From Oceaniovalibus sp. ACAM 378 (GTDB taxonomy: Bacteria > Pseudomonadota > Alphaproteobacteria > Rhodobacterales > Rhodobacteraceae): a stretch of DNA of 64,000 nucleotides. Of the stretch, positions 1-64,000 are shown piece by piece. The DNA lies in contig NZ_VSJK01000010.1 of NCBI RefSeq assembly GCF_008085915.1, positions 1 to 64,000 of the forward strand, in the 5' to 3' direction. Both the position numbers and the translations under genes were made by a program. Each line of letters starts with the position of its first letter. The stretch's first letter is position 1. The notes beneath the pieces were generated by a model. The model saw nothing but the letters and a program-made list of their open reading frames with translations. It searched no databases and was not told the DNA's origin.

Positions 1-493
1 TCTGCAAACCTCCGCGTCTCCGCTTCCGTCCGCCCCGTCTGGTGCCCGCCACCGCATCTCTGCGCCGCCGGTAGAGGGGTTCTACGGTTAGTGGCACAGA
101 GGCGCAAGCACATTCTTGAAGAAAATGTGTATTCGTTGAAAACAAAGGAAAACATGGCCTCATCCATGGGTTTGCGGCGTCTGAGTGACCTCGTTGGTCG
201 CGGCAAAGCAGGCCTTAACGATTCGAAGTGCGTTCAAACTGGCCAGCGTTTGAACTTGCAGCAGCCGAAAGCCGACACAGCGATTCCCTGGATGGTGGAC
301 TTGCCCTGCAGGCCGCCCCCCCGTTCCCCGCCCTCTGTCCTACTATAGTATGCAGTAACTTTGCGGCTCGCAGGTGTTCAGAGCTGCGCTGCGTCGTTTC
401 TTGTGAATCGACATCGCGCTTAAACTGCTCTCGGAACGTTCGGACCACACCGCGCTGGTGCAGCGGATCGGACACCCGTAGTCTGCAAAAATG
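1..493. other. Leading stretch without a recognisable gene
   Basis: No convincing gene was found here. The short open frames on both strands have no recognisable motif and overlap each other. A small inverted repeat, GTAGA / TCTAC, at about 74-88 could be the end of a transcript entering from the left. The SDR gene on the minus strand ends at 494, so this stretch lies downstream of it. Confidence 0.5.
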
Positions 494-1234
494 TCATCCG
501 CGTCCGATATAGGGCATGTCTCTTGCCATCACGGTCATGAACTGAACGTTGGCATCCAGTGGCAAGGTCACCATGTGATACACCGACGACGCCAAATGAG
601 ATACGTCCATCACCGCTTCGACCCGTGTCGACCCGTCCGCTTGAGACACGCCCGCTGTCTTGCGGCGGGACATGTCGGTCAGGGCATTGCCGATATCGAT
701 CTGACCGCAGGCGATGTTGAAAGCGCGCCCGTCAAGCGACAGGCAGCGGGTCAGGCCGGTGACCGCGTGTTTTGACATCGTATAGGGCACCGTTCCCGGG
801 CGCGGGGCATGGGCCGAGATCGAGCCGTTGTTGATGATCCGCCCACCTTGCGGTTTCTGCCGGCGCATCAGTGCAAACGCCCCCCGCGCCATAAGGAACA
901 TGCCGGTGATGTTGATATCGCAGACCCGCTTCCATTCGGCGACCGGGATTTCATCGATGGGTGCCGAGACAGTATTGACGCCTGCGTTGTTGAACAGGGC
1001 GTCAAGTCTGCCCCATGTGTCCGACAGCCGTGCGAATGCCGCATCGACCGCCGCCTCGTCCGCAACATCACAGGGCAGGATCAACGCGTTCGTGGAACCC
1101 GCCGCAGTTTCTTCCAGCGGTTCGCTTCGACGTCCAACCAGTGCGACACGCCAGCCGTTTTCAAGAAAATGCTGCGCGGTGACGCGGCCGATGCCACTGC
1201 CTGCGCCGGTGATCAGGATCGTTTTTTCGGTCAT
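494..1234 (-). CDS. SDR-family NAD(P)-dependent oxidoreductase
   Basis: This is a classical short-chain dehydrogenase/reductase of 246 residues, a normal family length. The N-terminal cofactor motif TGAGSGIG spans residues 9-16, NNAG is at 82-85, the active-site serine is near 138, and the YxxxK pair is Tyr151/Lys155. The sequence does not show the substrate; the enzyme probably interconverts an alcohol and a ketone on a small molecule in the cytoplasm. It lies in the same direction as the peptide-type ABC transporter genes and downstream of them, separated by a decayed epimerase fragment on the other strand. A catabolic role linked to the transported compound is possible but is only inferred. 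Confidence 0.9.
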   Translation of the reverse strand: MTEKTILITGAGSGIGRVTAQHFLENGWRVALVGRRSEPLEETAAGSTNALILPCDVADEAAVDAAFARLSDTWGRLDALFNNAGVNTVSAPIDEIPVAEWKRVCDINITGMFLMARGAFALMRRQKPQGGRIINNGSISAHAPRPGTVPYTMSKHAVTGLTRCLSLDGRAFNIACGQIDIGNALTDMSRRKTAGVSQADGSTRVEAVMDVSHLASSVYHMVTLPLDANVQFMTVMARDMPYIGRG

Positions 1235-1378
1235 CTCAATATTCCTTTTTCAATTTGGCGTGTTGCACGGGGGGACGCGGTCAGTGGTTGTCACGGGGCA
1301 ATCGGTGCCGGATCTTTTGATAGACCTTCTTCCCGGGTAATTGCCGGTGCCTTGTTCGAAAAATGTCCGGCACAGGAG

Positions 1379-1651
1379 TTGAGCGCAGAGGCGCTTGGCA
1401 TGAACCGCTGCATGACGATGCCGGGCTTGACGCTGTCGATCCGCTAGGGGGTGGCGGCGATGAGCGAAGTGGCGGGGCCGGAGCCTGCAAAGCTGATCCG
1501 CTGGGAATCGCAGGTAGAGATTCAGCAGATGGTCGCTGGCTGGCGTTTTGACTATGTTACTACCAAGGCCGAGGCGCTCGGGCTCAGGCGCGACGCGGAA
1601 TTTGGCGACATCATCCCCAATCACATCGAGGACGACATGACCGCAGCATGA
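1379..1651 (+). pseudogene. C-terminal remnant of a NAD-dependent epimerase (D-erythronate dehydrogenase-like)
   Basis: One plus-strand frame reads like the end of a DenD-type sugar-acid dehydrogenase/epimerase. It has a MPGLTLS segment, then a segment beginning VAGPEPAKLIRWE, and ends FGDIIPNHIEDDM. A TAG stop at 1445-1447 lies in the same frame between MPGLTLSIR and GVAAMSEV. No Rossmann N-terminus can be found upstream, because the SDR gene occupies the opposite strand there. This indicates a truncated, decayed gene. The DenD-like label rests on remembered C-terminal sequence patterns and needs a search. A short expressed peptide from the ATG at 1460 is a less likely alternative. Confidence 0.5.
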
Positions 1652-1792
1652 GTCTCGCCTTGCATATGACATTCCAAATGCCCTTCCGATGCGCCGAACG
1701 TCGGGACGAGGCGCTAGCGCGAATTTGCGTGGCAGCGATTGCGACAACAGCGCAAGCGCGGACGCCAATTCACGGAAACACCACGGCGTGAT

Positions 1793-1818
1793 CCCGGCGG
1801 CGCGTCATGGCCGCCGGG
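1793..1818 (-). terminator. GC-rich hairpin just after the ABC transporter operon
   Basis: A perfect 9-bp inverted repeat, CCCGGCGGC / GCCGCCGGG, with an 8-nt loop lies 10 bases downstream of the stop of the binding-protein gene at 1829. No T-run follows on the minus strand, so it may terminate weakly or protect the transcript end from exonucleases. Confidence 0.5.
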
Positions 1819-1828
1819 CTGCTTTGGA

Positions 1829-3388
1829 TTACGCGTTGAACCACCAACGTTCGGATGCGCGGGCCCCGTCCAGATCCCAGTCGCCCGCGACCTTTTCACC
1901 GGTCGAGATCTTGCTGGATTTGGCATCCAGATAATCGGCCCAGACCGGCGCGATCATGCCACCCTCATCGTGCAGGATCGCCTGACATTCCCAGTAAAGC
2001 TCCTTGCGCTTGTTGTCGTCTTTTTCGCCACGCGCTGCGACAAGCGCTGTGTTGAAGGCGTCGTTGTCCCATTGGGTAGCGTTCCAGCCACCGATGCCTT
2101 CGCGCGAATAGGGCAACGTGAGTATCAGATCGGTGTTCGCACGGCCCGACCAGCGCTCGGCAAAGAACTCGGTCTTGCCCCAGACGTTGGACCAGTAACC
2201 ATCTTCCGGCTCGCGCACGACTTCCATTTTGATCCCGGCCTTGGCGGCATGCTGGCTGAACAGTTGCGCGCCATCGACGGCCCCGGCAAACGGCGTTTCC
2301 GATGCATGCAGTTTGAAGGTCGTGCCTTCCTGACCAGCCTTCTTCATCAGTGACCGCGCTTTGTCGGGGTCATAGCTGTGCTGTTCGAGATTGGGGTTAT
2401 GGTCGGGATAGGCCTCGGAGATCGGTTGATCGTTGGCAACGGAGCCAAAACCGCCAAGGATCTTGTTGACAAAATCCTCGCGGTCGATCGCCAGCTTCAT
2501 CGCCATCCGAACATCATTGTCGGTATAGGGGTCCATCGAGGTATTCATGCTGTAGCACAGGTGGACCTTGCCCTGAGTCTGAACCAGATCGACGCCCGGC
2601 ATCGCTTTGAGCAGAACTGCCGTGGTCGGATCGACAAAGTTCATCGCGTGGACTTGGCCGGTTTGCAGCGCGGTGGTGCGGGCGTTTACATCGCGAATGG
2701 CCAGCAGTTCAATGGAATCGAAGTGGGCACGCCCCTCTTTCCAATAGTTCGGCGCACGTTTCACCAAGGACTTCACACCGGGTTCATAGGTTTCAAGGAT
2801 ATAGCCGCCAGTGCCGATGCCCTTGTCGAAATCCGGATCGTCAGCCGGAACGATCAACATGGTGGTGATCGTCATGATTGCCGGGAAAGTGGCGTTCGGG
2901 CCGGAAAGCGAAACGGTGACTTCGTTCGGCGCGGTTGCCTTGACGTCGGTGACCTGATCCATCAGCGACTTGGCTTCCGAAACAGACTGCTCGCCGCGGT
3001 GCAGGTTCAGCGAAAACACCACGTCATCGGCATCCATGGTCTTGCCGTTGTGGAACTCGATGCCTTCGCGCAGTTTGAAGACCCAAGCGGTCAGATCGTC
3101 ATTCGCCTCCCAGCTGGTTGCAAGTTCGGGGATCAGAACGCCGCCGGGGCCGACCTCGATCAAGTTGTTCCTGATCTGCCACTGCAGGTTCAGCATGAAC
3201 TTGCTTTCGTTGCGCTGTGGATCAAGTGTCTCGCCGCTGTCGAAATCGGCGATGGCAAGCCGGAAGTCGCCCCCCTTAACCGGTGCAGTCTGGGCGCGCA
3301 GGGGTTGTCCGCTGAGGCCGAGAAGCCCGGTCGCTCCAAGCGCGCTTGCGCCAAGAAGCAAGGATCGTCTGTTTGGCGAAATGGTCAC
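1829..3388 (-). CDS. Peptide/opine-type ABC transporter substrate-binding protein
   Basis: This 519-residue periplasmic binding protein belongs to solute-binding family 5 (DppA/OppA type). The N-terminus carries a twin-arginine pattern, NRRSLLLGAS, followed by a hydrophobic run and an AQT cleavage region, so Tat export is likely. The mature part has the family opening with LDPQRNE and a segment LVIELGPGGVLIPELA-like near residue 80, where the family usually reads 'PdLA.sWe'. It belongs with the double ATPase and the two permeases at 4176-7641, but pseudogene remains separate it from the ATPase. The position beside the hut genes suggests a histidine-related or nitrogenous ligand. That is inference, since this family binds many solutes. 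Confidence 0.9.
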   Translation of the reverse strand: MTISPNRRSLLLGASALGATGLLGLSGQPLRAQTAPVKGGDFRLAIADFDSGETLDPQRNESKFMLNLQWQIRNNLIEVGPGGVLIPELATSWEANDDLTAWVFKLREGIEFHNGKTMDADDVVFSLNLHRGEQSVSEAKSLMDQVTDVKATAPNEVTVSLSGPNATFPAIMTITTMLIVPADDPDFDKGIGTGGYILETYEPGVKSLVKRAPNYWKEGRAHFDSIELLAIRDVNARTTALQTGQVHAMNFVDPTTAVLLKAMPGVDLVQTQGKVHLCYSMNTSMDPYTDNDVRMAMKLAIDREDFVNKILGGFGSVANDQPISEAYPDHNPNLEQHSYDPDKARSLMKKAGQEGTTFKLHASETPFAGAVDGAQLFSQHAAKAGIKMEVVREPEDGYWSNVWGKTEFFAERWSGRANTDLILTLPYSREGIGGWNATQWDNDAFNTALVAARGEKDDNKRKELYWECQAILHDEGGMIAPVWADYLDAKSSKISTGEKVAGDWDLDGARASERWWFNA

Positions 3389-3477
3389 GTGTCGTCTCCT
3401 TGTTGTCAGTATATGGTTGGCGGCAGGCCCGCTATGGTCCCCCTGCCCGAGCGTTCATTTGCAGTTGCCCGCGTTGG

Positions 3478-3912
3478 TTATTTCCCCGGCGCAACCGCGG
3501 CTAGAAATGCGTCATTCTCCGATGCGCTGCCCATGGTAACGCATGCCGAGTTTCAAAATGGCTCTTCCTGCCATGCCTTGATCAAAATGCCCCTTTTGCG
3601 CAGGTTTTCTGCAAAGTCTGATGTCTCTGTGCCCGTGCGAAGAATAAGAAACTGGCTTGGCGCGCAGGTATGCCCAATGGCGTTCAACGCATTCGCCACG
3701 CGATGACGTTCGGCGGTTGCAATTTCGACGAACTTGTCCCGATGCGCATCATCAGTCAACGCCTCCGTCGCCGCTTCCACTGCCGGCGCGTTCACACCGA
3801 ATGGATTTCGGGTTTTCATCAGCGCAGTGATCAACAGATTGTCCGAAGCAATCCCATATCCAACGCGAATTCCCGCAAGCCCATAGGCCTTTGAACAGGT
3901 GCGGCCAGCGGA
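3478..3912 (-). pseudogene. HisC-like aminotransferase fragment, frameshifted and interrupted
   Basis: The minus strand encodes the second half of a class I/II aminotransferase of the histidinol-phosphate type. It contains RTCSKAYGLAGIRVGYG, which holds the PLP-lysine motif SKAYGLAG, then NPFGVN, and a C-terminal stretch VTMGSASENDAFLAA. A TGA stop at about 3553-3555 interrupts the last segment in frame. The N-terminal half is missing: directly upstream the reading frame changes and the sequence becomes a different protein fragment. The gene would once have sat between the binding protein and the ATPase, so an aminotransferase was probably part of this transport and catabolism operon before decay. 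Confidence 0.75.
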
Positions 3913-4175
3913 ACGCGGGCCGTGTCATGTCGTACCCGTCGCGCAGCAAAGGAGTGGTCTGACCAGATTTGACCGTTTCACCGATTTTCACCGGAGGTTC
4001 GACCAGCCCGTGATGATCGGCGCTCAAAATTGCCTGACAGTCCCCCATAACCAGAAAGCGTGTCTGCTGCGGCGCGGCCCTTCCGAACCGAAAATGGCCC
4101 GAGCGTTCGCTGGAGGATTGCAAATCAAAATCACTGCTGACGGGGCCGTATCGCACACGCATCGTGTTCAAATCC
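3910..4175 (-). pseudogene. Remnant of an aspartoacylase/DoeB-like deacylase C-terminus
   Basis: A frame upstream of the aminotransferase remnant contains TRFLVMGD, then ILSADHHGLVEPPVKIGETV and KSGQ, ending near DMTRPAF. This resembles the C-terminal beta domain of the succinylglutamate desuccinylase/aspartoacylase family, including DoeB-type N-acetyl-diaminobutyrate deacetylases, where a GLVEP..dlGd.V..Gq pattern is common. The metal-binding N-terminal domain is absent. The fragment runs out of frame into the HisC-like remnant, so a deletion probably fused the two. The family call is tentative. Confidence 0.45.
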
Positions 4176-5819
4176 TCAGGCAGGTGTGGCTGTCTCACGC
4201 CCGGCCAAGACAGTGTCGAGCCAGTCAGGGTCCATCTCGGGGACCGATGACAGTAAAAGTTCGGTGTATTCCTGATGTGGTGGGCTGAAGATTTCGTCCT
4301 TTGAACCCTGTTCGACGATCCGGCCGCCCTGCATCACGACAACCTCGTCTGCGATGGATCTTACCGTGGCAAGATCATGTGTGATGAACAAATAGGTCAG
4401 CCCCATTTCCCGTTGCAACCGGTCGAGCAGCCGCAGGATCCCTTCGGCGACAAGCTGATCCAGTGCCGATGTGATCTCATCGCAGATGATGAATTCCGGT
4501 TCTGCGGCCAGCGCCCGCGCGATGCAGACCCGTTGTTTCTGACCGCCCGACAATTCGGCCGGCAGCCGGTCGATGAACTCATCCGGGTCCAGTTCGATCA
4601 GGGTCAGCAATTCGCGGATCCGCGCCTCTTTCGCCCTCCCCTTGAGGCCAAGGAAAAACTCCAGCGGACGTCCGATCACTTCGCGGATGCGATGCCGTGG
4701 GTTAAGCGCGGTATCGGCCATCTGGTGAATCATTTGCACACGGCGTTGCAGGGTCGGGGCGCGCTGACGGCTGGTGGCTGGCAGATCGACCCCCTCGAAC
4801 CGGACCACGCCTTTCGTCGGCGCCAGCAGCCCCATGATCACCCGCGCCGTCGTGGTTTTCCCCGAGCCACTTTCGCCGACAACGGCGACAGTGCGGCCGC
4901 GATGAACAGTCAGGTCAATATCGTCCAGAACCTTCTGCGGACCATAGAAGGCGCTGATGCCTTCAAGTTGTAACAGCGGCCGCTCGCCCTGCGGCACTTC
5001 GGGCATCGGGTCGCGGCGAAACGCACGCACGGCCCACAGGGATTTGGTGTAGTCCTGCTGCGGATCTGCCAGCATGGTGCGAGTGTCGGCCTCTTCGACC
5101 TCGTCACCCTTCAGCAGAACCTTGATCCGGTCGGCCATCTGCGCGACCACCGCAAGATCATGGGTGATATAGATTGCCGCCGTATGATGTTCGCGCACGA
5201 CCCTGCGGATTGCCGACAGAACCTCGATCTGGGTCGTCACATCCAACGCGGTTGTCGGTTCGTCGAAAATGATCAGATCGGGACGACAGGCCATCGCCAT
5301 CGCCGTCATCGCGCGCTGCAACTGGCCACCCGACACCTGATGCGGATAGCGAAAGCCGATCTGTTCGGGGTCGGGCAATTGCATCGCACGGTAAAGCTGC
5401 ACGGCATCCTTTTTCGCCTGCGCCCGGGACATGATGCCGTGGCGTACCGGCGCCTCGCAATACTGGTTGATCAGACGAAAGGCTGGATTGAACGCTGCCG
5501 CCGCTGACTGTGCGACATAGGCGATGCGCGCGCCATGCAGCTTGCGCAACTGCTCGCGGCTGGCGCCGACAAGCTCCTGACCATCAAACCTGATCGAGCC
5601 TCCGCTGATCCGGCACCCGCCTTTGGTGTAGCCCATGGCGGCCAGTCCAAGCGTCGATTTTCCCGCGCCGCTCTCGCCGATCAGACCGATGATCTCGCCT
5701 CGTTTCAGCGTCAGATCGATGCCCTTGACGATCTGGTGCCACTGGCCGCCGGACCGGCCCTCGATTCTGAGGTCGCGGATGTCCAGAAGCAGATCGTCCT
5801 GCTGCGCTGTGTCGGTCAT
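4176..5819 (-). CDS. Dipeptide-type ABC transporter ATPase with two nucleotide-binding domains
   Basis: This 547-residue protein fuses the two ATPase subunits that DppD and DppF provide separately. The first domain has Walker A GESGAGKS at residues 48-55 and the signature VSGGQLQR near 168. The second has Walker A GESGSGKT near 314 and LSGGQKQR near 424. Walker B patterns (IIFDEPTTALD and FIICDEITSALD) follow each signature. It energises uptake through the two permeases encoded immediately upstream in the operon; only three bases separate it from the DppC-like gene. Both halves look intact, so the importer is probably functional despite the pseudogenes next door. Confidence 0.95.
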   Translation of the reverse strand: MTDTAQQDDLLLDIRDLRIEGRSGGQWHQIVKGIDLTLKRGEIIGLIGESGAGKSTLGLAAMGYTKGGCRISGGSIRFDGQELVGASREQLRKLHGARIAYVAQSAAAAFNPAFRLINQYCEAPVRHGIMSRAQAKKDAVQLYRAMQLPDPEQIGFRYPHQVSGGQLQRAMTAMAMACRPDLIIFDEPTTALDVTTQIEVLSAIRRVVREHHTAAIYITHDLAVVAQMADRIKVLLKGDEVEEADTRTMLADPQQDYTKSLWAVRAFRRDPMPEVPQGERPLLQLEGISAFYGPQKVLDDIDLTVHRGRTVAVVGESGSGKTTTARVIMGLLAPTKGVVRFEGVDLPATSRQRAPTLQRRVQMIHQMADTALNPRHRIREVIGRPLEFFLGLKGRAKEARIRELLTLIELDPDEFIDRLPAELSGGQKQRVCIARALAAEPEFIICDEITSALDQLVAEGILRLLDRLQREMGLTYLFITHDLATVRSIADEVVVMQGGRIVEQGSKDEIFSPPHQEYTELLLSSVPEMDPDWLDTVLAGRETATPA

Positions 5820-5822
5820 CGC

Positions 5823-6680
5823 CTATTCCTTCAAGCCGCTGGAGATATGCAGGACCCAATCGACGACAAGGTTGACCGCGACAGTGAGAAGCGCGATGGC
5901 CCCGGCCGGCAAAAGCGGAGCCAGCCCGAATGTCGCCGTCTGCCATGTTGAGAAATTGGCAAACGAGATCAGTTTGGCGCTCTCGCGCACCATCGATCCC
6001 CAGTCCGCCGTCGGCGGTTGCAGCCCCAGCCCAAGGAACGACAAAGCCGAGATGAACAGGAAGACAAAGCAGAACCGCAGGCCGAATTCGGCGATCAGGG
6101 GGGCCGCTGCATTGGGCAGAACCTCGCGGCGGATCAGCCAAGGCAGGCCTTCGCCGCGCATGCGCGCAACTTCGATATAATCCATCGTCAGGATGTCTTG
6201 CGCGACGGCCCGCGACAGGCGGTAAACCCGTGTACTGTCCAAAACCGCGATCACAAGGATCAGCGACAGAACCGATGTGCCGGTGATGGTCAGGATCATC
6301 AGTGCAAAGATCAGCGAAGGGATCGCCATCAGGATATCGACGATACGCGACGAGATCATATCAAACCAGCCACCCAGCGTCGCCGCCAGAAGGCCGGTTA
6401 TTCCGCCCAGCAAAAACGCGAGGATCGTCGTGGCCAGCGCAATGCCGACAGTGTTCCGTGCGCCAAAGATCAGCCGCGACATGACATCCCGCCCCAACCC
6501 GTCCGTGCCAAGATAATGCGGCGCCGCCCATGCATGATACTGCGGGCCGACAACGGCGATTTCCGGAAACGGCGCGATCAGCGGCGCAAAAATTGCAAGG
6601 ATCGAGAAGAACCCGATCAGCACGATGCCGATCCACGCGGATACAGGCGCCTCGCGCAACTGGCTGAGCCAATAATACAT
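5823..6680 (-). CDS. ABC transporter permease, DppC/OppC type
   Basis: This inner-membrane permease of 285 residues has an N-terminal membrane segment near residues 16-38. It is followed by a periplasmic loop with YLGTDGLGRDVMSRL, typical of DppC proteins, and then about five more helices. The EAA loop reads EVARMRGEGLPWLIRREVLPNA. It pairs with the DppB-like permease encoded 4 bases upstream to form the channel, with the double ATPase inside and the family-5 binding protein outside. No truncation is visible. Confidence 0.95.
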   Translation of the reverse strand: MYYWLSQLREAPVSAWIGIVLIGFFSILAIFAPLIAPFPEIAVVGPQYHAWAAPHYLGTDGLGRDVMSRLIFGARNTVGIALATTILAFLLGGITGLLAATLGGWFDMISSRIVDILMAIPSLIFALMILTITGTSVLSLILVIAVLDSTRVYRLSRAVAQDILTMDYIEVARMRGEGLPWLIRREVLPNAAAPLIAEFGLRFCFVFLFISALSFLGLGLQPPTADWGSMVRESAKLISFANFSTWQTATFGLAPLLPAGAIALLTVAVNLVVDWVLHISSGLKE

Positions 6681-6684
6681 GCTT

Positions 6685-7641
6685 TTACCTTGGATGCAGG
6701 AGTTTTGGGTTCGCGATGATCGACAGAATATCGGCAGCCATGTTCAGCAGAATATAGGTCGCAGCAAAGATCAGGCAGGCGGCCTGCACCACGGTCACAT
6801 CGCGGTTCGACACGGCATCGACCAACAATTGCCCCAGACCCGGATAGACGAACACCACCTCGACCAATACGACGCCAACGATCAGATAGGCCAGATTCAG
6901 CGCGACCACCGTGATGATCGGGGCCATGGCATTCGGAAGCGCATGCACCGCAATCACCCGCCAGCGCTTGATGCCCTTCAACTCGGCCATCTCGATATAG
7001 GGTGACGCCAGTAGATTGATGATCGCTGCCCGCGTCATCCGCATCATATGCGCCATGACGATCAGCGTCATCGTCAACGCGGGCAAAAATGTCCGATACA
7101 GCCGTTCCGGCAACGGCGCGCTGCCGTCCACGTCAGCGAGACTGGGGAACCAACCCAAGGTGACCGAAAAGATCAGGATCAGGATATAGGCGACGAAGAA
7201 CTCGGGAAACGAGATTGCCACAAGCGTCGTGCCGGAAATCATCCGGTCAAACGCCGAGTTGCGGTAAAGCGCCGCGACCAACCCAAGCAAGATCGCCAGA
7301 GGCACCGCAATCGCGGCGGCGTAACCGGCCAGAAAGAAGGTGTTTCCCGCACGTGACTGAATCAGCTCAGCGATCGGTCGCTGGTTCGAGAGCGAAACGC
7401 CGAAATCGCCCTGCACCGCCCCTGCCAGCCATAATCCATAGCGGACATGGACCGGCTGATCCAGATTGAACTTGGAGCGAAACGCGGCAAGCGTCTCGGG
7501 CGTTGCGGATTGCCCCAGAGTCTCTGTCGCTATATCGCCCGGCAAAAGTTCAACAGCCGAGAAAATGACGACCGTCACGATCAGCAGCGTAAGAAGGCCC
7601 ATCATGAGCCGCGAAAGGATGATCTTCAGGATCGGCTGCAT
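6685..7641 (-). CDS. ABC transporter permease, DppB/OppB type
   Basis: This is the partner permease of the peptide-type importer. The start is placed at the ATG at 7641 (MQPILKIILSRLMMG), giving 318 residues with a first helix at about residues 9-31, as in DppB proteins. The longer frame beginning at 7821 would add 60 residues with no family match and would run into the hutC gene. The EAA loop contains MAELKGIKRWRVIAVHALPNA. It is the first gene of the operon and faces hutC divergently across a 167-bp AT-rich spacer that holds a putative HutC site. Confidence 0.92.
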   Translation of the reverse strand: MQPILKIILSRLMMGLLTLLIVTVVIFSAVELLPGDIATETLGQSATPETLAAFRSKFNLDQPVHVRYGLWLAGAVQGDFGVSLSNQRPIAELIQSRAGNTFFLAGYAAAIAVPLAILLGLVAALYRNSAFDRMISGTTLVAISFPEFFVAYILILIFSVTLGWFPSLADVDGSAPLPERLYRTFLPALTMTLIVMAHMMRMTRAAIINLLASPYIEMAELKGIKRWRVIAVHALPNAMAPIITVVALNLAYLIVGVVLVEVVFVYPGLGQLLVDAVSNRDVTVVQAACLIFAATYILLNMAADILSIIANPKLLHPR

Positions 7642-7670
7642 CGGACTCGCTTTATTGTATGGATTTTTTC

Positions 7671-7690
7671 CATTATGTCTATATTTATAG
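7671..7690. promoter_or_regulatory. Putative HutC operator before the transporter operon
   Basis: The AT-rich spacer between the DppB-like gene and hutC contains CATTATGTCTATATTTATAG. It shares the 8-mer TATGTCTA (7674-7681) with a near-perfect palindrome over the hutF start at 13837-13856. GntR/HutC regulators usually bind short AT-rich palindromes of this kind. Another small inverted repeat, ATGGA-N5-TCCAT, lies at 7659-7673. The assignment is an inference from the shared core and location. Confidence 0.4.
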
Positions 7691-7808
7691 ATTGAGGCGG
7701 CAGATCTGCACAGGCTCGATTGGTTTGGCGTTTCTGGGTCGCTGTTTAGCATAACTGCGAAACGCCTCACGGCCATCACAGATCGCGAACAAGACAGGAT
7801 GTGGCAGG

Positions 7809-8498
7809 ATGACAGCGACATATCGCGACGTGAAAGCGGACATACTCGAAAAGATCACGCTGGGCATATGGCCTCCTGGAAGCACGATCCCGAAAGAGAT
7901 CGAACTGGCCGAAATCTATGATTGCGCGCGGGCCACCGTGAACCGGGCCATGCGCGAACTTGCCGAAGACGGTATCGTTGAACGCAAACGCAAGGCCGGT
8001 ACGAAGGTGCGTATGGCGCCTGTTCGCCAAGCGCGTTTTGAAATTCCGATAGTGCGCAAAGAGATCGAAGACAAGGGCACCGAATACCGCTATGCGCTGG
8101 TTCGCAAAGAACGGCAGCAGGCGCCCGACTGGTTGCGCGCACGGCTAAGGCTGAACGACGGCGGCGCGGTGTTGCATCTGATCTGCATGCATTATGCTGA
8201 CGGAGCCCCTTATCAATATGAAGATCGCTGGATCAATCTGGACCTGCTGCCCAATGCGGCCGAGATCGACTTTGCCGATACTGGCCCGAACGAATGGCTG
8301 GTTGCAACCATTCCATTTTCGAACGCCGAGATCAGTCTTCTGGCCACTATGGCGGACGCTGAGCTTGCCGAACATCTGGGCTGTTCCAAGGGCGACGCGC
8401 TGTTTCAGGCAGAACGCTCGACCTGGTGGGACGGCAAGGCGATCACTTTTGTCCGGCTGACCTTTCGCAAGGGGCACCGGATGACCACGCGGTATTGA
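7809..8498 (+). CDS. hutC: GntR-family regulator, HutC-like histidine-utilisation repressor
   Basis: This 229-residue protein has an N-terminal GntR winged helix at about residues 5-72, including IPKEIELAEIYDCARATVNR and RAMRELAEDGIVERKRKAGT. A C-terminal UTRA ligand-binding domain follows, containing HYADGAPYQYEDRWINLDLLP. In the HutC family the effector is urocanate, which releases the repressor from hut promoters. The gene faces the peptide-type transporter divergently and converges on hutU, as expected for the local regulator. The motifs and the hut context make HutC the best name. Direct evidence of urocanate binding is not available from sequence. Confidence 0.88.
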   Translation: MTATYRDVKADILEKITLGIWPPGSTIPKEIELAEIYDCARATVNRAMRELAEDGIVERKRKAGTKVRMAPVRQARFEIPIVRKEIEDKGTEYRYALVRKERQQAPDWLRARLRLNDGGAVLHLICMHYADGAPYQYEDRWINLDLLPNAAEIDFADTGPNEWLVATIPFSNAEISLLATMADAELAEHLGCSKGDALFQAERSTWWDGKAITFVRLTFRKGHRMTTRY

Positions 8499-8540
8499 AC
8501 CGGGTTCAACCGCGCCCTGCCCCATCATCCGGTCCTGACG

Positions 8541-8566
8541 CCGCCGCCCGGGCGAAAGGGCGGCGG
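8541..8566. terminator. Hairpin between convergent hutC and hutU
   Basis: A perfect 9-bp inverted repeat, CCGCCGCCC / GGGCGGCGG, lies in the 80-bp gap between the ends of hutC (8498) and hutU (8579). It could end both transcripts, although neither side shows a strong T-run. Confidence 0.5.
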
Positions 8567-8578
8567 AGCGGTTCATCC

Positions 8579-10246
8579 TTAAAGGATGCCCGGCAGATTC
8601 AGGCCGTTCTCGCGGGCGCAATCCTTGGCAAGATCATAGCCCGCATCGGCATGGCGCATGACGCCGGTTGCGGGGTCGTTCCACAACACGCGGGCGATGC
8701 GGCGATCGGCATCCTCGGTCCCGTCACAGCAGATCACCATGCCGGAGTGTTGGGAAAAGCCCATGCCGACACCGCCACCGTGATGCAGGCTGACCCATGT
8801 TGCACCCGATGCCGTATTCAATAGCGCGTTCAGCAGCGGCCAGTCTGACACGGCGTCCGATCCATCCTTCATCGCTTCGGTTTCGCGGTTGGGTGAAGCC
8901 ACCGAGCCCGAGTCCAGATGGTCACGTCCGATCACGATGGGAGCCGACAGTTCGCCGGTGCGGACCATTTCGTTGAACGCCAGCCCCAGCTTGTGACGCA
9001 CGCCCAGACCGACCCAGCAGATCCGCGCGGGCAGACCCTGAAACGCGATACGCTCGCGCGCCATGTCAAGCCAGTTGTGCAGGTGGCTGTCCTCGGACAG
9101 GATTTCCTTCACCTTGGCGTCTGTCTTATAGATATCCTCGGGATCGCCGGACAGGGCCACCCAGCGGAACGGACCGATGCCGCGACAGAACAGCGGGCGA
9201 ATATAGGCCGGTACGAAACCGGGGAAGTCAAAGGCATTTTCCAGCCCTTCCTCCAGCGCCATCTGACGGATATTGTTGCCGTAATCGACGGTGGGGATGC
9301 CGCGACTGTGGAAATCGACCATCGCCTTGACCTGCACCTTCATGCTGGCACGAGCGGCCTTTTCCACCTCTTTGGGTGCGCTTTCACGTTTTTCGCGCCA
9401 CTGCGCCATGGTCCAGCCCTGAGGCAGATATCCGTTGATCGGATCATGGGCGCTGGTCTGGTCGGTGACGATATCAGGGCGCACGCCCCGTTTGACCAGT
9501 TCGGGAAACACGTCGGCGGCATTGCCCAGAAGAGCTACGGATTTCGCCTCGCCCGCCTGGGTCCAGCGGTCGATCATCGCAAGCGCCTCGTCCAGCGTTT
9601 CGGCCTTTTCATCGACATAGCGGGTGCGCAGGCGGAAATCGATGCTGTCGGGGTTGCACTCGACCGCCAGACAGCAGGCCCCGGCCATGACCGCTGCCAA
9701 TGGCTGCGCGCCTCCCATTCCGCCAAGGCCGCCGGTCAGGATCCACTTGCCTTTCAGGCTGCCCTCGTAATGCTGGCGACCGGCCTCGACAAAGGTCTCA
9801 TAGGTGCCCTGCACGATGCCCTGAGAGCCGATATAGATCCACGAACCGGCAGTCATCTGGCCATACATCGCCAGACCCTTTTTATCCAACTCGTTGAAAT
9901 GATCCCAGTTCGCCCAATGGGGCACGAGGTTGGAGTTCGCGATCAGCACGCGCGGCGCGTCTTTGTGCGTCTTGAAAACACCCACAGGTTTGCCCGATTG
10001 CACCAACAACGTTTCGTCGTCTTCAAGCTCTTTCAGGCTGGCGACGATCTGGTCAAAGTCTTTCCACGTCCGCGCCGCGCGACCGATGCCGCCATAGACC
10101 ACCAGTTCATGGGGGTTTTCGGCCACATCCGGGTGCAGGTTGTTCATCAGCATCCGCATCGGCGCTTCGGTCAGCCAGCTTTTCGCGGTAATCTCGGTTC
10201 CGGTTGCAGGATAGACATCGCGGGAGTTCTTGCGGGGATCGCTCAT
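8579..10246 (-). CDS. hutU: Urocanate hydratase (urocanase)
   Basis: HutU converts urocanate to 4-imidazolone-5-propanoate, the second step of histidine breakdown, using tightly bound NAD+ as an electrophile. The 555-residue length is normal for the family. Conserved urocanase segments are visible, including [13 protein letters not shown] near residue 174 and [18 protein letters not shown] near 268. The start ATG at 10246 overlaps the stop of hutG by 4 bases, so the two are translationally coupled. It is the last gene of the hutI-hutH-hutG-hutU operon, which runs leftward. Confidence 0.98.
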
Positions 10247-11039
10247 GGTGTGCCTTTCAGGTTGGCCGCCAGCTCGGCCAGTGTGGTCAGGATTCTGGTC
10301 AGATGGGGGCGCAGCTTGCCCGCCTTCGTCTCGTCATAGGTCCACGGCGGGCTTTCGGCGGTCAGATAGGTCGATTGCGCCAGTTCCATCTGGATCGCGT
10401 GGATGCCGGTTTCCCGCTGGCCGTAATGCCGCGTCGTCCAGCCGCCCTTGAAACGTCCGTTGGTGATGCTGGAAAACGCCGCCGCATCGGCGCAGATCCG
10501 CTGTGTCGCGGCTTCGATACGGGGATCACAAGTTGCACCCGAATTGGTGCCGATGTTGAAATCAGGCAGCGTGCCCTCGAACAGGAACGGGATATTCCCG
10601 CGGATCGAATGGCAGTCATACAGGATCGCCACGCCATGCCGGTCGCGCACGCGCTGCAATTCGGCCTTTAGCGCGGTATGATAGGGGCTATGGAACGCCA
10701 CGCGCCGCGCTTCGATTTCCGACTCGGTGGTGGGAGTGTCCCAGATGTCATGACCGTCAAAATCGGTGAGCGGCACCAGCCCTGTGGTGTTCTGACCGGG
10801 ATAGAGGCTGTCACCCGACGGGTCGCGATTGGCGTCAATGACATAGCGGTGGAATGTGGCGCGCACGGTCGTGACACCGGGCAAAAGACCGCCATACAGC
10901 CGGTCGATATGCCAGTCGGTATCGTCCAGCCCGCGACCACGCGCATTCAACCGCGCCATGATTTCGTCGGGCACATGGGTGCCGGTGTGCGGCAGGCCCA
11001 GCACAACCGGACCATCGCCACGGATGACTTCGACCGGCA

Positions 11040-11043
<4 letters not shown>
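10243..11043 (-). CDS. hutG: N-formylglutamate deformylase
   Basis: HutG hydrolyses N-formylglutamate to glutamate and formate, the last step of the five-step route. The start is taken at the ATG pair 11043/11040, which overlaps the hutH stop as ATGATG/TGA. A longer frame exists but runs inside hutH. Family features include [11 protein letters not shown] near the N-terminus, [17 protein letters not shown] and the YDCHSIRG segment, whose acidic and histidine residues should bind the metal. The length is about 266 residues. Together with HutF encoded nearby, it shows that this organism uses the formylglutamate branch rather than the formamide-releasing HutG type. Confidence 0.95.
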
Positions 11044-12574
<1,531 letters not shown>

Positions 12575-12578
<4 letters not shown>

Positions 12579-13786
12579 TGCAACGCTCCGAAAATCCGCG
12601 TGTGAAGAGGGTTGAAACCGATACGATAGGCAAGCTCGGCGGGGTGTTTGACGTCCCAGACCGCCAGTTCGGCGCGCTGGCCTTTGGCGATTGTCCCGAC
12701 ATCGCTCAGGCCAAGCGCGCGGGCAGCGTTCATGGTGACGCCGCACAACGCCTCTTCCGGGGTCATGCGGAACAGGGTGCAGCCCATGTTCAACGTCAGC
12801 AGCAATGAATTTAGCGGCGACGAGCCGGGGTTGATGTCGGTCGCCAGCGCCATGGAAACGCCGTGCTTGCGAAACAGCGCAATCGGCGGCGCCTGAGTTT
12901 CGCGCAGGGTATAGAATGCACCCGGCAGGATGACGGCGACAGTTCCTGCATCGGCCATCGCCTTGACGCCATCCTCGTCCAGATATTCCAGATGATCGGC
13001 AGAAAGCGCGCCATAGCTAGCCGCAAGTTTCGCGCCCCCGAGATTGGACAGCTGCTCGGCATGGAGTTTGACCGGCAGGCCCAGCGCCTTGGCCACGTCG
13101 AACACCCGCGCGATCTGTACGGTCGAGAACGCGATGCCTTCGCAGAACCCGTCGACCGTATCGACCAATCCCTCGGCGTGGGCCGCGCGCAGGGCGGGGA
13201 TGCAGATCTCATCGATATAGGCGTCGTCGCGGCCCTTGAATTCGGCGGGCGTGGCATGGGCGCCCAGAAAGGATGTGACCACACGGATCGGCCGGTTCGC
13301 CATCGCCGCGCGCGCCACACGCAGCATCCGCAATTCAGTATCGATATCCAGACCATAGCCCGACTTGATCTCGATTGAGGTCACGCCCTCCGCGATCAAC
13401 ACGTCCACCCGGCGCAACGCATCCGCCAGCAACACATCTTCTGACGCGGCGCGGGTGGCGGTGACTGTGGACACGATGCCACCCCCCGCGCGCGCGACCT
13501 CTTCATAGGAGGCTCCGTTCAACCGCATCTCGAATTCGACGGCGCGGTCGCCGCCGTGGACGATATGGGTGTGGCAGTCGATCAAACCGGGCGTCACCAA
13601 CCGGCCACTCAGCGAGGTCGCCGCAATATCGCGATAGCTGTCGGGCAGTTCATCGCGCGGGCCAACCCAGGCGATCCGCCGATCTTCCAGCACGATCGCG
13701 GCATCTTCGATCATGCCGTAGGGTGCATCCGTTCCGAGAAGAGTCGCGGCGCGAAGATCCGTCAACACTTGCCTGCTATCGGCCAT
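12575..13786 (-). CDS. hutI: Imidazolonepropionase
   Basis: HutI hydrolyses 4-imidazolone-5-propanoate to N-formimino-L-glutamate. This amidohydrolase-fold enzyme has the metal-binding motif HTHIVHGG near residue 71, followed by the family's substrate-binding segment with [10 protein letters not shown]. The start is set at the ATG at 13786 (MADSRQ), giving 403 residues. A start 7 codons earlier is also open. It is the first gene of the leftward hut operon. It stands 55 bp from the divergent hutF start, so both promoters must lie in that short gap and the flanking coding ends. Confidence 0.97.
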
Positions 13787-13836
13787 GATCCGTCCCTCAC
13801 CTTGCAAGAATTTCCTTTCCTATTATCGAAGCGTGT

Positions 13837-13856
13837 TTTATATGTCTACACATAAA
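13837..13856. promoter_or_regulatory. Palindrome over the hutF start codon, putative HutC operator
   Basis: The sequence TTTATATGTCTACACATAAA is a 20-bp palindrome with one mismatched pair and a 2-base centre. It covers the hutF ATG at 13842 and lies between the divergent hutI and hutF genes. Its TATGTCTA core recurs in the transporter/hutC spacer at 7674. Binding here could block both hutF and the hutI-H-G-U operon. Confidence 0.55.
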
Positions 13857-15239
13857 CTCATTAAGCACGGGTTACAGTCTGTGATACACGCAAGTCATGC
13901 ATTGCTGCCCTCGGGTTGGGCGCAAAATGTCCGGGTGACCATTCAGGACGGGATTATTGCCGGTATCGAACCGGGCGTGCCGCCTGTCGCCGGTGATACG
14001 CGCGTTGATACCCTGCTGCCCGCGCTTGGAAATCTGCACAGCCACACCTTCCAGCGCGCCATGGCGGGCATGACCGAATTTCGCAAAGCCGGGCGTGACA
14101 GTTTCTGGACGTGGCGCGACCTGATGTATCGCTTTATGGACCGACTGACCCCTGCGCAGGTCGAAGCGATCGCCGCGCTGGTTTTTGTCGAGATGCAGGA
14201 AGCCGGATATGCCTCGGTCGGCGAATTCCACTATGTCCATCATCAAACCGGCGGTGCGCGATATGACGATCTGGCCGAGCTTTCCCACCGCATCTTTGCC
14301 GCGGCATCACATACCGGCATCGGGCTGACCCACCTGCCGGTCCTATATACCTATGGCGGAGCGGATCAGACCGCTCTGACGGAGGGTCAGTTGCGTTTCG
14401 GTAACGATGTGGATGCGTTTCTGTCATTGGTGGACTCTGCGCGCGCGGGTCTGAACGCCCTGCCCTCTGACGCAAAGATCGGCATTGCACCGCACTCTCT
14501 GCGGGCGACGGCACCCGGTGATCTGCAAACCGTTCTGCGCGGCCATTCCGGCGGCCCGATCCACATCCATATCGCCGAACAGCCGAAAGAGGTGGACGAT
14601 ATCAGGGGCTGGCTTGGCCAGCGGCCCGTCGAGTGGTTGTTAAGCCACGCAGACGTCGACCGGAACTGGTGCCTGATCCACGCGACCCATATGACCGATG
14701 ACGAAACGCGCGCTATGGCCGCGTCAGGTGCCGTTGCCGGATTGTGCCCGGTCACCGAGGCCAATCTGGGCGATGGCCCCTTCAACGGTCCGACCTATCT
14801 TGCTGCCGGTGGTGCCTTTGGCGTCGGCTCGGATTCAAACGTCAACATCTCGCTGACCGAGGAACTGCGCACGTTGGAATATTCGCAACGTCTGCGCGAT
14901 CTGGCGCGCAACGTGATGGTCGTGGGCGAGGGATCGGTGGGCCATACCCTTTATACTGGCGCGGCACAGGGCAGCGCGCAGGCGCTTGGCCGAAATGCGG
15001 GCGAGATCGCGGCAGGCCGTCTGGCCGATCTGGTCGCCATAGACAGCACCGATCCTACGCTCTGCGCCCTGTCGCGGGATCAAATCCTTGACGGGCTGAT
15101 ATTTGCCGCCAAGGACAGTGTCATAACCGATCTGTGGTCTGCCGGACGCCATTCCGTCAAAGCCGGACGCCATATCGCGCGCGACGGAATCGTGGCGAAT
15201 TATCGCAGGGCCATCGCCGATTTGCTCGCCTCAATCTAG
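13842..15239 (+). CDS. hutF: Formimidoylglutamate deiminase
   Basis: HutF deaminates N-formimino-L-glutamate to N-formyl-L-glutamate and ammonia, feeding HutG. The ATG at 13842 (MSTHKLIKHG) is preferred over the frame opening at 13785, giving 465 residues. Amidohydrolase motifs are present: NLHSHTFQRAM near residue 65, the HIAEQPKEVDDI segment with a metal histidine, and GSDSNVNIS near residue 330 with a catalytic Asp. The gene is divergent from hutI, and its last bases overlap those of the convergent hutD, the two stops sharing CTAG. Confidence 0.96.
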   Translation: MSTHKLIKHGLQSVIHASHALLPSGWAQNVRVTIQDGIIAGIEPGVPPVAGDTRVDTLLPALGNLHSHTFQRAMAGMTEFRKAGRDSFWTWRDLMYRFMDRLTPAQVEAIAALVFVEMQEAGYASVGEFHYVHHQTGGARYDDLAELSHRIFAAASHTGIGLTHLPVLYTYGGADQTALTEGQLRFGNDVDAFLSLVDSARAGLNALPSDAKIGIAPHSLRATAPGDLQTVLRGHSGGPIHIHIAEQPKEVDDIRGWLGQRPVEWLLSHADVDRNWCLIHATHMTDDETRAMAASGAVAGLCPVTEANLGDGPFNGPTYLAAGGAFGVGSDSNVNISLTEELRTLEYSQRLRDLARNVMVVGEGSVGHTLYTGAAQGSAQALGRNAGEIAAGRLADLVAIDSTDPTLCALSRDQILDGLIFAAKDSVITDLWSAGRHSVKAGRHIARDGIVANYRRAIADLLASI

Positions 15240-15787
15240 GCCCGGATGCGCAGGCCGACAGAAAGGACGATATCACCCGGGTCCAGCGTCAACCGGACCG
15301 GCGTGCCGGTGACAATTGCGGTGTCGCCTGCCTCCAGCCGATCTGCGCCACCCAGTTTCGCCTTGCCCGCAATACAGTGATGAACAAAGGTCTGGCCGCC
15401 TGCGTCAGCGCTGGTCTCGGCAGGTCCATGGACGACGCAGACATCCGCTTCGCAACGCACAGTGTCATACATCAGGTTGAAGTCGCGCAGCGGACCTTCG
15501 GTCAGTTCGGCATCAATCGCCGTGACACCGTCAAAGACAACAGGCTTGGCATAGTCGCCGCGCAAATCTCTGTCGGGTCCGTGCAGGATCAAACCGCCGC
15601 CCCGAATAACCGTCAGCACCCGCGTCAAGCCGGGAAAGCTGGAAAACGGGCCATCGACAGCCACATCCGCCATGCTGAGCCGCCACAGCAGGGATCCCTC
15701 GAGCATTTCAAAGGCGATGTCTCGGGTGATGCCCCTGCCATTCTTCCACCGCGTTTCCACAAGGCCGGAATGTCTGATGATGCGCAT
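15236..15787 (-). CDS. hutD: HutD family protein
   Basis: HutD is a bicupin-like protein that accompanies hut genes in many proteobacteria. It is thought to moderate pathway flux by binding formiminoglutamate or a related compound, but no enzymatic activity is established. The start is placed at the ATG at 15787 (MRIIRHS), giving 183 residues. The family hallmarks WKNGRGITRDIA and FSSFPGLTRVLTVI are near the N-terminus. The upstream 59 codons of the longer frame show no family similarity. It converges on hutF, so it is transcribed separately from hutF. Confidence 0.9.
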   Translation of the reverse strand: MRIIRHSGLVETRWKNGRGITRDIAFEMLEGSLLWRLSMADVAVDGPFSSFPGLTRVLTVIRGGGLILHGPDRDLRGDYAKPVVFDGVTAIDAELTEGPLRDFNLMYDTVRCEADVCVVHGPAETSADAGGQTFVHHCIAGKAKLGGADRLEAGDTAIVTGTPVRLTLDPGDIVLSVGLRIRA

Positions 15788-15996
15788 ATGAACCCTATCG
15801 AACCGCGCCGGAATTTCCCGAAGCTGATGCTCCTTGGTTATCCGGCCATGCACGATCTTTCCAGAGCGGCCCGAGTGGAGTGAAGCCTGCTCCGCAGCTT
15901 TCGCTAACCTGACCGAGGGTGAATGGTCTGGAGCCACCTTCCGCGCATCGTCGAGTGGAAGCATGGCAGGGATATGTTTCAGGCGCGTCTGTGTCG

Positions 15997-16515
15997 TCAG
16001 TGGATGCGTCGCACACCGTCCAGCAGTCGCTCTTGCAACTTGCCACCGTGGAGGACCGAGATATCGCCCGTGGCCTCCAGAACCACTGCGCGCACTTCTG
16101 AGAGGTCGAGCACATTCGCCTCGCGCAGCTTGGCTATCAGGTCATCCTCTTCCACCCGGGTCGCTTGCATTGCCGCATCAAGGATTTTTCCATCACGCAT
16201 CAACAGGACCGGGGAGTTCTGGATGACCGCCTCGAACCGGTCGGACGACCGTCGCAGCCGCGAGACTGCGTATTGAACCCCCAGCAGGCTTGCCATTCCC
16301 ATGGTTGACTGAAGGAAACCGGTCCACGACGTGGACTGGCTCGCTCCCGCCAAAAGCGAACCGATGGCGACCGTCACGACAAAATCGAAGGCTGTCATCT
16401 TTGAAAACGACCGCAGGCCAACGATCCGCACGACGATGACAATCCAGAAAACCGCGACTGACGACAAAGCCAGCGCCCTTATGATCGTATCCAGCGGTTC
16501 GGATGAAATGAACAT
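15997..16515 (-). CDS. DUF421 (YetF-like) membrane protein
   Basis: This 172-residue protein has about three N-terminal membrane segments at residues 10-90, including ALSSVAVFWIVIVVRIVG. The conserved KMTAFDFVVTVAIGSLLA stretch typical of DUF421 is present. A cytoplasmic tail follows with LMRDGKILDAAM and RVEEDDLIAKLREANV, where the family's small beta domain lies. The function is unknown. DUF421 proteins are often found with stress-induced envelope genes, which agrees with the neighbours at 16.7-20.2 kb. Confidence 0.9.
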   Translation of the reverse strand: MFISSEPLDTIIRALALSSVAVFWIVIVVRIVGLRSFSKMTAFDFVVTVAIGSLLAGASQSTSWTGFLQSTMGMASLLGVQYAVSRLRRSSDRFEAVIQNSPVLLMRDGKILDAAMQATRVEEDDLIAKLREANVLDLSEVRAVVLEATGDISVLHGGKLQERLLDGVRRIH

Positions 16516-16685
16516 CTCCGGGTGATCTCCCTAAGCTATGATCGGTTTCCATAGGGCGTTGGATCTGTCGGACCTTGGGAGGGCCCCCTTCAGATCTGCC
16601 CGATGCATAGGCCCGGCCCGTCTGTGGGCGAATAAAACGCGATACCGGCCCGATGGGCGCAAGGCACCGCGCAACGGATCGGCGA

Positions 16686-17636
16686 TCAGGCATCACCGCC
16701 GGTCTTCCCGAGGTGGTCCGCCTTCTTGGCTCCGCGTTGCCCCATCTTCTCATCGGGGCCGGTTGTTGTGTCGTGGGTGGTTTGCGCTTCGATCTCGGCG
16801 TTCAGCTCGGCCCCGAGCAGAACGATATAGGCCGACAGCCAAAGCCACATCAGCAGGACGATGACCCCGGCCATGCTTCCGAAGGTTTCGTTATAGCTGC
16901 CGAAGTTTCCCACATAGACGGACAAGGCCAGCGATCCGATCAACCAGAGCACGCAGGCCAGCAACGCCCCGGGGGTCAGCCATCGCCAATCTGCACCCTC
17001 GCGGGCCGGCCCCCAGCGATAGAGCGCCGCCAGACCGCCAAGGGTCAACACCCCAAGGATGACCCAGCGACCAAGTCCCAGCGTGGTCGCCAGCCAGCCC
17101 GGCAGATCAATGAAAGACAGCACAGCAGGCACCGCCAGCGCGCCGCCCAGACCCGCCACCAGCCCAACAATCAGCAGAAGCGTCAGCCCGAGTTTGATCA
17201 GGGTTACCTTGATGAACCCGCGATCTTCCACTTCGTCGTAGGCGATGTTCAGCCCCTCCATCAGGCTGCCCATGCCCTTGGACGCGGAATAAAGTGCCAG
17301 TCCGACCCCGAGGACAACGGCCAGCCCAAGCCCTGCATCCTGCGATCCGGTGACTGCCACAGCCTGGGTCAGAATGATGTCAGCGGCCTGTTCGGGGATC
17401 AGCGTGGCGAGAGACTGGATCTGCTGCGTCACCTCGGCAGGTTCCAATACAAGGCCAGCCAGCGCCATAAGTGCAGTAATCGCGGGAAACATGGCCAGCA
17501 GGCAATAAAACGCAACGCCCGCAGCGATCAGTCCGACGTGATCCTTGCCGATCTGGTCCTTGACGCGCAGCAGAATATCCTTCCAGCCAGATGCCGGGAT
17601 CTCGGTCGGGGTCTCAGCGGCGCGTCCACGTGACAT
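16686..17636 (-). CDS. YihY/BrkB-family inner-membrane protein
   Basis: This 316-residue polytopic protein has about six membrane helices. It carries the family signature around residues 35-60 (VGLIAAGVAFYCLLAMFPAI) and a segment YSASKGMGSLMEGLNIAYDE near 125. The family was once called ribonuclease BN, but that role belongs to another protein; its true function is unsettled and may be transport. The C-terminus is hydrophilic with GQRGAKKADHLGKT. It lies downstream of the stress operon in the same direction, separated by about 116 bp that include a tandem repeat. Confidence 0.9.
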   Translation of the reverse strand: MSRGRAAETPTEIPASGWKDILLRVKDQIGKDHVGLIAAGVAFYCLLAMFPAITALMALAGLVLEPAEVTQQIQSLATLIPEQAADIILTQAVAVTGSQDAGLGLAVVLGVGLALYSASKGMGSLMEGLNIAYDEVEDRGFIKVTLIKLGLTLLLIVGLVAGLGGALAVPAVLSFIDLPGWLATTLGLGRWVILGVLTLGGLAALYRWGPAREGADWRWLTPGALLACVLWLIGSLALSVYVGNFGSYNETFGSMAGVIVLLMWLWLSAYIVLLGAELNAEIEAQTTHDTTTGPDEKMGQRGAKKADHLGKTGGDA

Positions 17637-17667
17637 GTAAAGGGCTCCGTCTGATTGAGTGTACGAC

Positions 17668-17704
17668 TTACTCTATTGCATGCGGTTTACTCGATTGCAT
17701 GCGG
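17668..17704. repeat. Tandem 19-bp repeat upstream of the BrkB-family gene
   Basis: Two copies of TTACTCTATTGCATGCGG / TTACTCGATTGCATGCGG lie end to end with a 19-bp period (17668-17685 and 17687-17704), differing at one base. Each contains the palindrome GCATGC. They sit 32 bp upstream of the BrkB-family start codon, a natural place for a regulator site. Confidence 0.7.
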
Positions 17705-17752
17705 CCCACCTCGGGTTTCCGGGGCGGGCCGCACGACAGGGATCGGCATGGG

Positions 17753-19045
17753 TCAGGCGTTGGGTTTGCCCAGATCCTGCTTTTCGGCCTCGGTTTTCGC
17801 CGCATCGGCGATCCGCTGTCCCGCCTGCTTGGCCCGCTCTGCCACCGCCTCTGCAGCAGTATCGGCCGGCGCATCGCGGTCGGCGTCAGCCTTGGCCTTG
17901 GCGGCCTTGTCCTTCACCTCGTCGCGGGCTTCGCTCATCACCTGTTTCGCTTCGTCCATGGCAGCATGGGCAACTTCGGTGACCTTGGCGCGCTCTTCCG
18001 CAAAGATCCGCTCGGCTTCTTCGATCAGCTCGTCACTCTGTTCGCCGAAATACCGGTCTTCGGTGCGGGTGCGGGGCAGCGCCGCACCGATGGCGGCACC
18101 CACCGCGATGGCCAATGCCCCGGCGATCAGTGGCTGCTCTTCGAACAGATCCACCGCCCGCTCACGACCCTGACGCGTATAACGTGCGGCAGCGTCGCGT
18201 GCTTCCATTGCGCGGTGACGGGCGGCAATCACCCGTTCGCGCGCCTCTTCGCTCAGGGCTTCGGTGCCTTCCGACAGGCGTGCACGCAGGGCAGCGGCAC
18301 GATCCGCGGCATGTTCAGTCGCCTCGGCCACCCGGTCACGGGCACCGCGTACTCCTGACGCCACCGCATCACCGGCGTGATGCACACCGTCCTTGGCACG
18401 CGCGGCGGCGTCCGAAACCGCATGCACCGCACCCGACGCCTTGTCCGACACCGTATTGGCGACACCAGACGCCGTATCCGATACCGATCCGGCAACCGAG
18501 GAAACGCGGTTTCCGGCAGTGTCACCGGTTGCGCGTGCCTTGTCACCAAAGGTCCGGTGATCATGACGATCATGGGTATCGTCGTGATCGCGCGCCCAGG
18601 CCGGTGTGACGCCCGGCCCTGCAATGCCGCGCGCCCGACCGGGGCGGGAGTCGTATTGCCTTGGGTCCGTCTCTGTGTCGTCGTACGAGGTGTCGCCGTA
18701 CGAGCCATAAGGCCTGTAGTCATAGTCACGATAACCGGCATTGCTGGAAACGCGACGGTTCGCAACGTATCCACGGTCGTGAACCCGTTTGTCGCTGGGC
18801 CGGTTGCCAAAGATCATCCACGCCAAACCAACACCGGTCAGCGCAAGTGCCATGGGATTTTCCCTGACCGAGCGCGAGACGGAAGCGCCGATATCGCCAC
18901 CGTGTTCGCGAAACTGATCGCTGATCTGACGCACAACGCCGTCGATCGAAAACCGGTCCTGCAGGTCTTCCAGCGTAGAGCTCAGACCGGCGCGCTCGCG
19001 CTCGATCTCACGTTCGATTTCCTCGGGAGAGCGGTTGTCAGTCAT
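17753..19045 (-). CDS. DUF3618 protein with long amphipathic (LEA-like) region
   Basis: This 430-residue protein begins with a DUF3618 domain (EEIEREIERERAGLSSTLED, residues 7-26). A short hydrophobic segment, ALALTGVGLAWMIFG, follows near residue 67. From about residue 170 it is rich in Ala, Lys, Asp and Glu, with repeated 'SDTASGVANTVSDKASGAV'-type units. A second membrane-like segment, LIAGALAIAVGAAIGAAL, is near residue 320, and a charged tail follows. This recalls ElaB/YqjD-type and LEA proteins that tether or protect membranes during stress. Its start overlaps the stop of the holin-like gene by 8 bases. It is the last gene of the operon starting with the 22-residue peptide. Confidence 0.85.
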   Translation of the reverse strand: MTDNRSPEEIEREIERERAGLSSTLEDLQDRFSIDGVVRQISDQFREHGGDIGASVSRSVRENPMALALTGVGLAWMIFGNRPSDKRVHDRGYVANRRVSSNAGYRDYDYRPYGSYGDTSYDDTETDPRQYDSRPGRARGIAGPGVTPAWARDHDDTHDRHDHRTFGDKARATGDTAGNRVSSVAGSVSDTASGVANTVSDKASGAVHAVSDAAARAKDGVHHAGDAVASGVRGARDRVAEATEHAADRAAALRARLSEGTEALSEEARERVIAARHRAMEARDAAARYTRQGRERAVDLFEEQPLIAGALAIAVGAAIGAALPRTRTEDRYFGEQSDELIEEAERIFAEERAKVTEVAHAAMDEAKQVMSEARDEVKDKAAKAKADADRDAPADTAAEAVAERAKQAGQRIADAAKTEAEKQDLGKPNA

Positions 19046-19427
19046 TGTAAGCCTCCTTTACGGCATTGGCGTCACGCTTTACATTTTTGGCGGTGCGGGT
19101 CGGCGCAAGCGAGCTGAGTTTCAGATCGCTGGTGCCCTTTTTAAGCATTGCGTAACCGATGACGGCAAAGATCACGCCGACGATCAGCGCCGACCAGCCG
19201 CCGGGAATGCCGGCGTTGGTCAGGGCCACAACCAATGCGGCTGACAGGACGTTCAGCGCCGTCAGAAACACGACGATTGCGCCCACGATCAGCCCCAGTG
19301 CCACTGCGGCACTGTTGAGGTTCTCATTGATCTCCGCGCGGGCCAGATCGACCTCGCTGCGCACAAGACTGCTTACATGGGTCAAGGCATCGCTTAGAAG
19401 GCTGCCGGTGGATTTCTCAGTGGTCAT
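19038..19427 (-). CDS. Phage-holin-like DUF1469/Holin-X family membrane protein
   Basis: This 129-residue protein has an N-terminal amphipathic part (LLSDALTHVSSLVRSEVDLA) and two hydrophobic helices, near residues 35-60 and 70-93. That is the pattern of the putative actinobacterial Holin-X/YqjE family. Despite the family name there is no phage context: the gene is fused into a stress-type operon with a DUF3618 protein downstream and a similar membrane-anchored protein upstream. It probably acts at the inner membrane with them. The exact role is not known. Confidence 0.82.
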   Translation of the reverse strand: MTTEKSTGSLLSDALTHVSSLVRSEVDLARAEINENLNSAAVALGLIVGAIVVFLTALNVLSAALVVALTNAGIPGGWSALIVGVIFAVIGYAMLKKGTSDLKLSSLAPTRTAKNVKRDANAVKEAYND

Positions 19428-19429
19428 TT

Positions 19430-20095
19430 TCAGGCTCCCGTCTTGTTGCTGGGGCGGTTTGCGGTGCTGCCGGGGGTCATTCCCGTGTCACGCTGCGGGT
19501 CTGTCGCACGAAACGCGGCCGAGGACGGCGCGGCCGATGGTGTTGCCGTCACACCCGATGGTGCCGGACGTGCCGGGGAGGTCGCAGGCGATCCCGTGCT
19601 TCCTGCATAGCGAGAGGAGTCATCATCCTGCCGAGCCGAGGAATGGTCGGTCCGCGTGCTGGCCTTGGCGAAACGGGTTGCGGCAAAGCCCAGAAGGGCG
19701 GCGCCACCAAGGAACACCAGCGGATTGCGGCGGGCGAAGGAATTCAAATCGCCCATCATTTCGCCGAGATCCTTGTCACGCATGGCGTCGGATGCGTCTG
19801 CCAGTCCGTCGGCCAATTGGCTGAAGGTGCGTTCCTGTGGCGATCCACTGCGCAACTCGTCAGCGGCCGTCCGCAGGGCAGAGGCGACGCCCTGAACCTC
19901 GTCGGCTGCGCTGTCCTGCGCCTGATGCGCGGCGCGAGATGCTTCGCCGGACACCTTGCCGATCACGTCTTGCGCGCTCGACTTGAGGGTCTCGGCGACG
20001 TCTGTTGCGGCATCTTTGGTATCGGCGATCGCTTCATTCGCCGTCGATCCTGAAGAAGTTCTGGGAGAGGTCATGTCATCGGTCCTTTCGGTCAT
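19430..20095 (-). CDS. Membrane-anchored helical protein, function unknown
   Basis: This 221-residue protein has a helical, Ala- and Ser-rich N-terminal half (TKDAATDVAETLKSSAQDVI onward). One hydrophobic segment, NPLVFLGGAALLGFAATRFA, lies near residue 145, and a low-complexity Pro/Ser/Thr tail follows. The layout resembles ElaB/YqjD-like proteins that bind membranes with a C-terminal helix and may hold ribosomes at the membrane, but there is no firm family assignment. Its ATG overlaps the TGA of the 22-codon gene as ATGA, so translation is coupled. Two bases separate it from the holin-like gene. Confidence 0.8.
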   Translation of the reverse strand: MTERTDDMTSPRTSSGSTANEAIADTKDAATDVAETLKSSAQDVIGKVSGEASRAAHQAQDSAADEVQGVASALRTAADELRSGSPQERTFSQLADGLADASDAMRDKDLGEMMGDLNSFARRNPLVFLGGAALLGFAATRFAKASTRTDHSSARQDDDSSRYAGSTGSPATSPARPAPSGVTATPSAAPSSAAFRATDPQRDTGMTPGSTANRPSNKTGA

Positions 20096-20160
20096 GCGAC
20101 GAGGTTGAGAATGGCGACTACGATTACGACAAGGCCGATAATATAGATGATGCCGTTCAT
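20092..20160 (-). CDS. 22-residue single-helix membrane peptide leading the stress operon
   Basis: This gene is too short for usual gene callers. It reads MNGIIYIIGLVVIVVAIL and then four more residues (NLVA), followed by TGA. The peptide is nearly all one hydrophobic helix. A ribosome-binding site, GAAGGGA, stands about 7 bases before the ATG. The TGA overlaps the ATG of the 221-residue protein gene as ATGA, the usual mark of translational coupling. An EcfG-type promoter match begins about 47 bases upstream. Peptides starting MNGIIYI are familiar to me from alphaproteobacterial genomes as small conserved membrane proteins; their function is unknown. Confidence 0.8.
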   Translation of the reverse strand: MNGIIYIIGLVVIVVAILNLVA

Positions 20161-20206
20161 TGAATTCGTCCCTTCAAGATGGTTGAGGCCCTGTTCGTAT
20201 GGTTCT

Positions 20207-20231
20207 AACTGCCGATGTCGCGGGAGGTTCC
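20207..20231 (-). promoter_or_regulatory. EcfG-type general stress promoter match
   Basis: On the minus strand the -35 hexamer region GGAAC (20231-20227) is followed after 17 bases by GTT (20209-20207). The alphaproteobacterial general stress sigma factor EcfG recognises GGAAC-N16/17-(C)GTT. The match lies about 47 bases upstream of the 22-codon gene, leaving a short leader that contains the GAAGGGA ribosome site. Confidence 0.7.
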
Positions 20232-20749
20232 GAGATTTCTTCGCCGCGAATAGTTCCGTATTCTGCGATTGTTTTTCAGGGGACTGGCAGGCCTGCGGCG
20301 GCCGCGCGCCGCTCTGGGCAGCAGCGCCGCGAGATTGTCATGGCCGACGGTGCGCGATTGTTTTCAGGCGGAATTGGGATGGTGCCAGCCGCCTGGCTGG
20401 TCTTTCAGTTTCGGGCGAGCACGCGGCAATATCCGCGCCGTTCTGTACGCCACTGGAGCGATCCAGACCTGAATGATCGCGCCCCTTTGGGTCGCACGAC
20501 CCGATGAGATATTCGGCAGAGATGGTGCACCTTGCAAGACCGCCGGAAAAGGTGGAGTTGTTTACCCGCAACGCTTTCCGAATCGAGCGATCACATCGAT
20601 TTATCCGCATCGACTCGTGACACATCGGCGCGACACCTTCGGAACCTGCGCAATCGCAAACCCCTACGCTTGATGAATCTTTAACAGCTTCCGCCAGAGG
20701 CAGCGTTATCCCGCTTGGCCGCAGCGCACCGATCCGGCATTGTCGCGCG
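20232..20749. other. Spacer between the stress operon and tadA, no clear gene
   Basis: Several overlapping open frames run through this stretch on both strands, but none has a recognisable domain or a good ribosome-binding site. The divergent promoters for tadA and for the stress operon must lie at its two ends. Confidence 0.5.
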
Positions 20750-21199
20750 ATGACTTTCCGCTCGCATATGACAATCGCCTTGGACGAGGCGCGCGCCGCC
20801 GCGGCCCGGGGTGAAGTGCCGGTGGGCGCAGTGATCATCGCACCCGATGGCCGTATCCTGTCCCGGGCGGGCAACCGCACGCGGGAATCGCACGACCCCA
20901 CCGCGCACGCAGAGATCCTTGCGATCCGCGCCGCCTGTGCCATTGTCGGGTCCGAACGGCTGACTGGCTGCGATCTCTATGTCACGCTCGAACCCTGCCC
21001 GGCCTGCGCGGCGACGATCTCGGCGGCGCGAATCGCACGGCTGTACTACGGTGCCGCCGACCCGAAATCCGGCGGCGTCGCCCAAGGGCCGCGAATCTTT
21101 TCCCACCCCCAAGCGCATCATTCGCCCGAGGTCTATGACGGTATCGCCGCCGCTGACTGCGCCGCCCTGCTGCGCGAATTTTTCGCGGCGCGGCGTTAG
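20750..21199 (+). CDS. tadA: tRNA-specific adenosine deaminase
   Basis: TadA deaminates adenosine-34 of tRNA-Arg(ACG) to inosine, which allows reading of CGC and CGA codons. The 149-residue protein has the cytidine-deaminase zinc site: His53-Ala-Glu55 (PTAHAEI) with the proton-shuttling glutamate, and PCPAC with Cys83 and Cys86. The length is typical. A second possible start is the ATG at 20768. The ORF is on its own, and the gene downstream points toward it. Confidence 0.96.
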   Translation: MTFRSHMTIALDEARAAAARGEVPVGAVIIAPDGRILSRAGNRTRESHDPTAHAEILAIRAACAIVGSERLTGCDLYVTLEPCPACAATISAARIARLYYGAADPKSGGVAQGPRIFSHPQAHHSPEVYDGIAAADCAALLREFFAARR

Positions 21200-21233
21200 G
21201 CGGCGGCGTCCGCCTCTCCAACGAGAGCGGAAA

Positions 21234-21902
21234 TCACACGCTCACCGTCTCCATCACCTCGGGGGTCAGCACAGCCACCCCGGGCAATCCGGCGGCAAGG
21301 GCGTCGGCGGATTGCTCCAGCAACGGGAACGTCCGGTAATGTCCGGGGATCACTGTCTTGAAATCAAAGTACCGCTTTGCCGCCCAGGCCGCTCGCGCCA
21401 TATCCATCGTATAATGGCCCCCGGCGCAGAGGATGCCGATCTCGGGGCGGTGCAGCTCGCCCATCCACTCCATATCGGCCATGATGTCCGTGTCGCCGCT
21501 GAAATACAGTGTCCGCCCGCCATGTTCGATCATGAACCCCGACTCTGAACCGGCATTCGATCCGTCCGGCGCAGTCGACGAATGCACCGCATTCACCATC
21601 GTCACCGCAACATTGCCAAGCCGGATCGTTCCGCCCTTGTTGAACCCGGTCGTGGTGCAGCCCTGACCGTCAAGCCATGCCATCAGCTCGACCATGCCCG
21701 CCACCGGCAGTCCCAACGTGGCGGCATCGCCCGCGTGATCTCCATGCCCGTGGGTCAGCAGAACATGGGTTGCGCCGGCCACAGCTTCGTCACGCCGTCC
21801 TTCGGGAAACACCGGGTTGCCGGTAAACCACGGGTCGATCAGCAGCACTTGATCGCCTACCGCGATGCGGAAACTGCCGTGCCCCAGCCATGTGATGTCC
21901 AT
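21234..21902 (-). CDS. UPF0173-family metal-dependent hydrolase (metallo-beta-lactamase fold)
   Basis: The start is set at the ATG at 21902 (MDITWLGHGSF), which has a GGAG site about 8 bases upstream, giving 222 residues. The metallo-beta-lactamase motif THGHGDHAGDA is near residue 52, and a further metal ligand lies in FSGDTDIMADM near 138. The C-terminal GGHYTMD and PGHYRTFP segments are characteristic of UPF0173. The substrate of this family is unknown. The gene is divergent from gatC and converges on tadA. Confidence 0.92.
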   Translation of the reverse strand: MDITWLGHGSFRIAVGDQVLLIDPWFTGNPVFPEGRRDEAVAGATHVLLTHGHGDHAGDAATLGLPVAGMVELMAWLDGQGCTTTGFNKGGTIRLGNVAVTMVNAVHSSTAPDGSNAGSESGFMIEHGGRTLYFSGDTDIMADMEWMGELHRPEIGILCAGGHYTMDMARAAWAAKRYFDFKTVIPGHYRTFPLLEQSADALAAGLPGVAVLTPEVMETVSV

Positions 21903-22025
21903 CCGATACACTCCATTCATTTCTGACGATTATGTGGCACCTCACCCCGCCTCGACAAGGGCACGCGCCATTGAAACCGGACGCGCACCCGGCTAAACGC
22001 GAGCAAAGCGAAACGGAGCCGCCCC

Positions 22026-22313
22026 ATGTCCATCGATACCGAGACCGCCGCAAAGGTGGCGAAACTTGCAAGGATCAAAGTCGATCCGGCCGACCTGCCC
22101 GCGCTGGCGGGCGAGTTCAACACCATCCTCGGGTTCATCGACCAATTGAACGAGGTGGATGTGACCGGAATCGAACCCATGGTCAGCGTAACGCCGATGC
22201 GTCTGAAACGGCGCACCGACACGGTGACCGACGGTGACCGGCAAAAGGCGGTTCTGGCCAATGCGCCCGATGCCCGCGAAGGTTTCTTTGCTGTCCCGAA
22301 GGTGGTCGAATGA
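22026..22313 (+). CDS. gatC: Aspartyl/glutamyl-tRNA amidotransferase subunit C
   Basis: GatC stabilises the GatCAB complex, which amidates misacylated Glu-tRNA(Gln) and/or Asp-tRNA(Asn). The 95-residue protein opens with the conserved [20 protein letters not shown]-like helix and has the [15 protein letters not shown] segment that wraps GatA. Its stop overlaps the gatA start by 4 bases. A GGAG-type ribosome site precedes the ATG. gatB is not in this window. Confidence 0.96.
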
Positions 22314-23794
22314 GCACTCTGAACACGCTGACCATCGCCGCCGCCCGCAAGGGATTGCGCGCCGGTGACTTTACCGCAACCGAACTGACCGACGCCTGCT
22401 TGTCTGCCATCGACGGTGCGGGAACGCTGAACGCATTCGTACACCACACCGCCGAAAGCGCTCGGGTCCAGGCGGGTGCTGCCGACAAGCGTCTGCAAGA
22501 CAGCGCGGAGGCCCCCGCAGTGTGCGGCATCCCTCTTGGGATCAAGGATCTGTTCTGCACCAAGGGCGTTCCCTCCCAGGCCGGAAGCGCGATTCTGAAC
22601 GGGTTTCGCCCGGAATATGAATCCACCGTCACGCAAAACCTTTTCGACGCCGGCGCGGTGATGCTGGGCAAGCTGAACATGGACGAATTCGCCATGGGAA
22701 GCTCGAACGAAACCAGCGTCTATGGCAATGTCATTAATCCCTGGAAGGCCGCCGATGGCACCGATCTGACACCGGGCGGAAGCTCGGGCGGGTCCGCTGC
22801 CGCTGTTGCCGCCGATCTGTGTCTGGCGGCCACCGGCACCGACACCGGCGGGTCGATCCGGCAGCCCGCTGCCTTTACCGGCATCACCGGCCTGAAACCG
22901 ACCTATGGGCGGTGTTCGCGCTGGGGCATTGTCGCCTTTGCCAGCTCGCTCGATCAGGCCGGGCCGATGACGCGCGATGTCCGCGACGCTGCAATCATGC
23001 TGGGCGCGATGTGCGGTCACGACCCCAAGGACAGCACCAGCGTCGACCTGCCCGTTCCCGATTTCGAGGCAGCCCTGACCGGCGACATTCGCGGCAAGAC
23101 CATCGGCATACCCCGTGAATATCGCATGGATGGCATGCCCGAAGAGATTGAAAAACTTTGGTCAGATGGCACTGCGATGCTGAAGGATGCCGGCGCAAAG
23201 ATCGCCGATATCACCCTGCCGCACACGAAATACGCCCTCCCCGCCTATTACGTCATCGCCCCCGCCGAGGCGTCGTCGAACCTTGCCCGCTATGACGGCG
23301 TGCGATTCGGCCATCGCGCCAAACTGGCCCCCGGCGACGGCATCACCGAGATGTATGAAAAGACCCGCGCCGAAGGTTTTGGCCCCGAGGTTCAGCGCCG
23401 GGTGATGGTCGGCACATATGTGTTGTCAGCCGGGTTTTACGACGCCTATTACAACCGCGCCCGCAAGGTGCGCGCACTGATCAAACGAGATTTCGACACT
23501 GTGTTCGCCGATGGCATCGATGCGATCCTCACGCCCGCCACGCCCTCGGCGGCGTTTCCATTGGGTATCAAACACGACGATCCGGTGCAGATGTACCTGA
23601 ACGACGTTTTCACCGTTCCCGTGAACCTTGCCGGACTTCCCGGCGTTGCGGTTCCGACCGGGCTCGACCATCAGGGGATGCCTTTGGGGTTGCAGCTGAT
23701 CGGGCGTCCCTGGGAAGAGGGCGACCTGCTGAACGTTGCGTTCTCACTGGAACGTGCGGCAGGTTTTGTGGCCAAACCGGCAAAATGGTGGTAA
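22310..23794 (+). CDS. gatA: Aspartyl/glutamyl-tRNA amidotransferase subunit A
   Basis: GatA is the amidase-signature glutaminase subunit that releases ammonia for the GatB active site. The 494-residue protein has the Ser-cisSer-Lys triad: Lys79 in [10 protein letters not shown], the cis-Ser near 158 in GGSSGGS, and Ser182 in DTGGSIRQP. The substrate-channel segment [16 protein letters not shown] is also present. It is translationally coupled to gatC. The reading frame continues to 23794, and the next gene starts close behind. Confidence 0.98.
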
Positions 23795-23862
23795 CGGAAA
23801 CTGCCTTTCAACAAGAAAAGCAGGTCGTGCCCGATGCGCGATCAGAGAATATGGGCAGAGGT

Positions 23863-24645
23863 ATGATGCAGAATTCCGTGACACACGCGGTGCTTTTGTT
23901 CGCAGTGGTTGGGCTGGCGGCGTGTCAGCCTGCCGTTCCCGACAGCGGCTCGGGTGTCGGGTTTGCCGACTATAACAACTACGAGCGCAGCCGTATTGAT
24001 CGGGATGCGGCGCTCAACCGCGGTGGATCCACGCCGCCCTCGGGTCTTGGTGTTCCCGCCGGATTGGGCACCACTGCCACGGTCGCGCCCGCCGCGTCGG
24101 GACAACCGGTGATTTCGGGTGATGAACTGCGCTCGGCCGGTCTGCCGACAGGCGGCAACTCTGCCGCCCTGCCCGTGACATCCCCGGTATCCAGCGCACC
24201 GCTTGATGCCACCGGCAGCACGACCGCCCCCGTCCCTGTGGGTAGCGGCTCGACCGGGATCTCTGACGAACAGGATTTCGGCGCGGTTTCGGGTCGGGAA
24301 TCCATCGAATCCAACGCCGAGCGTATCGCCCGTCAGCGCGCCGCCTATGAGGTGGTTCAGCCGACCGCTGTGCCCACCCGCCCAGGCAGCAATGGGCCGA
24401 ACATCGTCGCCTTTGCCCTGTCGACGACGAATGCCGTGGGTCAAAAGATTTATAACCGTTCGGGGTTCAATGCCGAATCCAAGTTCCTGCGCGCCTGTGC
24501 ATCCTATCCGTCATCCGACCGCGCTCAGGAGGATTTCCTGAAGAACGGCGGCCCGCAGAAAGACAGCAAGGGCGTCGATCCGGATGGCGACGGATTTGCC
24601 TGCTATTGGGACCCGACTCCGTTCCGCAAGGTGGCACGCAACTGA
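23863..24645 (+). CDS. Lipoprotein with C-terminal excalibur-like calcium-binding segment
   Basis: The ATG at 23863 or 23866 is chosen because AGAGG precedes it and it opens a short signal peptide with lipobox VVGLAAC. The lipidated cysteine comes about 20 residues in. The body is Ser/Pro/Thr-rich and low in complexity. The last 60 residues contain RACASYPSSDRAQEDFLKN and DPDGDGFACYWDPTP, an excalibur-type Asp-rich calcium motif with two cysteines. It is probably anchored to the outer membrane or periplasmic face. Its function is unknown. It follows gatA closely, and the amidase gene starts just after it, which fits an envelope role. Confidence 0.8.
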   Translation: MMQNSVTHAVLLFAVVGLAACQPAVPDSGSGVGFADYNNYERSRIDRDAALNRGGSTPPSGLGVPAGLGTTATVAPAASGQPVISGDELRSAGLPTGGNSAALPVTSPVSSAPLDATGSTTAPVPVGSGSTGISDEQDFGAVSGRESIESNAERIARQRAAYEVVQPTAVPTRPGSNGPNIVAFALSTTNAVGQKIYNRSGFNAESKFLRACASYPSSDRAQEDFLKNGGPQKDSKGVDPDGDGFACYWDPTPFRKVARN

Positions 24646-24656
24646 GTCCGACGCGC

Positions 24657-25382
24657 GTGAACTGGACACCCTCGCCGAACTTCGAAACTGACCGCTTTGG
24701 CGCGACGCCCGATATCGTGGTGCTGCATTACACGGCGATGGTTTCGGCGCGCGCGGCGCAGGACTGGCTGTGTGATCCAGTCGCAAAGGTGTCGGCGCAC
24801 TACCTGATCGATCCAACCGGCGCTGTGGTACAGATGGTGGACGAGGCGCACCGCGCCTGGCATGCGGGCGCCGGGTGCTGGGGTCGGGTCAGCGACGTGA
24901 ACTCACATTCCATCGGCATTGAACTGGCCAATCCCGGGAATGAACCCTTCACCGCACCGCTGATGGATTCGCTGGAGCTGCTACTCGCCGAGATCATCGA
25001 CCGCCGGTCGATCAGACCGGAACGGGTGATCGGCCATTCCTGCATGGCGCCGGGGCGCAAGATCGATCCCGGACCGCGATTTGACTGGCAGCGGTTGGCA
25101 CGGCGCGGCCTCGCCGTCTGGCCGAACGCGAGCGGCGGCTCCTCGGTCCCTTGCGGTCCCTCCTCGCCCGAAGAGGGCCCGCAAGGGACCGAGGAGGGCC
25201 AGTTTGCGGTCCTCGCCCGCCGCGCCGGGTTCACCGCCCCTGTGGACCCTCTCACACTGCTGTCCGCAGTGCGCCTGCGGTTCCGTCCATGGGGCGCCGG
25301 ACCGCTCTGTGGCGCTGATCTCGCGGCTATCGCTGACATCGCTACACGCTTTCCCGTTGACGGCGCGCAAGCTACGGCCTAG
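24657..25382 (+). CDS. N-acetylmuramoyl-L-alanine amidase, AmpD type
   Basis: This zinc amidase cleaves the lactyl-L-Ala bond of muropeptides, either in cell-wall recycling or at the wall. Family-2 motifs are visible: VVLHYTAM with a zinc histidine, SAHYLIDPTGAVVQMV, HAGAGCWG and VIGHSCMAPGRKIDPG with the remaining zinc ligands. The start is uncertain: GTG at 24657 follows the previous stop, while TTG at 24606 would overlap that gene. Near residue 160 there is a Gly/Ser/Pro/Glu-rich insertion whose DNA is a perfect 18-bp inverted repeat. A peptidoglycan-binding-like helical tail follows. rnpB begins 9 bases after the stop. Confidence 0.9.
   Translation: MNWTPSPNFETDRFGATPDIVVLHYTAMVSARAAQDWLCDPVAKVSAHYLIDPTGAVVQMVDEAHRAWHAGAGCWGRVSDVNSHSIGIELANPGNEPFTAPLMDSLELLLAEIIDRRSIRPERVIGHSCMAPGRKIDPGPRFDWQRLARRGLAVWPNASGGSSVPCGPSSPEEGPQGTEEGQFAVLARRAGFTAPVDPLTLLSAVRLRFRPWGAGPLCGADLAAIADIATRFPVDGAQATA
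25139..25196. repeat. 18-bp perfect inverted repeat inside the amidase gene
   Basis: CTCCTCGGTCCCTTGCGG at 25139-25156 is repeated inverted at 25179-25196. The 22-nt loop itself contains CCCTC / GAGGG. The element encodes a low-complexity peptide (SSVPCGPSS then PEEGPQGTEE) outside the catalytic motifs. It looks like a palindromic element inserted in frame. Confidence 0.85.
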
Positions 25383-25390
25383 GCCAGCGA

Positions 25391-25792
25391 CGCGCGGATG
25401 GCTGGATGGCCGCGTGCCCTTGCAAAAGGGTGCGAGGAAAGTCCGGACTCCCAGAAACAACGGTGCCGGGTAACGCCCGGGCGGGGCAACCCGACGGAAA
25501 GCGCCACAGAGAACAGACTGCCTTAGCCGGTCGCTTGCGATCGGCAATGGTGAGGGTGAAACGGTGCGGTAAGAGCGCACCGCGCCCCCGGCAACGGGGG
25601 TGGCACGGCAAGCCCCACCGGGAGCAATGCCGAATAGGGATTTCAAGGGGTTTCCCCAGGGCCGTTTCTGCCCCGAAATCCGGGTAGGCAGCTTGACCCT
25701 GTCGGCAACGGCAGGGCCAGAGGAATGGTCATCCATCCGTGACGGGCAACCGGAGCGGAGGACAAAATCCGGCTTACAGGCCGTCCGCGCAA
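25391..25792 (+). ncRNA. rnpB: RNase P RNA, bacterial class A
   Basis: The catalytic RNA of ribonuclease P trims tRNA 5' leaders. The conserved core GAGGAAAGTCCGG is at about 25434, followed by ACAGAGAACAGACTGCC. The P8-P9 region reads GAGGGTGAAACGGTGCGGTA and then AGAGCGCACCGC, and the 3' core reads CCGGCTTACAGGCC. P1 forms between GCGCGGATGGC (25392-25402) and GCCGTCCGCGC (25780-25790), which sets the ends to within a few bases. It starts 9 bases after the amidase stop on the same strand, so its promoter probably lies inside the amidase gene. Confidence 0.97.
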
Positions 25793-25827
25793 ACTCTCCC
25801 CCGATCACCGCCGCCGTTGGCGTGATG

Positions 25828-25917
25828 TCAGCCATCCAGCACGACAATTTCCGCGATAATCAGAATGACCCAAGGCACAAGCGATTCGGGGCGGATCAGA
25901 TTTTGACGGTCCGTCAT
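25828..25917 (-). CDS. Possible 29-residue hydrophobic peptide
   Basis: A minus-strand frame opens at the ATG at 25917 (MTDRQNLIRPESL) and ends with a short hydrophobic stretch, VPWVILIIAEIVVLDG, before TGA. It is in the same frame as the ParB-like gene that stops at 25996. It could therefore be a separate small membrane peptide, or the lost end of a longer protein. No good ribosome-binding site was seen. Confidence 0.3.
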   Translation of the reverse strand: MTDRQNLIRPESLVPWVILIIAEIVVLDG

Positions 25918-25995
25918 TGCAGTACGCACGGGGCCGGGCGGCACACGGTTCACCACAATTATCGCGGCGCCCGGTTCGCGGCGAATATCGCGCAG

Positions 25996-26244
25996 TCAGT
26001 GCAGCCGGGCCCGAACCTCAAACGCCACGACCGTCTTTTCGCCCAAGGCACGCAGCGCTTCCAGCCGGTGATACCCCTCGATCAGAACATACCCATCCTT
26101 GGCAGACCGCACCGAGATCGGCGTCGTCTGACCATTTTCAAGCATATCTTCGGCCAGTGCAGAAACCTTATCTGGCTCCAGCGTCTTCTTCCGTTTACCG
26201 GGAACCTGGATATCTGCGATGGGCAAGGAGAATTTGACTGGCAT
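25996..26244 (-). CDS. Small ParB/sulfiredoxin-like domain protein
   Basis: This 82-residue protein consists of little more than a ParB N-terminal-like fold: VSALAEDMLENGQTTPISVR, then DGYVLIEGYHRLEALRALG, matching the 'I.v.....g..vveG.hRl.aa..lg' pattern of the family. The start is the ATG at 26244, preceded by no strong Shine-Dalgarno site. There is no DNA-binding domain, so it is not a partition protein. Single-domain members can be nucleases, CTPases or regulators. It is divergent from rpmG. Confidence 0.8.
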   Translation of the reverse strand: MPVKFSLPIADIQVPGKRKKTLEPDKVSALAEDMLENGQTTPISVRSAKDGYVLIEGYHRLEALRALGEKTVVAFEVRARLH

Positions 26245-26402
26245 AGCATGACAGTGCACATGTTCAGTCCCAAGCACCAGCCCCGTTTTAGAGCAAACTT
26301 GCGCGAATCGCGGTTGACAGTGGCCCATCCCCGGTTAAAAGCGATGGTTCAGAATTACGGTTGGGTCGCCTTCGGGGCAGGCCCGCGTTGAGGAGAGACC
26401 AA

Positions 26403-26570
26403 ATGGCAAAACCGACCACCATCAAGATCCGTCTCAACTCGACGGCGGACACCGGGCACTTTTATGTGACCAAGAAAAATGCGCGCACCATGACCGAAAA
26501 GATGGTCGTGAACAAATACGATCCCGTCGCGCGCAAGCATGTCGAGTACAAGGAAGGCAAGATCAAGTAA
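26403..26570 (+). CDS. rpmG: 50S ribosomal protein L33
   Basis: This 55-residue ribosomal protein begins [20 protein letters not shown] and ends [11 protein letters not shown], typical of the proteobacterial cysteine-free L33 form. The GAGGAG region before the ATG at 26403 is a good ribosome-binding site. The lack of the CxxC pairs means this is the zinc-independent type. An intrinsic terminator follows 27 bases after the stop. Confidence 0.98.
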
Positions 26571-26596
26571 GCCTTCCAGAATTTTTTAACGATTTG

Positions 26597-26633
26597 GGCC
26601 GCGTCTGGAAATTCCTGCGCGGCCTTTCGTTTT
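26597..26633 (+). terminator. Intrinsic terminator of rpmG
   Basis: GGCCGCG (26597-26603) pairs with CGCGGCC (26618-26624) and is followed by TTTCGTTTT. Confidence 0.8.
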
Positions 26634-27427
26634 CCACTTCCACCCCGACAGTTCGATCCTGGTCGTGCAAGACACTGGGCTGTATGGCCCCCCAGATTCA
26701 TTGGGATAAGACACCCCACGGCATTTCCGACTTCCGACCCCTTCAGCCTTCTCTGCACGCCCTGTTTTGCAGTTCTTTGGCTGCGGGTTGCTGCCTTCTT
26801 CCCGTGCATCCGTTGCGCGTATCCCATGACAGGATGAGGCGCGTGGCAGACGCTCTCAAACGCCACCGTCGCGACTTCGTCGACAGTTCGGCTGCTCCCC
26901 CGGGCATTTGCTTCCAAGCCTCTGCGGCAGCGACGCTGGCCATCGCACCGAAAAGATTAACACCCATACTGGCCATGTCGGCAATTCCTCGGCAAGTTGC
27001 GGGCTTCCATCCCACGGTTAACTGAATAACTCACAACCCGGCTTCCGACTGGCGCTCCAGCCCTCCACCGCGTTTTCAAGAGCTCTCGGAATCTCGGCCG
27101 TAAAGTTGCCCGCCCGAGAAATGCTTATTCCACGCTCAAGGTTCGCCAGTCAGTACCGGCCAGCCGGCCAGGATCTGCGCAACGCGGACACTGGCTTGAA
27201 TTGCCTGTGTGTGTCGATTGCCCCCCATGCCCAACGAGATGCCTTATCCAAAAACACCTCGATGCAATGATTTCGAGGCCTCCCTGCGCCATTCTGATTC
27301 GACAACGCGGTTCTGATTTTCGGGTCATGCATGATGCAGGTCTCTTATGCCCGCGTCTTACTCAGTATCGGTGTCAGCTTCCCATGGAACGTCTCCGCGC
27401 CGCGCTGGACGTCCAAGGCGCACGCAC
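26634..27427. other. About 800 bp with no recognised gene
   Basis: Open frames on both strands are short and mutually overlapping. The best minus-strand frame (26743-27015) contains MASMGVNLFGAMASVAAAEA and EAWKQMPGG, but it has no family match that I recognise and its end looks like noise. The area may be a decayed gene. No tRNA, SRP RNA or tmRNA signature was found. Confidence 0.4.
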
Positions 27428-27455
27428 AAAAAAAGGCCCGGGCGAACCCGGGCCT
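27428..27455 (-). terminator. Intrinsic terminator of the BI-1 gene
   Basis: AGGCCCGGG / CCCGGGCCT form a 9-bp stem with a CGAA loop. On the minus strand this is followed by a run of seven T residues (27434-27428), 25 bases after the stop of the gene at 27480. Confidence 0.92.
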
Positions 27456-27479
27456 GTTTCTCATGTACTGCGATTGCGA

Positions 27480-28199
27480 TTATTCGCGGTTGCCGAAAAT
27501 GCTCAGCAACATCATGAACATGTTGATAAAGTTCAGATACAGGTTCAGCGCACCCATGATGGCAGCCTTGCCCAGCCATTCCTTGTCCATCGCCTGAGCA
27601 TGGGCGATGTAGTCGGTCTTGATCCGCTGGGTGTCATAGGCGGTCAGCCCGGCAAAGATCAGCACCCCGATGACGGAAATCGCGAACATGATCGCGGGGG
27701 ATCCGAGAAAGATGTTGACGATGGACGCCACGATCAGACCGATCACACCCATGATGAGGAAGGAGCCCCAGCCAGAGATGTCTTTCTTGGTGGTGTATCC
27801 CCACAAAGAAAGTCCGGCAAACGAAATAGAGGTCACCAAAAACACCTGCGCGATGGAAATCCCGGTGTAAGCCGCGAAGATATAGCTGATCGAAAGCCCC
27901 ATCAATGACGCGAAGACATAGAAGAACAGCTGTGCGCCAGCTGCCGACAGCTTGTTGATCACCGCGCCCAGGGCGAAAACCATGATCAGGGGTGCGAACA
28001 TCACCAGCCATTTTACTGGCGTTCCGAATATCGCCGACACCATCTGTTCGTTGGTCCCGACAGCCCAGGCAACGCCGGCCGTCAGCAAAAGCCCCACGGA
28101 CATGGTGCTGTACACCTTGTTCATGTGGGCACGAAGCCCTTCGTCTAACGCAGCGGTCCGGACACCGGCCCCGGCGCGGATCGTCTGATAGTCAGCCAT
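27480..28199 (-). CDS. Bax inhibitor-1/YccA family membrane protein
   Basis: This 239-residue inner-membrane protein has about seven hydrophobic helices. It carries the BI-1 family hallmarks LRAHMNKVYSTMSVGLLLTA near residue 22, an FMMLLSIFGNR C-terminus, and a TAYDTQRIKTDYIA segment with the conserved aspartate. YccA-type members modulate membrane protease FtsH, and others conduct calcium. Which applies here cannot be told from sequence. A GGAGG ribosome site stands before the ATG. The gene ends at a strong terminator. Confidence 0.95.
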   Translation of the reverse strand: MADYQTIRAGAGVRTAALDEGLRAHMNKVYSTMSVGLLLTAGVAWAVGTNEQMVSAIFGTPVKWLVMFAPLIMVFALGAVINKLSAAGAQLFFYVFASLMGLSISYIFAAYTGISIAQVFLVTSISFAGLSLWGYTTKKDISGWGSFLIMGVIGLIVASIVNIFLGSPAIMFAISVIGVLIFAGLTAYDTQRIKTDYIAHAQAMDKEWLGKAAIMGALNLYLNFINMFMMLLSIFGNRE

Positions 28200-28344
28200 A
28201 AGGTCGCCTCCAAATAAAACCTTGTCTAGGGCGCCGCAGATCGCAGACGGCCCTCATCGCTTCATATTGGCAGCAGCGGGGCATTTTTCAAGATCGTATT
28301 TGCCGCAATCGTACAGGTTTTTATCGCTGTGGAGGCAAGTTGCA

Positions 28345-28554
28345 TCAATATTGGCGGCCTGTCGGAATGTCCCACAGCGGACGGAGAGACTCGAGTTCGG
28401 CCTCTCGCCGGCTCAACCCGATATCCGACAGCGTCGCGTCATCCATACGGCGAAGCGCTTTGCGCTGCCGGCGCACCGACGCAACCATGGCAACCAAAGC
28501 CAACACTCCGCGCGGCGCAGTGAATATGACAGAACGGCGAACGAGGGCGGACAT
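28345..28554 (-). CDS. DUF1127 (YjiS-like) small protein
   Basis: This 69-residue protein has a hydrophobic N-terminal helix (RGVLALVAMVASV) and the C-terminal DUF1127 motif RRMDDATLSDIGLSRRE. Short DUF1127 proteins in alphaproteobacteria can bind RNA and influence sRNA-dependent processes or phosphate and stress physiology. For this one the role is unknown. It is transcribed divergently from the LysR-family gene, which may regulate it. Confidence 0.88.
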   Translation of the reverse strand: MSALVRRSVIFTAPRGVLALVAMVASVRRQRKALRRMDDATLSDIGLSRREAELESLRPLWDIPTGRQY

Positions 28555-28677
28555 GGCCCGATCCTTTCAAAGTAGTGATCCGAGAAGCGAAATGCATCAT
28601 CGATGTTGATGTATATGGCCGAGCATGTTCAATATGAAAAACGAATGTTTTTGACCTCTGACATCAAGGAACGTGAT

Positions 28678-29532
28678 GTGCCGAGAAACCTTGACCTGAC
28701 CGCCCTGCGTTCTTTCGTGGCCGTGGCCGAAACTGGCGGCGTGACCAGGGCCAGCGGCTTTCTGAACCTCACGCAATCGGCAGTGTCGATGCAGCTGAAG
28801 CGGCTCGAAGATTCGATGGACCTCAGCCTGTTGGACCGTTCGTCGCGCACAATCGCACTCACTTCGGCGGGGGAACAGCTGTTGTCCTATGCCCGGCGGA
28901 TGCTGGATCTGAATGACGAAGTGATGGCGCGGATGACCGCCAAGGCGTTCGAGGGTGAGATCGTGGTGGGCCTGCCCCATGACATCGTACATCCTGCCAT
29001 GCCAAAGGTGCTCCAGCGGTTTGCCCAAGACTATCCGCGGGTGCGTGTGCATCTGAAATCGGCCCACACCCGGCGGTTGAAGCAGATGTTTGCGCGCGGT
29101 GAATGCGATTTCATCCTGACCACCGAGGACGGTGTAGAGACCGGGGGCGAAACCCTTGCCGAAAGGCCACTGGTCTGGTTCGGCGCGCCCGGTGGCTCGG
29201 CCTGGCGGCAGCGCCCGTTGCGGCTTGCCTTCTGTTCCAACTGCATCTTTCGCGGCGGAGCCCAGCGTGCCCTCGACGAGGCGGGGATCCCTTGGGAAAT
29301 GGGCGTCGATTCGGATTCCGAACCGGCAGTCGAGGCAACGGTCAGCGCCGATCTTGCCGTCACCGCCATGATCGAAGGGACGGCGCCGGTGTATATGGAG
29401 CTGATTCCCCACGGCGGCGCCCTGCCCGAGCTCAAGCGCCAGCGCATCAACCTCTACTCAAGCGAGATCAATCAGGGCGAGGTGCCGCACGGCATGGCCG
29501 AGGTGATCCGCCAGTATTACCGCCTGATCTGA
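28678..29532 (+). CDS. LysR-family transcriptional regulator
   Basis: The start is placed at GTG 28678, because AAGGA lies 7 bases upstream and it opens the usual LysR N-terminus (PRNLDLTALRSFVAVAETGG). This gives 284 residues. Earlier ATGs would add about 25 unrelated residues. The winged helix at residues 4-62 includes FLNLTQSAVSMQLKRLED. The effector domain fills the rest. The target is not evident: the divergent DUF1127 gene is 123 bp away, and a quinone oxidoreductase gene lies convergently downstream. Confidence 0.92.
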   Translation: MPRNLDLTALRSFVAVAETGGVTRASGFLNLTQSAVSMQLKRLEDSMDLSLLDRSSRTIALTSAGEQLLSYARRMLDLNDEVMARMTAKAFEGEIVVGLPHDIVHPAMPKVLQRFAQDYPRVRVHLKSAHTRRLKQMFARGECDFILTTEDGVETGGETLAERPLVWFGAPGGSAWRQRPLRLAFCSNCIFRGGAQRALDEAGIPWEMGVDSDSEPAVEATVSADLAVTAMIEGTAPVYMELIPHGGALPELKRQRINLYSSEINQGEVPHGMAEVIRQYYRLI

Positions 29533-29570
29533 ACGCGGCACGCCCCCCCAGCGGACACAACGTCCTGTTC

Positions 29571-29604
29571 GGCTTCTCCTTGCCCAAATACTCCCGCCGG
29601 AGGC
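29571..29604. repeat. Intergenic repeat copy A
   Basis: GGCTTCTCCTTGCCCAAATACTC followed by CCGCCGGAGGC matches three other intergenic copies in the window (44293, 61917 inverted, 62096). It lies between the ends of two convergent genes. Confidence 0.7.
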
Positions 29605-29632
29605 ATCCCCGGCGGGTATCTCGCACAGCGCT

Positions 29633-30595
29633 TCAGATCATGGTGATGATCACTTTACCCGTCGATACGCGCGTGCGCAGCAGCTCCAACCCCTCGGCAG
29701 CGCGTTCCAACGGCAGGCTATGGCTGATATGTGGGTGCAGTCGTCTCTCTGCGTACCATTCGAACAGCCGTGTCAGGCTGTCGGTCAGCACCTTTGGTCG
29801 AAACCTCATGTATCCACCCCAGTAATACCCCATCAAGGTGATGTTCTTGACCAGCAGGTGGTTGGCCGGAACCTGCGGAATGTCGCCGCTGGCAAATCCG
29901 ACGATGACGATCCGCGCCTCGGGATTGCAGGCGCGCATGGCGGCGCGAAACAGATCGCCTCCGACCGGGTCAAACACCACATCGATGCCGCCAAGTGACC
30001 TGAGCGCACCGCGCAGGTCACGTGTTTCGCTGTCGACCAGCTCATCCGCGCCGGCGGCCTTCGCCACGGCCAGCTTTTCGTCACCCCGGGCGCAGGCGAT
30101 GACCCGCGCGCCCATCAGCTTGCCCAGTTCGACCGCTGCCAGCCCGACACCACCGGCAGCGCCTAGCACCAGCAGAGTTTCCTTGGGTTGCAGTCGCGCC
30201 TTGTGATCCAACGCCACATGGGCCGTGCCATAGGCGACCTGAAATGCTGCTGCGTGGTTAAACGGCATGGCATCGGGCAAGGGCACACAGCGCGCCGCGT
30301 CAAACACACCTTTCTGCGCCAGCCCGCCCTGCCCCGCAAAGACCGCCACACGTTGCCCCGTGCTCAGGTGGTCGACCCCGGCGCCCAAGGCGCATACCGT
30401 CCCGGCCAGTTCCATCCCCAATGTCATCGGCAGCGCAGGGCGCTCTTGATACTTGCCCGCCGCCATCAACAGATCGGCAAAGTTCAATCCACAGGCGGCA
30501 ATATCCAGCGCGACCTGCCCCGCACCCGTTGGCCCGGCCTGCACCCGGCGCAGAACTGGCGGCCTGTCGTAGGATTCGACCTGAAAGGCCAGCAT
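29633..30595 (-). CDS. Zinc-independent NADPH:quinone oxidoreductase (MDR superfamily)
   Basis: This 320-residue medium-chain reductase uses NADPH to reduce quinones or activated alkenes. The start ATG at 30595 has AAGGAG 6 bases upstream. Key stretches are GLNFADLLMAAGKYQ in the catalytic domain and the nucleotide-binding LVLGAAGGVGLAAVELGKLM near residue 140, whose AAGGVG motif is typical of the QOR branch. No structural zinc cysteine cluster is seen. The gene stands alone. Confidence 0.93.
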   Translation of the reverse strand: MLAFQVESYDRPPVLRRVQAGPTGAGQVALDIAACGLNFADLLMAAGKYQERPALPMTLGMELAGTVCALGAGVDHLSTGQRVAVFAGQGGLAQKGVFDAARCVPLPDAMPFNHAAAFQVAYGTAHVALDHKARLQPKETLLVLGAAGGVGLAAVELGKLMGARVIACARGDEKLAVAKAAGADELVDSETRDLRGALRSLGGIDVVFDPVGGDLFRAAMRACNPEARIVIVGFASGDIPQVPANHLLVKNITLMGYYWGGYMRFRPKVLTDSLTRLFEWYAERRLHPHISHSLPLERAAEGLELLRTRVSTGKVIITMI

Positions 30596-30905
30596 GACGG
30601 CTCCTTTGTGGCTGATCTGATTCCTAACCTTAATCCTAGTGTGTTTTTCACCCGAAGCACGCACGAACTACGGACACCGTGCAACCGGTGGTTGCGCTTC
30701 GTCGCCGGAAAAATACGGCGAAAAACACGTTAAAGGCGAGTTTTTGGGAAAATATTACTGGCCAGAGCTTCAAAGATGCCACCGTAACCGTCTGTTAATA
30801 TGTAATTAATTATTTAAACTACCACACCTGTCCTAAAAGGCAGGTTGAGTTGATCCTTCTTTCATCGTTTCACTGCATACAAGCAAAAGGTAGGGAGTGA
30901 CGGTA
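30596..30905. promoter_or_regulatory. AT-rich divergent promoter region
   Basis: This spacer holds promoters for the leftward oxidoreductase and the rightward XRE regulator. It is much richer in A+T than its surroundings around 30780-30830. An imperfect hairpin, CCTGTCC / GGCAGG, lies at about 30826-30843, 60 bases before the regulator start. No open frame with support was found. Confidence 0.5.
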
Positions 30906-31280
30906 ATGAAACATCCAGTAGATGTGCACGTGGGCAAGCGGGTCCGCCATCGTCGTTGGATGCTGGGCATGACGCAGCAGCAGTTGGCCGAAAAGGTCGG
31001 CATCAAATTCCAGCAAATCCAGAAGTATGAAACCGGAATGAACCGGGTCAGCGCTTCGCGTTTGTGGGACATCGCTGAAACTCTGGACGTTCCAGTGGCA
31101 TTCTTCTTTGACGGCATGGCCGAAGCCGAAGCTGATCGTCAGACGCCCAGATCCATGGTGCGCGGTGACATCCTCGCCGACAAAGAAGCTCTGGAACTCG
31201 TGCGCTCCTACTATGCCATCCCCGAGAACCAGCGGCGGCGCCTGTTCGAACTGGCCCGCGTGCTCAGCGACGTTGCCTGA
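30906..31280 (+). CDS. XRE-family helix-turn-helix regulator
   Basis: This 124-residue regulator begins MKHPVDVHVGKR and has a Cro/CI-type helix-turn-helix at residues 10-65 (MLGMTQQQLAEKVGIKFQQI then QKYETGMNRVSASRL). The C-terminal part is short and helical. An AGGGAG ribosome site precedes the ATG. This type is common and well conserved in alphaproteobacteria; some members regulate cell-cycle or stationary-phase genes. Targets cannot be inferred here. hisN starts 66 bp downstream on the same strand. Confidence 0.93.
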   Translation: MKHPVDVHVGKRVRHRRWMLGMTQQQLAEKVGIKFQQIQKYETGMNRVSASRLWDIAETLDVPVAFFFDGMAEAEADRQTPRSMVRGDILADKEALELVRSYYAIPENQRRRLFELARVLSDVA

Positions 31281-31346
31281 CGACGTGCTTGACCGGCGGA
31301 CGCTGCGGGCCTAGTCACCCGCCTGTGCGAACCCGGGAGATGCTGC

Positions 31347-32147
31347 ATGGACGACGCGCTGAAAGCCGAACTTCTTGCCTGTGCGCTGGCGCTTGCCAAT
31401 GCAGCCCGGCCCGAAACGCTCAGGTATTTCCGGTCTGACACACTGGAAACCGACGATAAGGGAACGCAGGGTTTCGACCCGGTCACCGTGGCAGATCGCA
31501 ACGCCGAAGCTGCCATGCGGGCCACCCTAGGACACCTGCGCCCCAATGATGCCATTTTCGGCGAAGAATTCGGCGAATCTGTAGGCACCACGGGGCTGAC
31601 CTGGGTGCTTGATCCGATCGACGGCACGCGCGGATATATTGCCGGCACGCCCACATGGGGCGTTTTGATCGCGGTGGGCGACGACAGCGGCCCCCTGCTT
31701 GGGATCATCGACCAGCCATATATCGGCGAACGTTTCGTCGGCGGGCTGGGCCAGCGATGGCGCGATGGACCCGGCGGGTTTTTGGGCCTGCGTTGCCGAC
31801 CGCCCCGCCCCTTGTCCGAGGCAATCCTGTTCTCCACCTTTCCCGAAGTCGGCACAAAAGACGATCTGGCCGCCTTTCGCCGCGTCGCCGATCGCGCGCG
31901 GCTGGTGCGTTATGGCATGGATTGCTATGCCTATGCTTTGGTCGCCACCGGGCAGGTCGATCTGGTGATCGAGGCCGGTCTGGCCGCCTATGACATTCAA
32001 GCGCCCATCGCGGTGATTGAGGCGGCAGGCGGCATTGTTACCGACTGGCAGGGCGGACCGGCCCATCGCGGCGGCCGGGTGATCGCCGCCGCAAACGCCG
32101 AGATCCACGCCGAAGCAATAGCCCTTTTGCAAAGCGGCCCCGCATGA
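31347..32147 (+). CDS. hisN: Histidinol-phosphatase, inositol-monophosphatase type
   Basis: HisN dephosphorylates histidinol phosphate, the penultimate step of histidine synthesis, using Mg2+. The 266-residue protein has the metal-binding motifs GEEFG near residue 71, DPIDGTRGY near 90 and a C-terminal AYDIQAPIAVIEAAGG near 211. This is the IMPase signature arrangement with the HisN-like GTRGY variant. Its stop overlaps the start of the 8-oxoguanine deaminase gene by 4 bases. A broader phosphatase specificity cannot be excluded. Confidence 0.9.
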   Translation: MDDALKAELLACALALANAARPETLRYFRSDTLETDDKGTQGFDPVTVADRNAEAAMRATLGHLRPNDAIFGEEFGESVGTTGLTWVLDPIDGTRGYIAGTPTWGVLIAVGDDSGPLLGIIDQPYIGERFVGGLGQRWRDGPGGFLGLRCRPPRPLSEAILFSTFPEVGTKDDLAAFRRVADRARLVRYGMDCYAYALVATGQVDLVIEAGLAAYDIQAPIAVIEAAGGIVTDWQGGPAHRGGRVIAAANAEIHAEAIALLQSGPA

Positions 32148-33481
32148 GCCATGTCCTGATCCGTGGTGCCGAAACCGTCTTGACCATGGACGACAAAGGC
32201 ACCGAACTGGCGGATTGCGACATCAGGCTGCGCAACGGGGTGATCGCCGAAATTGGCCAGGATCTGCAGCCCGGTGATGCGCAACAGGTGTCGGCGCGCG
32301 GCTGTGTCGTGACGCCGGGTCTTGTAAATACCCATCACCACCTGTTTCAGACCCTGACCCGCGCTGTTCCAGGTGGGCAGGATGCGCTGTTGTTCGGCTG
32401 GTTAAAGACGCTCTATCCGATCTGGGCGCGTTTCGGCCCCGATGAAATCCGGGGGTCGGCAACCATTGGTCTGGCCGAACTGGCGCTGTCCGGCTGCACG
32501 ACCTCTTCTGACCACCTTTATGTTTTCCCGAACGGCGCCCGTCTGGAGGACACGATTGATGCGGCGCGCGAAATCGGACTGCGGTTTCATCCGACCCGGG
32601 GTGCAATGTCCATCGGAGAAAGCGCCGGCGGCCTGCCCCCCGATTCACTGGTCGAACGTGAGGCGGCAATTCTGAACGACACGATCCGCGTGATTGATGC
32701 CTTTCACGACCCCGCACCGGGGTCGATGTGCCGTGTCGGCGTCGCGCCCTGCTCGCCGTTTTCAGTCAGCCGCGATCTGATGCGCGACGCGGCGCTGCTG
32801 GCCCGGGACAAGGGCGTGCGGCTGCACACCCATCTGGCCGAAAACGATGAAGACGTCGCGTATTCCCTTGCCACTTTCGGATGCCGTCCGGGCCAATATG
32901 CCGAGGATCTGGGCTGGACCGGCGACGACGTCTGGCATGCCCATTGCGTCAAGCTGGACACGCCCGAAATCGCTTTGTTCGCCCGCAGCGGTACTGGCGT
33001 GGCCCACTGCCCCTGTTCAAACTGTCGTCTGGGATCGGGGATCGCTCCGGTGCGGGCGATGCGCGACGCGGGCGTGCGGGTCGGACTGGGGGTTGATGGT
33101 TCAGCCAGCAATGACACCGGCAATCTGATCGCCGAGGCCCGTCAGGCCATGCTTTTGCAACGTGTCACCCGTGGCGCCGACGCGATGAGCGCCCGAGAGG
33201 CGCTTTGGATCGCAACGCGCGGTGGCGCGGCGGTGCTGGGGCGCGACGACATCGGCGCCATCACCCCCGGCCTGCGCGCCGATCTGGCAATCTGGGACGT
33301 TTCGGGCATCAAATCGGCAGGCAGTTGGGACAAGGCCGCGCTGTTGCTCGCAGGTCCGGCGCGGGTGCGCGACCTGTTTGTCGAAGGGCGACAGGTGGTG
33401 GCTGACGGAGTGCTGACCACCTTGAACCTGCCGCGCGCCATCGAACATCAAAACCGACTTGCCCGCGCCCTGGCGGGGTGA
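32144..33481 (+). CDS. 8-oxoguanine deaminase (TRZ/ATZ amidohydrolase family)
   Basis: This 445-residue amidohydrolase has the metal-binding NTHHHLFQTLTRA near residue 63. It also carries the conserved GWLKTLYPIW and SDHLYVFPNG segments that mark the 8-oxoguanine deaminase subgroup, and GVDGSASNDTGNL near 317 with the catalytic Asp. The likely reaction is 8-oxoguanine to urate plus ammonia, which feeds purine salvage or nitrogen recovery. It is translationally coupled to hisN, a pairing with no obvious metabolic logic. Confidence 0.88.
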   Translation: MSHVLIRGAETVLTMDDKGTELADCDIRLRNGVIAEIGQDLQPGDAQQVSARGCVVTPGLVNTHHHLFQTLTRAVPGGQDALLFGWLKTLYPIWARFGPDEIRGSATIGLAELALSGCTTSSDHLYVFPNGARLEDTIDAAREIGLRFHPTRGAMSIGESAGGLPPDSLVEREAAILNDTIRVIDAFHDPAPGSMCRVGVAPCSPFSVSRDLMRDAALLARDKGVRLHTHLAENDEDVAYSLATFGCRPGQYAEDLGWTGDDVWHAHCVKLDTPEIALFARSGTGVAHCPCSNCRLGSGIAPVRAMRDAGVRVGLGVDGSASNDTGNLIAEARQAMLLQRVTRGADAMSAREALWIATRGGAAVLGRDDIGAITPGLRADLAIWDVSGIKSAGSWDKAALLLAGPARVRDLFVEGRQVVADGVLTTLNLPRAIEHQNRLARALAG

Positions 33482-33642
33482 CGCGAACACCTGTCGCCGA
33501 TCGATAGCCGACAACGCGATCAGAAAGCCCACTCGGCTAAATCTGCGATGTGAATTGCGAAACCTAGACGGGCGGCGCTGTCCTCGCCAGTAATTAACTG
33601 ACGATCAGCATTCCGCGCCGCACATCGGAATATCGAGCATGC

Positions 33643-35121
33643 TCAGCCGTCAGACACCTGCCCGCGGGCATAGACATCCTCATAGCGGACGATATCGTCT
33701 TCCCCCAGATAGGCGCCGGTCTGCACTTCAATCAGCACCATGGGCACGCGGCCGGGGTTTTCCATGCGGTGCACCGCCCCCAACGGGACATAGACCGACT
33801 GATTTTCCGTCAGCAGCGTTACCTCATCCCCGACCGTCACCCGCGCCGTGCCCGACACCACGATCCAATGCTCTGAACGGTGCAAATGGCTTTGCAGAGA
33901 CAGCGCAGCGCCGGGTTTCACGACGATGCGTTTCACCTGAAACCGGTTGGACAAGGCAATGGTTTCATAGTGACCCCATGGGCGATGATCGCGGGCAAAG
34001 GATTCGGCCTGTTTGGCCTTTTTGGCCTTCAGCCGCTCGACCACCAGCTTTACATCTTGCGCGCGGGACCGGTCGGCCACCAGCACCGCGTCGGGCATCG
34101 CCACCACGATCAGATCTCGCAGCCCGATACCAACAAGCTCTTGGTCTTCGCTTTCGGCTCGCAGCAGGGTCCGGTCACAATCGATCGCCAAAGCCGGACC
34201 GGAAGTGACCGCGCCGCGCCCATCGCCCGGCATTTCCTGTGCCACCGCATCCCAGCTTCCCAGATCCGACCAAGCTCCGCGAAATGGCACCACAGACAGC
34301 GAATCCGCCTTTTCCATCACGGCATAGTCCAGTGATTCGGCCGTCGCACCGCTCCAGGCCTCTGCATCGAGCCTGAGAAATCCAAGATCGGTCCGCGCCT
34401 GCGCCAGCGCCGCCGTAACCGGCTTGATCAATCCCGGGGCGTGGCGTTCGAATGCCGCAACGATGTCTTTTGCCGCGAACAGGAAAATGCCTGCGTTCCA
34501 CAGGAAATTTCCCGCCGCCAGCATCTCTTCGGCCCGTGGCGCGTCGGGTTTCTCTATAAATCTGGTCAGCGGTACAGGTCCGTCGCCATCGGGTTGCGCA
34601 GCCAATTCCAGCCAGCCATACCCTGTTTCGGCCCGGTCCGGCGCAATGCCAAAGGTCACCAGACGGCCCTCTGCCACCGCCGGCAAACCCCGCGCCACGG
34701 CGGCACGGAAGGCCGCCGCATCAGGAATCACATGATCGGAGGGCGCAACGAGCAGAACCGCATCGGGATCACCTGCCAGCGCATGCAGCGCCGCGGCCAG
34801 AACTGCTGGTGCCGTGTTGCGCGCGGACGGTTCGATCAACACTGTCCCCGGTTCGATTCCCGCCTCAAGCAGTTGTTCCGCCACGACGAACCGATAGTCA
34901 GCCCCCGTAACGACCACGGGCGGCGCAAAGGCCAAACCCTCTGATTGCTCGCCCGGGTTCCCGCTTGCCACACCTGCCATCCGTCGGGCCGAGGCCTGAA
35001 ACAGACTTTCGGTTCCCAGAAGCGGTGTAAATTGCTTGGGAAAGCTTTTGCGCGACACGGGCCAAAGGCGCGTACCCGATCCGCCGCACAGCAGAACAGG
35101 GACAATTCGGAGATCGGACAT
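33643..35121 (-). CDS. manC: Mannose-1-phosphate guanylyltransferase / mannose-6-phosphate isomerase
   Basis: This 492-residue bifunctional enzyme makes GDP-mannose for surface polysaccharides. The N-terminal nucleotidyltransferase opens PVLLCGGSGTRLWPVSRK, the pyrophosphorylase signature, and FIEKPD lies near residue 185. The C-terminal cupin isomerase domain has RPWGHYETI and VKPGAALSLQSHLHRSEHW, with the metal histidines. The length matches the type II (XanB/AlgA-like) family. It stands alone, and the upstream spacer carries repeated TGCGCAAA motifs. Confidence 0.96.
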   Translation of the reverse strand: MSDLRIVPVLLCGGSGTRLWPVSRKSFPKQFTPLLGTESLFQASARRMAGVASGNPGEQSEGLAFAPPVVVTGADYRFVVAEQLLEAGIEPGTVLIEPSARNTAPAVLAAALHALAGDPDAVLLVAPSDHVIPDAAAFRAAVARGLPAVAEGRLVTFGIAPDRAETGYGWLELAAQPDGDGPVPLTRFIEKPDAPRAEEMLAAGNFLWNAGIFLFAAKDIVAAFERHAPGLIKPVTAALAQARTDLGFLRLDAEAWSGATAESLDYAVMEKADSLSVVPFRGAWSDLGSWDAVAQEMPGDGRGAVTSGPALAIDCDRTLLRAESEDQELVGIGLRDLIVVAMPDAVLVADRSRAQDVKLVVERLKAKKAKQAESFARDHRPWGHYETIALSNRFQVKRIVVKPGAALSLQSHLHRSEHWIVVSGTARVTVGDEVTLLTENQSVYVPLGAVHRMENPGRVPMVLIEVQTGAYLGEDDIVRYEDVYARGQVSDG

Positions 35122-35575
35122 TGCGCAAACCTTTCGGGCGGAGAATTGGGAAATTTGACCACCAAAGCGATGCCCGGTCTGGCCGAAGATGTCAAAGTTT
35201 CAACAGCCCGCTGCGCCCCCTGCCTCGCACTTCGACCCGCAACCACGGATTTTCTGGCAAGTTCTTTGATCTGGAGGGATCAGCTTGCGCAAACACCCAA
35301 GGTTATTTCGCGCGGCCCCGCCTCTCTCCGCTTGATTTGTTGCAAAGGTCCTATTCTGCGCAGTGACTCCACGCCCGCCGTTTTACGCTTTCCGTGACTT
35401 GATCGTTTTCGCAAATTTGCGCATCCACCGCCGCCGAGAACATCCGAGGACCGCCTTGATTGTTTGACGCGGGCGCATTTCCGGCCCGGTGGCATGGCTG
35501 CATCATAAGGCGGGCAGGATGACGTTAGCAGCTTCTGCCCTTTCCACCCGCGCTGCGGCAGGATATCGAAACAGT
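35122..35575. promoter_or_regulatory. manC/rluB spacer with repeated TGCGCAAA motifs
   Basis: This 454-bp divergent spacer has no convincing gene. TTGCGCAAAC occurs at 35121-35130 and again at 35285-35294. The perfect 12-bp palindrome CGCAAATTTGCG at 35410-35421 is joined to an inverted TTTGCGCA. Three copies of one 8-mer in a single spacer suggest binding sites for a regulator. Confidence 0.45.
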
Positions 35576-36424
35576 ATGTCAGATACCCCAACTCCCGCCG
35601 GCGACCGGATCGCCAAAGTTCTGGCCCGTGCCGGTGTCGCCTCCCGCCGCGAGGCCGAGCGAATGATTGCCGCCGGGCTTGTCTCGGTCAACGGTGTGGT
35701 GATTGATTCGCCCGCGCTGAATGTCACGGACCGCGACCGGATCGTCGTGAATGGCGAGCCTCTGGGCGACCCGGAACCGGTGCGTCTGTGGCTGTATCAC
35801 AAGCCATCGGGCCTTGTGACAAGCGAGCGGGACGAAAAGGGCCGCGACACGGTGTTCGCAGCGCTGCCCGACGATTTACCCCGGGTGATGTCGATCGGAC
35901 GGCTTGACCTGAACTCGGAAGGGCTGTTGCTGTTGACCAATGACGGCGCCCTGAAACGGCGTCTCGAATTGCCCTCGACCGGTTGGCTTCGCAAATACCG
36001 CGTGCGGGTGAACGGCAACCCGACCGACGCCGAACTGGCTCCGCTGCGCCGGGGTATGGTTATTGACGGCGAACGGTTTCAGGCCATGGATGTCACGATT
36101 GACCGCCAACAGGGCGCGAATGCCTGGCTGACTCTGGGCCTGCGCGAAGGACGCAACCGCGAAATCCGCCGTGTCATGGAGGAGGTGGGGCTGAAGGTGT
36201 CCCGGCTGATCCGGATTTCCTATGGCCCATTCCGGCTGAACGATCTGGCGCAGGGCGCTGTCGAAGAGGTCAAGGCGCGGGTTCTGCGCGACCAGTTGGG
36301 CGAAAGCGGCGCGCCTGTGCTGAAGCCCCGCCAATCCCGCGCGACTGGCCCGAAACCGCCCGCACGCGGCGAATCCGGCAGGCGGCCGACCAGCGGCAAG
36401 CCGGGAAAACCCCCTCGCAGGTGA
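35576..36424 (+). CDS. rluB: 23S rRNA pseudouridine synthase, RluB type
   Basis: This 282-residue pseudouridine synthase, of the kind that modifies U2605 of 23S rRNA, starts at the ATG at 35576 (MSDTPTPAGDR). An S4 RNA-binding domain occupies residues 9-60 (VLARAGVASRREAERMIAAG). The RsuA-family catalytic motif GRLDLNSEGLLLLTNDG near residue 106 carries the nucleophilic aspartate. A basic Pro/Arg-rich tail (AESGRRPTSGKPGKPPRR-like) extends the C-terminus, as is common for RluB. Confidence 0.93.
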   Translation: MSDTPTPAGDRIAKVLARAGVASRREAERMIAAGLVSVNGVVIDSPALNVTDRDRIVVNGEPLGDPEPVRLWLYHKPSGLVTSERDEKGRDTVFAALPDDLPRVMSIGRLDLNSEGLLLLTNDGALKRRLELPSTGWLRKYRVRVNGNPTDAELAPLRRGMVIDGERFQAMDVTIDRQQGANAWLTLGLREGRNREIRRVMEEVGLKVSRLIRISYGPFRLNDLAQGAVEEVKARVLRDQLGESGAPVLKPRQSRATGPKPPARGESGRRPTSGKPGKPPRR

Positions 36425-36649
36425 ACCTTTTCTCCAGTCGGGTGTTGCTACTGTGCTAAGGCGGCGGATCGCCTCTGGATCGTTGGGCATGTCTGGAAAC
36501 ACATCGTTACAGGCGACCAGACCACAGGCGTATGTGTTTTGCGGCGACTGCCTTTTATGGCGACTGCGGGCCAGCCTGCATTCCCGGCTCTGGGAAAATG
36601 CTGTGGTTTAGCATAAGATAACTGGATTGGACCGGTAGGTGCGGGTGAT

Positions 36650-36853
36650 ATGGCCAGACTGATGATCGTTGTGCTGTTCCTTGCCGTGCTGGCGGGGCTG
36701 GCCATCGGCGCAGCGTCCATGGCGGGTTCGGCAATGCGTGGTGCAAAGGCGCGGGTCGCCCAGGCGGAATTGGGGAACCGGACGATGCAAAAGCTTTCCT
36801 TTATGCTGCTGGTGGCACTGATCCTCTATGTTTCGGTCTGGGGAGGCGCCTGA
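36650..36853 (+). CDS. Small two-helix membrane protein
   Basis: This 67-residue protein has two hydrophobic helices, at about residues 5-27 (VVLFLAVLAGLAIGAASM) and 48-64 (LSFMLLVALILYVSV), joined by a basic loop. It has no recognised family. Its stop is one base from the start of the XpaC-like gene, so it heads the envelope cluster. It may be a membrane partner or anchor for the cluster's products. This is inferred only from location and topology. Confidence 0.75.
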   Translation: MARLMIVVLFLAVLAGLAIGAASMAGSAMRGAKARVAQAELGNRTMQKLSFMLLVALILYVSVWGGA

Positions 36854-36854
36854 T

Positions 36855-37775
36855 ATGGCGCAGCGCTTTGGCGGCGAACACAGTCCGGGCCAGAATTCCG
36901 GACCCAAGTCAGCGAACAGCACAAAAACCAGCGGCAATGCATCGGCGGGCGGCTGGTCTGGGCGCAAGCGCGCCCGCGCCGGTGGGCGGGTCAACGCATT
37001 GTTCGTCGCGCCATTTCCGTTGTTGCCGCTGGCGTTTTTCAAAGATCCGGTCGGGCTTGGTCTGAACCTGACGGCATTCGGCATTCTCATGCTGGCCGCC
37101 TGGCTGACCCGGGAAGGTGTGATCGCCCACGAAGCCTATGACGCCCGCAAGGTTGCCCGCCGCCCTGCCATCCCGCGCAAGCTGTTCGCGGCGGCGCTGA
37201 CCGGGCTGGGTCTGGCCGTGGCCGGGCTGGTTGGTGACGGATTTCTTGCCCCGGCGATCTTTGCTGTTCTGGGCGCCGGTCTGCACCTGATGTCTTTCGG
37301 TCCCGACCCGCTGAGCGACAAGGGAGCCGAGGGTGTAGACAAGTTTCAGGCCGACCGTGTTGCGCGTGTGGTTGACGAGGCCGAGAAACACTTGGGCGAA
37401 ATGAACGCCGCCATTCTGCGGGCCAAGGATCGCGAAATCACCGACCGTGTTGCAAGCTTTACAACCACCGCGCGTGAAATGTGCCGCACGGTCGAGGAAG
37501 ACCCGCGTGATTTAAGCGCCGCGCGCAAGTATCTGGGTGTCTATCTTCTGGGCGCACGGGACGCGACGGTGAAATTTGCCGATCTTTATGCCCGCAGCCG
37601 CGACGCCGGAGCGCGGACCGACTATCTGGCTCTGCTTGATGATCTGGAACAGGGATTTACGCTGCGGCGTGAAAAGCTGTTGATCGATAACCGCTCCGAT
37701 CTGGATGTGGAAATCGACGTGTTGCGCGACCGTCTGGCACGCGAGGGGCTGGCGTCGAAATCGCAACAGGAGTAG
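36855..37775 (+). CDS. XpaC-like protein (5-bromo-4-chloroindolyl phosphate hydrolysis family)
   Basis: The start is the ATG at 36855 (MAQRFGG), giving 306 residues. A hydrophilic Gly/Ser/Lys-rich N-terminus is followed by three or four membrane segments at about residues 50-150. A long helical cytoplasmic part comes after, with VDKFQADRVARVVDEAEKHL and FADLYARSRDAGARTDYLAL. The family was named for indolyl-phosphate cleavage in Bacillus, but its biochemical role is unsettled. In Bacillus xpaC is linked to telA, and that pairing is repeated here. Confidence 0.85.
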   Translation: MAQRFGGEHSPGQNSGPKSANSTKTSGNASAGGWSGRKRARAGGRVNALFVAPFPLLPLAFFKDPVGLGLNLTAFGILMLAAWLTREGVIAHEAYDARKVARRPAIPRKLFAAALTGLGLAVAGLVGDGFLAPAIFAVLGAGLHLMSFGPDPLSDKGAEGVDKFQADRVARVVDEAEKHLGEMNAAILRAKDREITDRVASFTTTAREMCRTVEEDPRDLSAARKYLGVYLLGARDATVKFADLYARSRDAGARTDYLALLDDLEQGFTLRREKLLIDNRSDLDVEIDVLRDRLAREGLASKSQQE

Positions 37776-37847
37776 TCGCAGAGTAACGGCCACAGTGGCA
37801 AAAGACCAAACAGGCAAACGCCGATCCGCAAGGGAGACTGACGTACC

Positions 37848-39041
37848 ATGTCCGAAACAACCCGCAAAACGGCCGAACGCAACGCGACCGAAATTGACGA
37901 GATCGCAGCCGTTGTCCTGTCCGAGCCTGACGCCGAAGTGGTACCCTTTGAAATGGCCGAAGCCCCCGTCGCCGCCGAGATTGAAAGACGCATCGCCGAA
38001 ATCAACATGTCCGACACGAATTCGATCGTGTCCTTCGGTTCGTCCGCCCAAGGCGAATTGCAAGAGATCAGCCAAGCGATGTTAGCGGATGTCCGGAACA
38101 AGGATGTTGGCCCTGCGGGTGACAGCCTGCGCCAGATCGTCACCACAATCCGCGGGTTTTCGGTGTCGGAACTAGACGTGCGCCGTGACCGGTCCTGGTG
38201 GGAAAAACTGCTCGGCCGCGCCGCGCCGATGGCCAAATTTGTTGCCCGGTTCGAAGATGTGCAGGAACAGATCGACAGTATTACCGACACCCTTCTGGGC
38301 CATGAGCATAAACTGCTGAAGGATATCAGATCGCTCGATATGCTGTATGATAAAACGCTGGCGTTCTATGACGAACTGGCGCTGTACATCGCGGCAGGCG
38401 AGGAAAAAGTGAAGCGGCTGGATACCACCGACATTCCCGCGAAAGAGGCCGGAGTCGCCGCCGCCACCGAGCAGGACGGCGTGATGGACGCACAGGAACT
38501 TCGCGACATACGCGCCGCCCGCGACGATCTTGAACGCCGGGTCCATGATCTGAAGTTGACCCGCCAGGTAACGATGCAATCGCTGCCCTCGATCCGGCTG
38601 GTGCAGGAAAACGACAAGTCACTGGTCACCAAAATCAACAGCACGCTCGTGAATACCGTTCCGCTGTGGGAAACCCAGTTGGCGCAGGCCGTCACGATCC
38701 AGCGGTCGCGCGAAGCCGCCGAAGCGGTGCGCGAGGCAAACGATCTGACCAACGAATTGCTGACGGCAAATGCAAAGAACCTGCGCGACAGCAACAAGGT
38801 GATTCGCACAGAAATGGAGCGTGGCGTGTTCGACATCGAAGCCGTGAAAGCCGCCAACGCCGACCTGATCGCGACAATTCAGGAAAGTCTGCAAATTGCC
38901 GATGAGGGCAAGACCAGACGCGCCGCCGCCGAAGAAGATCTGAAGCGGATGGAGTCCGAGCTGAAGGAAACGCTCTCGTCAGCCAGTGCACGCCGTCCGG
39001 CCCCGACGCAGGGCGCGGCCGGCGCGCAGATCGACGGCTGA
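37848..39041 (+). CDS. telA: TelA-family toxic-anion-resistance protein
   Basis: This 397-residue, mostly helical and coiled-coil protein has an AGGGAG ribosome site before the ATG. The family core runs from LRQIVTTIRGFSVSELDVR (about 85-105) through WWEKLLGRA and RFEDVQEQIDSI to a C-terminal helix. There is no membrane segment. Family members confer tellurite or cell-envelope-antibiotic tolerance in some bacteria. The mechanism is unknown. It follows the XpaC-like gene and precedes a DUF2927 lipoprotein by 3 bases. Confidence 0.93.
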   Translation: MSETTRKTAERNATEIDEIAAVVLSEPDAEVVPFEMAEAPVAAEIERRIAEINMSDTNSIVSFGSSAQGELQEISQAMLADVRNKDVGPAGDSLRQIVTTIRGFSVSELDVRRDRSWWEKLLGRAAPMAKFVARFEDVQEQIDSITDTLLGHEHKLLKDIRSLDMLYDKTLAFYDELALYIAAGEEKVKRLDTTDIPAKEAGVAAATEQDGVMDAQELRDIRAARDDLERRVHDLKLTRQVTMQSLPSIRLVQENDKSLVTKINSTLVNTVPLWETQLAQAVTIQRSREAAEAVREANDLTNELLTANAKNLRDSNKVIRTEMERGVFDIEAVKAANADLIATIQESLQIADEGKTRRAAAEEDLKRMESELKETLSSASARRPAPTQGAAGAQIDG

Positions 39042-39044
39042 ACC

Positions 39045-40010
39045 ATGCGGCGCCCGATCAGTTGGATCGCAGCCCTGACGGCCAGCATCGCGTTTTCTGC
39101 ATGCGAAGCTCCGGTGAGCGCCGTCGATCCGGTTCAACGCCCACTGGCGCGCCCTGCCGCTCTGGCAAAGCCGAAACCGGTGATCAAGCCTATTGTGGTG
39201 CGGTCGGAACAAAGCCTCGAGCTGCAAAAATACTATCAGCGGGTGCAAAACGGACTTTTGGCGCAGGGCCTGTTGCGTCGCGACGGTGGGATACGGGACG
39301 CGCCGTTTGGCACCCGGCAGCTGGTCGAGAATTTCATCCGCATCGCATTGTATGAGGAATACTCCAGCGTTGGCGGCAGTCTTGTCGCCCGCGCAACGGC
39401 CAGCCGTCTGCATCGCTGGGAACGCCCGATCACGATGCAACTGGAATTCGGCGCCACGGTATCGCCGGAGAAGCAGGCAACGGATCGCGCCGCCGTCACC
39501 GGCTATGCGTCGCGATTGTCGCGCATCACTGGCCTGCCGATCCGGCAGGTGACCTCGGGCGGCAACTTTAACGTTTTCATCGTCAACGAGAACGAGCGTC
39601 GCGCATTGGGGCCTCGGTTGCGCCGCATGGTTCCCGGCATCAGCGAACTGGCTGTGCGCACGGTGACCGACATGCCGCAATCGTCCTATTGTCTGGTCTT
39701 CGCGCTGGATGGCGGCAGCGACGGCGCCTATCGTCAGGCGGTGGCGGTGATCCGCGCCGAACACCCCGATCTGCTGCGCCTGTCCTGCATTCACGAGGAA
39801 GTCGCCCAAGGGCTGGGCCTGTCCAACGACAGCCCCGCCGCCCGTCCCTCGATCTTTAATGACGACGAGGAATTCGCGCTGCTGACCTCGCACGACGAAC
39901 TGCTGCTGCGGATGCTCTATGACCCCCGCATGCGCCCCGGCATGTCCGAACCCGAGGCCCGCGCGCAGGCCCAGATCATCGCGTCCGAACTGCTGGGCGG
40001 CGAAAGCTGA
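39045..40010 (+). CDS. DUF2927 lipoprotein
   Basis: This 321-residue protein has a signal peptide with lipobox IAFSAC near residue 20. A DUF2927 domain follows, recognisable by RLTREFIRIALYEEY-like sequence (here LVENFIRIALYEEY), RWERPITMQLEFG, and a C-terminal SCIHEEVAQGLGLSNDSP that resembles a metalloprotease-like HExxQ site (EE rather than HExxH). It should face the periplasm. Function is unknown; the domain is common in Rhodobacterales. It sits 3 bases after telA, suggesting one transcript. Confidence 0.88.
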   Translation: MRRPISWIAALTASIAFSACEAPVSAVDPVQRPLARPAALAKPKPVIKPIVVRSEQSLELQKYYQRVQNGLLAQGLLRRDGGIRDAPFGTRQLVENFIRIALYEEYSSVGGSLVARATASRLHRWERPITMQLEFGATVSPEKQATDRAAVTGYASRLSRITGLPIRQVTSGGNFNVFIVNENERRALGPRLRRMVPGISELAVRTVTDMPQSSYCLVFALDGGSDGAYRQAVAVIRAEHPDLLRLSCIHEEVAQGLGLSNDSPAARPSIFNDDEEFALLTSHDELLLRMLYDPRMRPGMSEPEARAQAQIIASELLGGES

Positions 40011-40112
40011 TTTTCTGCCGCTGCTGTCAGGGGCAGGATTGCGCTGCGGCCCTTTTCCCACGGTGTGTTTCGTGGTTCACTCGCGCAAAGCGATCAACAA
40101 GCGGCGGGTGCC

Positions 40113-41219
40113 ATGTCAATCTTCGATTTCCTTTCGGGTCAATTCATCGATGTCATCCACTGGACGGATGACACCCGCGACACCATGGTCTGGCGGTTCG
40201 AACGTCAGGGCCACGAGATAAAATACGGCGCCAAACTGACTGTGCGCGAAGGGCAAGCGGCGGTGTTCGTGCACGAAGGCCAGTTGGCCGATGTGTTCAC
40301 CCCCGGCCTTTATATGCTTGAAACCAACAACATGCCGATCATGACCTCCCTGCAACATTGGGATCATGGTTTCAAAAGCCCGTTCAAATCCGAGATCTAT
40401 TTCGTCAACACCACAAGGTTCGGCGATCTGAAATGGGGCACCAAGAATCCGATCATCCTGCGCGATCCCGAATTCGGTCCGACCCGCGTGCGCGCCTTTG
40501 GCACCTATACCGTCAAGGTCAGCGATCCGGCCCGGTTCATGTCGGAAATCGTCGGCACCGACGGTGAGTTCACGATGGACGAAATCAGCTTTCAGATCCG
40601 CAACATCATCGTGCAGGAATTTTCGCGCACGCTCGCCACATCCGGGATCCCTGTGCTCGACATGGCCGCCAACACCCGTGATCTGGGCAAACTGGTGGCC
40701 GAACAGATCAGCGCGACGATCACCGGCTATGGCCTGACGATCCCCGAGTTGTATGTCGAAAACATTTCTCTCCCGGCCGAGGTCGAGGCCGTGATGGACA
40801 AGCGCACATCGATGGGCGTGGTGGGCGATCTGAACCGCTACACTCAATTTCAAGCAGCCGAGGCGCTTGGCCGCGCCGACAGCGCCGCCGGAAACGCCAT
40901 GGCCACCGGCATGGGGGCCGGGCTGGGCATGACCATGGGCGGGGCGATGGCACAGTCCGGCCCGTGGGGCCCGCGCCCTGCCGCTGCGGCACCTCCGCCG
41001 CCTCCGCCCGTGGAACATGTCTGGCACATCGCCGAAAATGGCGCGACCAAGGGGCCGTTCTCCCGCGCCTCCATGGGCCGAATGGTGATGGATGGCGCAT
41101 TGCAGCGCGAAACCATGGTCTGGACCCAAGGTCAGGACGGCTGGATCCCCGCAGGCGATGTGGCGGAACTCGCGCAATTGTTCACCGTCATGCCGCCACC
41201 CCCACCGCCGGGAGTCTGA
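40113..41219 (+). CDS. SPFH-domain protein with C-terminal GYF_2 domain (YdjI-like)
   Basis: The start is the ATG at 40113 (MSIFDFLSGQFIDV), giving 368 residues. An SPFH/band-7 domain covers residues 20-240, with the N-terminal VIHWTDDTRDTMVWRF motif typical of YdjI-type proteins, often labelled 'virion core protein'. A flexible Met/Gly/Pro-rich linker follows. A GYF_2/DUF4339 domain (WHIAENGATKGPFSRASM) completes the C-terminus; GYF domains bind proline-rich peptides. In Bacillus, YdjI recruits PspA to the membrane. No PspA is present in this window. Confidence 0.92.
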   Translation: MSIFDFLSGQFIDVIHWTDDTRDTMVWRFERQGHEIKYGAKLTVREGQAAVFVHEGQLADVFTPGLYMLETNNMPIMTSLQHWDHGFKSPFKSEIYFVNTTRFGDLKWGTKNPIILRDPEFGPTRVRAFGTYTVKVSDPARFMSEIVGTDGEFTMDEISFQIRNIIVQEFSRTLATSGIPVLDMAANTRDLGKLVAEQISATITGYGLTIPELYVENISLPAEVEAVMDKRTSMGVVGDLNRYTQFQAAEALGRADSAAGNAMATGMGAGLGMTMGGAMAQSGPWGPRPAAAAPPPPPPVEHVWHIAENGATKGPFSRASMGRMVMDGALQRETMVWTQGQDGWIPAGDVAELAQLFTVMPPPPPPGV

Positions 41220-41536
41220 CGCGAGATGACCTTATCTCGAAAAGGCCAGATCGAAACCTCGCCGAGCTTGCGGTAAATTTTGATCCGGTTCCACGGCGTC
41301 TTGCACGAACCAAAGGGCGGCACGGGCTCCCGCCGACGTTCGGAACTGCCAGAAGTGTCGGATATCTGCTCCTGCACCCCGGTCGCTGCACCGCTGCCTT
41401 CGACACCACGGGGCCGTCCCCCTAGCCTTATCCGGGCCGGACTGCCCGCTTGCTCTTCCCCCAAAGGAGCGACATTGTGCGCCCACCTCTGGCGTGACTC
41501 GATGACCCCGACGCGCGAATTGCACGGACCGCAGCG
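41220..41536. other. Gap in the envelope cluster, no gene seen
   Basis: About 320 bp separate the SPFH gene from the zinc-ribbon gene. A 6-bp hairpin, CGAGAT / ATCTCG, lies at about 41222-41239, just after the SPFH stop. An AAAGGAGCG stretch at 41461-41469 is too far from the next ATG to serve as its ribosome site. No supported open frame was found. Confidence 0.4.
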
Positions 41537-42643
41537 ATGACCGAAACTGACACGCCAATCACCGAAGAACATCGGTTTCCCTGCGACACCTGCGGGGCTG
41601 ACATGCGGTTCGATCCGGCGCAGGGAAAACTGATCTGCGATTTCTGCGGCAACGAAGAAACGCTGACCACCCCCCACCCGACGCTGCAACCGATCCGCGA
41701 GCTGGACTTCCGCGCCGCCATCGACGCAAAACTGCCCGACTCCGAGATCGAGATCACCCGCGTCACCCAATGCACCAACTGCGGCGCCCAGATCGAGATC
41801 AGCCGTGATGTCCATGCCACCGAATGCCCATTCTGCGCGACGCCGCTGGTCACCGATACCGGCGAACACCGCCACATCAAACCGCGCGGCGTCATGCCCT
41901 TTGCAATGGATGAAGGGGCGGCGAAAAAGGCAATGACTGACTGGCTCGGCAACCTGTGGTTCGCCCCGAACGGGTTGAAGGAATATGCCCGAAAAGGGCG
42001 CAGGATGCAGGGCATCTATGTGCCGTTCTGGACGTTCGACGCCGATACACGCAGCGGTTACCGCGGCGAACGGGGCACGGTATATTACGAATCAAGAACC
42101 GTCGTGCGCGATGGAAAGCGCCAGACAGTACAGGTGCAAAAGGTCCGCTGGAACGGCGTTTCGGGCCGGGTGGCACGGTTTTTCGACGATGTGCTGGTCC
42201 TGGCGTCGCGATCATTGCCCAAGACCTTTACCGATGGGCTCGCCCCTTGGGATTTGTCGGCGCTGACCCCCTATGCGCCCGAATTTCTTGCCGGATTCCG
42301 CGCCGAGGGATATCAGGTGCCCCTGGAAGAGGGCTTTGTCGAAGCCCGCGCGATCATGGACCGGGTGATCGAGCGTGACGTGCGGTTCGACATCGGCGGC
42401 GACCGCCAGCGGGTGCATGATGTGCAGACCCAACTGTCGGATGTGACATTCAAACATGTGCTGCTGCCAGTCTGGCTGGCCGCCTATAAATACAACGGCA
42501 AGACATACCGCTTTGTCGTCAACGGTCAATCGGGCCGGGTGCAGGGCGAACGCCCATGGTCGAAGATCAAGGTCACACTGGCGGTGATTGCCGGATTGAT
42601 TGTCGCGGCGGCCGTTGGCTTTGTCTATGCCCAGAACAGTTGA
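41537..42643 (+). CDS. Zinc-ribbon membrane protein, YdjG/TFIIB-type zinc-finger like
   Basis: This 368-residue protein starts with two zinc ribbons: CDTCGADM with CDFCGNE (residues 15-42) and CTNCGAQI with CPFCATPL (about 76-99). A globular middle part includes GRRMQGIYVPFWTFDADTRS, and one C-terminal membrane helix, LAVIAGLIVAAAVGFVYA, ends the protein. This is the layout of the Bacillus YdjG type, which works with YdjH and the SPFH protein YdjI. The neighbouring SPFH gene supports the same partnership here. The biochemical role is unknown. Confidence 0.88.
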   Translation: MTETDTPITEEHRFPCDTCGADMRFDPAQGKLICDFCGNEETLTTPHPTLQPIRELDFRAAIDAKLPDSEIEITRVTQCTNCGAQIEISRDVHATECPFCATPLVTDTGEHRHIKPRGVMPFAMDEGAAKKAMTDWLGNLWFAPNGLKEYARKGRRMQGIYVPFWTFDADTRSGYRGERGTVYYESRTVVRDGKRQTVQVQKVRWNGVSGRVARFFDDVLVLASRSLPKTFTDGLAPWDLSALTPYAPEFLAGFRAEGYQVPLEEGFVEARAIMDRVIERDVRFDIGGDRQRVHDVQTQLSDVTFKHVLLPVWLAAYKYNGKTYRFVVNGQSGRVQGERPWSKIKVTLAVIAGLIVAAAVGFVYAQNS

Positions 42644-42703
42644 GGCTGGAAAATTGATCGCGTTACCGGTAACAACGGAGCGTCGTCATAGGGGGGAACC
42701 GAC

Positions 42704-43624
42704 ATGATCCTGTGCTGCGGAGAAGCGCTGATCGACATGCTGCCGCGCGAAACTGCGACGGGCGAACCGGCATTCGCGCCCCACGCGGGCGGCGCGGTGT
42801 TCAACACCGCCATCGCGTTGGGGCGGCTGGGGGCGGATACGGGATTCTTCACCGGTTTGTCCGACGATCTGTTCGGCGAGATTCTGGCCGAAACCCTGAC
42901 CGCATCGGGTGTCGATGCCGCGCCCGCGCACCGGTCTTCGCGCCCCACCACGCTGGCCTTTGTCAAACTGGTGGATGGGCAGGCGACCTATGCTTTCTAT
43001 GATGAAAATACCGCCGGGCGGATGCTCTCGGTGGACGATCTGCCGATCCTGACCGACGACGTGCAGGCGCTGTTCTTCGGGGGGATCTCGCTGGTGCCCG
43101 ATCCCTGCGGCCATGCCTATGAAACGCTGGCGCTCCGGGCGGCACGCGACCGGGTGGTGATGATCGACCCGAACATCCGCCCCGGGTTCATCACCGACGA
43201 ACCCGCCTATCGCGCACGGATTGCCCGGATGATGGCGGCGGCGGATATCGTGAAACTGTCGGACGACGATCTGCACTGGCTGGCCGGTCCGGGCGATATG
43301 GCCGATCTGGCGCGCGGGCTGCTGGACACCGGTCCGCGCCTGGTCTGCATCACCGAAGGCGCGAAGGGGGCCACCGGATACACCGCGCGGGGACAGGTCA
43401 GCGTTGCCGCGCGCCGCGTCTCTGTGGTCGACACTGTGGGCGCGGGCGACACGTTCAACGCAGGCGTGTTGGCCGCATTGGACGATGCCGGCGCGCTGAG
43501 CAAATCCGCGCTGTCCGACCTGCCGGATGCAGTCGTCGAACAGGCGCTGCAACTGGGCGTGCAGGCCGCCGCGATCACCGTGTCGCGCGCCGGAGCCAAC
43601 CCGCCCACCCGCGCCGAGTTGTGA
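42704..43624 (+). CDS. PfkB-family carbohydrate kinase (fructokinase-like)
   Basis: This 306-residue ribokinase-fold kinase has the N-terminal signature [20 protein letters not shown] (residues 24-43) and the C-terminal ATP/anion-hole motif [18 protein letters not shown] near residue 244, whose aspartate is the catalytic base. It most resembles fructokinases, but sugar specificity cannot be read safely. The stop overlaps the dtd start by 4 bases. Confidence 0.9.
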
Positions 43625-44070
43625 GGGCGCTGGTCCAACGTGTGGCCGAGGCGCGGGTCAGCGTCGATGGCGCCGTCCTTGGTGAAATCGGCCCCGGCCT
43701 GATGATCCTTATCTGCGCCATGCAGGGCGACTCCACAGCCACCGCCGATACACTGGCCGCCAAGATCGCCAAGTTGCGGATATTTCGCGATGACGCGGGA
43801 AAGATGAACCTGAGCCTGCGCGATACCGGCGGAGCCGCTTTGGTCGTATTATAGTTCACGCTGGCCGCCGATACATCGCGGGGCAACCGCCCCGGATTCT
43901 CGGCCACCGCCCCACCCGACGAAGGCGAGCGATTGTATCTCCATTTTGCCGCCGCAATGCAGGCGCAGGGCATCGCCGTGGCCACGGGCCGGTTCGGCGC
44001 CGACATGCAGGTGGCGCTGATCAATGACGGACCGGTCACGATCTGGCTCGATTCCAAAGCGGTTAACTAA
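43621..44070 (+). pseudogene. dtd: D-aminoacyl-tRNA deacylase gene broken by an in-frame stop
   Basis: DTD removes D-amino acids and glycine wrongly attached to tRNA. The gene reads normally for 77 codons ([21 protein letters not shown] onward). It then has TTA-TAG at 43849-43854 where the invariant Ser-Gln of the SQFTLxA active-site motif should be; the frame continues intact after it as [17 protein letters not shown] and ends with [11 protein letters not shown], the second signature, before TAA. Two C-to-T changes would turn TCA-CAG into TTA-TAG. Even with read-through the serine would be lost. It is coupled to the kinase gene upstream. Confidence 0.85.
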
Positions 44071-44194
44071 GATTTCATTGTCACCGGACTATGACTGACC
44101 CACCCGGACAATCCGGATGTCTCCGGTCGGAAATCAGGACCGGTCGCGTATCACGAAGGGGGGAAGACCCCGAAACCGAAGTGCGCGAATTCCA

Positions 44195-44227
44195 TGCGCC
44201 TGCCTGCACGAATGGCAGGCAGGCGCA
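44195..44227. terminator. 13-bp perfect hairpin downstream of dtd
   Basis: TGCGCCTGCCTGC (44195-44207) pairs perfectly with GCAGGCAGGCGCA (44215-44227) around a 7-nt loop. There is no T-run on either side. It lies in the 328-bp gap between convergent dtd and pqiC, where both transcripts must end. The rest of this gap holds no supported gene. Confidence 0.6.
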
Positions 44228-44292
44228 GGACAATTTCGGATCAAAGCTGCTCAAAAGCCGCCCGGACCCGTTCAGCCTGTCACTGCTCTTGC

Positions 44293-44316
44293 GGCTTCTT
44301 CTTTGCAAAAATACTC
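44293..44316. repeat. Intergenic repeat copy B
   Basis: GGCTTCTTCTTTGCAAAAATACTC matches the core of the copies at 29571, 61917 (inverted) and 62096. It is found between the convergent dtd and pqiC genes. Confidence 0.65.
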
Positions 44317-44398
44317 AATCCCGCACTGACCACGAGGACAGATCGCGCCGTTTAGCGCTGATAGGCCGAAACCCAACCCTGCAACATGCGCTCAGCCG

Positions 44399-44956
44399 TC
44401 AAAGCCCGTCGCGGGCGATCTTGCGGGCCAGTTCGGCGATCGCCTGCCCCTGCGCTGCGGCCACGCCTGCCGGGCTCGCCACTGCAAACGGCACCGCTAT
44501 GTCGAATCTTCGCGCCACGTCGCGCCGGGCACCATCGGGGAACGCGACGAAATACTGGCCCGACATGCGATACTGTGCGTCGGCACCGGCCAGCGCCCGG
44601 GAAAACCGCACCTCGACCCTTGCGGCAGGCGAATCGCTCAGCGGCCATGGCTCGGCAGCGACCTGCGCCCGGGTCAGCCCCGACAATGCGTCGGCCAACC
44701 CTTGGGTGACGGCCCGCACCGGATCGTCTGCCCACAGCATATTTTTGTCGGTGGTCAGTTCGCCGCCCGCCCCTTCAAGCGATATCGTCTCAAGCTCGGC
44801 GTAGAGCGGCAGGTTGACGTCGCGCACTTCGACCGAACCAACCGAAATCCCGATCTTTTCAGTGCTTGCCGGTGCCGGCACGGGATAGCGCAGCGTCGGA
44901 TCAGTGGAGCAGGCGCCAAGGGCGATCAGGACAACGGCAAAGGGCACAAGTTTCAT
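44399..44956 (-). CDS. pqiC: PqiC-like outer-membrane lipoprotein (ABC-type transport auxiliary)
   Basis: The ATG at 44956 (MKLVPFAVVLIALGACS) opens a signal peptide with lipobox ALGAC, giving 185 residues. The body matches the DUF330/ABC-type auxiliary lipoprotein pattern: LRYPVPAP, then IGISVGSVEVRDVNLPLYAE, and ADDPVRAVTQGLADAL. PqiC forms a ring in the outer membrane that receives the PqiB tunnel, moving lipid between membranes. It is the last gene of the pqi operon, 1 base after pqiB. Confidence 0.88.
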   Translation of the reverse strand: MKLVPFAVVLIALGACSTDPTLRYPVPAPASTEKIGISVGSVEVRDVNLPLYAELETISLEGAGGELTTDKNMLWADDPVRAVTQGLADALSGLTRAQVAAEPWPLSDSPAARVEVRFSRALAGADAQYRMSGQYFVAFPDGARRDVARRFDIAVPFAVASPAGVAAAQGQAIAELARKIARDGL

Positions 44957-44957
44957 G

Positions 44958-47804
44958 TCAACGTCCAAACAGAAGGGAATTGGGGTTGCGCTCGATCTGT
45001 CGGGCCAGCGAGCTGACGGATTTCGCGGCGGCCTTGATATCGCGCAGGGTGGATTTCGCCTCGCTGCCAAGGGTCCCGTCGGTGCGATATCCGCCCACGA
45101 CGGCTTCCGCCTCGGCCAGCAGGCGGTTCATCCGGGCGACCAGCGCGGGCAATTCGTCGCTGGCGCGGGCGATGGCATCTGCCGCCTTGCCAGTCGCGGC
45201 CAGCGTGGCGTTTGCATTGTCGATCAACCCGCCTGCGCGCATGTCCGCCAGCACGCCCTCGATCTGGGCAAGGGCAGAGTTCAGCGCGCCGGGAACCGCC
45301 TGTGTGTCCGACGAAGCGAGCAGTACATTGGCGCTGTCAATCAGCGCACCGGCGCGGGCGGCCAGTTCCTCGAGCGGAATTTCGGCGGCACTGGCCACCA
45401 GCGTTTCGATCTGGGCGGCGATGGAGTCGGCCCGTTCAACGATCCGCGGCAGGTCAGTGGTGGCGGCATTCAGACTGTCGGCGGCGGTGCGGGCCGATTC
45501 CAGTACCGGCATCAGCGCTTCGGTGATCCGCGTCACTGCGGCCTGGGCAGAATCGAGCGTCGCATCGGCGTTGTTGATCACTCCGCTGGCACGCAGATCC
45601 TCGACCGCGCCCCGGGCCGCATCGACCGCCGCGCCAACCTGTGCCGGCAGTGCCTTTGTCGCCGGATCATTCAGGATGGAATTGGCGCTCACGATCACCG
45701 CGCTGGTCTGCGCCACGAGATCCTCCAGTGGCAGCGCATTGGCCGAGGTCAGCAGGGCCTGTGCACTGGTGGCTATGGTTTCAAGCTGGGCAACCAGTTC
45801 CGGCACGCCCTGAACCGATGCATTGACTGAATCCACAGCCCCCCGCGCCGACTCGAGCACCGGAGTCAGCGCCGCCGTCACATCGCCAATTGCCGTCTTG
45901 GCGGTGTCCAGCGTCGTCGAGACCTGTTCGATCACGCCGCTTTGGCGCAGATCGGCGATGGCGCCGCGTGCCTCGGCGATCGTGGCGGTCAGTTCGCCCG
46001 GCAGGGCTTGGGTCGCGGGTGCAGTGACCAGAGCGTCGATGCTGCTCAACAGGGTTTCCGCCCGTGCCATCAGATCGGCCAGAGGCAGATCGTTGGCCGT
46101 GTTCATCAGGGTTTCGGCGCTGATTGCCGCCTGTTCGATGCTGACGATCAGGTCAGGTACATCCACCATAGCCGCACTGACCGCATCTGCTGCGGCACTG
46201 GCGCTGTCCAGAGCGGCGACAAGGCTGTCGACCGCGCCCGCCTCTTCGATTTTGCCCATGAGGTTTTCAAGGCTGGCAACGCTGGTTTGCAACGATTCCA
46301 TGACACCCGCCGCCTGATCGGGGATGCCCTGCACGCCCGGCGATCCGACAAGGGTGCGGATTTCGCCGATCAGCGCCAGAACCTGCGACGGGGTGCCCGT
46401 AGTGCCATCGTCGTTCAGCAGTCGGTTCACGCTGTCCATCACGCTGATCGCCGATCCAAGCAATTCTTCGACCGGCAATTCGTTGATCCGGTTGAACACA
46501 CCTTCGGCAGTGTCGTTGAAATCCGAAAGATTTGCCGTGACGCTGGGAATTTGCGGATAAGGATCGGCGTTCCGGTCGATGGTCACGGGCAGTTGCGGGC
46601 CGATGGAATCGGGCACAAGAAACGCCACTTTCAATCCGCCGGTCAGGATCGATGCGTTCTGCAGCTGGGCACGAAGGCCCCGCTGCACCGCGTCGTCCAG
46701 AAAATCCAGCACGTCTTGCTCGCTCGATTCCGAATCCAGCCCCATTTTGGCTGGAAGCAGACCAAGAGTGGCCAGCAGTCGCACGGCCCGGTCACCGAAC
46801 CGCGCCTCGTCAACGACACCGGTGATTGCAGTCACCTTACCGACATTGATCCCCTGAAATTCCACCGCAGCTCCTGCGGTCAGGCCCGACACGGATCCTT
46901 CAAAAACCACCGACATATTGACAGTCACCCCGGTAGAACCCGACGAAAAGACGCTGTTGCGCGCTGAATCTTCATCAACGAACAGTTCAAAACCGGTGTC
47001 CTGCGAAACCGCTTCGCCCCCCGAAACGATGGTGTCAAAGGCCACGCCACCCGATACAAGTGACGCCAGCGATGATACATCCAGCTGCGCGCCCTGCGCC
47101 CCGAACGAGAATTTGAACCCCGACGTGTCCCAGAAACGGGTGGCGGTGGTGATCAGCCGGTCCTCGGGCGCACGGATGAAACCGTCGGCAATCACCGATA
47201 TCCCGTCCTCCGACAGGCGAAGGTTGGCGACGTTGCCCACTTCGATCCCGCGATACAGGATCGGAGTTCCCTCGCTCAGCCCCTTGATGCTTGCGGATTG
47301 CAGGATGATGCTTGTGCCCTTCTCGCCCGACCGGACCAGCGGCGGCTTGTCCAATCCATCAAACCGGGTAGCAGGCGCGTCGATGGTGGTGTTCCAGCTG
47401 CCTTCGATGAAAACGCCCGACAACACGGTTTGCAACCCCGACACGCCACGCGCCGAAACCTCGGGTCGCACCACCCAGAACTGGGAGTCGGCATCTACAT
47501 AGGCGGCAATTTCCTTGTCCAGCCGCACTTGGACCACCACATCGGCCAGCTCTTCCGAGAAGGTCACGTTTTCAACCAGCCCGACCACGACATCGCGGTA
47601 GCGAAGCTCGGTCTCGCCCGCTTTGACCCCGGAAGCGTTGGGAAAAGCAATCTGGACCAGCGGCCCCCGGTCGCTATAGCTGTGCCAGACGACCCCCAGC
47701 GATATCGCCAGAGCACCGATCGGCACCAACCAGACTAGAGAGAACCTGTCGCGCAGTGAACGGCGCGCAGGCTTGACGTCGGGGTTAGGCGGCGTGTCGG
47801 TCAC
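44958..47804 (-). CDS. pqiB: PqiB-like MCE-domain tunnel protein with long repeat tail
   Basis: This 948-residue protein is much longer than E. coli PqiB (about 550). An inner-membrane helix lies near residues 24-44 (LVWLVPIGALAISLGVVWHS). It is followed by three MCE domains at about 50-140, 160-255 and 285-395, each with a 'G.....G..V.y.G..VG.V' core such as GETELRYRDVVVGLVENV. From about residue 443 to the end lies an Ala/Leu/Val-rich helical region with four related units. Units 2 and 3 (573-690 and 691-808) are both exactly 118 residues. This region probably forms the periplasmic needle that reaches PqiC. Confidence 0.92.
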   Translation of the reverse strand: MTDTPPNPDVKPARRSLRDRFSLVWLVPIGALAISLGVVWHSYSDRGPLVQIAFPNASGVKAGETELRYRDVVVGLVENVTFSEELADVVVQVRLDKEIAAYVDADSQFWVVRPEVSARGVSGLQTVLSGVFIEGSWNTTIDAPATRFDGLDKPPLVRSGEKGTSIILQSASIKGLSEGTPILYRGIEVGNVANLRLSEDGISVIADGFIRAPEDRLITTATRFWDTSGFKFSFGAQGAQLDVSSLASLVSGGVAFDTIVSGGEAVSQDTGFELFVDEDSARNSVFSSGSTGVTVNMSVVFEGSVSGLTAGAAVEFQGINVGKVTAITGVVDEARFGDRAVRLLATLGLLPAKMGLDSESSEQDVLDFLDDAVQRGLRAQLQNASILTGGLKVAFLVPDSIGPQLPVTIDRNADPYPQIPSVTANLSDFNDTAEGVFNRINELPVEELLGSAISVMDSVNRLLNDDGTTGTPSQVLALIGEIRTLVGSPGVQGIPDQAAGVMESLQTSVASLENLMGKIEEAGAVDSLVAALDSASAAADAVSAAMVDVPDLIVSIEQAAISAETLMNTANDLPLADLMARAETLLSSIDALVTAPATQALPGELTATIAEARGAIADLRQSGVIEQVSTTLDTAKTAIGDVTAALTPVLESARGAVDSVNASVQGVPELVAQLETIATSAQALLTSANALPLEDLVAQTSAVIVSANSILNDPATKALPAQVGAAVDAARGAVEDLRASGVINNADATLDSAQAAVTRITEALMPVLESARTAADSLNAATTDLPRIVERADSIAAQIETLVASAAEIPLEELAARAGALIDSANVLLASSDTQAVPGALNSALAQIEGVLADMRAGGLIDNANATLAATGKAADAIARASDELPALVARMNRLLAEAEAVVGGYRTDGTLGSEAKSTLRDIKAAAKSVSSLARQIERNPNSLLFGR

Positions 47805-48424
47805 TCTTGTCTGTCCTCCGGGCCATCCCAGATCATTCTGGGGTCAAAGCTGAGTGCGGCCAGCATGGTAAAGATCACCGAAAGCGCAAAGGTGATCGCC
47901 GCGGGTCCGGGATTGATCGACGCAATTGCACTTAATTGCACAAGTGAACTCAGAATTGCCACCACGAATACATCGATCATCGACCATCGGCCGATAAATT
48001 CCACCACTTCGTACAGTTGGTGACGGCGGTGGCGCGACATTTTCACCTGACGTTTCAGCGACAGCGCCAGATAGGCGATCGAGATGAATTTGCCGATCGG
48101 AATCAAAACGGACGCAACCAGAATGACAAGAGCGATCCCATACCCGCCGTGTTGCGCAATTTCGACAGCGCCAGCAATGATCGTGCTGTCCTGTTCGACA
48201 AACAATGTGCGGGTTTTCAGCATTGGATACAGGTTTGCAGGGATATAACAGACGATCCCCACCGACAGCCAGGCCCAGACCCGTTGCAGGTGTCTGTCCC
48301 GCCGCGACCGCAGAGTGCTGCCGCAACGCGCGCAGGTTTCCGTATCCATCGGCCAGACGCGGGTGCAGCGGGTACAGGCAACCAGCCCGCGATCCCGGGC
48401 CGTGACGACATCAGTGCCGGTCAT
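47801..48424 (-). CDS. pqiA: PqiA-like membrane protein, second half-unit
   Basis: This 207-residue protein starts at the ATG at 48424, overlapping the stop of the preceding pqiA gene by 4 bases. An N-terminal zinc-ribbon-like pair, CTRCTRVWPMDTETCARCG (residues 17-35), is followed by four membrane helices and the family motif GRWSMIDVFVVAILSSLVQL. E. coli PqiA contains two such units in one chain, and here they are separate genes. It serves with PqiB in trans-envelope lipid transport. Its stop overlaps the pqiB start. Confidence 0.92.
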   Translation of the reverse strand: MTGTDVVTARDRGLVACTRCTRVWPMDTETCARCGSTLRSRRDRHLQRVWAWLSVGIVCYIPANLYPMLKTRTLFVEQDSTIIAGAVEIAQHGGYGIALVILVASVLIPIGKFISIAYLALSLKRQVKMSRHRRHQLYEVVEFIGRWSMIDVFVVAILSSLVQLSAIASINPGPAAITFALSVIFTMLAALSFDPRMIWDGPEDRQE

Positions 48425-49089
48425 GCCCTTGTCTCCGGGTCCAGCGCTTTCCAGATCGTCCAGCGGCACATCGAGCTGTCCTGCAATCCGATCACCACCA
48501 CCAGCGATCCGAACATCCAGAATGCCGGACCGTAATCGACATGGGCAAGATCGGAAATCTTGACCAGCGCCACCGCGCAACCGATGACGAAAATCTCGGC
48601 CATGGACCAAGGGCGCAGCACTTCGGCCAGCCGGAATGCCCAGGCCGCACCGCGATACGGCGCGCGGCCAATCGTCAGAGGGAAAAGAACGTAAACCACC
48701 AGCGCAGCGCGCATCACCGGAATCAGCACAATCAGCGCCGCCACCGCAACCGAAAGCGCAACCATCGGCCCATCGACAAAGGCCAGAACAGCGTCAAACA
48801 CCGAAGCCGCGTTTCTCATCCCAGCCACCCGGACCTGCAGAAACGGAAAAAACGTGGCGCCAATCATCAGGATCATCACGGTGATCGCAAAGGCAATGAC
48901 CCGCAGAAACGCGCCACGCCGTGGCGCGATCAGAACGGTCTGACAGCGTGTGCAACAGGCCCGTTCGCCCAGCGCCGGAACCGTCGCGGTGAACAGCGCG
49001 TCACATTGCGGGCAGGCGATCCATTCTTCCGGACCGTCCTCCGGTGCGGCTGTGGTGGCGACAGGTTCGTTCAACTGGGGTCCGATCAT
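48421..49089 (-). CDS. pqiA: PqiA-like membrane protein, first half-unit
   Basis: This 222-residue protein heads the pqi operon. Cysteine pairs CPQCDALF and CTRCQTVL (about residues 25-50) form the rubredoxin-like zinc site. Four helices follow, with the conserved LRPWSMAEIFVIGCAVALVK near residue 159, which matches the other half-unit. Splitting PqiA into two genes is common in alphaproteobacteria. The promoter should lie in the 121-bp gap before the GAPDH gene's end. Confidence 0.92.
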   Translation of the reverse strand: MIGPQLNEPVATTAAPEDGPEEWIACPQCDALFTATVPALGERACCTRCQTVLIAPRRGAFLRVIAFAITVMILMIGATFFPFLQVRVAGMRNAASVFDAVLAFVDGPMVALSVAVAALIVLIPVMRAALVVYVLFPLTIGRAPYRGAAWAFRLAEVLRPWSMAEIFVIGCAVALVKISDLAHVDYGPAFWMFGSLVVVIGLQDSSMCRWTIWKALDPETRA

Positions 49090-49210
49090 TGCGACATTCC
49101 GCGTTTAACAGGCCTGCGAAGGACTGTGCAGTCACGATTTGATGCAACCTGTAATTCCGGCAACCCCGTGGCAAATTCCCCAAATTGCCGAACCTTGTGC
49201 TGGCGCTTGC

Positions 49211-50185
49211 TCAGACCATTCGCAGCGCAAGGTCGATCATCCGGTTCGAAAAGCCCCATTCGTTGTCATACCAGCCAAACACCCGCGCCATTCCGCCCGA
49301 CTGAACGATCAGTTCGGGCCCGGCAATGACCAGAGATTCCGGTCGCGCCCGCAGGTCCGACGACACCAGCGGCAGATCGGTCCAGCCCAAAATCGGCCCG
49401 CAGCCCTGACGCAGCGCCGCGCGGATCTCATCCGGCCCCGGATCGCCGCGCAATCGCACCACCAGATCAACAGCCGACACGCTCGCCACCGGAACCCGCA
49501 CCGCGGCACCGGTGATCCGGCCTGCCAGTTGCGGCAGAACCCGGTCGATCAACCGTGTCGCACTGGTCGTCGTCGGCACCATCGACAACGCCCCGGCGCG
49601 CGAACGGGCGGGATCGCCGCGCGGCGCATCAATCATCGGCTGGCTGCCGGTATAGCAGTGGATCGTCGTCATATGCCCCTGCTCGATACCGAAAGCCCCG
49701 TCCAGAAGCGCCAGAAGCGGTGCCAGCGCATTGGTGGTACAGGACGCGTTGCTGACGATTTCCTGACCGTTGACCGCCGCATCATTCGCACCCAGCACCA
49801 CGGTGACGTCCGCCGCATCGGACGGGCCTGAAATCAGCACCCGCGCCGCCCCGGCCCGCAATCCGCGCATCGCCACTTCGCGGTCGTCGGCCTTGCCCGT
49901 GCATTCCAGCACCAGATCAATCCCGGTCAGATCAAGACCCGAAAGGCTGTCCGAGCGCGACATACTGATCGCCCGTCCGTTTACCGTCAGGATATTGCCA
50001 TCCAGCGTCACATCACCGGGAAAGGGGCCGAAAACACTGTCGTATTGAAACAGATACGCCAACAAATCAGGCGCGGCGATATCATTGATCGCCACGACTT
50101 CGACAGGCTCACCCGCGCGCGTGGTGGCCAGCGCCCGCAGAATGGTGCGGCCGATCCGGCCAAATCCGTTTATCACAATTTTCAT
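49211..50185 (-). CDS. Glyceraldehyde-3-phosphate dehydrogenase-family enzyme
   Basis: This 324-residue enzyme has the NAD-binding INGFGRIGRTILRAL at residues 4-18 and an Asn-Asp pair near residue 33, which favours NAD. The catalytic Cys is in SNASCTTNALAP near residue 147, and the C-terminus reads WYDNEWGFSNRM. The segment TIHCYTGSQPMIDAPRGDPA differs from common Gap (TIHAYT..Q...D), so this is a divergent paralogue. It may be a secondary GAPDH or an erythrose-4-phosphate dehydrogenase. No glycolytic neighbours lie nearby. The ATG at 50185 is preferred to one 8 codons earlier. Confidence 0.88.
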   Translation of the reverse strand: MKIVINGFGRIGRTILRALATTRAGEPVEVVAINDIAAPDLLAYLFQYDSVFGPFPGDVTLDGNILTVNGRAISMSRSDSLSGLDLTGIDLVLECTGKADDREVAMRGLRAGAARVLISGPSDAADVTVVLGANDAAVNGQEIVSNASCTTNALAPLLALLDGAFGIEQGHMTTIHCYTGSQPMIDAPRGDPARSRAGALSMVPTTTSATRLIDRVLPQLAGRITGAAVRVPVASVSAVDLVVRLRGDPGPDEIRAALRQGCGPILGWTDLPLVSSDLRARPESLVIAGPELIVQSGGMARVFGWYDNEWGFSNRMIDLALRMV

Positions 50186-50445
50186 GGCGCATTCTCCCCC
50201 GGGCATCAAAGGCCAAGAGGCGGCATTGTCAAATCAGTTCGCGTGATGCGTCCGATTAACGCGTGGCAAAACAGCCAGACATGCCACATCCAATTGGATT
50301 GCCGGGGTCGGATCTCGGCTCAGGACACCGCGCAGCTTTTGGACGCTGATCTCCCGAAATGTGGGATTAGTGCCGGTGTGGATCGATATTTGCGCCGAAA
50401 TCGATCAGAATTGCGCAAAATCTACAACCACGCCAAACCGAAACC

Positions 50446-50465
50446 GCCCCACCGGCAGCGGTGGG
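50446..50465 (-). terminator. Terminator of adenine deaminase gene
   Basis: CCCCACCG / CGGTGGGG form an 8-bp stem with a GCAG tetraloop. The hairpin starts 14 bases after the ade stop, and a T-rich tail, CGGTTTCGGTTTGG, follows on the minus strand. Confidence 0.7.
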
Positions 50466-50478
50466 GGCCAGGGTCGGG

Positions 50479-52182
50479 TCAGCCCGCGATGATCTCGAAC
50501 CGGGTCACATCGACCATGCCGCGGTCCGTTATCTTCAGCATCGGGATCACCGGCAGCGCGACAAAGGCAAGTTGCAGGAATGGCTCTTCAAGCTCTACAC
50601 CCAGCGAAACCGCAGCCTCACGCAGTTTCACCAGCCGCGCGCGAACATGCTCAAAGCTCTCAAGGCTCATCAATCCCGCCATGGGCAGCGCCAGTTCGGC
50701 CAGCACGACGCCATCGCGCACCACAACGAACCCGCCCTCGATCTCTCCCAGCCGGGTCGCCGCAATCGCCATATCGTCATAATCGACACCGACCACCGCA
50801 ATGTTGTGGTGATCGTGGCAGACGGTCGAAGCGATCGCTCCGGCCTTTAAAGTGAACCCCTGCACAAACCCATTGGCGATATTGCCGTTGCGCCCGTGCC
50901 TCTCGATCACCGTGATGCGGGCCAGATCACGGGCAATATCGGGTGCCTTGTCGCCGTTCACCACAGGAATGTCGAAATGCAGATGTTCGGTGATGATCTT
51001 GCCGGGCAGTATCCCGATCACATCACTTTGTTCCCGGTTCGACGAGGTCCGAAACGATGCCGCCGTGATTGCCGGCGCCTTGACCGAGTGGCGCCCGATC
51101 GGGTCGATCACCCGGCGTCCCGCGAACGCCGCCTCGCCGACTTCGACACCTTCGCACCACACCGCCTGCACATCGCAGGCTTCCAGGGTACCGATGGCGA
51201 CGATATCCGCACGCTTGCCCGGAGCGATCTGACCCCGATCCTTCAGCCCGAACGCCTCGGCCGCCGACAGCGACGCGGACCGGTAACAGGCCAGCGGCGA
51301 CACGCCCCCGGCAATCGCGGTGCGGATCATATAGTCAAGGTGCCCCTGTTCGCCGATATCCAAAGGATTACGGTCGTCGGTGCAAAAACAGCAATATGCG
51401 CTGGTCGCATCGTTCAAAATTGGCAATAGCGCGGCCAGATCCTTGCTCACCGAACCTTCGCGGATCAGGATGCGCACACCTTTTTGCATTTTCTCCGTCG
51501 CCTCGGCGGCATTGGTCGCCTCGTGTTCGGTGCGGATGCCTGCGGCGACATAGGCGTTCAGATCGCGTCCCGACAACAGCGGCGCATGACCGTCGATGTG
51601 GTGCCCTGCGAAGGCTTCGAGTTTCTCCATACATCCCGGATCTCGGTGGATCACCCCGGGGTAATTCATGAATTCGGCCAGACCCAGCGCCGCCGGATGT
51701 TCAAGCAGCGGCAAAAGCTCGGCTGCGGAAATTTCGGCGCCCGAGGTTTCCATGTCGGTTGACGGCACGCAGGACGACAGTTGCACCCGGATATCCATCA
51801 CAGTCTCAAGTGCCGCATCCAGAAAATACTGAATCCCGGGCACGCCCAATACATTGGCGATTTCATGCGGATCGCAGATCGCCGTGGTGACCCCCAAAGG
51901 CGCGACGCAGCGGTCAAACTCATAGGGGGTGACAAGCGAACTTTCGATATGCAGATGCGTGTCGATAAACCCGGGCACAAGGATCAACCCGGCCACATCC
52001 CTAACTTCGGTCCCGTCATAATCCGCGCCGATCCCGACGATGCACCCGGCCGTGATCGCCACATCTCCGGAAATCAGCGCGCCAGTGACCACGTCGAACA
52101 CCCGCCCACCGCGCAGAACCAGATCGCAGGGCGTGATCCCTCGCGCGGTGTCGATGAGGGCAGCAAGGGATCGTTCGGTCAT
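50479..52182 (-). CDS. ade: Adenine deaminase
   Basis: This amidohydrolase converts adenine to hypoxanthine and ammonia in purine salvage. The 567-residue length is right for the family. Motifs include [19 protein letters not shown] near residue 74 with the metal histidines, [20 protein letters not shown] near 192, and [20 protein letters not shown] near 269 with a metal aspartate. It stands alone between two terminator-like elements. 8-Oxoguanine deaminase at 32.1 kb is a second purine deaminase in this window. Confidence 0.95.
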
Positions 52183-52399
52183 CGTCAGGCTCCGGTCAGG
52201 GGAAAAGTGTGGCAGTTTCGCACCAAATCCGGCGGAAGGTCCAGACCGAAGCCCGAAAATCGCGCCTCTTGCACCCTGTGTTTGTTTTGGAAACGATTTT
52301 CGCGCTATCCTGAAATCAAGGCGTCATCAGATCGACGCAGCGGAAATGCGGGCACAGATCCGGTAACCGCAGCAGATTCGGACAGTGCAAGATTGGTTT

Positions 52400-52481
52400 C
52401 ACGTCGCTTTGCCCGGTGGGCAAATGTGGTACCCAGTTCCTCCCTGACTGGACAGGCCGCACTTCGGTGCGGCTTTTTTTT
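52400..52481 (+). ncRNA. Candidate small RNA with anti-Shine-Dalgarno loop and own terminator
   Basis: No protein gene precedes this plus-strand intrinsic terminator: ade starts leftward at 52182 and the SRAP gene ends at 52499 on the minus strand. The 82 bases can fold into three hairpins. TTTGCCC / GGGCAAA is at 52408-52424, CCAGT / ACTGG at 52433-52451 with a 9-nt loop TCCTCCCTG, and the terminator stem at 52456-52473. The CCUCCC loop could pair with ribosome-binding sites, as known for alphaproteobacterial sRNAs with CUCCUCCC-type loops (CcsR, alpha-r14 families). The promoter is uncertain; a longer form starting near 52320 after TATCCT is possible. Confidence 0.5.
52456..52481 (+). terminator. 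Strong orphan plus-strand terminator
   Basis: GCCGCAC-TTCG-GTGCGGC forms a 7-bp stem with a stable UUCG loop, followed by eight T residues. It works only for plus-strand transcription, yet no plus-strand protein gene lies upstream. That is the main evidence for the small RNA. Confidence 0.93.
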
Positions 52482-52498
52482 GACCAGATCCAAGCGGG

Positions 52499-53176
52499 TT
52501 ACAAATGCCCGCCTGCTCCCTCGCCGTTGGGAGCAATCAACTCAGCCCCACTGGCGCGGTTCGAATTCACCGCCCGGTCCACCCGGTGCCAAGCCAAAAG
52601 CTCGTCGGGCGCCGCCCGCATCAGCGGCGCCGCACCATGACCCGCCTCCCCAAGCCAGAGCGGCCAGTCACCGGGTGACAGGATCACCGGCATCCGGTGA
52701 TGAATCGCCGACATCGGCTGATTGGCTGCGGTGGTGACGATGGCGCAGGTCGCAACAGGATCATCGTGCCCCCACATTTGCCAGATACCGGCAAAGGCAA
52801 GCGGGGCGCCTTCAGCCGCGTGGATATACCATGGCAGGCGGTTACCCTCGGCGTCCTTGGTCCACTCATAGAACCCTGTCACCGGAATCAAACAGCGCCT
52901 TTCCCGCACGGCGGCACGGAACGCAGGTTTCTCGGCGATGGTTTCGGCCCGGGCATTGATCAGCAACGGACCGTCATTTTCTGCCTTGTACCAATGCGGC
53001 AAAAACCCCCAGCGCATGGCGGTCAGGCGGCGACTGTCATCCGACACCACCACATGCACCCGGTTGGTCGGGCAGATGTTGTAATTCGGCACATCGGGCA
53101 GGTCGTTGCCCGGCACGGCCTGAAACAGTTGCGCCATCGCATCAGGCGGCAGGGTGACTGCGAAACGTCCGCACAT
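52499..53176 (-). CDS. SRAP-domain protein (HMCES/YedK family)
   Basis: The start is the ATG at 53176 (MCGRFAVTLP), because Cys2 must become the N-terminal catalytic residue after Met removal. SRAP proteins crosslink to abasic sites in single-stranded DNA through this cysteine and protect them. The 225-residue protein also has NARAETIAEKPAFRAAVRER, RCLIPVTGFYEW with the conserved glutamate, and HHRMPVIL with the active histidine. It probably acts in DNA-damage tolerance, but no SOS operator was seen upstream. Confidence 0.95.
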   Translation of the reverse strand: MCGRFAVTLPPDAMAQLFQAVPGNDLPDVPNYNICPTNRVHVVVSDDSRRLTAMRWGFLPHWYKAENDGPLLINARAETIAEKPAFRAAVRERRCLIPVTGFYEWTKDAEGNRLPWYIHAAEGAPLAFAGIWQMWGHDDPVATCAIVTTAANQPMSAIHHRMPVILSPGDWPLWLGEAGHGAAPLMRAAPDELLAWHRVDRAVNSNRASGAELIAPNGEGAGGHL

Positions 53177-53277
53177 CGGGACACCTTGGGTCAGCACGCG
53201 CCCGATGTCGGGCGTGAAAGGTCAAAACAGGATGGATCGCGCCCCGAACCTCAGCTGGCCCGGGGCGCGTGACGGTA

Positions 53278-54837
53278 TTATTTCTTGACGATACGTCCCT
53301 CGATCACCGGGGATACCGGGCCGCTGGCCGCCATATATTCGGCAAGCACATCGGCCACATCCGGTCCGAAGTCATAGGCGTTTTCGGCCTCGCGGAACAT
53401 CGAGAATCCGTCACCGCCGTTGCGCACAAAGTTGTTGGATACCACGCCATAGGTCGCCGCCGGATCGATTGGCGCACCGCCGACCATCACGTCACTGATC
53501 CGGCTGCCGACTTCGGCAGAAGCATCAAACGCATAGGTCATCCCTGCCACCTGAAGGAAGCGCCCGGCAACATCCTCGATCTGACTGACGCCGTTCTCCA
53601 GCGCCTCGACGATCGTTGCACCGCTGGTCTCGAAGGTCGACAGGGTGTTCTGGAACGGCAACACGGTCAGAACCTCGCCCATTGTCACCTCGCCCGCGTC
53701 GATCCCGGCCCGCACACCGCCACTGTTTTGCAGCGAGACGGTGACGCCCTGATCGGCGGTCCGCGCCAGCATTGCGTCGGCAATCAGGTTGCCCATGGCG
53801 CATTCCTCGACCCGGCAAACCTCGCGGTCGCCGATGATGGCGTCTGTCGCTTCGGCAACCACTTCGTTGCGGATTTCGTCAAGCGGGATCGCCGCCTCAC
53901 TGATTCGCGCCACGGTGGCTTCGTCTTCGACCACTGTGCCGTCCATGATGATCGGCTCGCCCATGGCCTCGGTGATCTTGCCCGCATCGTCGAAAGTCAC
54001 ATTCAATTCGCCCAGAAACTTGCCATAGGCATAGGCCTGCACGATGGCCGTATCGCCGACCATCACCGGATAGGGGCCCTTGGCACCCTCAATCGTGTTG
54101 GACAGCAGGCTGTTGTCGTGGCCACCGACGATCACATCGACGCCGGTGGTGTTTTCGGCCACTGCCTTGTCGACGTTCAGGCCGGAATGGGACAGCACGA
54201 TGATCTTGTTGACGCCCTGCTCGGTCAGTTTGTCGACCTCGCCCTGCACAGCTTCGGCGGGATCGGTGAAAATCACATTCGGCCCGGGCGAGGCCAATTC
54301 ATCGGTGTTCTGCGGTGTCAGACCGATCAGACCGATCTTTTCGCCACCCTGTTCGATGACCACCGATTTGCTGATCGCGTCTTTCAACAGCGGTTCGCCC
54401 GAATAGTCGGCGTTCGACATCAGGATCGGAAAATCGACCGCATCGACAAATCCGCGCAGCACTTCGGGACCATCGTCGAATTCGTGGTTGCCCACGGTCA
54501 TCGCGGTATATCCCATCTTGTTCATCATCTCGGCGGCATGCTTACCCTTGTAGTAAGTATAAAACAGCGTGCCCTGAAACTGATCCCCGCCATCGACCAG
54601 AATCGCGTTGTTCGACCGCGCCCGCGCATCAGCGATTGCAGTGACCAGACGGGCCGATCCGCCAAAACACGCGCCCCCGGCGTTGTCTTCGGCGGAACAT
54701 CCCGCGTCGTATTTGCTGATCGGTTCGAAACGGGCATGAAAATCGTTCGTATGCAGGACGGTCAGCGAATATTCGGCGTTGGCCGCACCGGCGCCCAGCG
54801 CCAGGATCGCGGCGGATGACAAAAGACGAAGGTTCAT
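53278..54837 (-). CDS. Periplasmic 5'-nucleotidase / UshA-type metallophosphatase
   Basis: This 519-residue exported enzyme has a Sec signal peptide (ILALGAGAANA, about residues 1-21). The calcineurin-like metal motifs are LHTNDFHARFEP, DGGDQFQGT, GNHEFDDGPE, SHSGLN and GGHDNSLL. A C-terminal 5'-nucleotidase substrate domain carries NSGGVRAGIDAGEVTMGEVL and a NNFVRNGGDGFS-type aromatic stacking loop. It should hydrolyse extracellular nucleotides to nucleosides and phosphate, supplying purines that the deaminases nearby can use. Confidence 0.95.
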   Translation of the reverse strand: MNLRLLSSAAILALGAGAANAEYSLTVLHTNDFHARFEPISKYDAGCSAEDNAGGACFGGSARLVTAIADARARSNNAILVDGGDQFQGTLFYTYYKGKHAAEMMNKMGYTAMTVGNHEFDDGPEVLRGFVDAVDFPILMSNADYSGEPLLKDAISKSVVIEQGGEKIGLIGLTPQNTDELASPGPNVIFTDPAEAVQGEVDKLTEQGVNKIIVLSHSGLNVDKAVAENTTGVDVIVGGHDNSLLSNTIEGAKGPYPVMVGDTAIVQAYAYGKFLGELNVTFDDAGKITEAMGEPIIMDGTVVEDEATVARISEAAIPLDEIRNEVVAEATDAIIGDREVCRVEECAMGNLIADAMLARTADQGVTVSLQNSGGVRAGIDAGEVTMGEVLTVLPFQNTLSTFETSGATIVEALENGVSQIEDVAGRFLQVAGMTYAFDASAEVGSRISDVMVGGAPIDPAATYGVVSNNFVRNGGDGFSMFREAENAYDFGPDVADVLAEYMAASGPVSPVIEGRIVKK

Positions 54838-54981
54838 GATATTCCCCAGAGTTGGTTACAACGTTCTGAAATTCAGATTGGCCCGGCGCAGGCCACCTGT
54901 CAAAGAAGAATGGACGCCACAAAGACCGTCAGGCCGGATGATCGTTCCTGACCGCTTGACCATGGACCGCGAACAAGGCAC

Positions 54982-55320
54982 ATGCACCCCATGCAAATTT
55001 ACAAGATTTTGAGGGCCGACGAATGGGCGGCCCTGTCCGAGATCGGAACAACTGCCGGTGCGCCGGTTGATGTCGCCGATGGTTTTGTCCACTTTTCCAC
55101 CGCCGAACAGGTGCCCGGAACACTGGACGCCCACTTTACCGGAGAAACCGGGCTGCGGTTGCTGGCGCTGGAGGCCGACGCGATGGGCGATAGCCTGAAG
55201 TGGGAACCGGCCCGCGACGGCGCGCTGTTTCCGCACCTGTATAGCGGGTTGTCGCTGGCCGATGTCAAATGGCAGCGCCCGATCGGTGACGATCACACTC
55301 TGCCCGAAGGCGTGGTGTGA
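54982..55320 (+). CDS. DUF952 family protein
   Basis: This 112-residue protein has the DUF952 features [28 protein letters not shown] and [20 protein letters not shown]. The family resembles ADP-ribosyltransferase-like or glutathione S-transferase-associated folds; its activity is unknown. A second start three codons later is possible. Its stop overlaps the GTG start of pyrD by 4 bases, so the two are coupled, a pairing seen in other Rhodobacterales as far as I recall. Confidence 0.88.
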
Positions 55321-56375
55321 GCTTTGCCGAAGGCGCGGCACTTGCGGCGCTGCGGCAGATCGATCCGGAAACGGCCCACGGAATTGCGCTGAAGGCCGTT
55401 CAATACGGGCTTGGGCCAAGACCCGGGCCGATCACCTCTTCCCGTCTGGCGGTGACGTTGGCCGGGATGCACCTTGCCAATCCGGTTGGTCTGGCCGCCG
55501 GGTTTGACAAGAACGCCCAGGCGATTGCCCCCTTGTCGCGCGCCGGTTTCGGCTTTGTCGAGATGGGCGCAGCCACCCCGCGCCCGCAAGCCGGCAATCC
55601 CCGCCCCCGGTTGTTCCGCCTGACCGAAGACAAGGCGGCGATCAACCGGTTCGGGTTCAACAATGACGGTGCCGACGCTATTGCCGCGCGCCTTGCAAAA
55701 CGCTCTCCCGGTATTCCCGTGGGGCTGAACCTTGGCGCGAACAAGGACAGCGCCGATCGCGCCGCCGATTTCGCTGCCGTGCTGACGCGTTGTGGCGCCC
55801 ATGTGGATTTCGCCACGGTCAATGTCTCATCGCCGAACACCGAACGCCTGCGCGATCTTCAAGGCCCCGAGGCTTTGGCGGCGCTGCTGGAGGGTGTAAT
55901 GCGCGCCCGTGCCGCGCTGGACCGGCCCATCCCTGTGTTCCTGAAGATCGCCCCGGACCTGAGCGATACCGACCTGAGCGATCTGGCCAAGGTTGCACAG
56001 GCCGCCCGGGTCGACGCGATCATCGCCACCAACACCACATTGTCCCGCGAAGGTCTGACCTCTGCGCACAGGGGTCAGGCAGGCGGGCTTTCGGGTGCGC
56101 CGTTGTTCGACCGCTCAACAAGGGTTCTGGCCCGGCTGTCGGCGCTCACCGACGGCGCGGTTCCCCTGATCGGCGTCGGCGGTGTCGGCTCGGCGGATCA
56201 GGCCTATGCCAAGATCCGCGCCGGAGCCACAGCGGTGCAGCTTTACACCGCGCTGGTCTATGGCGGGTTGTCGCTGGTCAGTGACATCGTCCGGGGGCTG
56301 GACCTGTTGTTAAAGCGCGACGGATTTTCCTCGGTCGCCGATGCCGTGGGCACCGGGCGCAACGACTGGCTGTAA
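55317..56375 (+). CDS. pyrD: Dihydroorotate dehydrogenase (quinone), class 2
   Basis: PyrD oxidises dihydroorotate to orotate and passes electrons to ubiquinone at the membrane, the fourth step of pyrimidine synthesis. The 352-residue protein starts at GTG 55317, overlapping the DUF952 stop. Conserved segments are [36 protein letters not shown] with the class 2 catalytic serine, and [20 protein letters not shown]. The last 118 bases overlap the end of the MATE exporter gene on the other strand. Confidence 0.97.
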
Positions 56376-57685
56376 GCCTCGGCTCCCCGCAGGACTGACG
56401 GATATCGCAGGGCCATCGTCACCCCCCGCGCAACAAAGGCGATCATCAGCGCGGCCCACAACCCATGGTTCTGAAACGCCGGGGCCAGAACAAGAACCGC
56501 CACGGCATAGATCGCCGCCGAAACCGCCATCATGTTGCGCATGTCGCGGCTGGCCGTGGCGCCAACGAATATCCCATCAAACACAAACGCCGCGACCGCC
56601 GCCAGCGGCGTCAGGGCGATCCATAAAAGATACTGCCGCGCCTCGGCTCGTACATCCACGGCGGTCGTCATGATGTCGATGATCGCGTCGCCCATCAGCG
56701 CGAAGGCCACTGCCTGCACCGCGGCAACCGCAAACCCCCAGAAGAAGGCGAATCGCGCCGCCCGTTTCAACAGATCGACCCGCCCCCGGCCGAACGCCTG
56801 TCCGACCAGTGTTTCGGCGGCAAAGGCGAACCCGTCGAGCCCATAGGCGATCAGCGCCAGAAACTGCAACAGGATCTGGTTGGCGGCCAGTGTCGCATCG
56901 CCGTATCCCGCGCCGGTAAAGATGAACGACAGCATGATCGCCTCAAGCAGAAGCAGCCGGATCAGGATATCACTGCTGATCCGGGCCATGCGGCGCAGCC
57001 GTTCGCGGGCGAACAAAAGCGCCGGATCGCGCCAGCCGGGCCGCGCAAATGCCCCGCGACAGACCCACAGGCCAAGCGCAAGACCGCTCCAATCTGCGAG
57101 GAAGGTCGCGAATGCCACGCCCTGCACACCCCATCCGAGGCCCAGCACAAACCACAGATCCAGCACGACGTTCAGCCCGTTCATCCAGACCTGAATCAGC
57201 AGGACCGACCGTGTGCGTTCAGCCGCGATCAACCAGCCGGTGATGCCAAACATCGCAATCGCCGCCGGGGCCGACCAAATCCGCACCGCCATATAATCCC
57301 GTGCCAGAGATTCAACCTGATCACTGGCCGGAGAAAGCGCAAAGGCCCCGGCAAACACCAACACCTGCCCGGCGATCAGCACCGCGCCCCCTGCCGCTCC
57401 GACCAGCAGCGCACGCATCAACAGCGCCGAAACCTCGGGGCTGTCGCCCGCGCCGATGGCCTGAGCGGTCAGCCCGGTGATGCCCATGCGCAGAAATCCG
57501 AACATCCAGAACGCAGCCGACAGGATGAATGCGCCGATCCCAACAGCACCGATCGGCGCGGCCTGCCCCAACTGACCGATGACGCCGGTATCCACCAGCC
57601 CCAGCAGCGGCACGGTGATGTTGGACAGAACGATCGGCAACGCGATTTTCAGCACCCGGGAATGGGTGATCGGGGTGTCAGTCAT
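56258..57685 (-). CDS. MATE-family efflux transporter (DinF-like)
   Basis: This inner-membrane antiporter of 475 residues starts at the ATG at 57685 ([20 protein letters not shown]), the first position that gives the MATE N-terminus. Twelve helices are expected, and segments such as [12 protein letters not shown] and [15 protein letters not shown] are typical of DinF-type members. The C-terminal 37 or so residues ([16 protein letters not shown] onward) are hydrophilic and lie antisense to pyrD, so they may be an extension after loss of an earlier stop. The start overlaps the end of the thioesterase gene by 8 bases. Confidence 0.92.
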
Positions 57686-58223
57686 CTCCGGCGTCGGCCT
57701 GCCCTGCGCGGTGGGGCATGATGAAATGCCCGGTCCCCTGCGCGAACAACCGCGCACGGTTGTCTTGCCATGCCTCGACATGCACGCTGGCATATCGGCG
57801 GCCCGACCGGTTGATCCGTGCCCGGGCATAGGCATCGCGAGGCAGCCCAGACCGCAGGTAATCGACGGTGAAATCAACCGTTTTCGGCAGCCGTGGCAAC
57901 GTGTCGGGGCCAAGGGTTGTCGGATCGATTCGCCCTGCCTCGAACTCGGGCCAGAGCAGCGCCCAAGCCAGTTCGATGATCGCCGTGGTTTCCAGAAAGG
58001 CCGCCGTCGCCCCGCCATGCAACGCGGGCAACAGCGGATTGCCGATCAGCATATCAGAAAATGGCAGGGTCGCAGTCAGTTCGTCACCGTGACGTTCGAA
58101 CCGAATCCCCAGAAAACCGATATAGGGCACATTGCCGGTCAGCGCGGCAAGCGCGCCATCGCGGCGCTGCTTGATCACCTGCACAGGCTCCGGACGGGCT
58201 CGTGCAGGTGGCGGGCGGTTCAT
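57678..58223 (-). CDS. PaaI-type hotdog-fold thioesterase (1)
   Basis: This 181-residue protein has a hotdog thioesterase core. LLPALHGGATAAFLETTAII (near residue 65) is the catalytic HGG-containing helix, and KTVDFTVDYLRSGLPRDAYA is the strand used for dimerisation. The substrate is presumably an acyl-CoA. It is the middle member of a three-gene run, thioesterase-thioesterase-MATE, with start/stop overlaps on both sides. The unusually long N-terminus (RPPPARARPEPVQVIKQ) has no known role. Confidence 0.9.
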   Translation of the reverse strand: MNRPPPARARPEPVQVIKQRRDGALAALTGNVPYIGFLGIRFERHGDELTATLPFSDMLIGNPLLPALHGGATAAFLETTAIIELAWALLWPEFEAGRIDPTTLGPDTLPRLPKTVDFTVDYLRSGLPRDAYARARINRSGRRYASVHVEAWQDNRARLFAQGTGHFIMPHRAGQADAGDD

Positions 58224-58690
58224 GCCTGCACCCCGCTCGGGGTCTTGTGTTCAAAGGTGAATGCGCCGGTGGCGGCGGCAACCGGGCGGGTGGCGTCGTC
58301 ATCCACCGCCTCAGCCCGCACAAAGGCGACGTTGCGGGTGACGTGATAGCACCAGGCGCGGGCGCGGATCATCTGACCGGGCGTGGCCGAACGCATATAG
58401 TCGATCCGCAGATCCATCGTCGCCGTCCCTCCGGCGTTATCCGGATGGGACATCACCGCCGCGCCGCAGCAGGTGTCCATCAGCGCGGATACCGCCCCGC
58501 CGTGGATCACGCCGGTTCTCGGGTCGCCCACCAGACGCTCATCCCATGGCATGGTGATCTCGGCCTCGCCATTGTCGATGCGAACCAGCTCCATTCCCAA
58601 CGCCATGGCATGGGGCAAAGCCGAAATGTACTGTTTCGCAAAATCGGGAGATCGTGCAGGCGATTGTTCGGTCGGATCGGCGTCGGCCAT
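58220..58690 (-). CDS. PaaI-type hotdog-fold thioesterase (2)
   Basis: This 156-residue protein has PRTGVIHGGAVSALMDTCCG near residue 62, the PaaI catalytic helix, and TMDLRIDYMRSATPGQMI after it. It is a paralogue of the next gene, with which it overlaps by 4 bases. Such pairs often form heteromers or serve related acyl-CoAs. The divergent MerR regulator beyond its start suggests a link with acyl-CoA catabolism. The promoter lies in the 127-bp spacer. Confidence 0.92.
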   Translation of the reverse strand: MADADPTEQSPARSPDFAKQYISALPHAMALGMELVRIDNGEAEITMPWDERLVGDPRTGVIHGGAVSALMDTCCGAAVMSHPDNAGGTATMDLRIDYMRSATPGQMIRARAWCYHVTRNVAFVRAEAVDDDATRPVAAATGAFTFEHKTPSGVQA

Positions 58691-58817
58691 GGAGTTTCCT
58701 TTCAGGATGCTCTGTTATTGGCCGCGTCGCCGTCATCGGCAAGCCCTCCGGTGATTGAACGCCGCTGGTCCCTGCACTATCCTCTGAGAAATACTTGAAA
58801 GGATGTAAGGAACCGCC

Positions 58818-59204
58818 ATGCCAGACGAACGCCTGTCCTTCAAAGAGATGTGTGCCCGTTTTGAAGTGACCCCGCGCACACTTCGCTACTATGAATATAT
58901 CGAACTGCTGAAGCCGGAGAAGGAAGGCCGTTCGCGGTTTTATCTGGCGCGCGATGTGGCGCGGATGAAACTGATCCTGCGCGGGCGGCGCTGGGGATTT
59001 GGCCTTGAGGAAATCCGCCAATGGCTGCTGATCTATGATCAGCAGGGCAATGCCGCGCAGATGGAGGAATGGGTTCGTCTGGCCGACCGGCAACTGAACA
59101 CGCTGAAGGAAGAACAACAGCAACTGCTCCGCACCATCGAAGAGCTGCAAGAGGTCCGCGATCAAGTTGCAACCTCGCTTGCCGACGGGGGCGAAGGCGG
59201 ATAA
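58818..59204 (+). CDS. MerR-family regulator (1), LiuR-like branch
   Basis: This 128-residue regulator has an N-terminal MerR winged helix (SFKEMCARFEVTPRTLRYYE, residues 6-25) and LKLILRGRRWGFGLEEIRQW-like sequence. A long coiled-coil dimer helix ends in GGEGG. No C-terminal metal-binding cysteines are present, so it does not sense metals. It is about half identical by eye to the next MerR gene. Regulators of this subgroup (LiuR-like) control branched-chain amino-acid and acyl-CoA degradation genes. Confidence 0.92.
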   Translation: MPDERLSFKEMCARFEVTPRTLRYYEYIELLKPEKEGRSRFYLARDVARMKLILRGRRWGFGLEEIRQWLLIYDQQGNAAQMEEWVRLADRQLNTLKEEQQQLLRTIEELQEVRDQVATSLADGGEGG

Positions 59205-59346
59205 TCCCACGTCAGGCAGGGTGCGCCCGAACTTTCATACCTCTGGTCCAGCGCAAACCAAAGCGCTTTGCATTGGATAAAATTGCGCATTCCGTCGGGT
59301 CATTCGGTATGATGTTTCGCGCCAAACGAAGTGACGCCACGTTTCG

Positions 59347-59362
59347 TTGACGTGAACGTCAA
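59347..59362. promoter_or_regulatory. Perfect palindrome, putative LiuR-type operator
   Basis: TTGACGTGAACGTCAA consists of two perfect 7-bp arms with a 2-base centre. It lies 103 bases before the second MerR gene, and TTGTAAGGT follows close by as a possible -10 region. LiuR-type MerR regulators bind TTnACGTnnACGTnAA-like sites, so autoregulation is likely. Confidence 0.7.
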
Positions 59363-59415
59363 CTGTTCTTGTAAGGTTTGCACATCAATCGCATTTCGGC
59401 GTCATCCCAGTCATC

Positions 59416-59431
59416 GGCCACAACTGTGGCC
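59416..59431. promoter_or_regulatory. Second palindrome upstream of MerR gene 2
   Basis: GGCCACAACTGTGGCC has 7-bp arms and a 2-base centre. It is located in the probable 5' leader, 34 bases before the ATG. It may be a hairpin in the mRNA or a second regulator site. Confidence 0.5.
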
Positions 59432-59465
59432 CCAGACATCGGCCTCGACTCCGAAAGGCACCGCC

Positions 59466-59864
59466 ATGAACGAGAATGTTATGACTATCCGCGAGATGTG
59501 CGATCTCTTTGAAGTCACCCCGCGCACCCTGCGATTCTATGAGGCCAAGGAACTTTTGTTCCCGATCCGCGAAGGCCAGAAACGCCTGTTCACCCGGTCC
59601 GACCGGGCCCGGCTGAAACTGATCCTGCGCGGCAAGCGGTTCGGATTCTCGCTTGAGGAAATCCGCCAGCTCCTCGACCTCTACGACGCCGATCCCGATC
59701 ATGTGACCCAACTGACCCGCGCCCACGACATCGCGCAAGAGCGCCTTGCGGATATGGAGCGGCAACACACTGAACTGACCGAAGCGATCACCGATCTGAA
59801 ACACCAACTCGACCGGGGCGCGGCGCGGCTTGCCGACCTGCGCATCCGCGACGCGGCAGCCTGA
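59466..59864 (+). CDS. MerR-family regulator (2), LiuR-like branch
   Basis: This 132-residue regulator starts at the ATG at 59466. Its winged helix reads REMCDLFEVTPRTLRFYEAK and LILRGKRFGFSLEEIRQLLD. A long coiled coil fills the C-terminal half, and no metal cysteines are present. It sits 12 bases before the acyl-CoA dehydrogenase gene and probably forms an operon with it. Acyl-CoA or a derivative is the likely effector, by analogy with LiuR. The palindromes upstream suggest autoregulation. Confidence 0.93.
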   Translation: MNENVMTIREMCDLFEVTPRTLRFYEAKELLFPIREGQKRLFTRSDRARLKLILRGKRFGFSLEEIRQLLDLYDADPDHVTQLTRAHDIAQERLADMERQHTELTEAITDLKHQLDRGAARLADLRIRDAAA

Positions 59865-59876
59865 GAAAGATAAGCC

Positions 59877-61652
59877 ATGCCCACCTATTCCGCCCCGACC
59901 AAGGACATGCAGTTCATCCTGCATGACGTTCTGAACATCACCGAGAGCGATATCCCGGGTTATGACGAACTTGACCGCGAATTTACGGCGGCGATCCTGG
60001 ATGAGGCGGGCAAGCTGGCGGAAAACGTTCTGGCTCCGCTGAACGTGGTGGGCGACGAACAGGGCTGCACTTTGGAAAACGGCGCGGTGCGAACGCCCGA
60101 CGGGTTCAAGGACGCCTATGACCAGATGCGCGCCGGCGGCTGGATCGGGCTCGATTGCGACCCCGAATATGGCGGTCAGGGCATGCCCTATCTGATGAAC
60201 TCGGCGGTGGGCGAGATTTTTGTGAGCGCAAACATGGCGTTCAACATGTATCAGGGCCTTAGCCATGGCGCCTATAACGCGATCCACACCCATGGGACCG
60301 ACGCGCAAAAGGCGACTTATTTGCCGAAGATGGTCGAAGGATCGTGGTCAGGCACGATGAATCTGACGGAACCGCACTGCGGCACCGATCTTGGTCTGAT
60401 CCGCACCAAGGCCGACCCGCAGGACGACGGCAGCTATAGGATCTCAGGCCAGAAGATCTGGATCTCCGCCGGTGAACACGATCTGACCGACAACATCATC
60501 CATCTGGTTCTGGCTAAAATTCCGGGTGGCCCCGACGGCGTAAAGGGTATTTCGCTGTTCATCGTGCCCAAATTCCTGGTGAACGAAGACGGCAGCCTTG
60601 GCGATCGAAACGCCCTGTCCTGTGGCGGGCTAGAGAAAAAGATGGGCATTCACGGCAATGCCACCTGCGTGATGAACTATGACGGCGCGGCCGGTTATCT
60701 GATCGGTGAGATGCACAAGGGCATGCGCGCCATGTTCACCATGATGAACGAGGCGCGATTGGGCGTCGGGCTTCAGGGCTATGCCCAGGGTGTCGTCGCC
60801 TATCAGAACGCGGTCGGGTTTGCGCAGGACCGGTTGCAGGGTCGCGCGGTCACAGGGGCCGCGGCGCCGGAAAAACCCGCCGACCCGATCATCGTACACC
60901 CCGATGTGCGGCGCAACTTGTTGCACCAAAAGAGCTTTATTGAAGGTGCGCGCGCCTTTACCTTCTGGGGCGCGTCCCTGATCGATCGTGCGCGCAGGAA
61001 CGACGACGCCGAAGCCGAAGCGCTGGTGTCCCTACTAACTCCCGTGTTGAAAGGGTTCCTCACCGACAAGGGGTTCGAAACGACGGTTCTGGCGCAACAG
61101 ACGCTGGGCGGATCAGGTTTCACCCGCGAATCGGGCATGGAGCAATTCGTTCGCGATGCCCGGATCACGATGATCTATGAAGGCACCAACGGAATCCAAT
61201 CGCTGGATCTGGTGGGACGAAAGCTGGGCCTGAACGGCGGCAAAACAGTGATGGCGTTCTTCGAAATGGTAAAAACGTTCATCAAAGAGAATGAGGAAGA
61301 CGAGAATCTGAAAACCGGCTTCCTCGATCCACTCAAGGCGGCAAGCAAGGATTTGCAGGCGGCGGCGATGTACTTCATGCAAAACATGAAGAACCCGAAC
61401 GCCGCCCTGTCCGGCTCTTACGACTTCATGCACCTTTTCGGTCACGTCTGCCTTGGGTTGATGTGGGCCAAGATGGCCAAGGCCTCACTCACAGTGCTGG
61501 AGGGCGGTGCGACCGATCTCGAATTCCATCGAAGCAAGATCGCGACAGGACGGTACTATATGGCCCGCCAATTGCCCGCGACGGGAATGCATCTGGCACG
61601 GATCACGTCGGGAGCGGAAACTGTCATGGAACTGGAAGCTGCAAACTTCTAA
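59877..61652 (+). CDS. Long acyl-CoA dehydrogenase (DmdC/FadE-like)
   Basis: This 591-residue flavoenzyme belongs to the longer acyl-CoA dehydrogenase branch with a C-terminal extension (usual short forms have about 380-400 residues). Signatures are [19 protein letters not shown] near residue 160, [15 protein letters not shown] near 197, and [18 protein letters not shown] near 432 with the catalytic-region Glu. Roseobacter DmdC (methylmercaptopropionyl-CoA dehydrogenase) has this architecture, but so do fatty acyl-CoA dehydrogenases. The thiolase downstream favours general beta-oxidation. Confidence 0.92.
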
Positions 61653-61678
61653 CCTCGGGCAAAACAGGAGCCCCGCCA

Positions 61679-61891
61679 ATGCCAAAACGTTTTCGCCTGA
61701 CCCGCCGCCTGCCGGTTGCCATGACCGAAGACGCCTATCGCAGGTTGAAACGCTTCTCGACCGAGGCAGGACTGGACGAGGGCGAGGCGCTGTCGTTCCT
61801 GTTCGAGCATTTCGACAGCGTCACGCATAAAGAAAACCTGACGGCCCGTTTGCGGCTGTTCAATGCGGAACTGGAAGCGCGAAAGAGGTAA
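61679..61891 (+). CDS. Small protein, possible ribbon-helix-helix fold
   Basis: This 70-residue protein starts at the ATG at 61679, preceded by AGGAG 7 bases upstream. The pattern RLPVAMTEDAYRRLKRFSTE then GLDEGEALSFLFEHF resembles a ribbon-helix-helix DNA-binding unit (one strand plus two helices), with a basic tail. No family name is certain. It lies 26 bases after the acyl-CoA dehydrogenase gene and probably belongs to the same operon. It could be a small regulator. Confidence 0.7.
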   Translation: MPKRFRLTRRLPVAMTEDAYRRLKRFSTEAGLDEGEALSFLFEHFDSVTHKENLTARLRLFNAELEARKR

Positions 61892-61916
61892 CCGCGCGCG
61901 ACCGGAAAGCACAGGA

Positions 61917-61949
61917 GCCTCCGGCGGGAGTATTTGGACAAAGAAGAAG
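61917..61949. repeat. Intergenic repeat copy C (inverted)
   Basis: GCCTCCGGCGGGAGTATTTG followed by GACAAAGAAGAAG is copy A read on the other strand, including the GGAGGC flank. It lies 25 bases after the stop of the 70-residue protein gene. Confidence 0.7.
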
Positions 61950-62095
61950 ACCAAAGGTGCGCTTCATCGCCATGTCGGTCTTACCCAGTGCCCTTGTCAG
62001 GCGGCGATGAAGCGGCTTCTCCTTTGGCGGCCATCGACTCTCCAGCCTGTACCGCGTTCCGACCATGACGCGTTAACCTTAACGCTCCGTTACCG

Positions 62096-62123
62096 GCTGG
62101 TTTCTTCTTTGTGAAAATACTCG
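62096..62123. repeat. Intergenic repeat copy D
   Basis: GGCTGGTTTCTTCTTTGTGA followed by AAATACTC matches the TTCTTCTTTG...AAATACTC core of copies A to C. It precedes a second hairpin, GGCGGGGGTTTGACACCCCCG on the minus strand (62130-62151 region), and lies 55 bases before the GST gene. Confidence 0.65.
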
Positions 62124-62177
62124 ACGGGGGTGCGGGGGTGTCAAACCCCCGCCTCGACGTCAGAAACAGGAGGCAGG

Positions 62178-62816
62178 ATGACGATCAGACTTTATTGCTT
62201 TGGCGAAAGCGGCAATGCTTACAAGGCTGCTCTGACGCTCGAACTCTCGGGGCTTTCGTGGGAACCGGTGAAGGTCGATTTTTTTGCCGGTGAAACGCGA
62301 ACACCGACGTTTCGCACCGAGGTCAATGCGATGGGCGAGGCTCCGGTGATGATCGACGGGAGTTATCGGCTGACCCAGTCGGGCGCAATCATGGACTATG
62401 TGGTCGAAAAATCAGGCAGACTGGGCGCCGACACTGCTGCGGGCCGGCGCGAGATTTTGCGCTGGATGTTCTGGGACAATCACAAGCTGTCCAGCCAGGC
62501 GGGTATGACCCGGTTTCTGGTGAACTTCCTGCCGGCGGACAAACGTCCCGCCGAGGTGATTGCGTTTATGCAGGGGCGCCTTCAGGCCGCATATAAGGTG
62601 CTGGATGCCCATCTGGCCGGACGCGGCTGGATCGTCGGCGATGGACCCACCATCGCGGACCTCAGTTGTTGCGGATATCTTTTTTATCCCGAGGCCTTTG
62701 GGTTTGACCGCGCCGAATGGCCGGAGATTGACCGCTGGCTTGGCAATATTGCCGCCCTTCCAGGCTGGAAGCCGCCCTATGAACTGATGCCGGGTTCGCC
62801 GGCAGATCGGGCCTGA
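62178..62816 (+). CDS. Glutathione S-transferase family protein
   Basis: This 212-residue protein starts at the ATG at 62178 with AGGAGG 5 bases upstream. The N-terminal thioredoxin-like domain has RLYCFGESGNAYKAALTLE and a cis-proline loop, GEAPVMIDG, near residue 55, then LTQSGAIMDYV with the glutathione-contact serine. The C-terminal all-helical domain includes GPTIADLSCCGYLF. The substrate is unknown. It lies in the acyl-CoA catabolic block on the same strand. Confidence 0.93.
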   Translation: MTIRLYCFGESGNAYKAALTLELSGLSWEPVKVDFFAGETRTPTFRTEVNAMGEAPVMIDGSYRLTQSGAIMDYVVEKSGRLGADTAAGRREILRWMFWDNHKLSSQAGMTRFLVNFLPADKRPAEVIAFMQGRLQAAYKVLDAHLAGRGWIVGDGPTIADLSCCGYLFYPEAFGFDRAEWPEIDRWLGNIAALPGWKPPYELMPGSPADRA

Positions 62817-62952
62817 GGGCCGTGTTCCGCTGGCACCCGAAAACACCTCACCGTCGCGATCTGACCGGGCGAACCGGCTAACCGGGATGCAACAATCGAA
62901 ATCCAACATATATCAGGGCAATGATCGCCACTTCAAAAATCCGGAGAGCAAG

Positions 62953-64000
62953 ATGACCGACGCATATATCTTTGACGCCCTGCGCAGTCCTCGGGGCAAG
63001 GGGCGGGCCGATGGCAGTCTGCACGAGGTGACCTCTGTTCGCCTCTCCGCCCTGATGCTGAACGCCATCAAGGAACGCAACGGGCTGGAAGGGCACGCGG
63101 TTGAGGATGTGATCTGGGGCAATGTCACGCAGGTGGGCGAACAGGGCGGCTGTCTGGCGCGCACTGCAGTTCTTGACAGCGATCTGGACGAACGCATCCC
63201 CGGCCTTGCCATCAATCGCTTTTGCGCATCGGGCATGGAGGCGGTGAATCTGGCCGCCAATCAGGTGCGTGGCGGCGCGGGGGGTGGATATATCGCCGGT
63301 GGGGTCGAAATGATGAGCCGTGTTCCCATGGGCAGCGACGGCGCCGCAATTGCCGTCGACCCGTCGGTCGCCATGGCGACCTATTTCGTGCCACAGGGCA
63401 TCAGCGCCGATATCATCGCCACCGAATACGGATTTTCCCGTGACGATGTCGATGCGCTGGCCGTCGAATCCCAGAAACGCGCTGCCGCAGCCTGGGAGGA
63501 CAACCGTTTTGCCAAGTCCATCGTCGAGGTCAAGGATATCAACGGCCTGCCAATTCTAAGCCGGGATGAATTCATGCGCCCCGGCACCGACATGCAGAGC
63601 CTTGGCGCGCTCAAGGCCAGCTTCAAGGACATGGGCGAGGTGATGCCCGGCTTCGACAAGATCGCGCTGATGAAATATCCGCATCTTGAACGGATCAACC
63701 ATATTCACCACGCGGGCAACAGCTCTGGCATCGTTGACGGGGCCGCCGCAGTCTTGATCGGCAGCAAGGAATGGGGCGAGGCGCATGGGTTGAAGCCCCG
63801 TGCCCGGATTCGCGCCACCGCCAAGATCGGCACCGACCCGACGATCATGCTGACCGGCCCGGTGCCCGTCACGGAAAAGATCCTGCGCGATCACGGCATG
63901 GCAATCTCGGACATCGACCTGTTCGAGGTGAACGAAGCCTTCGCCGCGGTCGTCCTGCGGTTCATGCAGGCCTTTGATGTGGACCCGGGTGTCGTCAACG
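62953..64000 (+). CDS. Acetyl-CoA acyltransferase (thiolase), 3' end outside the window
   Basis: The protein begins MTDAYIFDALRSPRGKGRAD, with AGAGCAAG before the ATG at 62953. 349 codons are present before the window ends. The acyl-accepting cysteine is Cys91 in NRFCASGMEAVNL, and the NEAFAA motif lies near residue 329. The second catalytic cysteine (CxG) is beyond the edge. It performs the final thiolytic step of beta-oxidation. A FadB-type partner probably follows, since Rhodobacterales usually place it next, but that is not visible here. Confidence 0.95.
   Translation, partial: MTDAYIFDALRSPRGKGRADGSLHEVTSVRLSALMLNAIKERNGLEGHAVEDVIWGNVTQVGEQGGCLARTAVLDSDLDERIPGLAINRFCASGMEAVNLAANQVRGGAGGGYIAGGVEMMSRVPMGSDGAAIAVDPSVAMATYFVPQGISADIIATEYGFSRDDVDALAVESQKRAAAAWEDNRFAKSIVEVKDINGLPILSRDEFMRPGTDMQSLGALKASFKDMGEVMPGFDKIALMKYPHLERINHIHHAGNSSGIVDGAAAVLIGSKEWGEAHGLKPRARIRATAKIGTDPTIMLTGPVPVTEKILRDHGMAISDIDLFEVNEAFAAVVLRFMQAFDVDPGVVN

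Follow-up and report, generated by a model that had tools for sequence, protein, structure and literature searches.

In the window analysed here, a stretch of 64,000 nucleotides from Oceaniovalibus sp. ACAM 378, a rightward intrinsic terminator stands in a gap between two leftward genes, which raises the question of what RNA it would end and what such an RNA might do. The reading that we favour, and consider likely from the comparison of genomes, is that the gap carries a conserved, stand-alone gene for a trans-acting anti-Shine-Dalgarno small RNA (sRNA), of a type that lies outside Rfam and within a known kind. In a literature made up mostly of papers available without subscription, we recognised no paper on this RNA, nor any on a small RNA of Oceaniglobus.

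The locus and the build of the candidate RNA

The initial annotation had placed a UUCG terminator with eight Ts, and a 7-bp hairpin ahead of it, in a gap with no rightward protein gene, and had named SRAP (SOS response associated peptidase) and adenine deaminase (ade) as the neighbours of a new sRNA locus. These elements are all present, the coordinates given for them are correct, and both neighbours are borne out in the window by their Pfam domains and leftward orientation (Table 1). Since the T run of the terminator exists on the plus strand only, the element does not end the transcription of SRAP; and since ade, the nearest gene upstream, is divergent, the RNA would need a promoter of its own in the window. 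A scan of 51500-53500 for the sigma-70 consensus found no promoter. At a place roughly equal to that of the possible -10 element listed in Table 1, TA-rich hexamers are found behind a T-rich stretch elsewhere in the genus, in what is a weak alignment; a transcript of about 163 nt would then start close to the position proposed in the initial annotation (52320). Little is conserved in the genus upstream of about 52405, so that the 5' half of such a transcript is poorly kept in the alignment, and activity probably resides in the 3' ~85 nt. The bounds that we give for this active RNA follow the layout common to 43 distinct sequences, which starts about 45 nt before the core, and its 5' end is approximate.

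Two other elements of the window deserve mention. Just upstream of ade, a block, GTGTGGCAGTTTCGCACCAAA (52207-52227), is largely kept in five of five same-genus genomes and is possibly the promoter or operator of ade. At 25394-25792 lies an RNase P RNA gene (RF00010, 303.9 bits).

Table 1. Features of the ade-SRAP region, with positions counted along the window
Feature	Position	Strand	Remarks
Adenine deaminase gene (ade)	50479..52182	-	Divergent neighbour; PF13382 and PF01979
Intergenic gap	52183-52498		Between two leftward genes, ade and SRAP
Possible -10 element of the sRNA promoter	52306..52311	+	TATCCT; putative; start at ~52318-52320
Possible full-length transcript	52319..52481	+	~163 nt; putative, from the possible promoter and the terminator
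Probable active sRNA	52394..52481	+	~88 nt: leader, 5' hairpin, anti-Shine-Dalgarno core, terminator
5' hairpin	52408..52424	+	TTTGCCC-GGT-GGGCAAA, 7 bp
Second hairpin	52433..52451	+	CCAGTT-CCTCCCT-GACTGG; in the minimum free energy (MFE) fold; mostly not conserved
Invariant core	52437..52456	+	TTCCTCCCTGACTGGACAGG, 20 nt; identical in five same-genus genomes
Motif	52439-52446	+	CCTCCCTG; complementary to Shine-Dalgarno-type sequences
Intrinsic terminator	52454..52481	+	9-bp stem AGGCCGCAC/GTGCGGCTT, TTCG loop, eight T
SRAP gene	52499..53197	-	Convergent neighbour; PF02586

Conservation, distribution and fold

Is this arrangement more than chance? In the window, CCTCCCTG is observed three times against 1.8 expected, the fold of the 162-nt stretch has a z-score of -1.18, with 25 of 200 shuffles as good, and terminator-like sites number 26 in 19.5 kb against 17.2 expected. 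Hairpin, motif and terminator are weak when taken singly; combined, they exceed chance, and it is the comparison of genomes that decides the matter. A 221-nt query matched nine of 61 genomes, its own included. Our same-genus set consists of six Oceaniglobus-like genomes (the window's own and G001, G002, G003, G004 and G005), five of which hold the module, the one without it being G004 (75% complete); each of the four matches outside the genus covers a short stretch that lacks the module. TTCCTCCCTGACTGGACAGG and the terminator are kept in those five genomes between flanks that are both poorly conserved, and the letters of the terminator stem vary among them while the pairing is preserved.

Beyond the genus, a covariance model of the five same-genus sequences (R1) was run against 295 genomes of the family. 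Its 19 top-ranking places (E at or below 2.5e-10), including two (the window's own and that of G003) that were themselves members of the model, all have CCTCCCTGACTGGA and a terminator, and the next match in the window's own genome is far weaker (4.8e-6) and covers the terminator part only. At E 0.01, some match is obtained in 283 of the 295 genomes, and many of the listed weak matches cover just the terminator part or belong to other CCTCCCT types. As for the exact 15-mer TCCTCCCTGACTGGA, 27 of 394 family genomes contain it, once per genome, and none of the 394 contains the reversed pattern; right behind the 15-mer stands a T-rich terminator in 26 of the 27, the exception being L083. A scan of named genomes returned 45 stretches, 42 with the terminator and three (from a Zixiibacteriota MAG, Streptomyces and Allosediminivita) without. 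One of the 42 terminator-bearing titles reads only 'Alphaproteobacteria bacterium'; the other 41 name Rhodobacteraceae, Paracoccaceae or genera that we place there. Since the 15-mer was set by the search patterns, its invariance outside the genus is partly a matter of construction; the covariance search, which is less tied to the 15-mer, puts the same loci on top. In these searches, the RNA type occurs in a minority of genera in the family.

These counts also bear on the idea that we are dealing with a terminator that happens to follow a chance CCTCCC, at the end of a leader, read-through or antisense transcript with no regulatory function. Such a view can appeal to how common terminator-like sites are and to the weak R1 matches in nearly every family genome, but 20 nt that stood there by chance would not be identical across five species, nor does chance agree with a core that is tied to the terminator in 26 of 27 genomes, and we regard it as very improbable. 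The anti-Shine-Dalgarno sRNA gene that the initial annotation had proposed as a candidate is, as a conserved gene, well supported by the same comparison of genomes.

For the fold, we compared 43 distinct sequences (42 loci and the window's own), several of which belong to closely related organisms and do not count as independent. Under dinucleotide shuffles, the segment from -45 to -4 before the core has a mean z-score of -1.57, with 32 of 43 below -1, against -0.22 and 9 of 43 for a control segment further upstream (Wilcoxon p 1.7e-5). A 5' hairpin of changing sequence precedes the core in most homologues, and in 42 of 43 predicted folds its last pair falls 4-12 nt ahead of the core; the terminator is built from 29 distinct stems among the 43. 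The initial annotation had drawn a further hairpin with the motif in its loop and had called for three conserved stems in relatives. Here the outcome is divided: the 5' hairpin and the terminator are kept, whereas the middle stem, which can form in the window, has its four outer pairs complete in only six of 43 homologues. Pairing at its positions -5 and -4 is seen in 27 and 22 of 43, close to the background expectation (22.7 at either position); at positions -3 and -2 it is above background (30 against 20.3 and 22 against 12.1 expected), so that part of the family may have a short inner stem. UUCCUCCCU is predicted to be only moderately open, with a median unpaired probability of 0.69 and values above 0.7 in 18 of 43, and for GACUGGA the median is 0.44. 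As modelled, then, the conserved RNA consists of a hairpin, then UUCCUCCCU, which is fairly open, and GACUGGA, and lastly a terminator, about 85 nt in all.

As to the surroundings, at least 21 of 42 loci, some of them with short flanks, have SRAP downstream and encoded on the opposite strand; 13 have it no further than 400 nt away, 18 no further than 750 nt and three at 1.6-2.6 kb. An M16 peptidase gene lies downstream in eight of 42. Within the genus, SRAP adjoins the module in the window's own genome, G002 and G003 and is 1.6 kb off in G005; no SRAP was found in G001 within 14 kb around the module. Upstream, xdhC is present and divergent in 11 of 42 loci, ade in four of 42, all of them same-genus loci (the five same-genus carriers all have ade next to the module), and glgP in four of 42, adjacent in just two; a mandelate-racemase-like gene precedes on the same strand in at least four loci (L115, L119, L135 and L136, one of them Pfam-scanned). 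SRAP was considered as a general partner of the module and rejected: in the 700 nt downstream of 29 SRAP genes in family genomes without the 15-mer (the best 30 of 42 SRAP-bearing genomes, the own one removed), none has CCTCC[CT] with a six-T run, L180 having CCTCCCT without the T run and two loci the T run alone. Two elements recur further upstream in parts of the family. A tandem repeat, TGCCGCA-N4-CGCCGCA with half-sites 11 nt apart, stands about 90 nt before the core in eight of 43 loci (L112, L115, L119, L126, L127, L135, L136 and L139) and resembles the site of an OmpR-type regulator; a AGATAAGACCT-like box lies about 82 nt before the core in eight of 43 (L113, L128, L133, L138, L140, L143, L144 and, in a looser form, L130), all eight with xdhC upstream. 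Neither the repeat nor the box occurs in the window's genus.

Proposed pairing and candidate targets

From the anatomy and distribution described above, we infer the following course of events. Transcription would run rightward from a promoter within the ade-SRAP gap and end at the UUCG terminator near 52481, and the RNA so made would offer UUCCUCCCUGACUGGA between its 5' hairpin and its terminator. Most likely, it would pair through UUCCUCCCUG with ribosome-binding sites of the AGGGAGGAA type, probably on an RNA chaperone to which its U-rich tail binds, and the outcome would be a lower translation or stability of several mRNAs, the likeliest target group being the periplasmic binding proteins of transporters.

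The same letters can be read on the other strand, where AGGGAGGAA would serve a small leftward gene as its ribosome-binding site. In 21 of 43 sequences a start codon does follow on the minus strand at a distance of 3-12 nt, but the other 22, the window included, have none, and the frames are of unlike length, from 4 to over 42 codons; on these two counts the small leftward frame was rejected. As it would also leave the rightward terminator unexplained, we give this explanation next to no credence.

Another possibility is that pairing of the core is chiefly with a single fixed partner, be it a sponge RNA or one particular mRNA, and not with many ribosome-binding sites. In the genus, the invariant stretch exceeds the anti-Shine-Dalgarno part, running through GACUGGA and then CAGG, which is beyond what pairing with a Shine-Dalgarno sequence needs. 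Moreover, according to PMC12559287, the alphaR8 sRNAs pair upstream of start codons and one of them, SisA of Caulobacter, is bound and held off by the sponge RNA CrfA. Against this, scans for CCAGTCAGGGAGGAA and CAGGGAGGAA before ATG found no fixed partner, and the conservation of the 15-mer outside the genus is partly constructed, as explained above, though the covariance search ranks the same loci first. A fixed partner thus seems to us unlikely, and we return to the favoured reading, pairing with several ribosome-binding sites, in considering targets.

The longer complement, CCAGTCAGGGAGGAA, occurs nowhere in the own genome at 0-12 nt before ATG. The perfect complement of UUCCUCCCUG, CAGGGAGGAA, stands 3-9 nt before ATG at 20 places in the five same-genus genomes; two of these places, being the antisense of the sRNA locus, were left out. 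By Pfam, 11 of the 18 genes behind the remaining places encode periplasmic substrate-binding proteins, the other seven being outside the Pfam scan and two of those being short doubtful frames; for AGGGAGGAA in the own genome, five of nine genes encode substrate-binding proteins. As a control we took CAAGGAGGAA, which makes a good ribosome-binding site but has a mismatch to the sRNA: three of the eight genes behind it encode substrate-binding proteins, one of the three (the own PhnD-type gene) being assigned by its likeness to L189, and two of the eight are short doubtful frames. This PhnD-type gene has CAGGGAGGAA in G003 as against CAAGGAGGAA in the window's genome. Since the control leans the same way, and since the PhnD-type gene has both forms, we treat the lean towards transporters as a lead and not as a result. 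Duplex energies did not discriminate candidates from controls.

Comparison with known sRNA families

No Rfam family exceeded its cut-off at the site, at the four loci of the same genus or at another 20 loci of the window type; with no family at threshold in those 20, annotation by Rfam would miss the type. At 52100-52700 there are 12 sub-threshold matches. RF00519 (suhB/mmgR) scores 22.0 bits at 52419-52488, with a gathering threshold of 41, and SorX (RF02784) and SorY (RF02651) score 27.2 and 24.8 bits in the window, with thresholds of 46.6 and 111; TarB (22.1 of 80 bits) and others on the same stretch were set aside as chance or terminator likeness. The initial annotation had recommended a covariance search against CcsR, suhB and the alpha-r families; suhB matched below threshold, and no Rfam family reached its own. 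Likenesses and differences can nevertheless be set out for three groups.

(i) With alpha-r14/NfeR1 and CcsR1-4 (the cuckoo RNAs), the candidate would share anti-Shine-Dalgarno pairing. In PMC10746234 and PMC10253847, alpha-r14 is described as having three hairpins, each with an unpaired CCUCCUCCC, and CcsR1-4 as following a DUF1127 gene, and most target candidates of NfeR1, an alpha-r14 member, are said to encode ABC transport systems (PMC10746234). In contrast, 52320-52481 holds one CCUCCCUG and no CCTCCTCCC, and the upstream gene is the divergent ade. The CcsR/alpha-r14 plan that the initial annotation had assigned to this locus therefore fails: a single CCUCCCUG between one hairpin and a terminator is the plan of alphaR8, and the SorX/SorY models show it as well.

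(ii) AlphaR8 (MmgR in Sinorhizobium, SisA-D in Caulobacter) has, according to PMC12559287, a weak hairpin, the 10-mer UUUCCUCCCU and a terminator, and lies mostly beside an FGase gene. The 5' hairpin, an internal anti-Shine-Dalgarno GUUCCUCCCU and a Rho-independent terminator make up the likeness, and the upstream hairpin and downstream terminator are both present here; the alphaR8 core continues with AGACUU, whereas the window type continues with GACUGGA. The candidate could even be the alphaR8 of the window's genus, diverged and moved but the same gene by descent. Besides the shared plan, nine of the ten letters of the 10-mer are in the window and all ten in 10 of 43 homologues, GUUCCUCCCU is in 21 of 43, the O. 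indicus locus reaches 34.4 bits against RF00519, and of 29 genomes bearing the window type two have an RF00519 match over cut-off, neither of them holding the 10-mer. On the other side stand the different continuation of the core, the low RF00519 score in the window given above, and the neighbourhood: RF00519 is above cut-off in 11 of 120 family genomes, and these loci (L052-L062) have FGase near in eight of 11 and dinB in nine of 11 (1.5-kb flanks), as against 0 of 42 loci of the window type with either gene in the flanks examined. A canonical alphaR8 alongside the window type was looked for in the two over-cut-off matches and discarded, one being without CCTCCCT and the other SorX-like. The window's sole FGase-like match is 41 kb from the site; we take it to be a HutG-like gene and rejected it as an alphaR8 marker, CCTCCCT being absent from the 560 nt on its left side. 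The exact 10-mer in 10 of 43 homologues keeps descent from alphaR8 conceivable, and we hold it to be doubtful.

(iii) Like SorX and SorY of Rhodobacter sphaeroides, the candidate has a 5' hairpin and an identical succession of CCUCCCUG, UGGA and a terminator of the GGCCG type. The window's genome has a SorX above threshold on another contig (63.1 bits; contig C54, L012 1471-1553, minus strand), behind a LysR-type gene. In R. sphaeroides, SorX comes from the 3' UTR of ompR-1 and is cut from the mRNA, by the account in PMC8625941. Whereas RNase E releases SorX from the 3' UTR of an mRNA, the gene upstream of the window candidate is divergent, which makes a 3' UTR origin unlikely here.

A further type, CCTCCCTGTCAGACTGG with a terminator, recurs elsewhere in the family (L038, L042, L044, L063, L064, L071 and L076). 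Together with alphaR8, SorX/Y and the window type, it suggests one superfamily of the form CCUCCCU-N0-4-GACU-terminator. Anti-Shine-Dalgarno sRNAs recur across the Alphaproteobacteria, and why siblings with nearly one seed coexist in each cell is the question to which they lead: where a genome encodes, next to its SorX, one more CCUCCCUG RNA whose tail differs, do the letters beyond the seed divide the targets?

A wider reading, which we offer tentatively, is that the window holds an unnamed sRNA type of the family, apart from alphaR8, SorX/SorY and CcsR and placed at several unlike stand-alone loci (SRAP, xdhC, M16 peptidase, glgP, ade), in which UUCCUCCCUGACUGGA would combine an anti-Shine-Dalgarno seed with a type-specific part for pairing or sponge docking, and which would set the uptake of many nutrients. 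Taken together, the candidate is built like alphaR8 and like SorX/SorY, but for each of them a defining threshold or a defining place fails; by its build, it would be a sister type of alphaR8 (MmgR/SisA) and of SorX/SorY.
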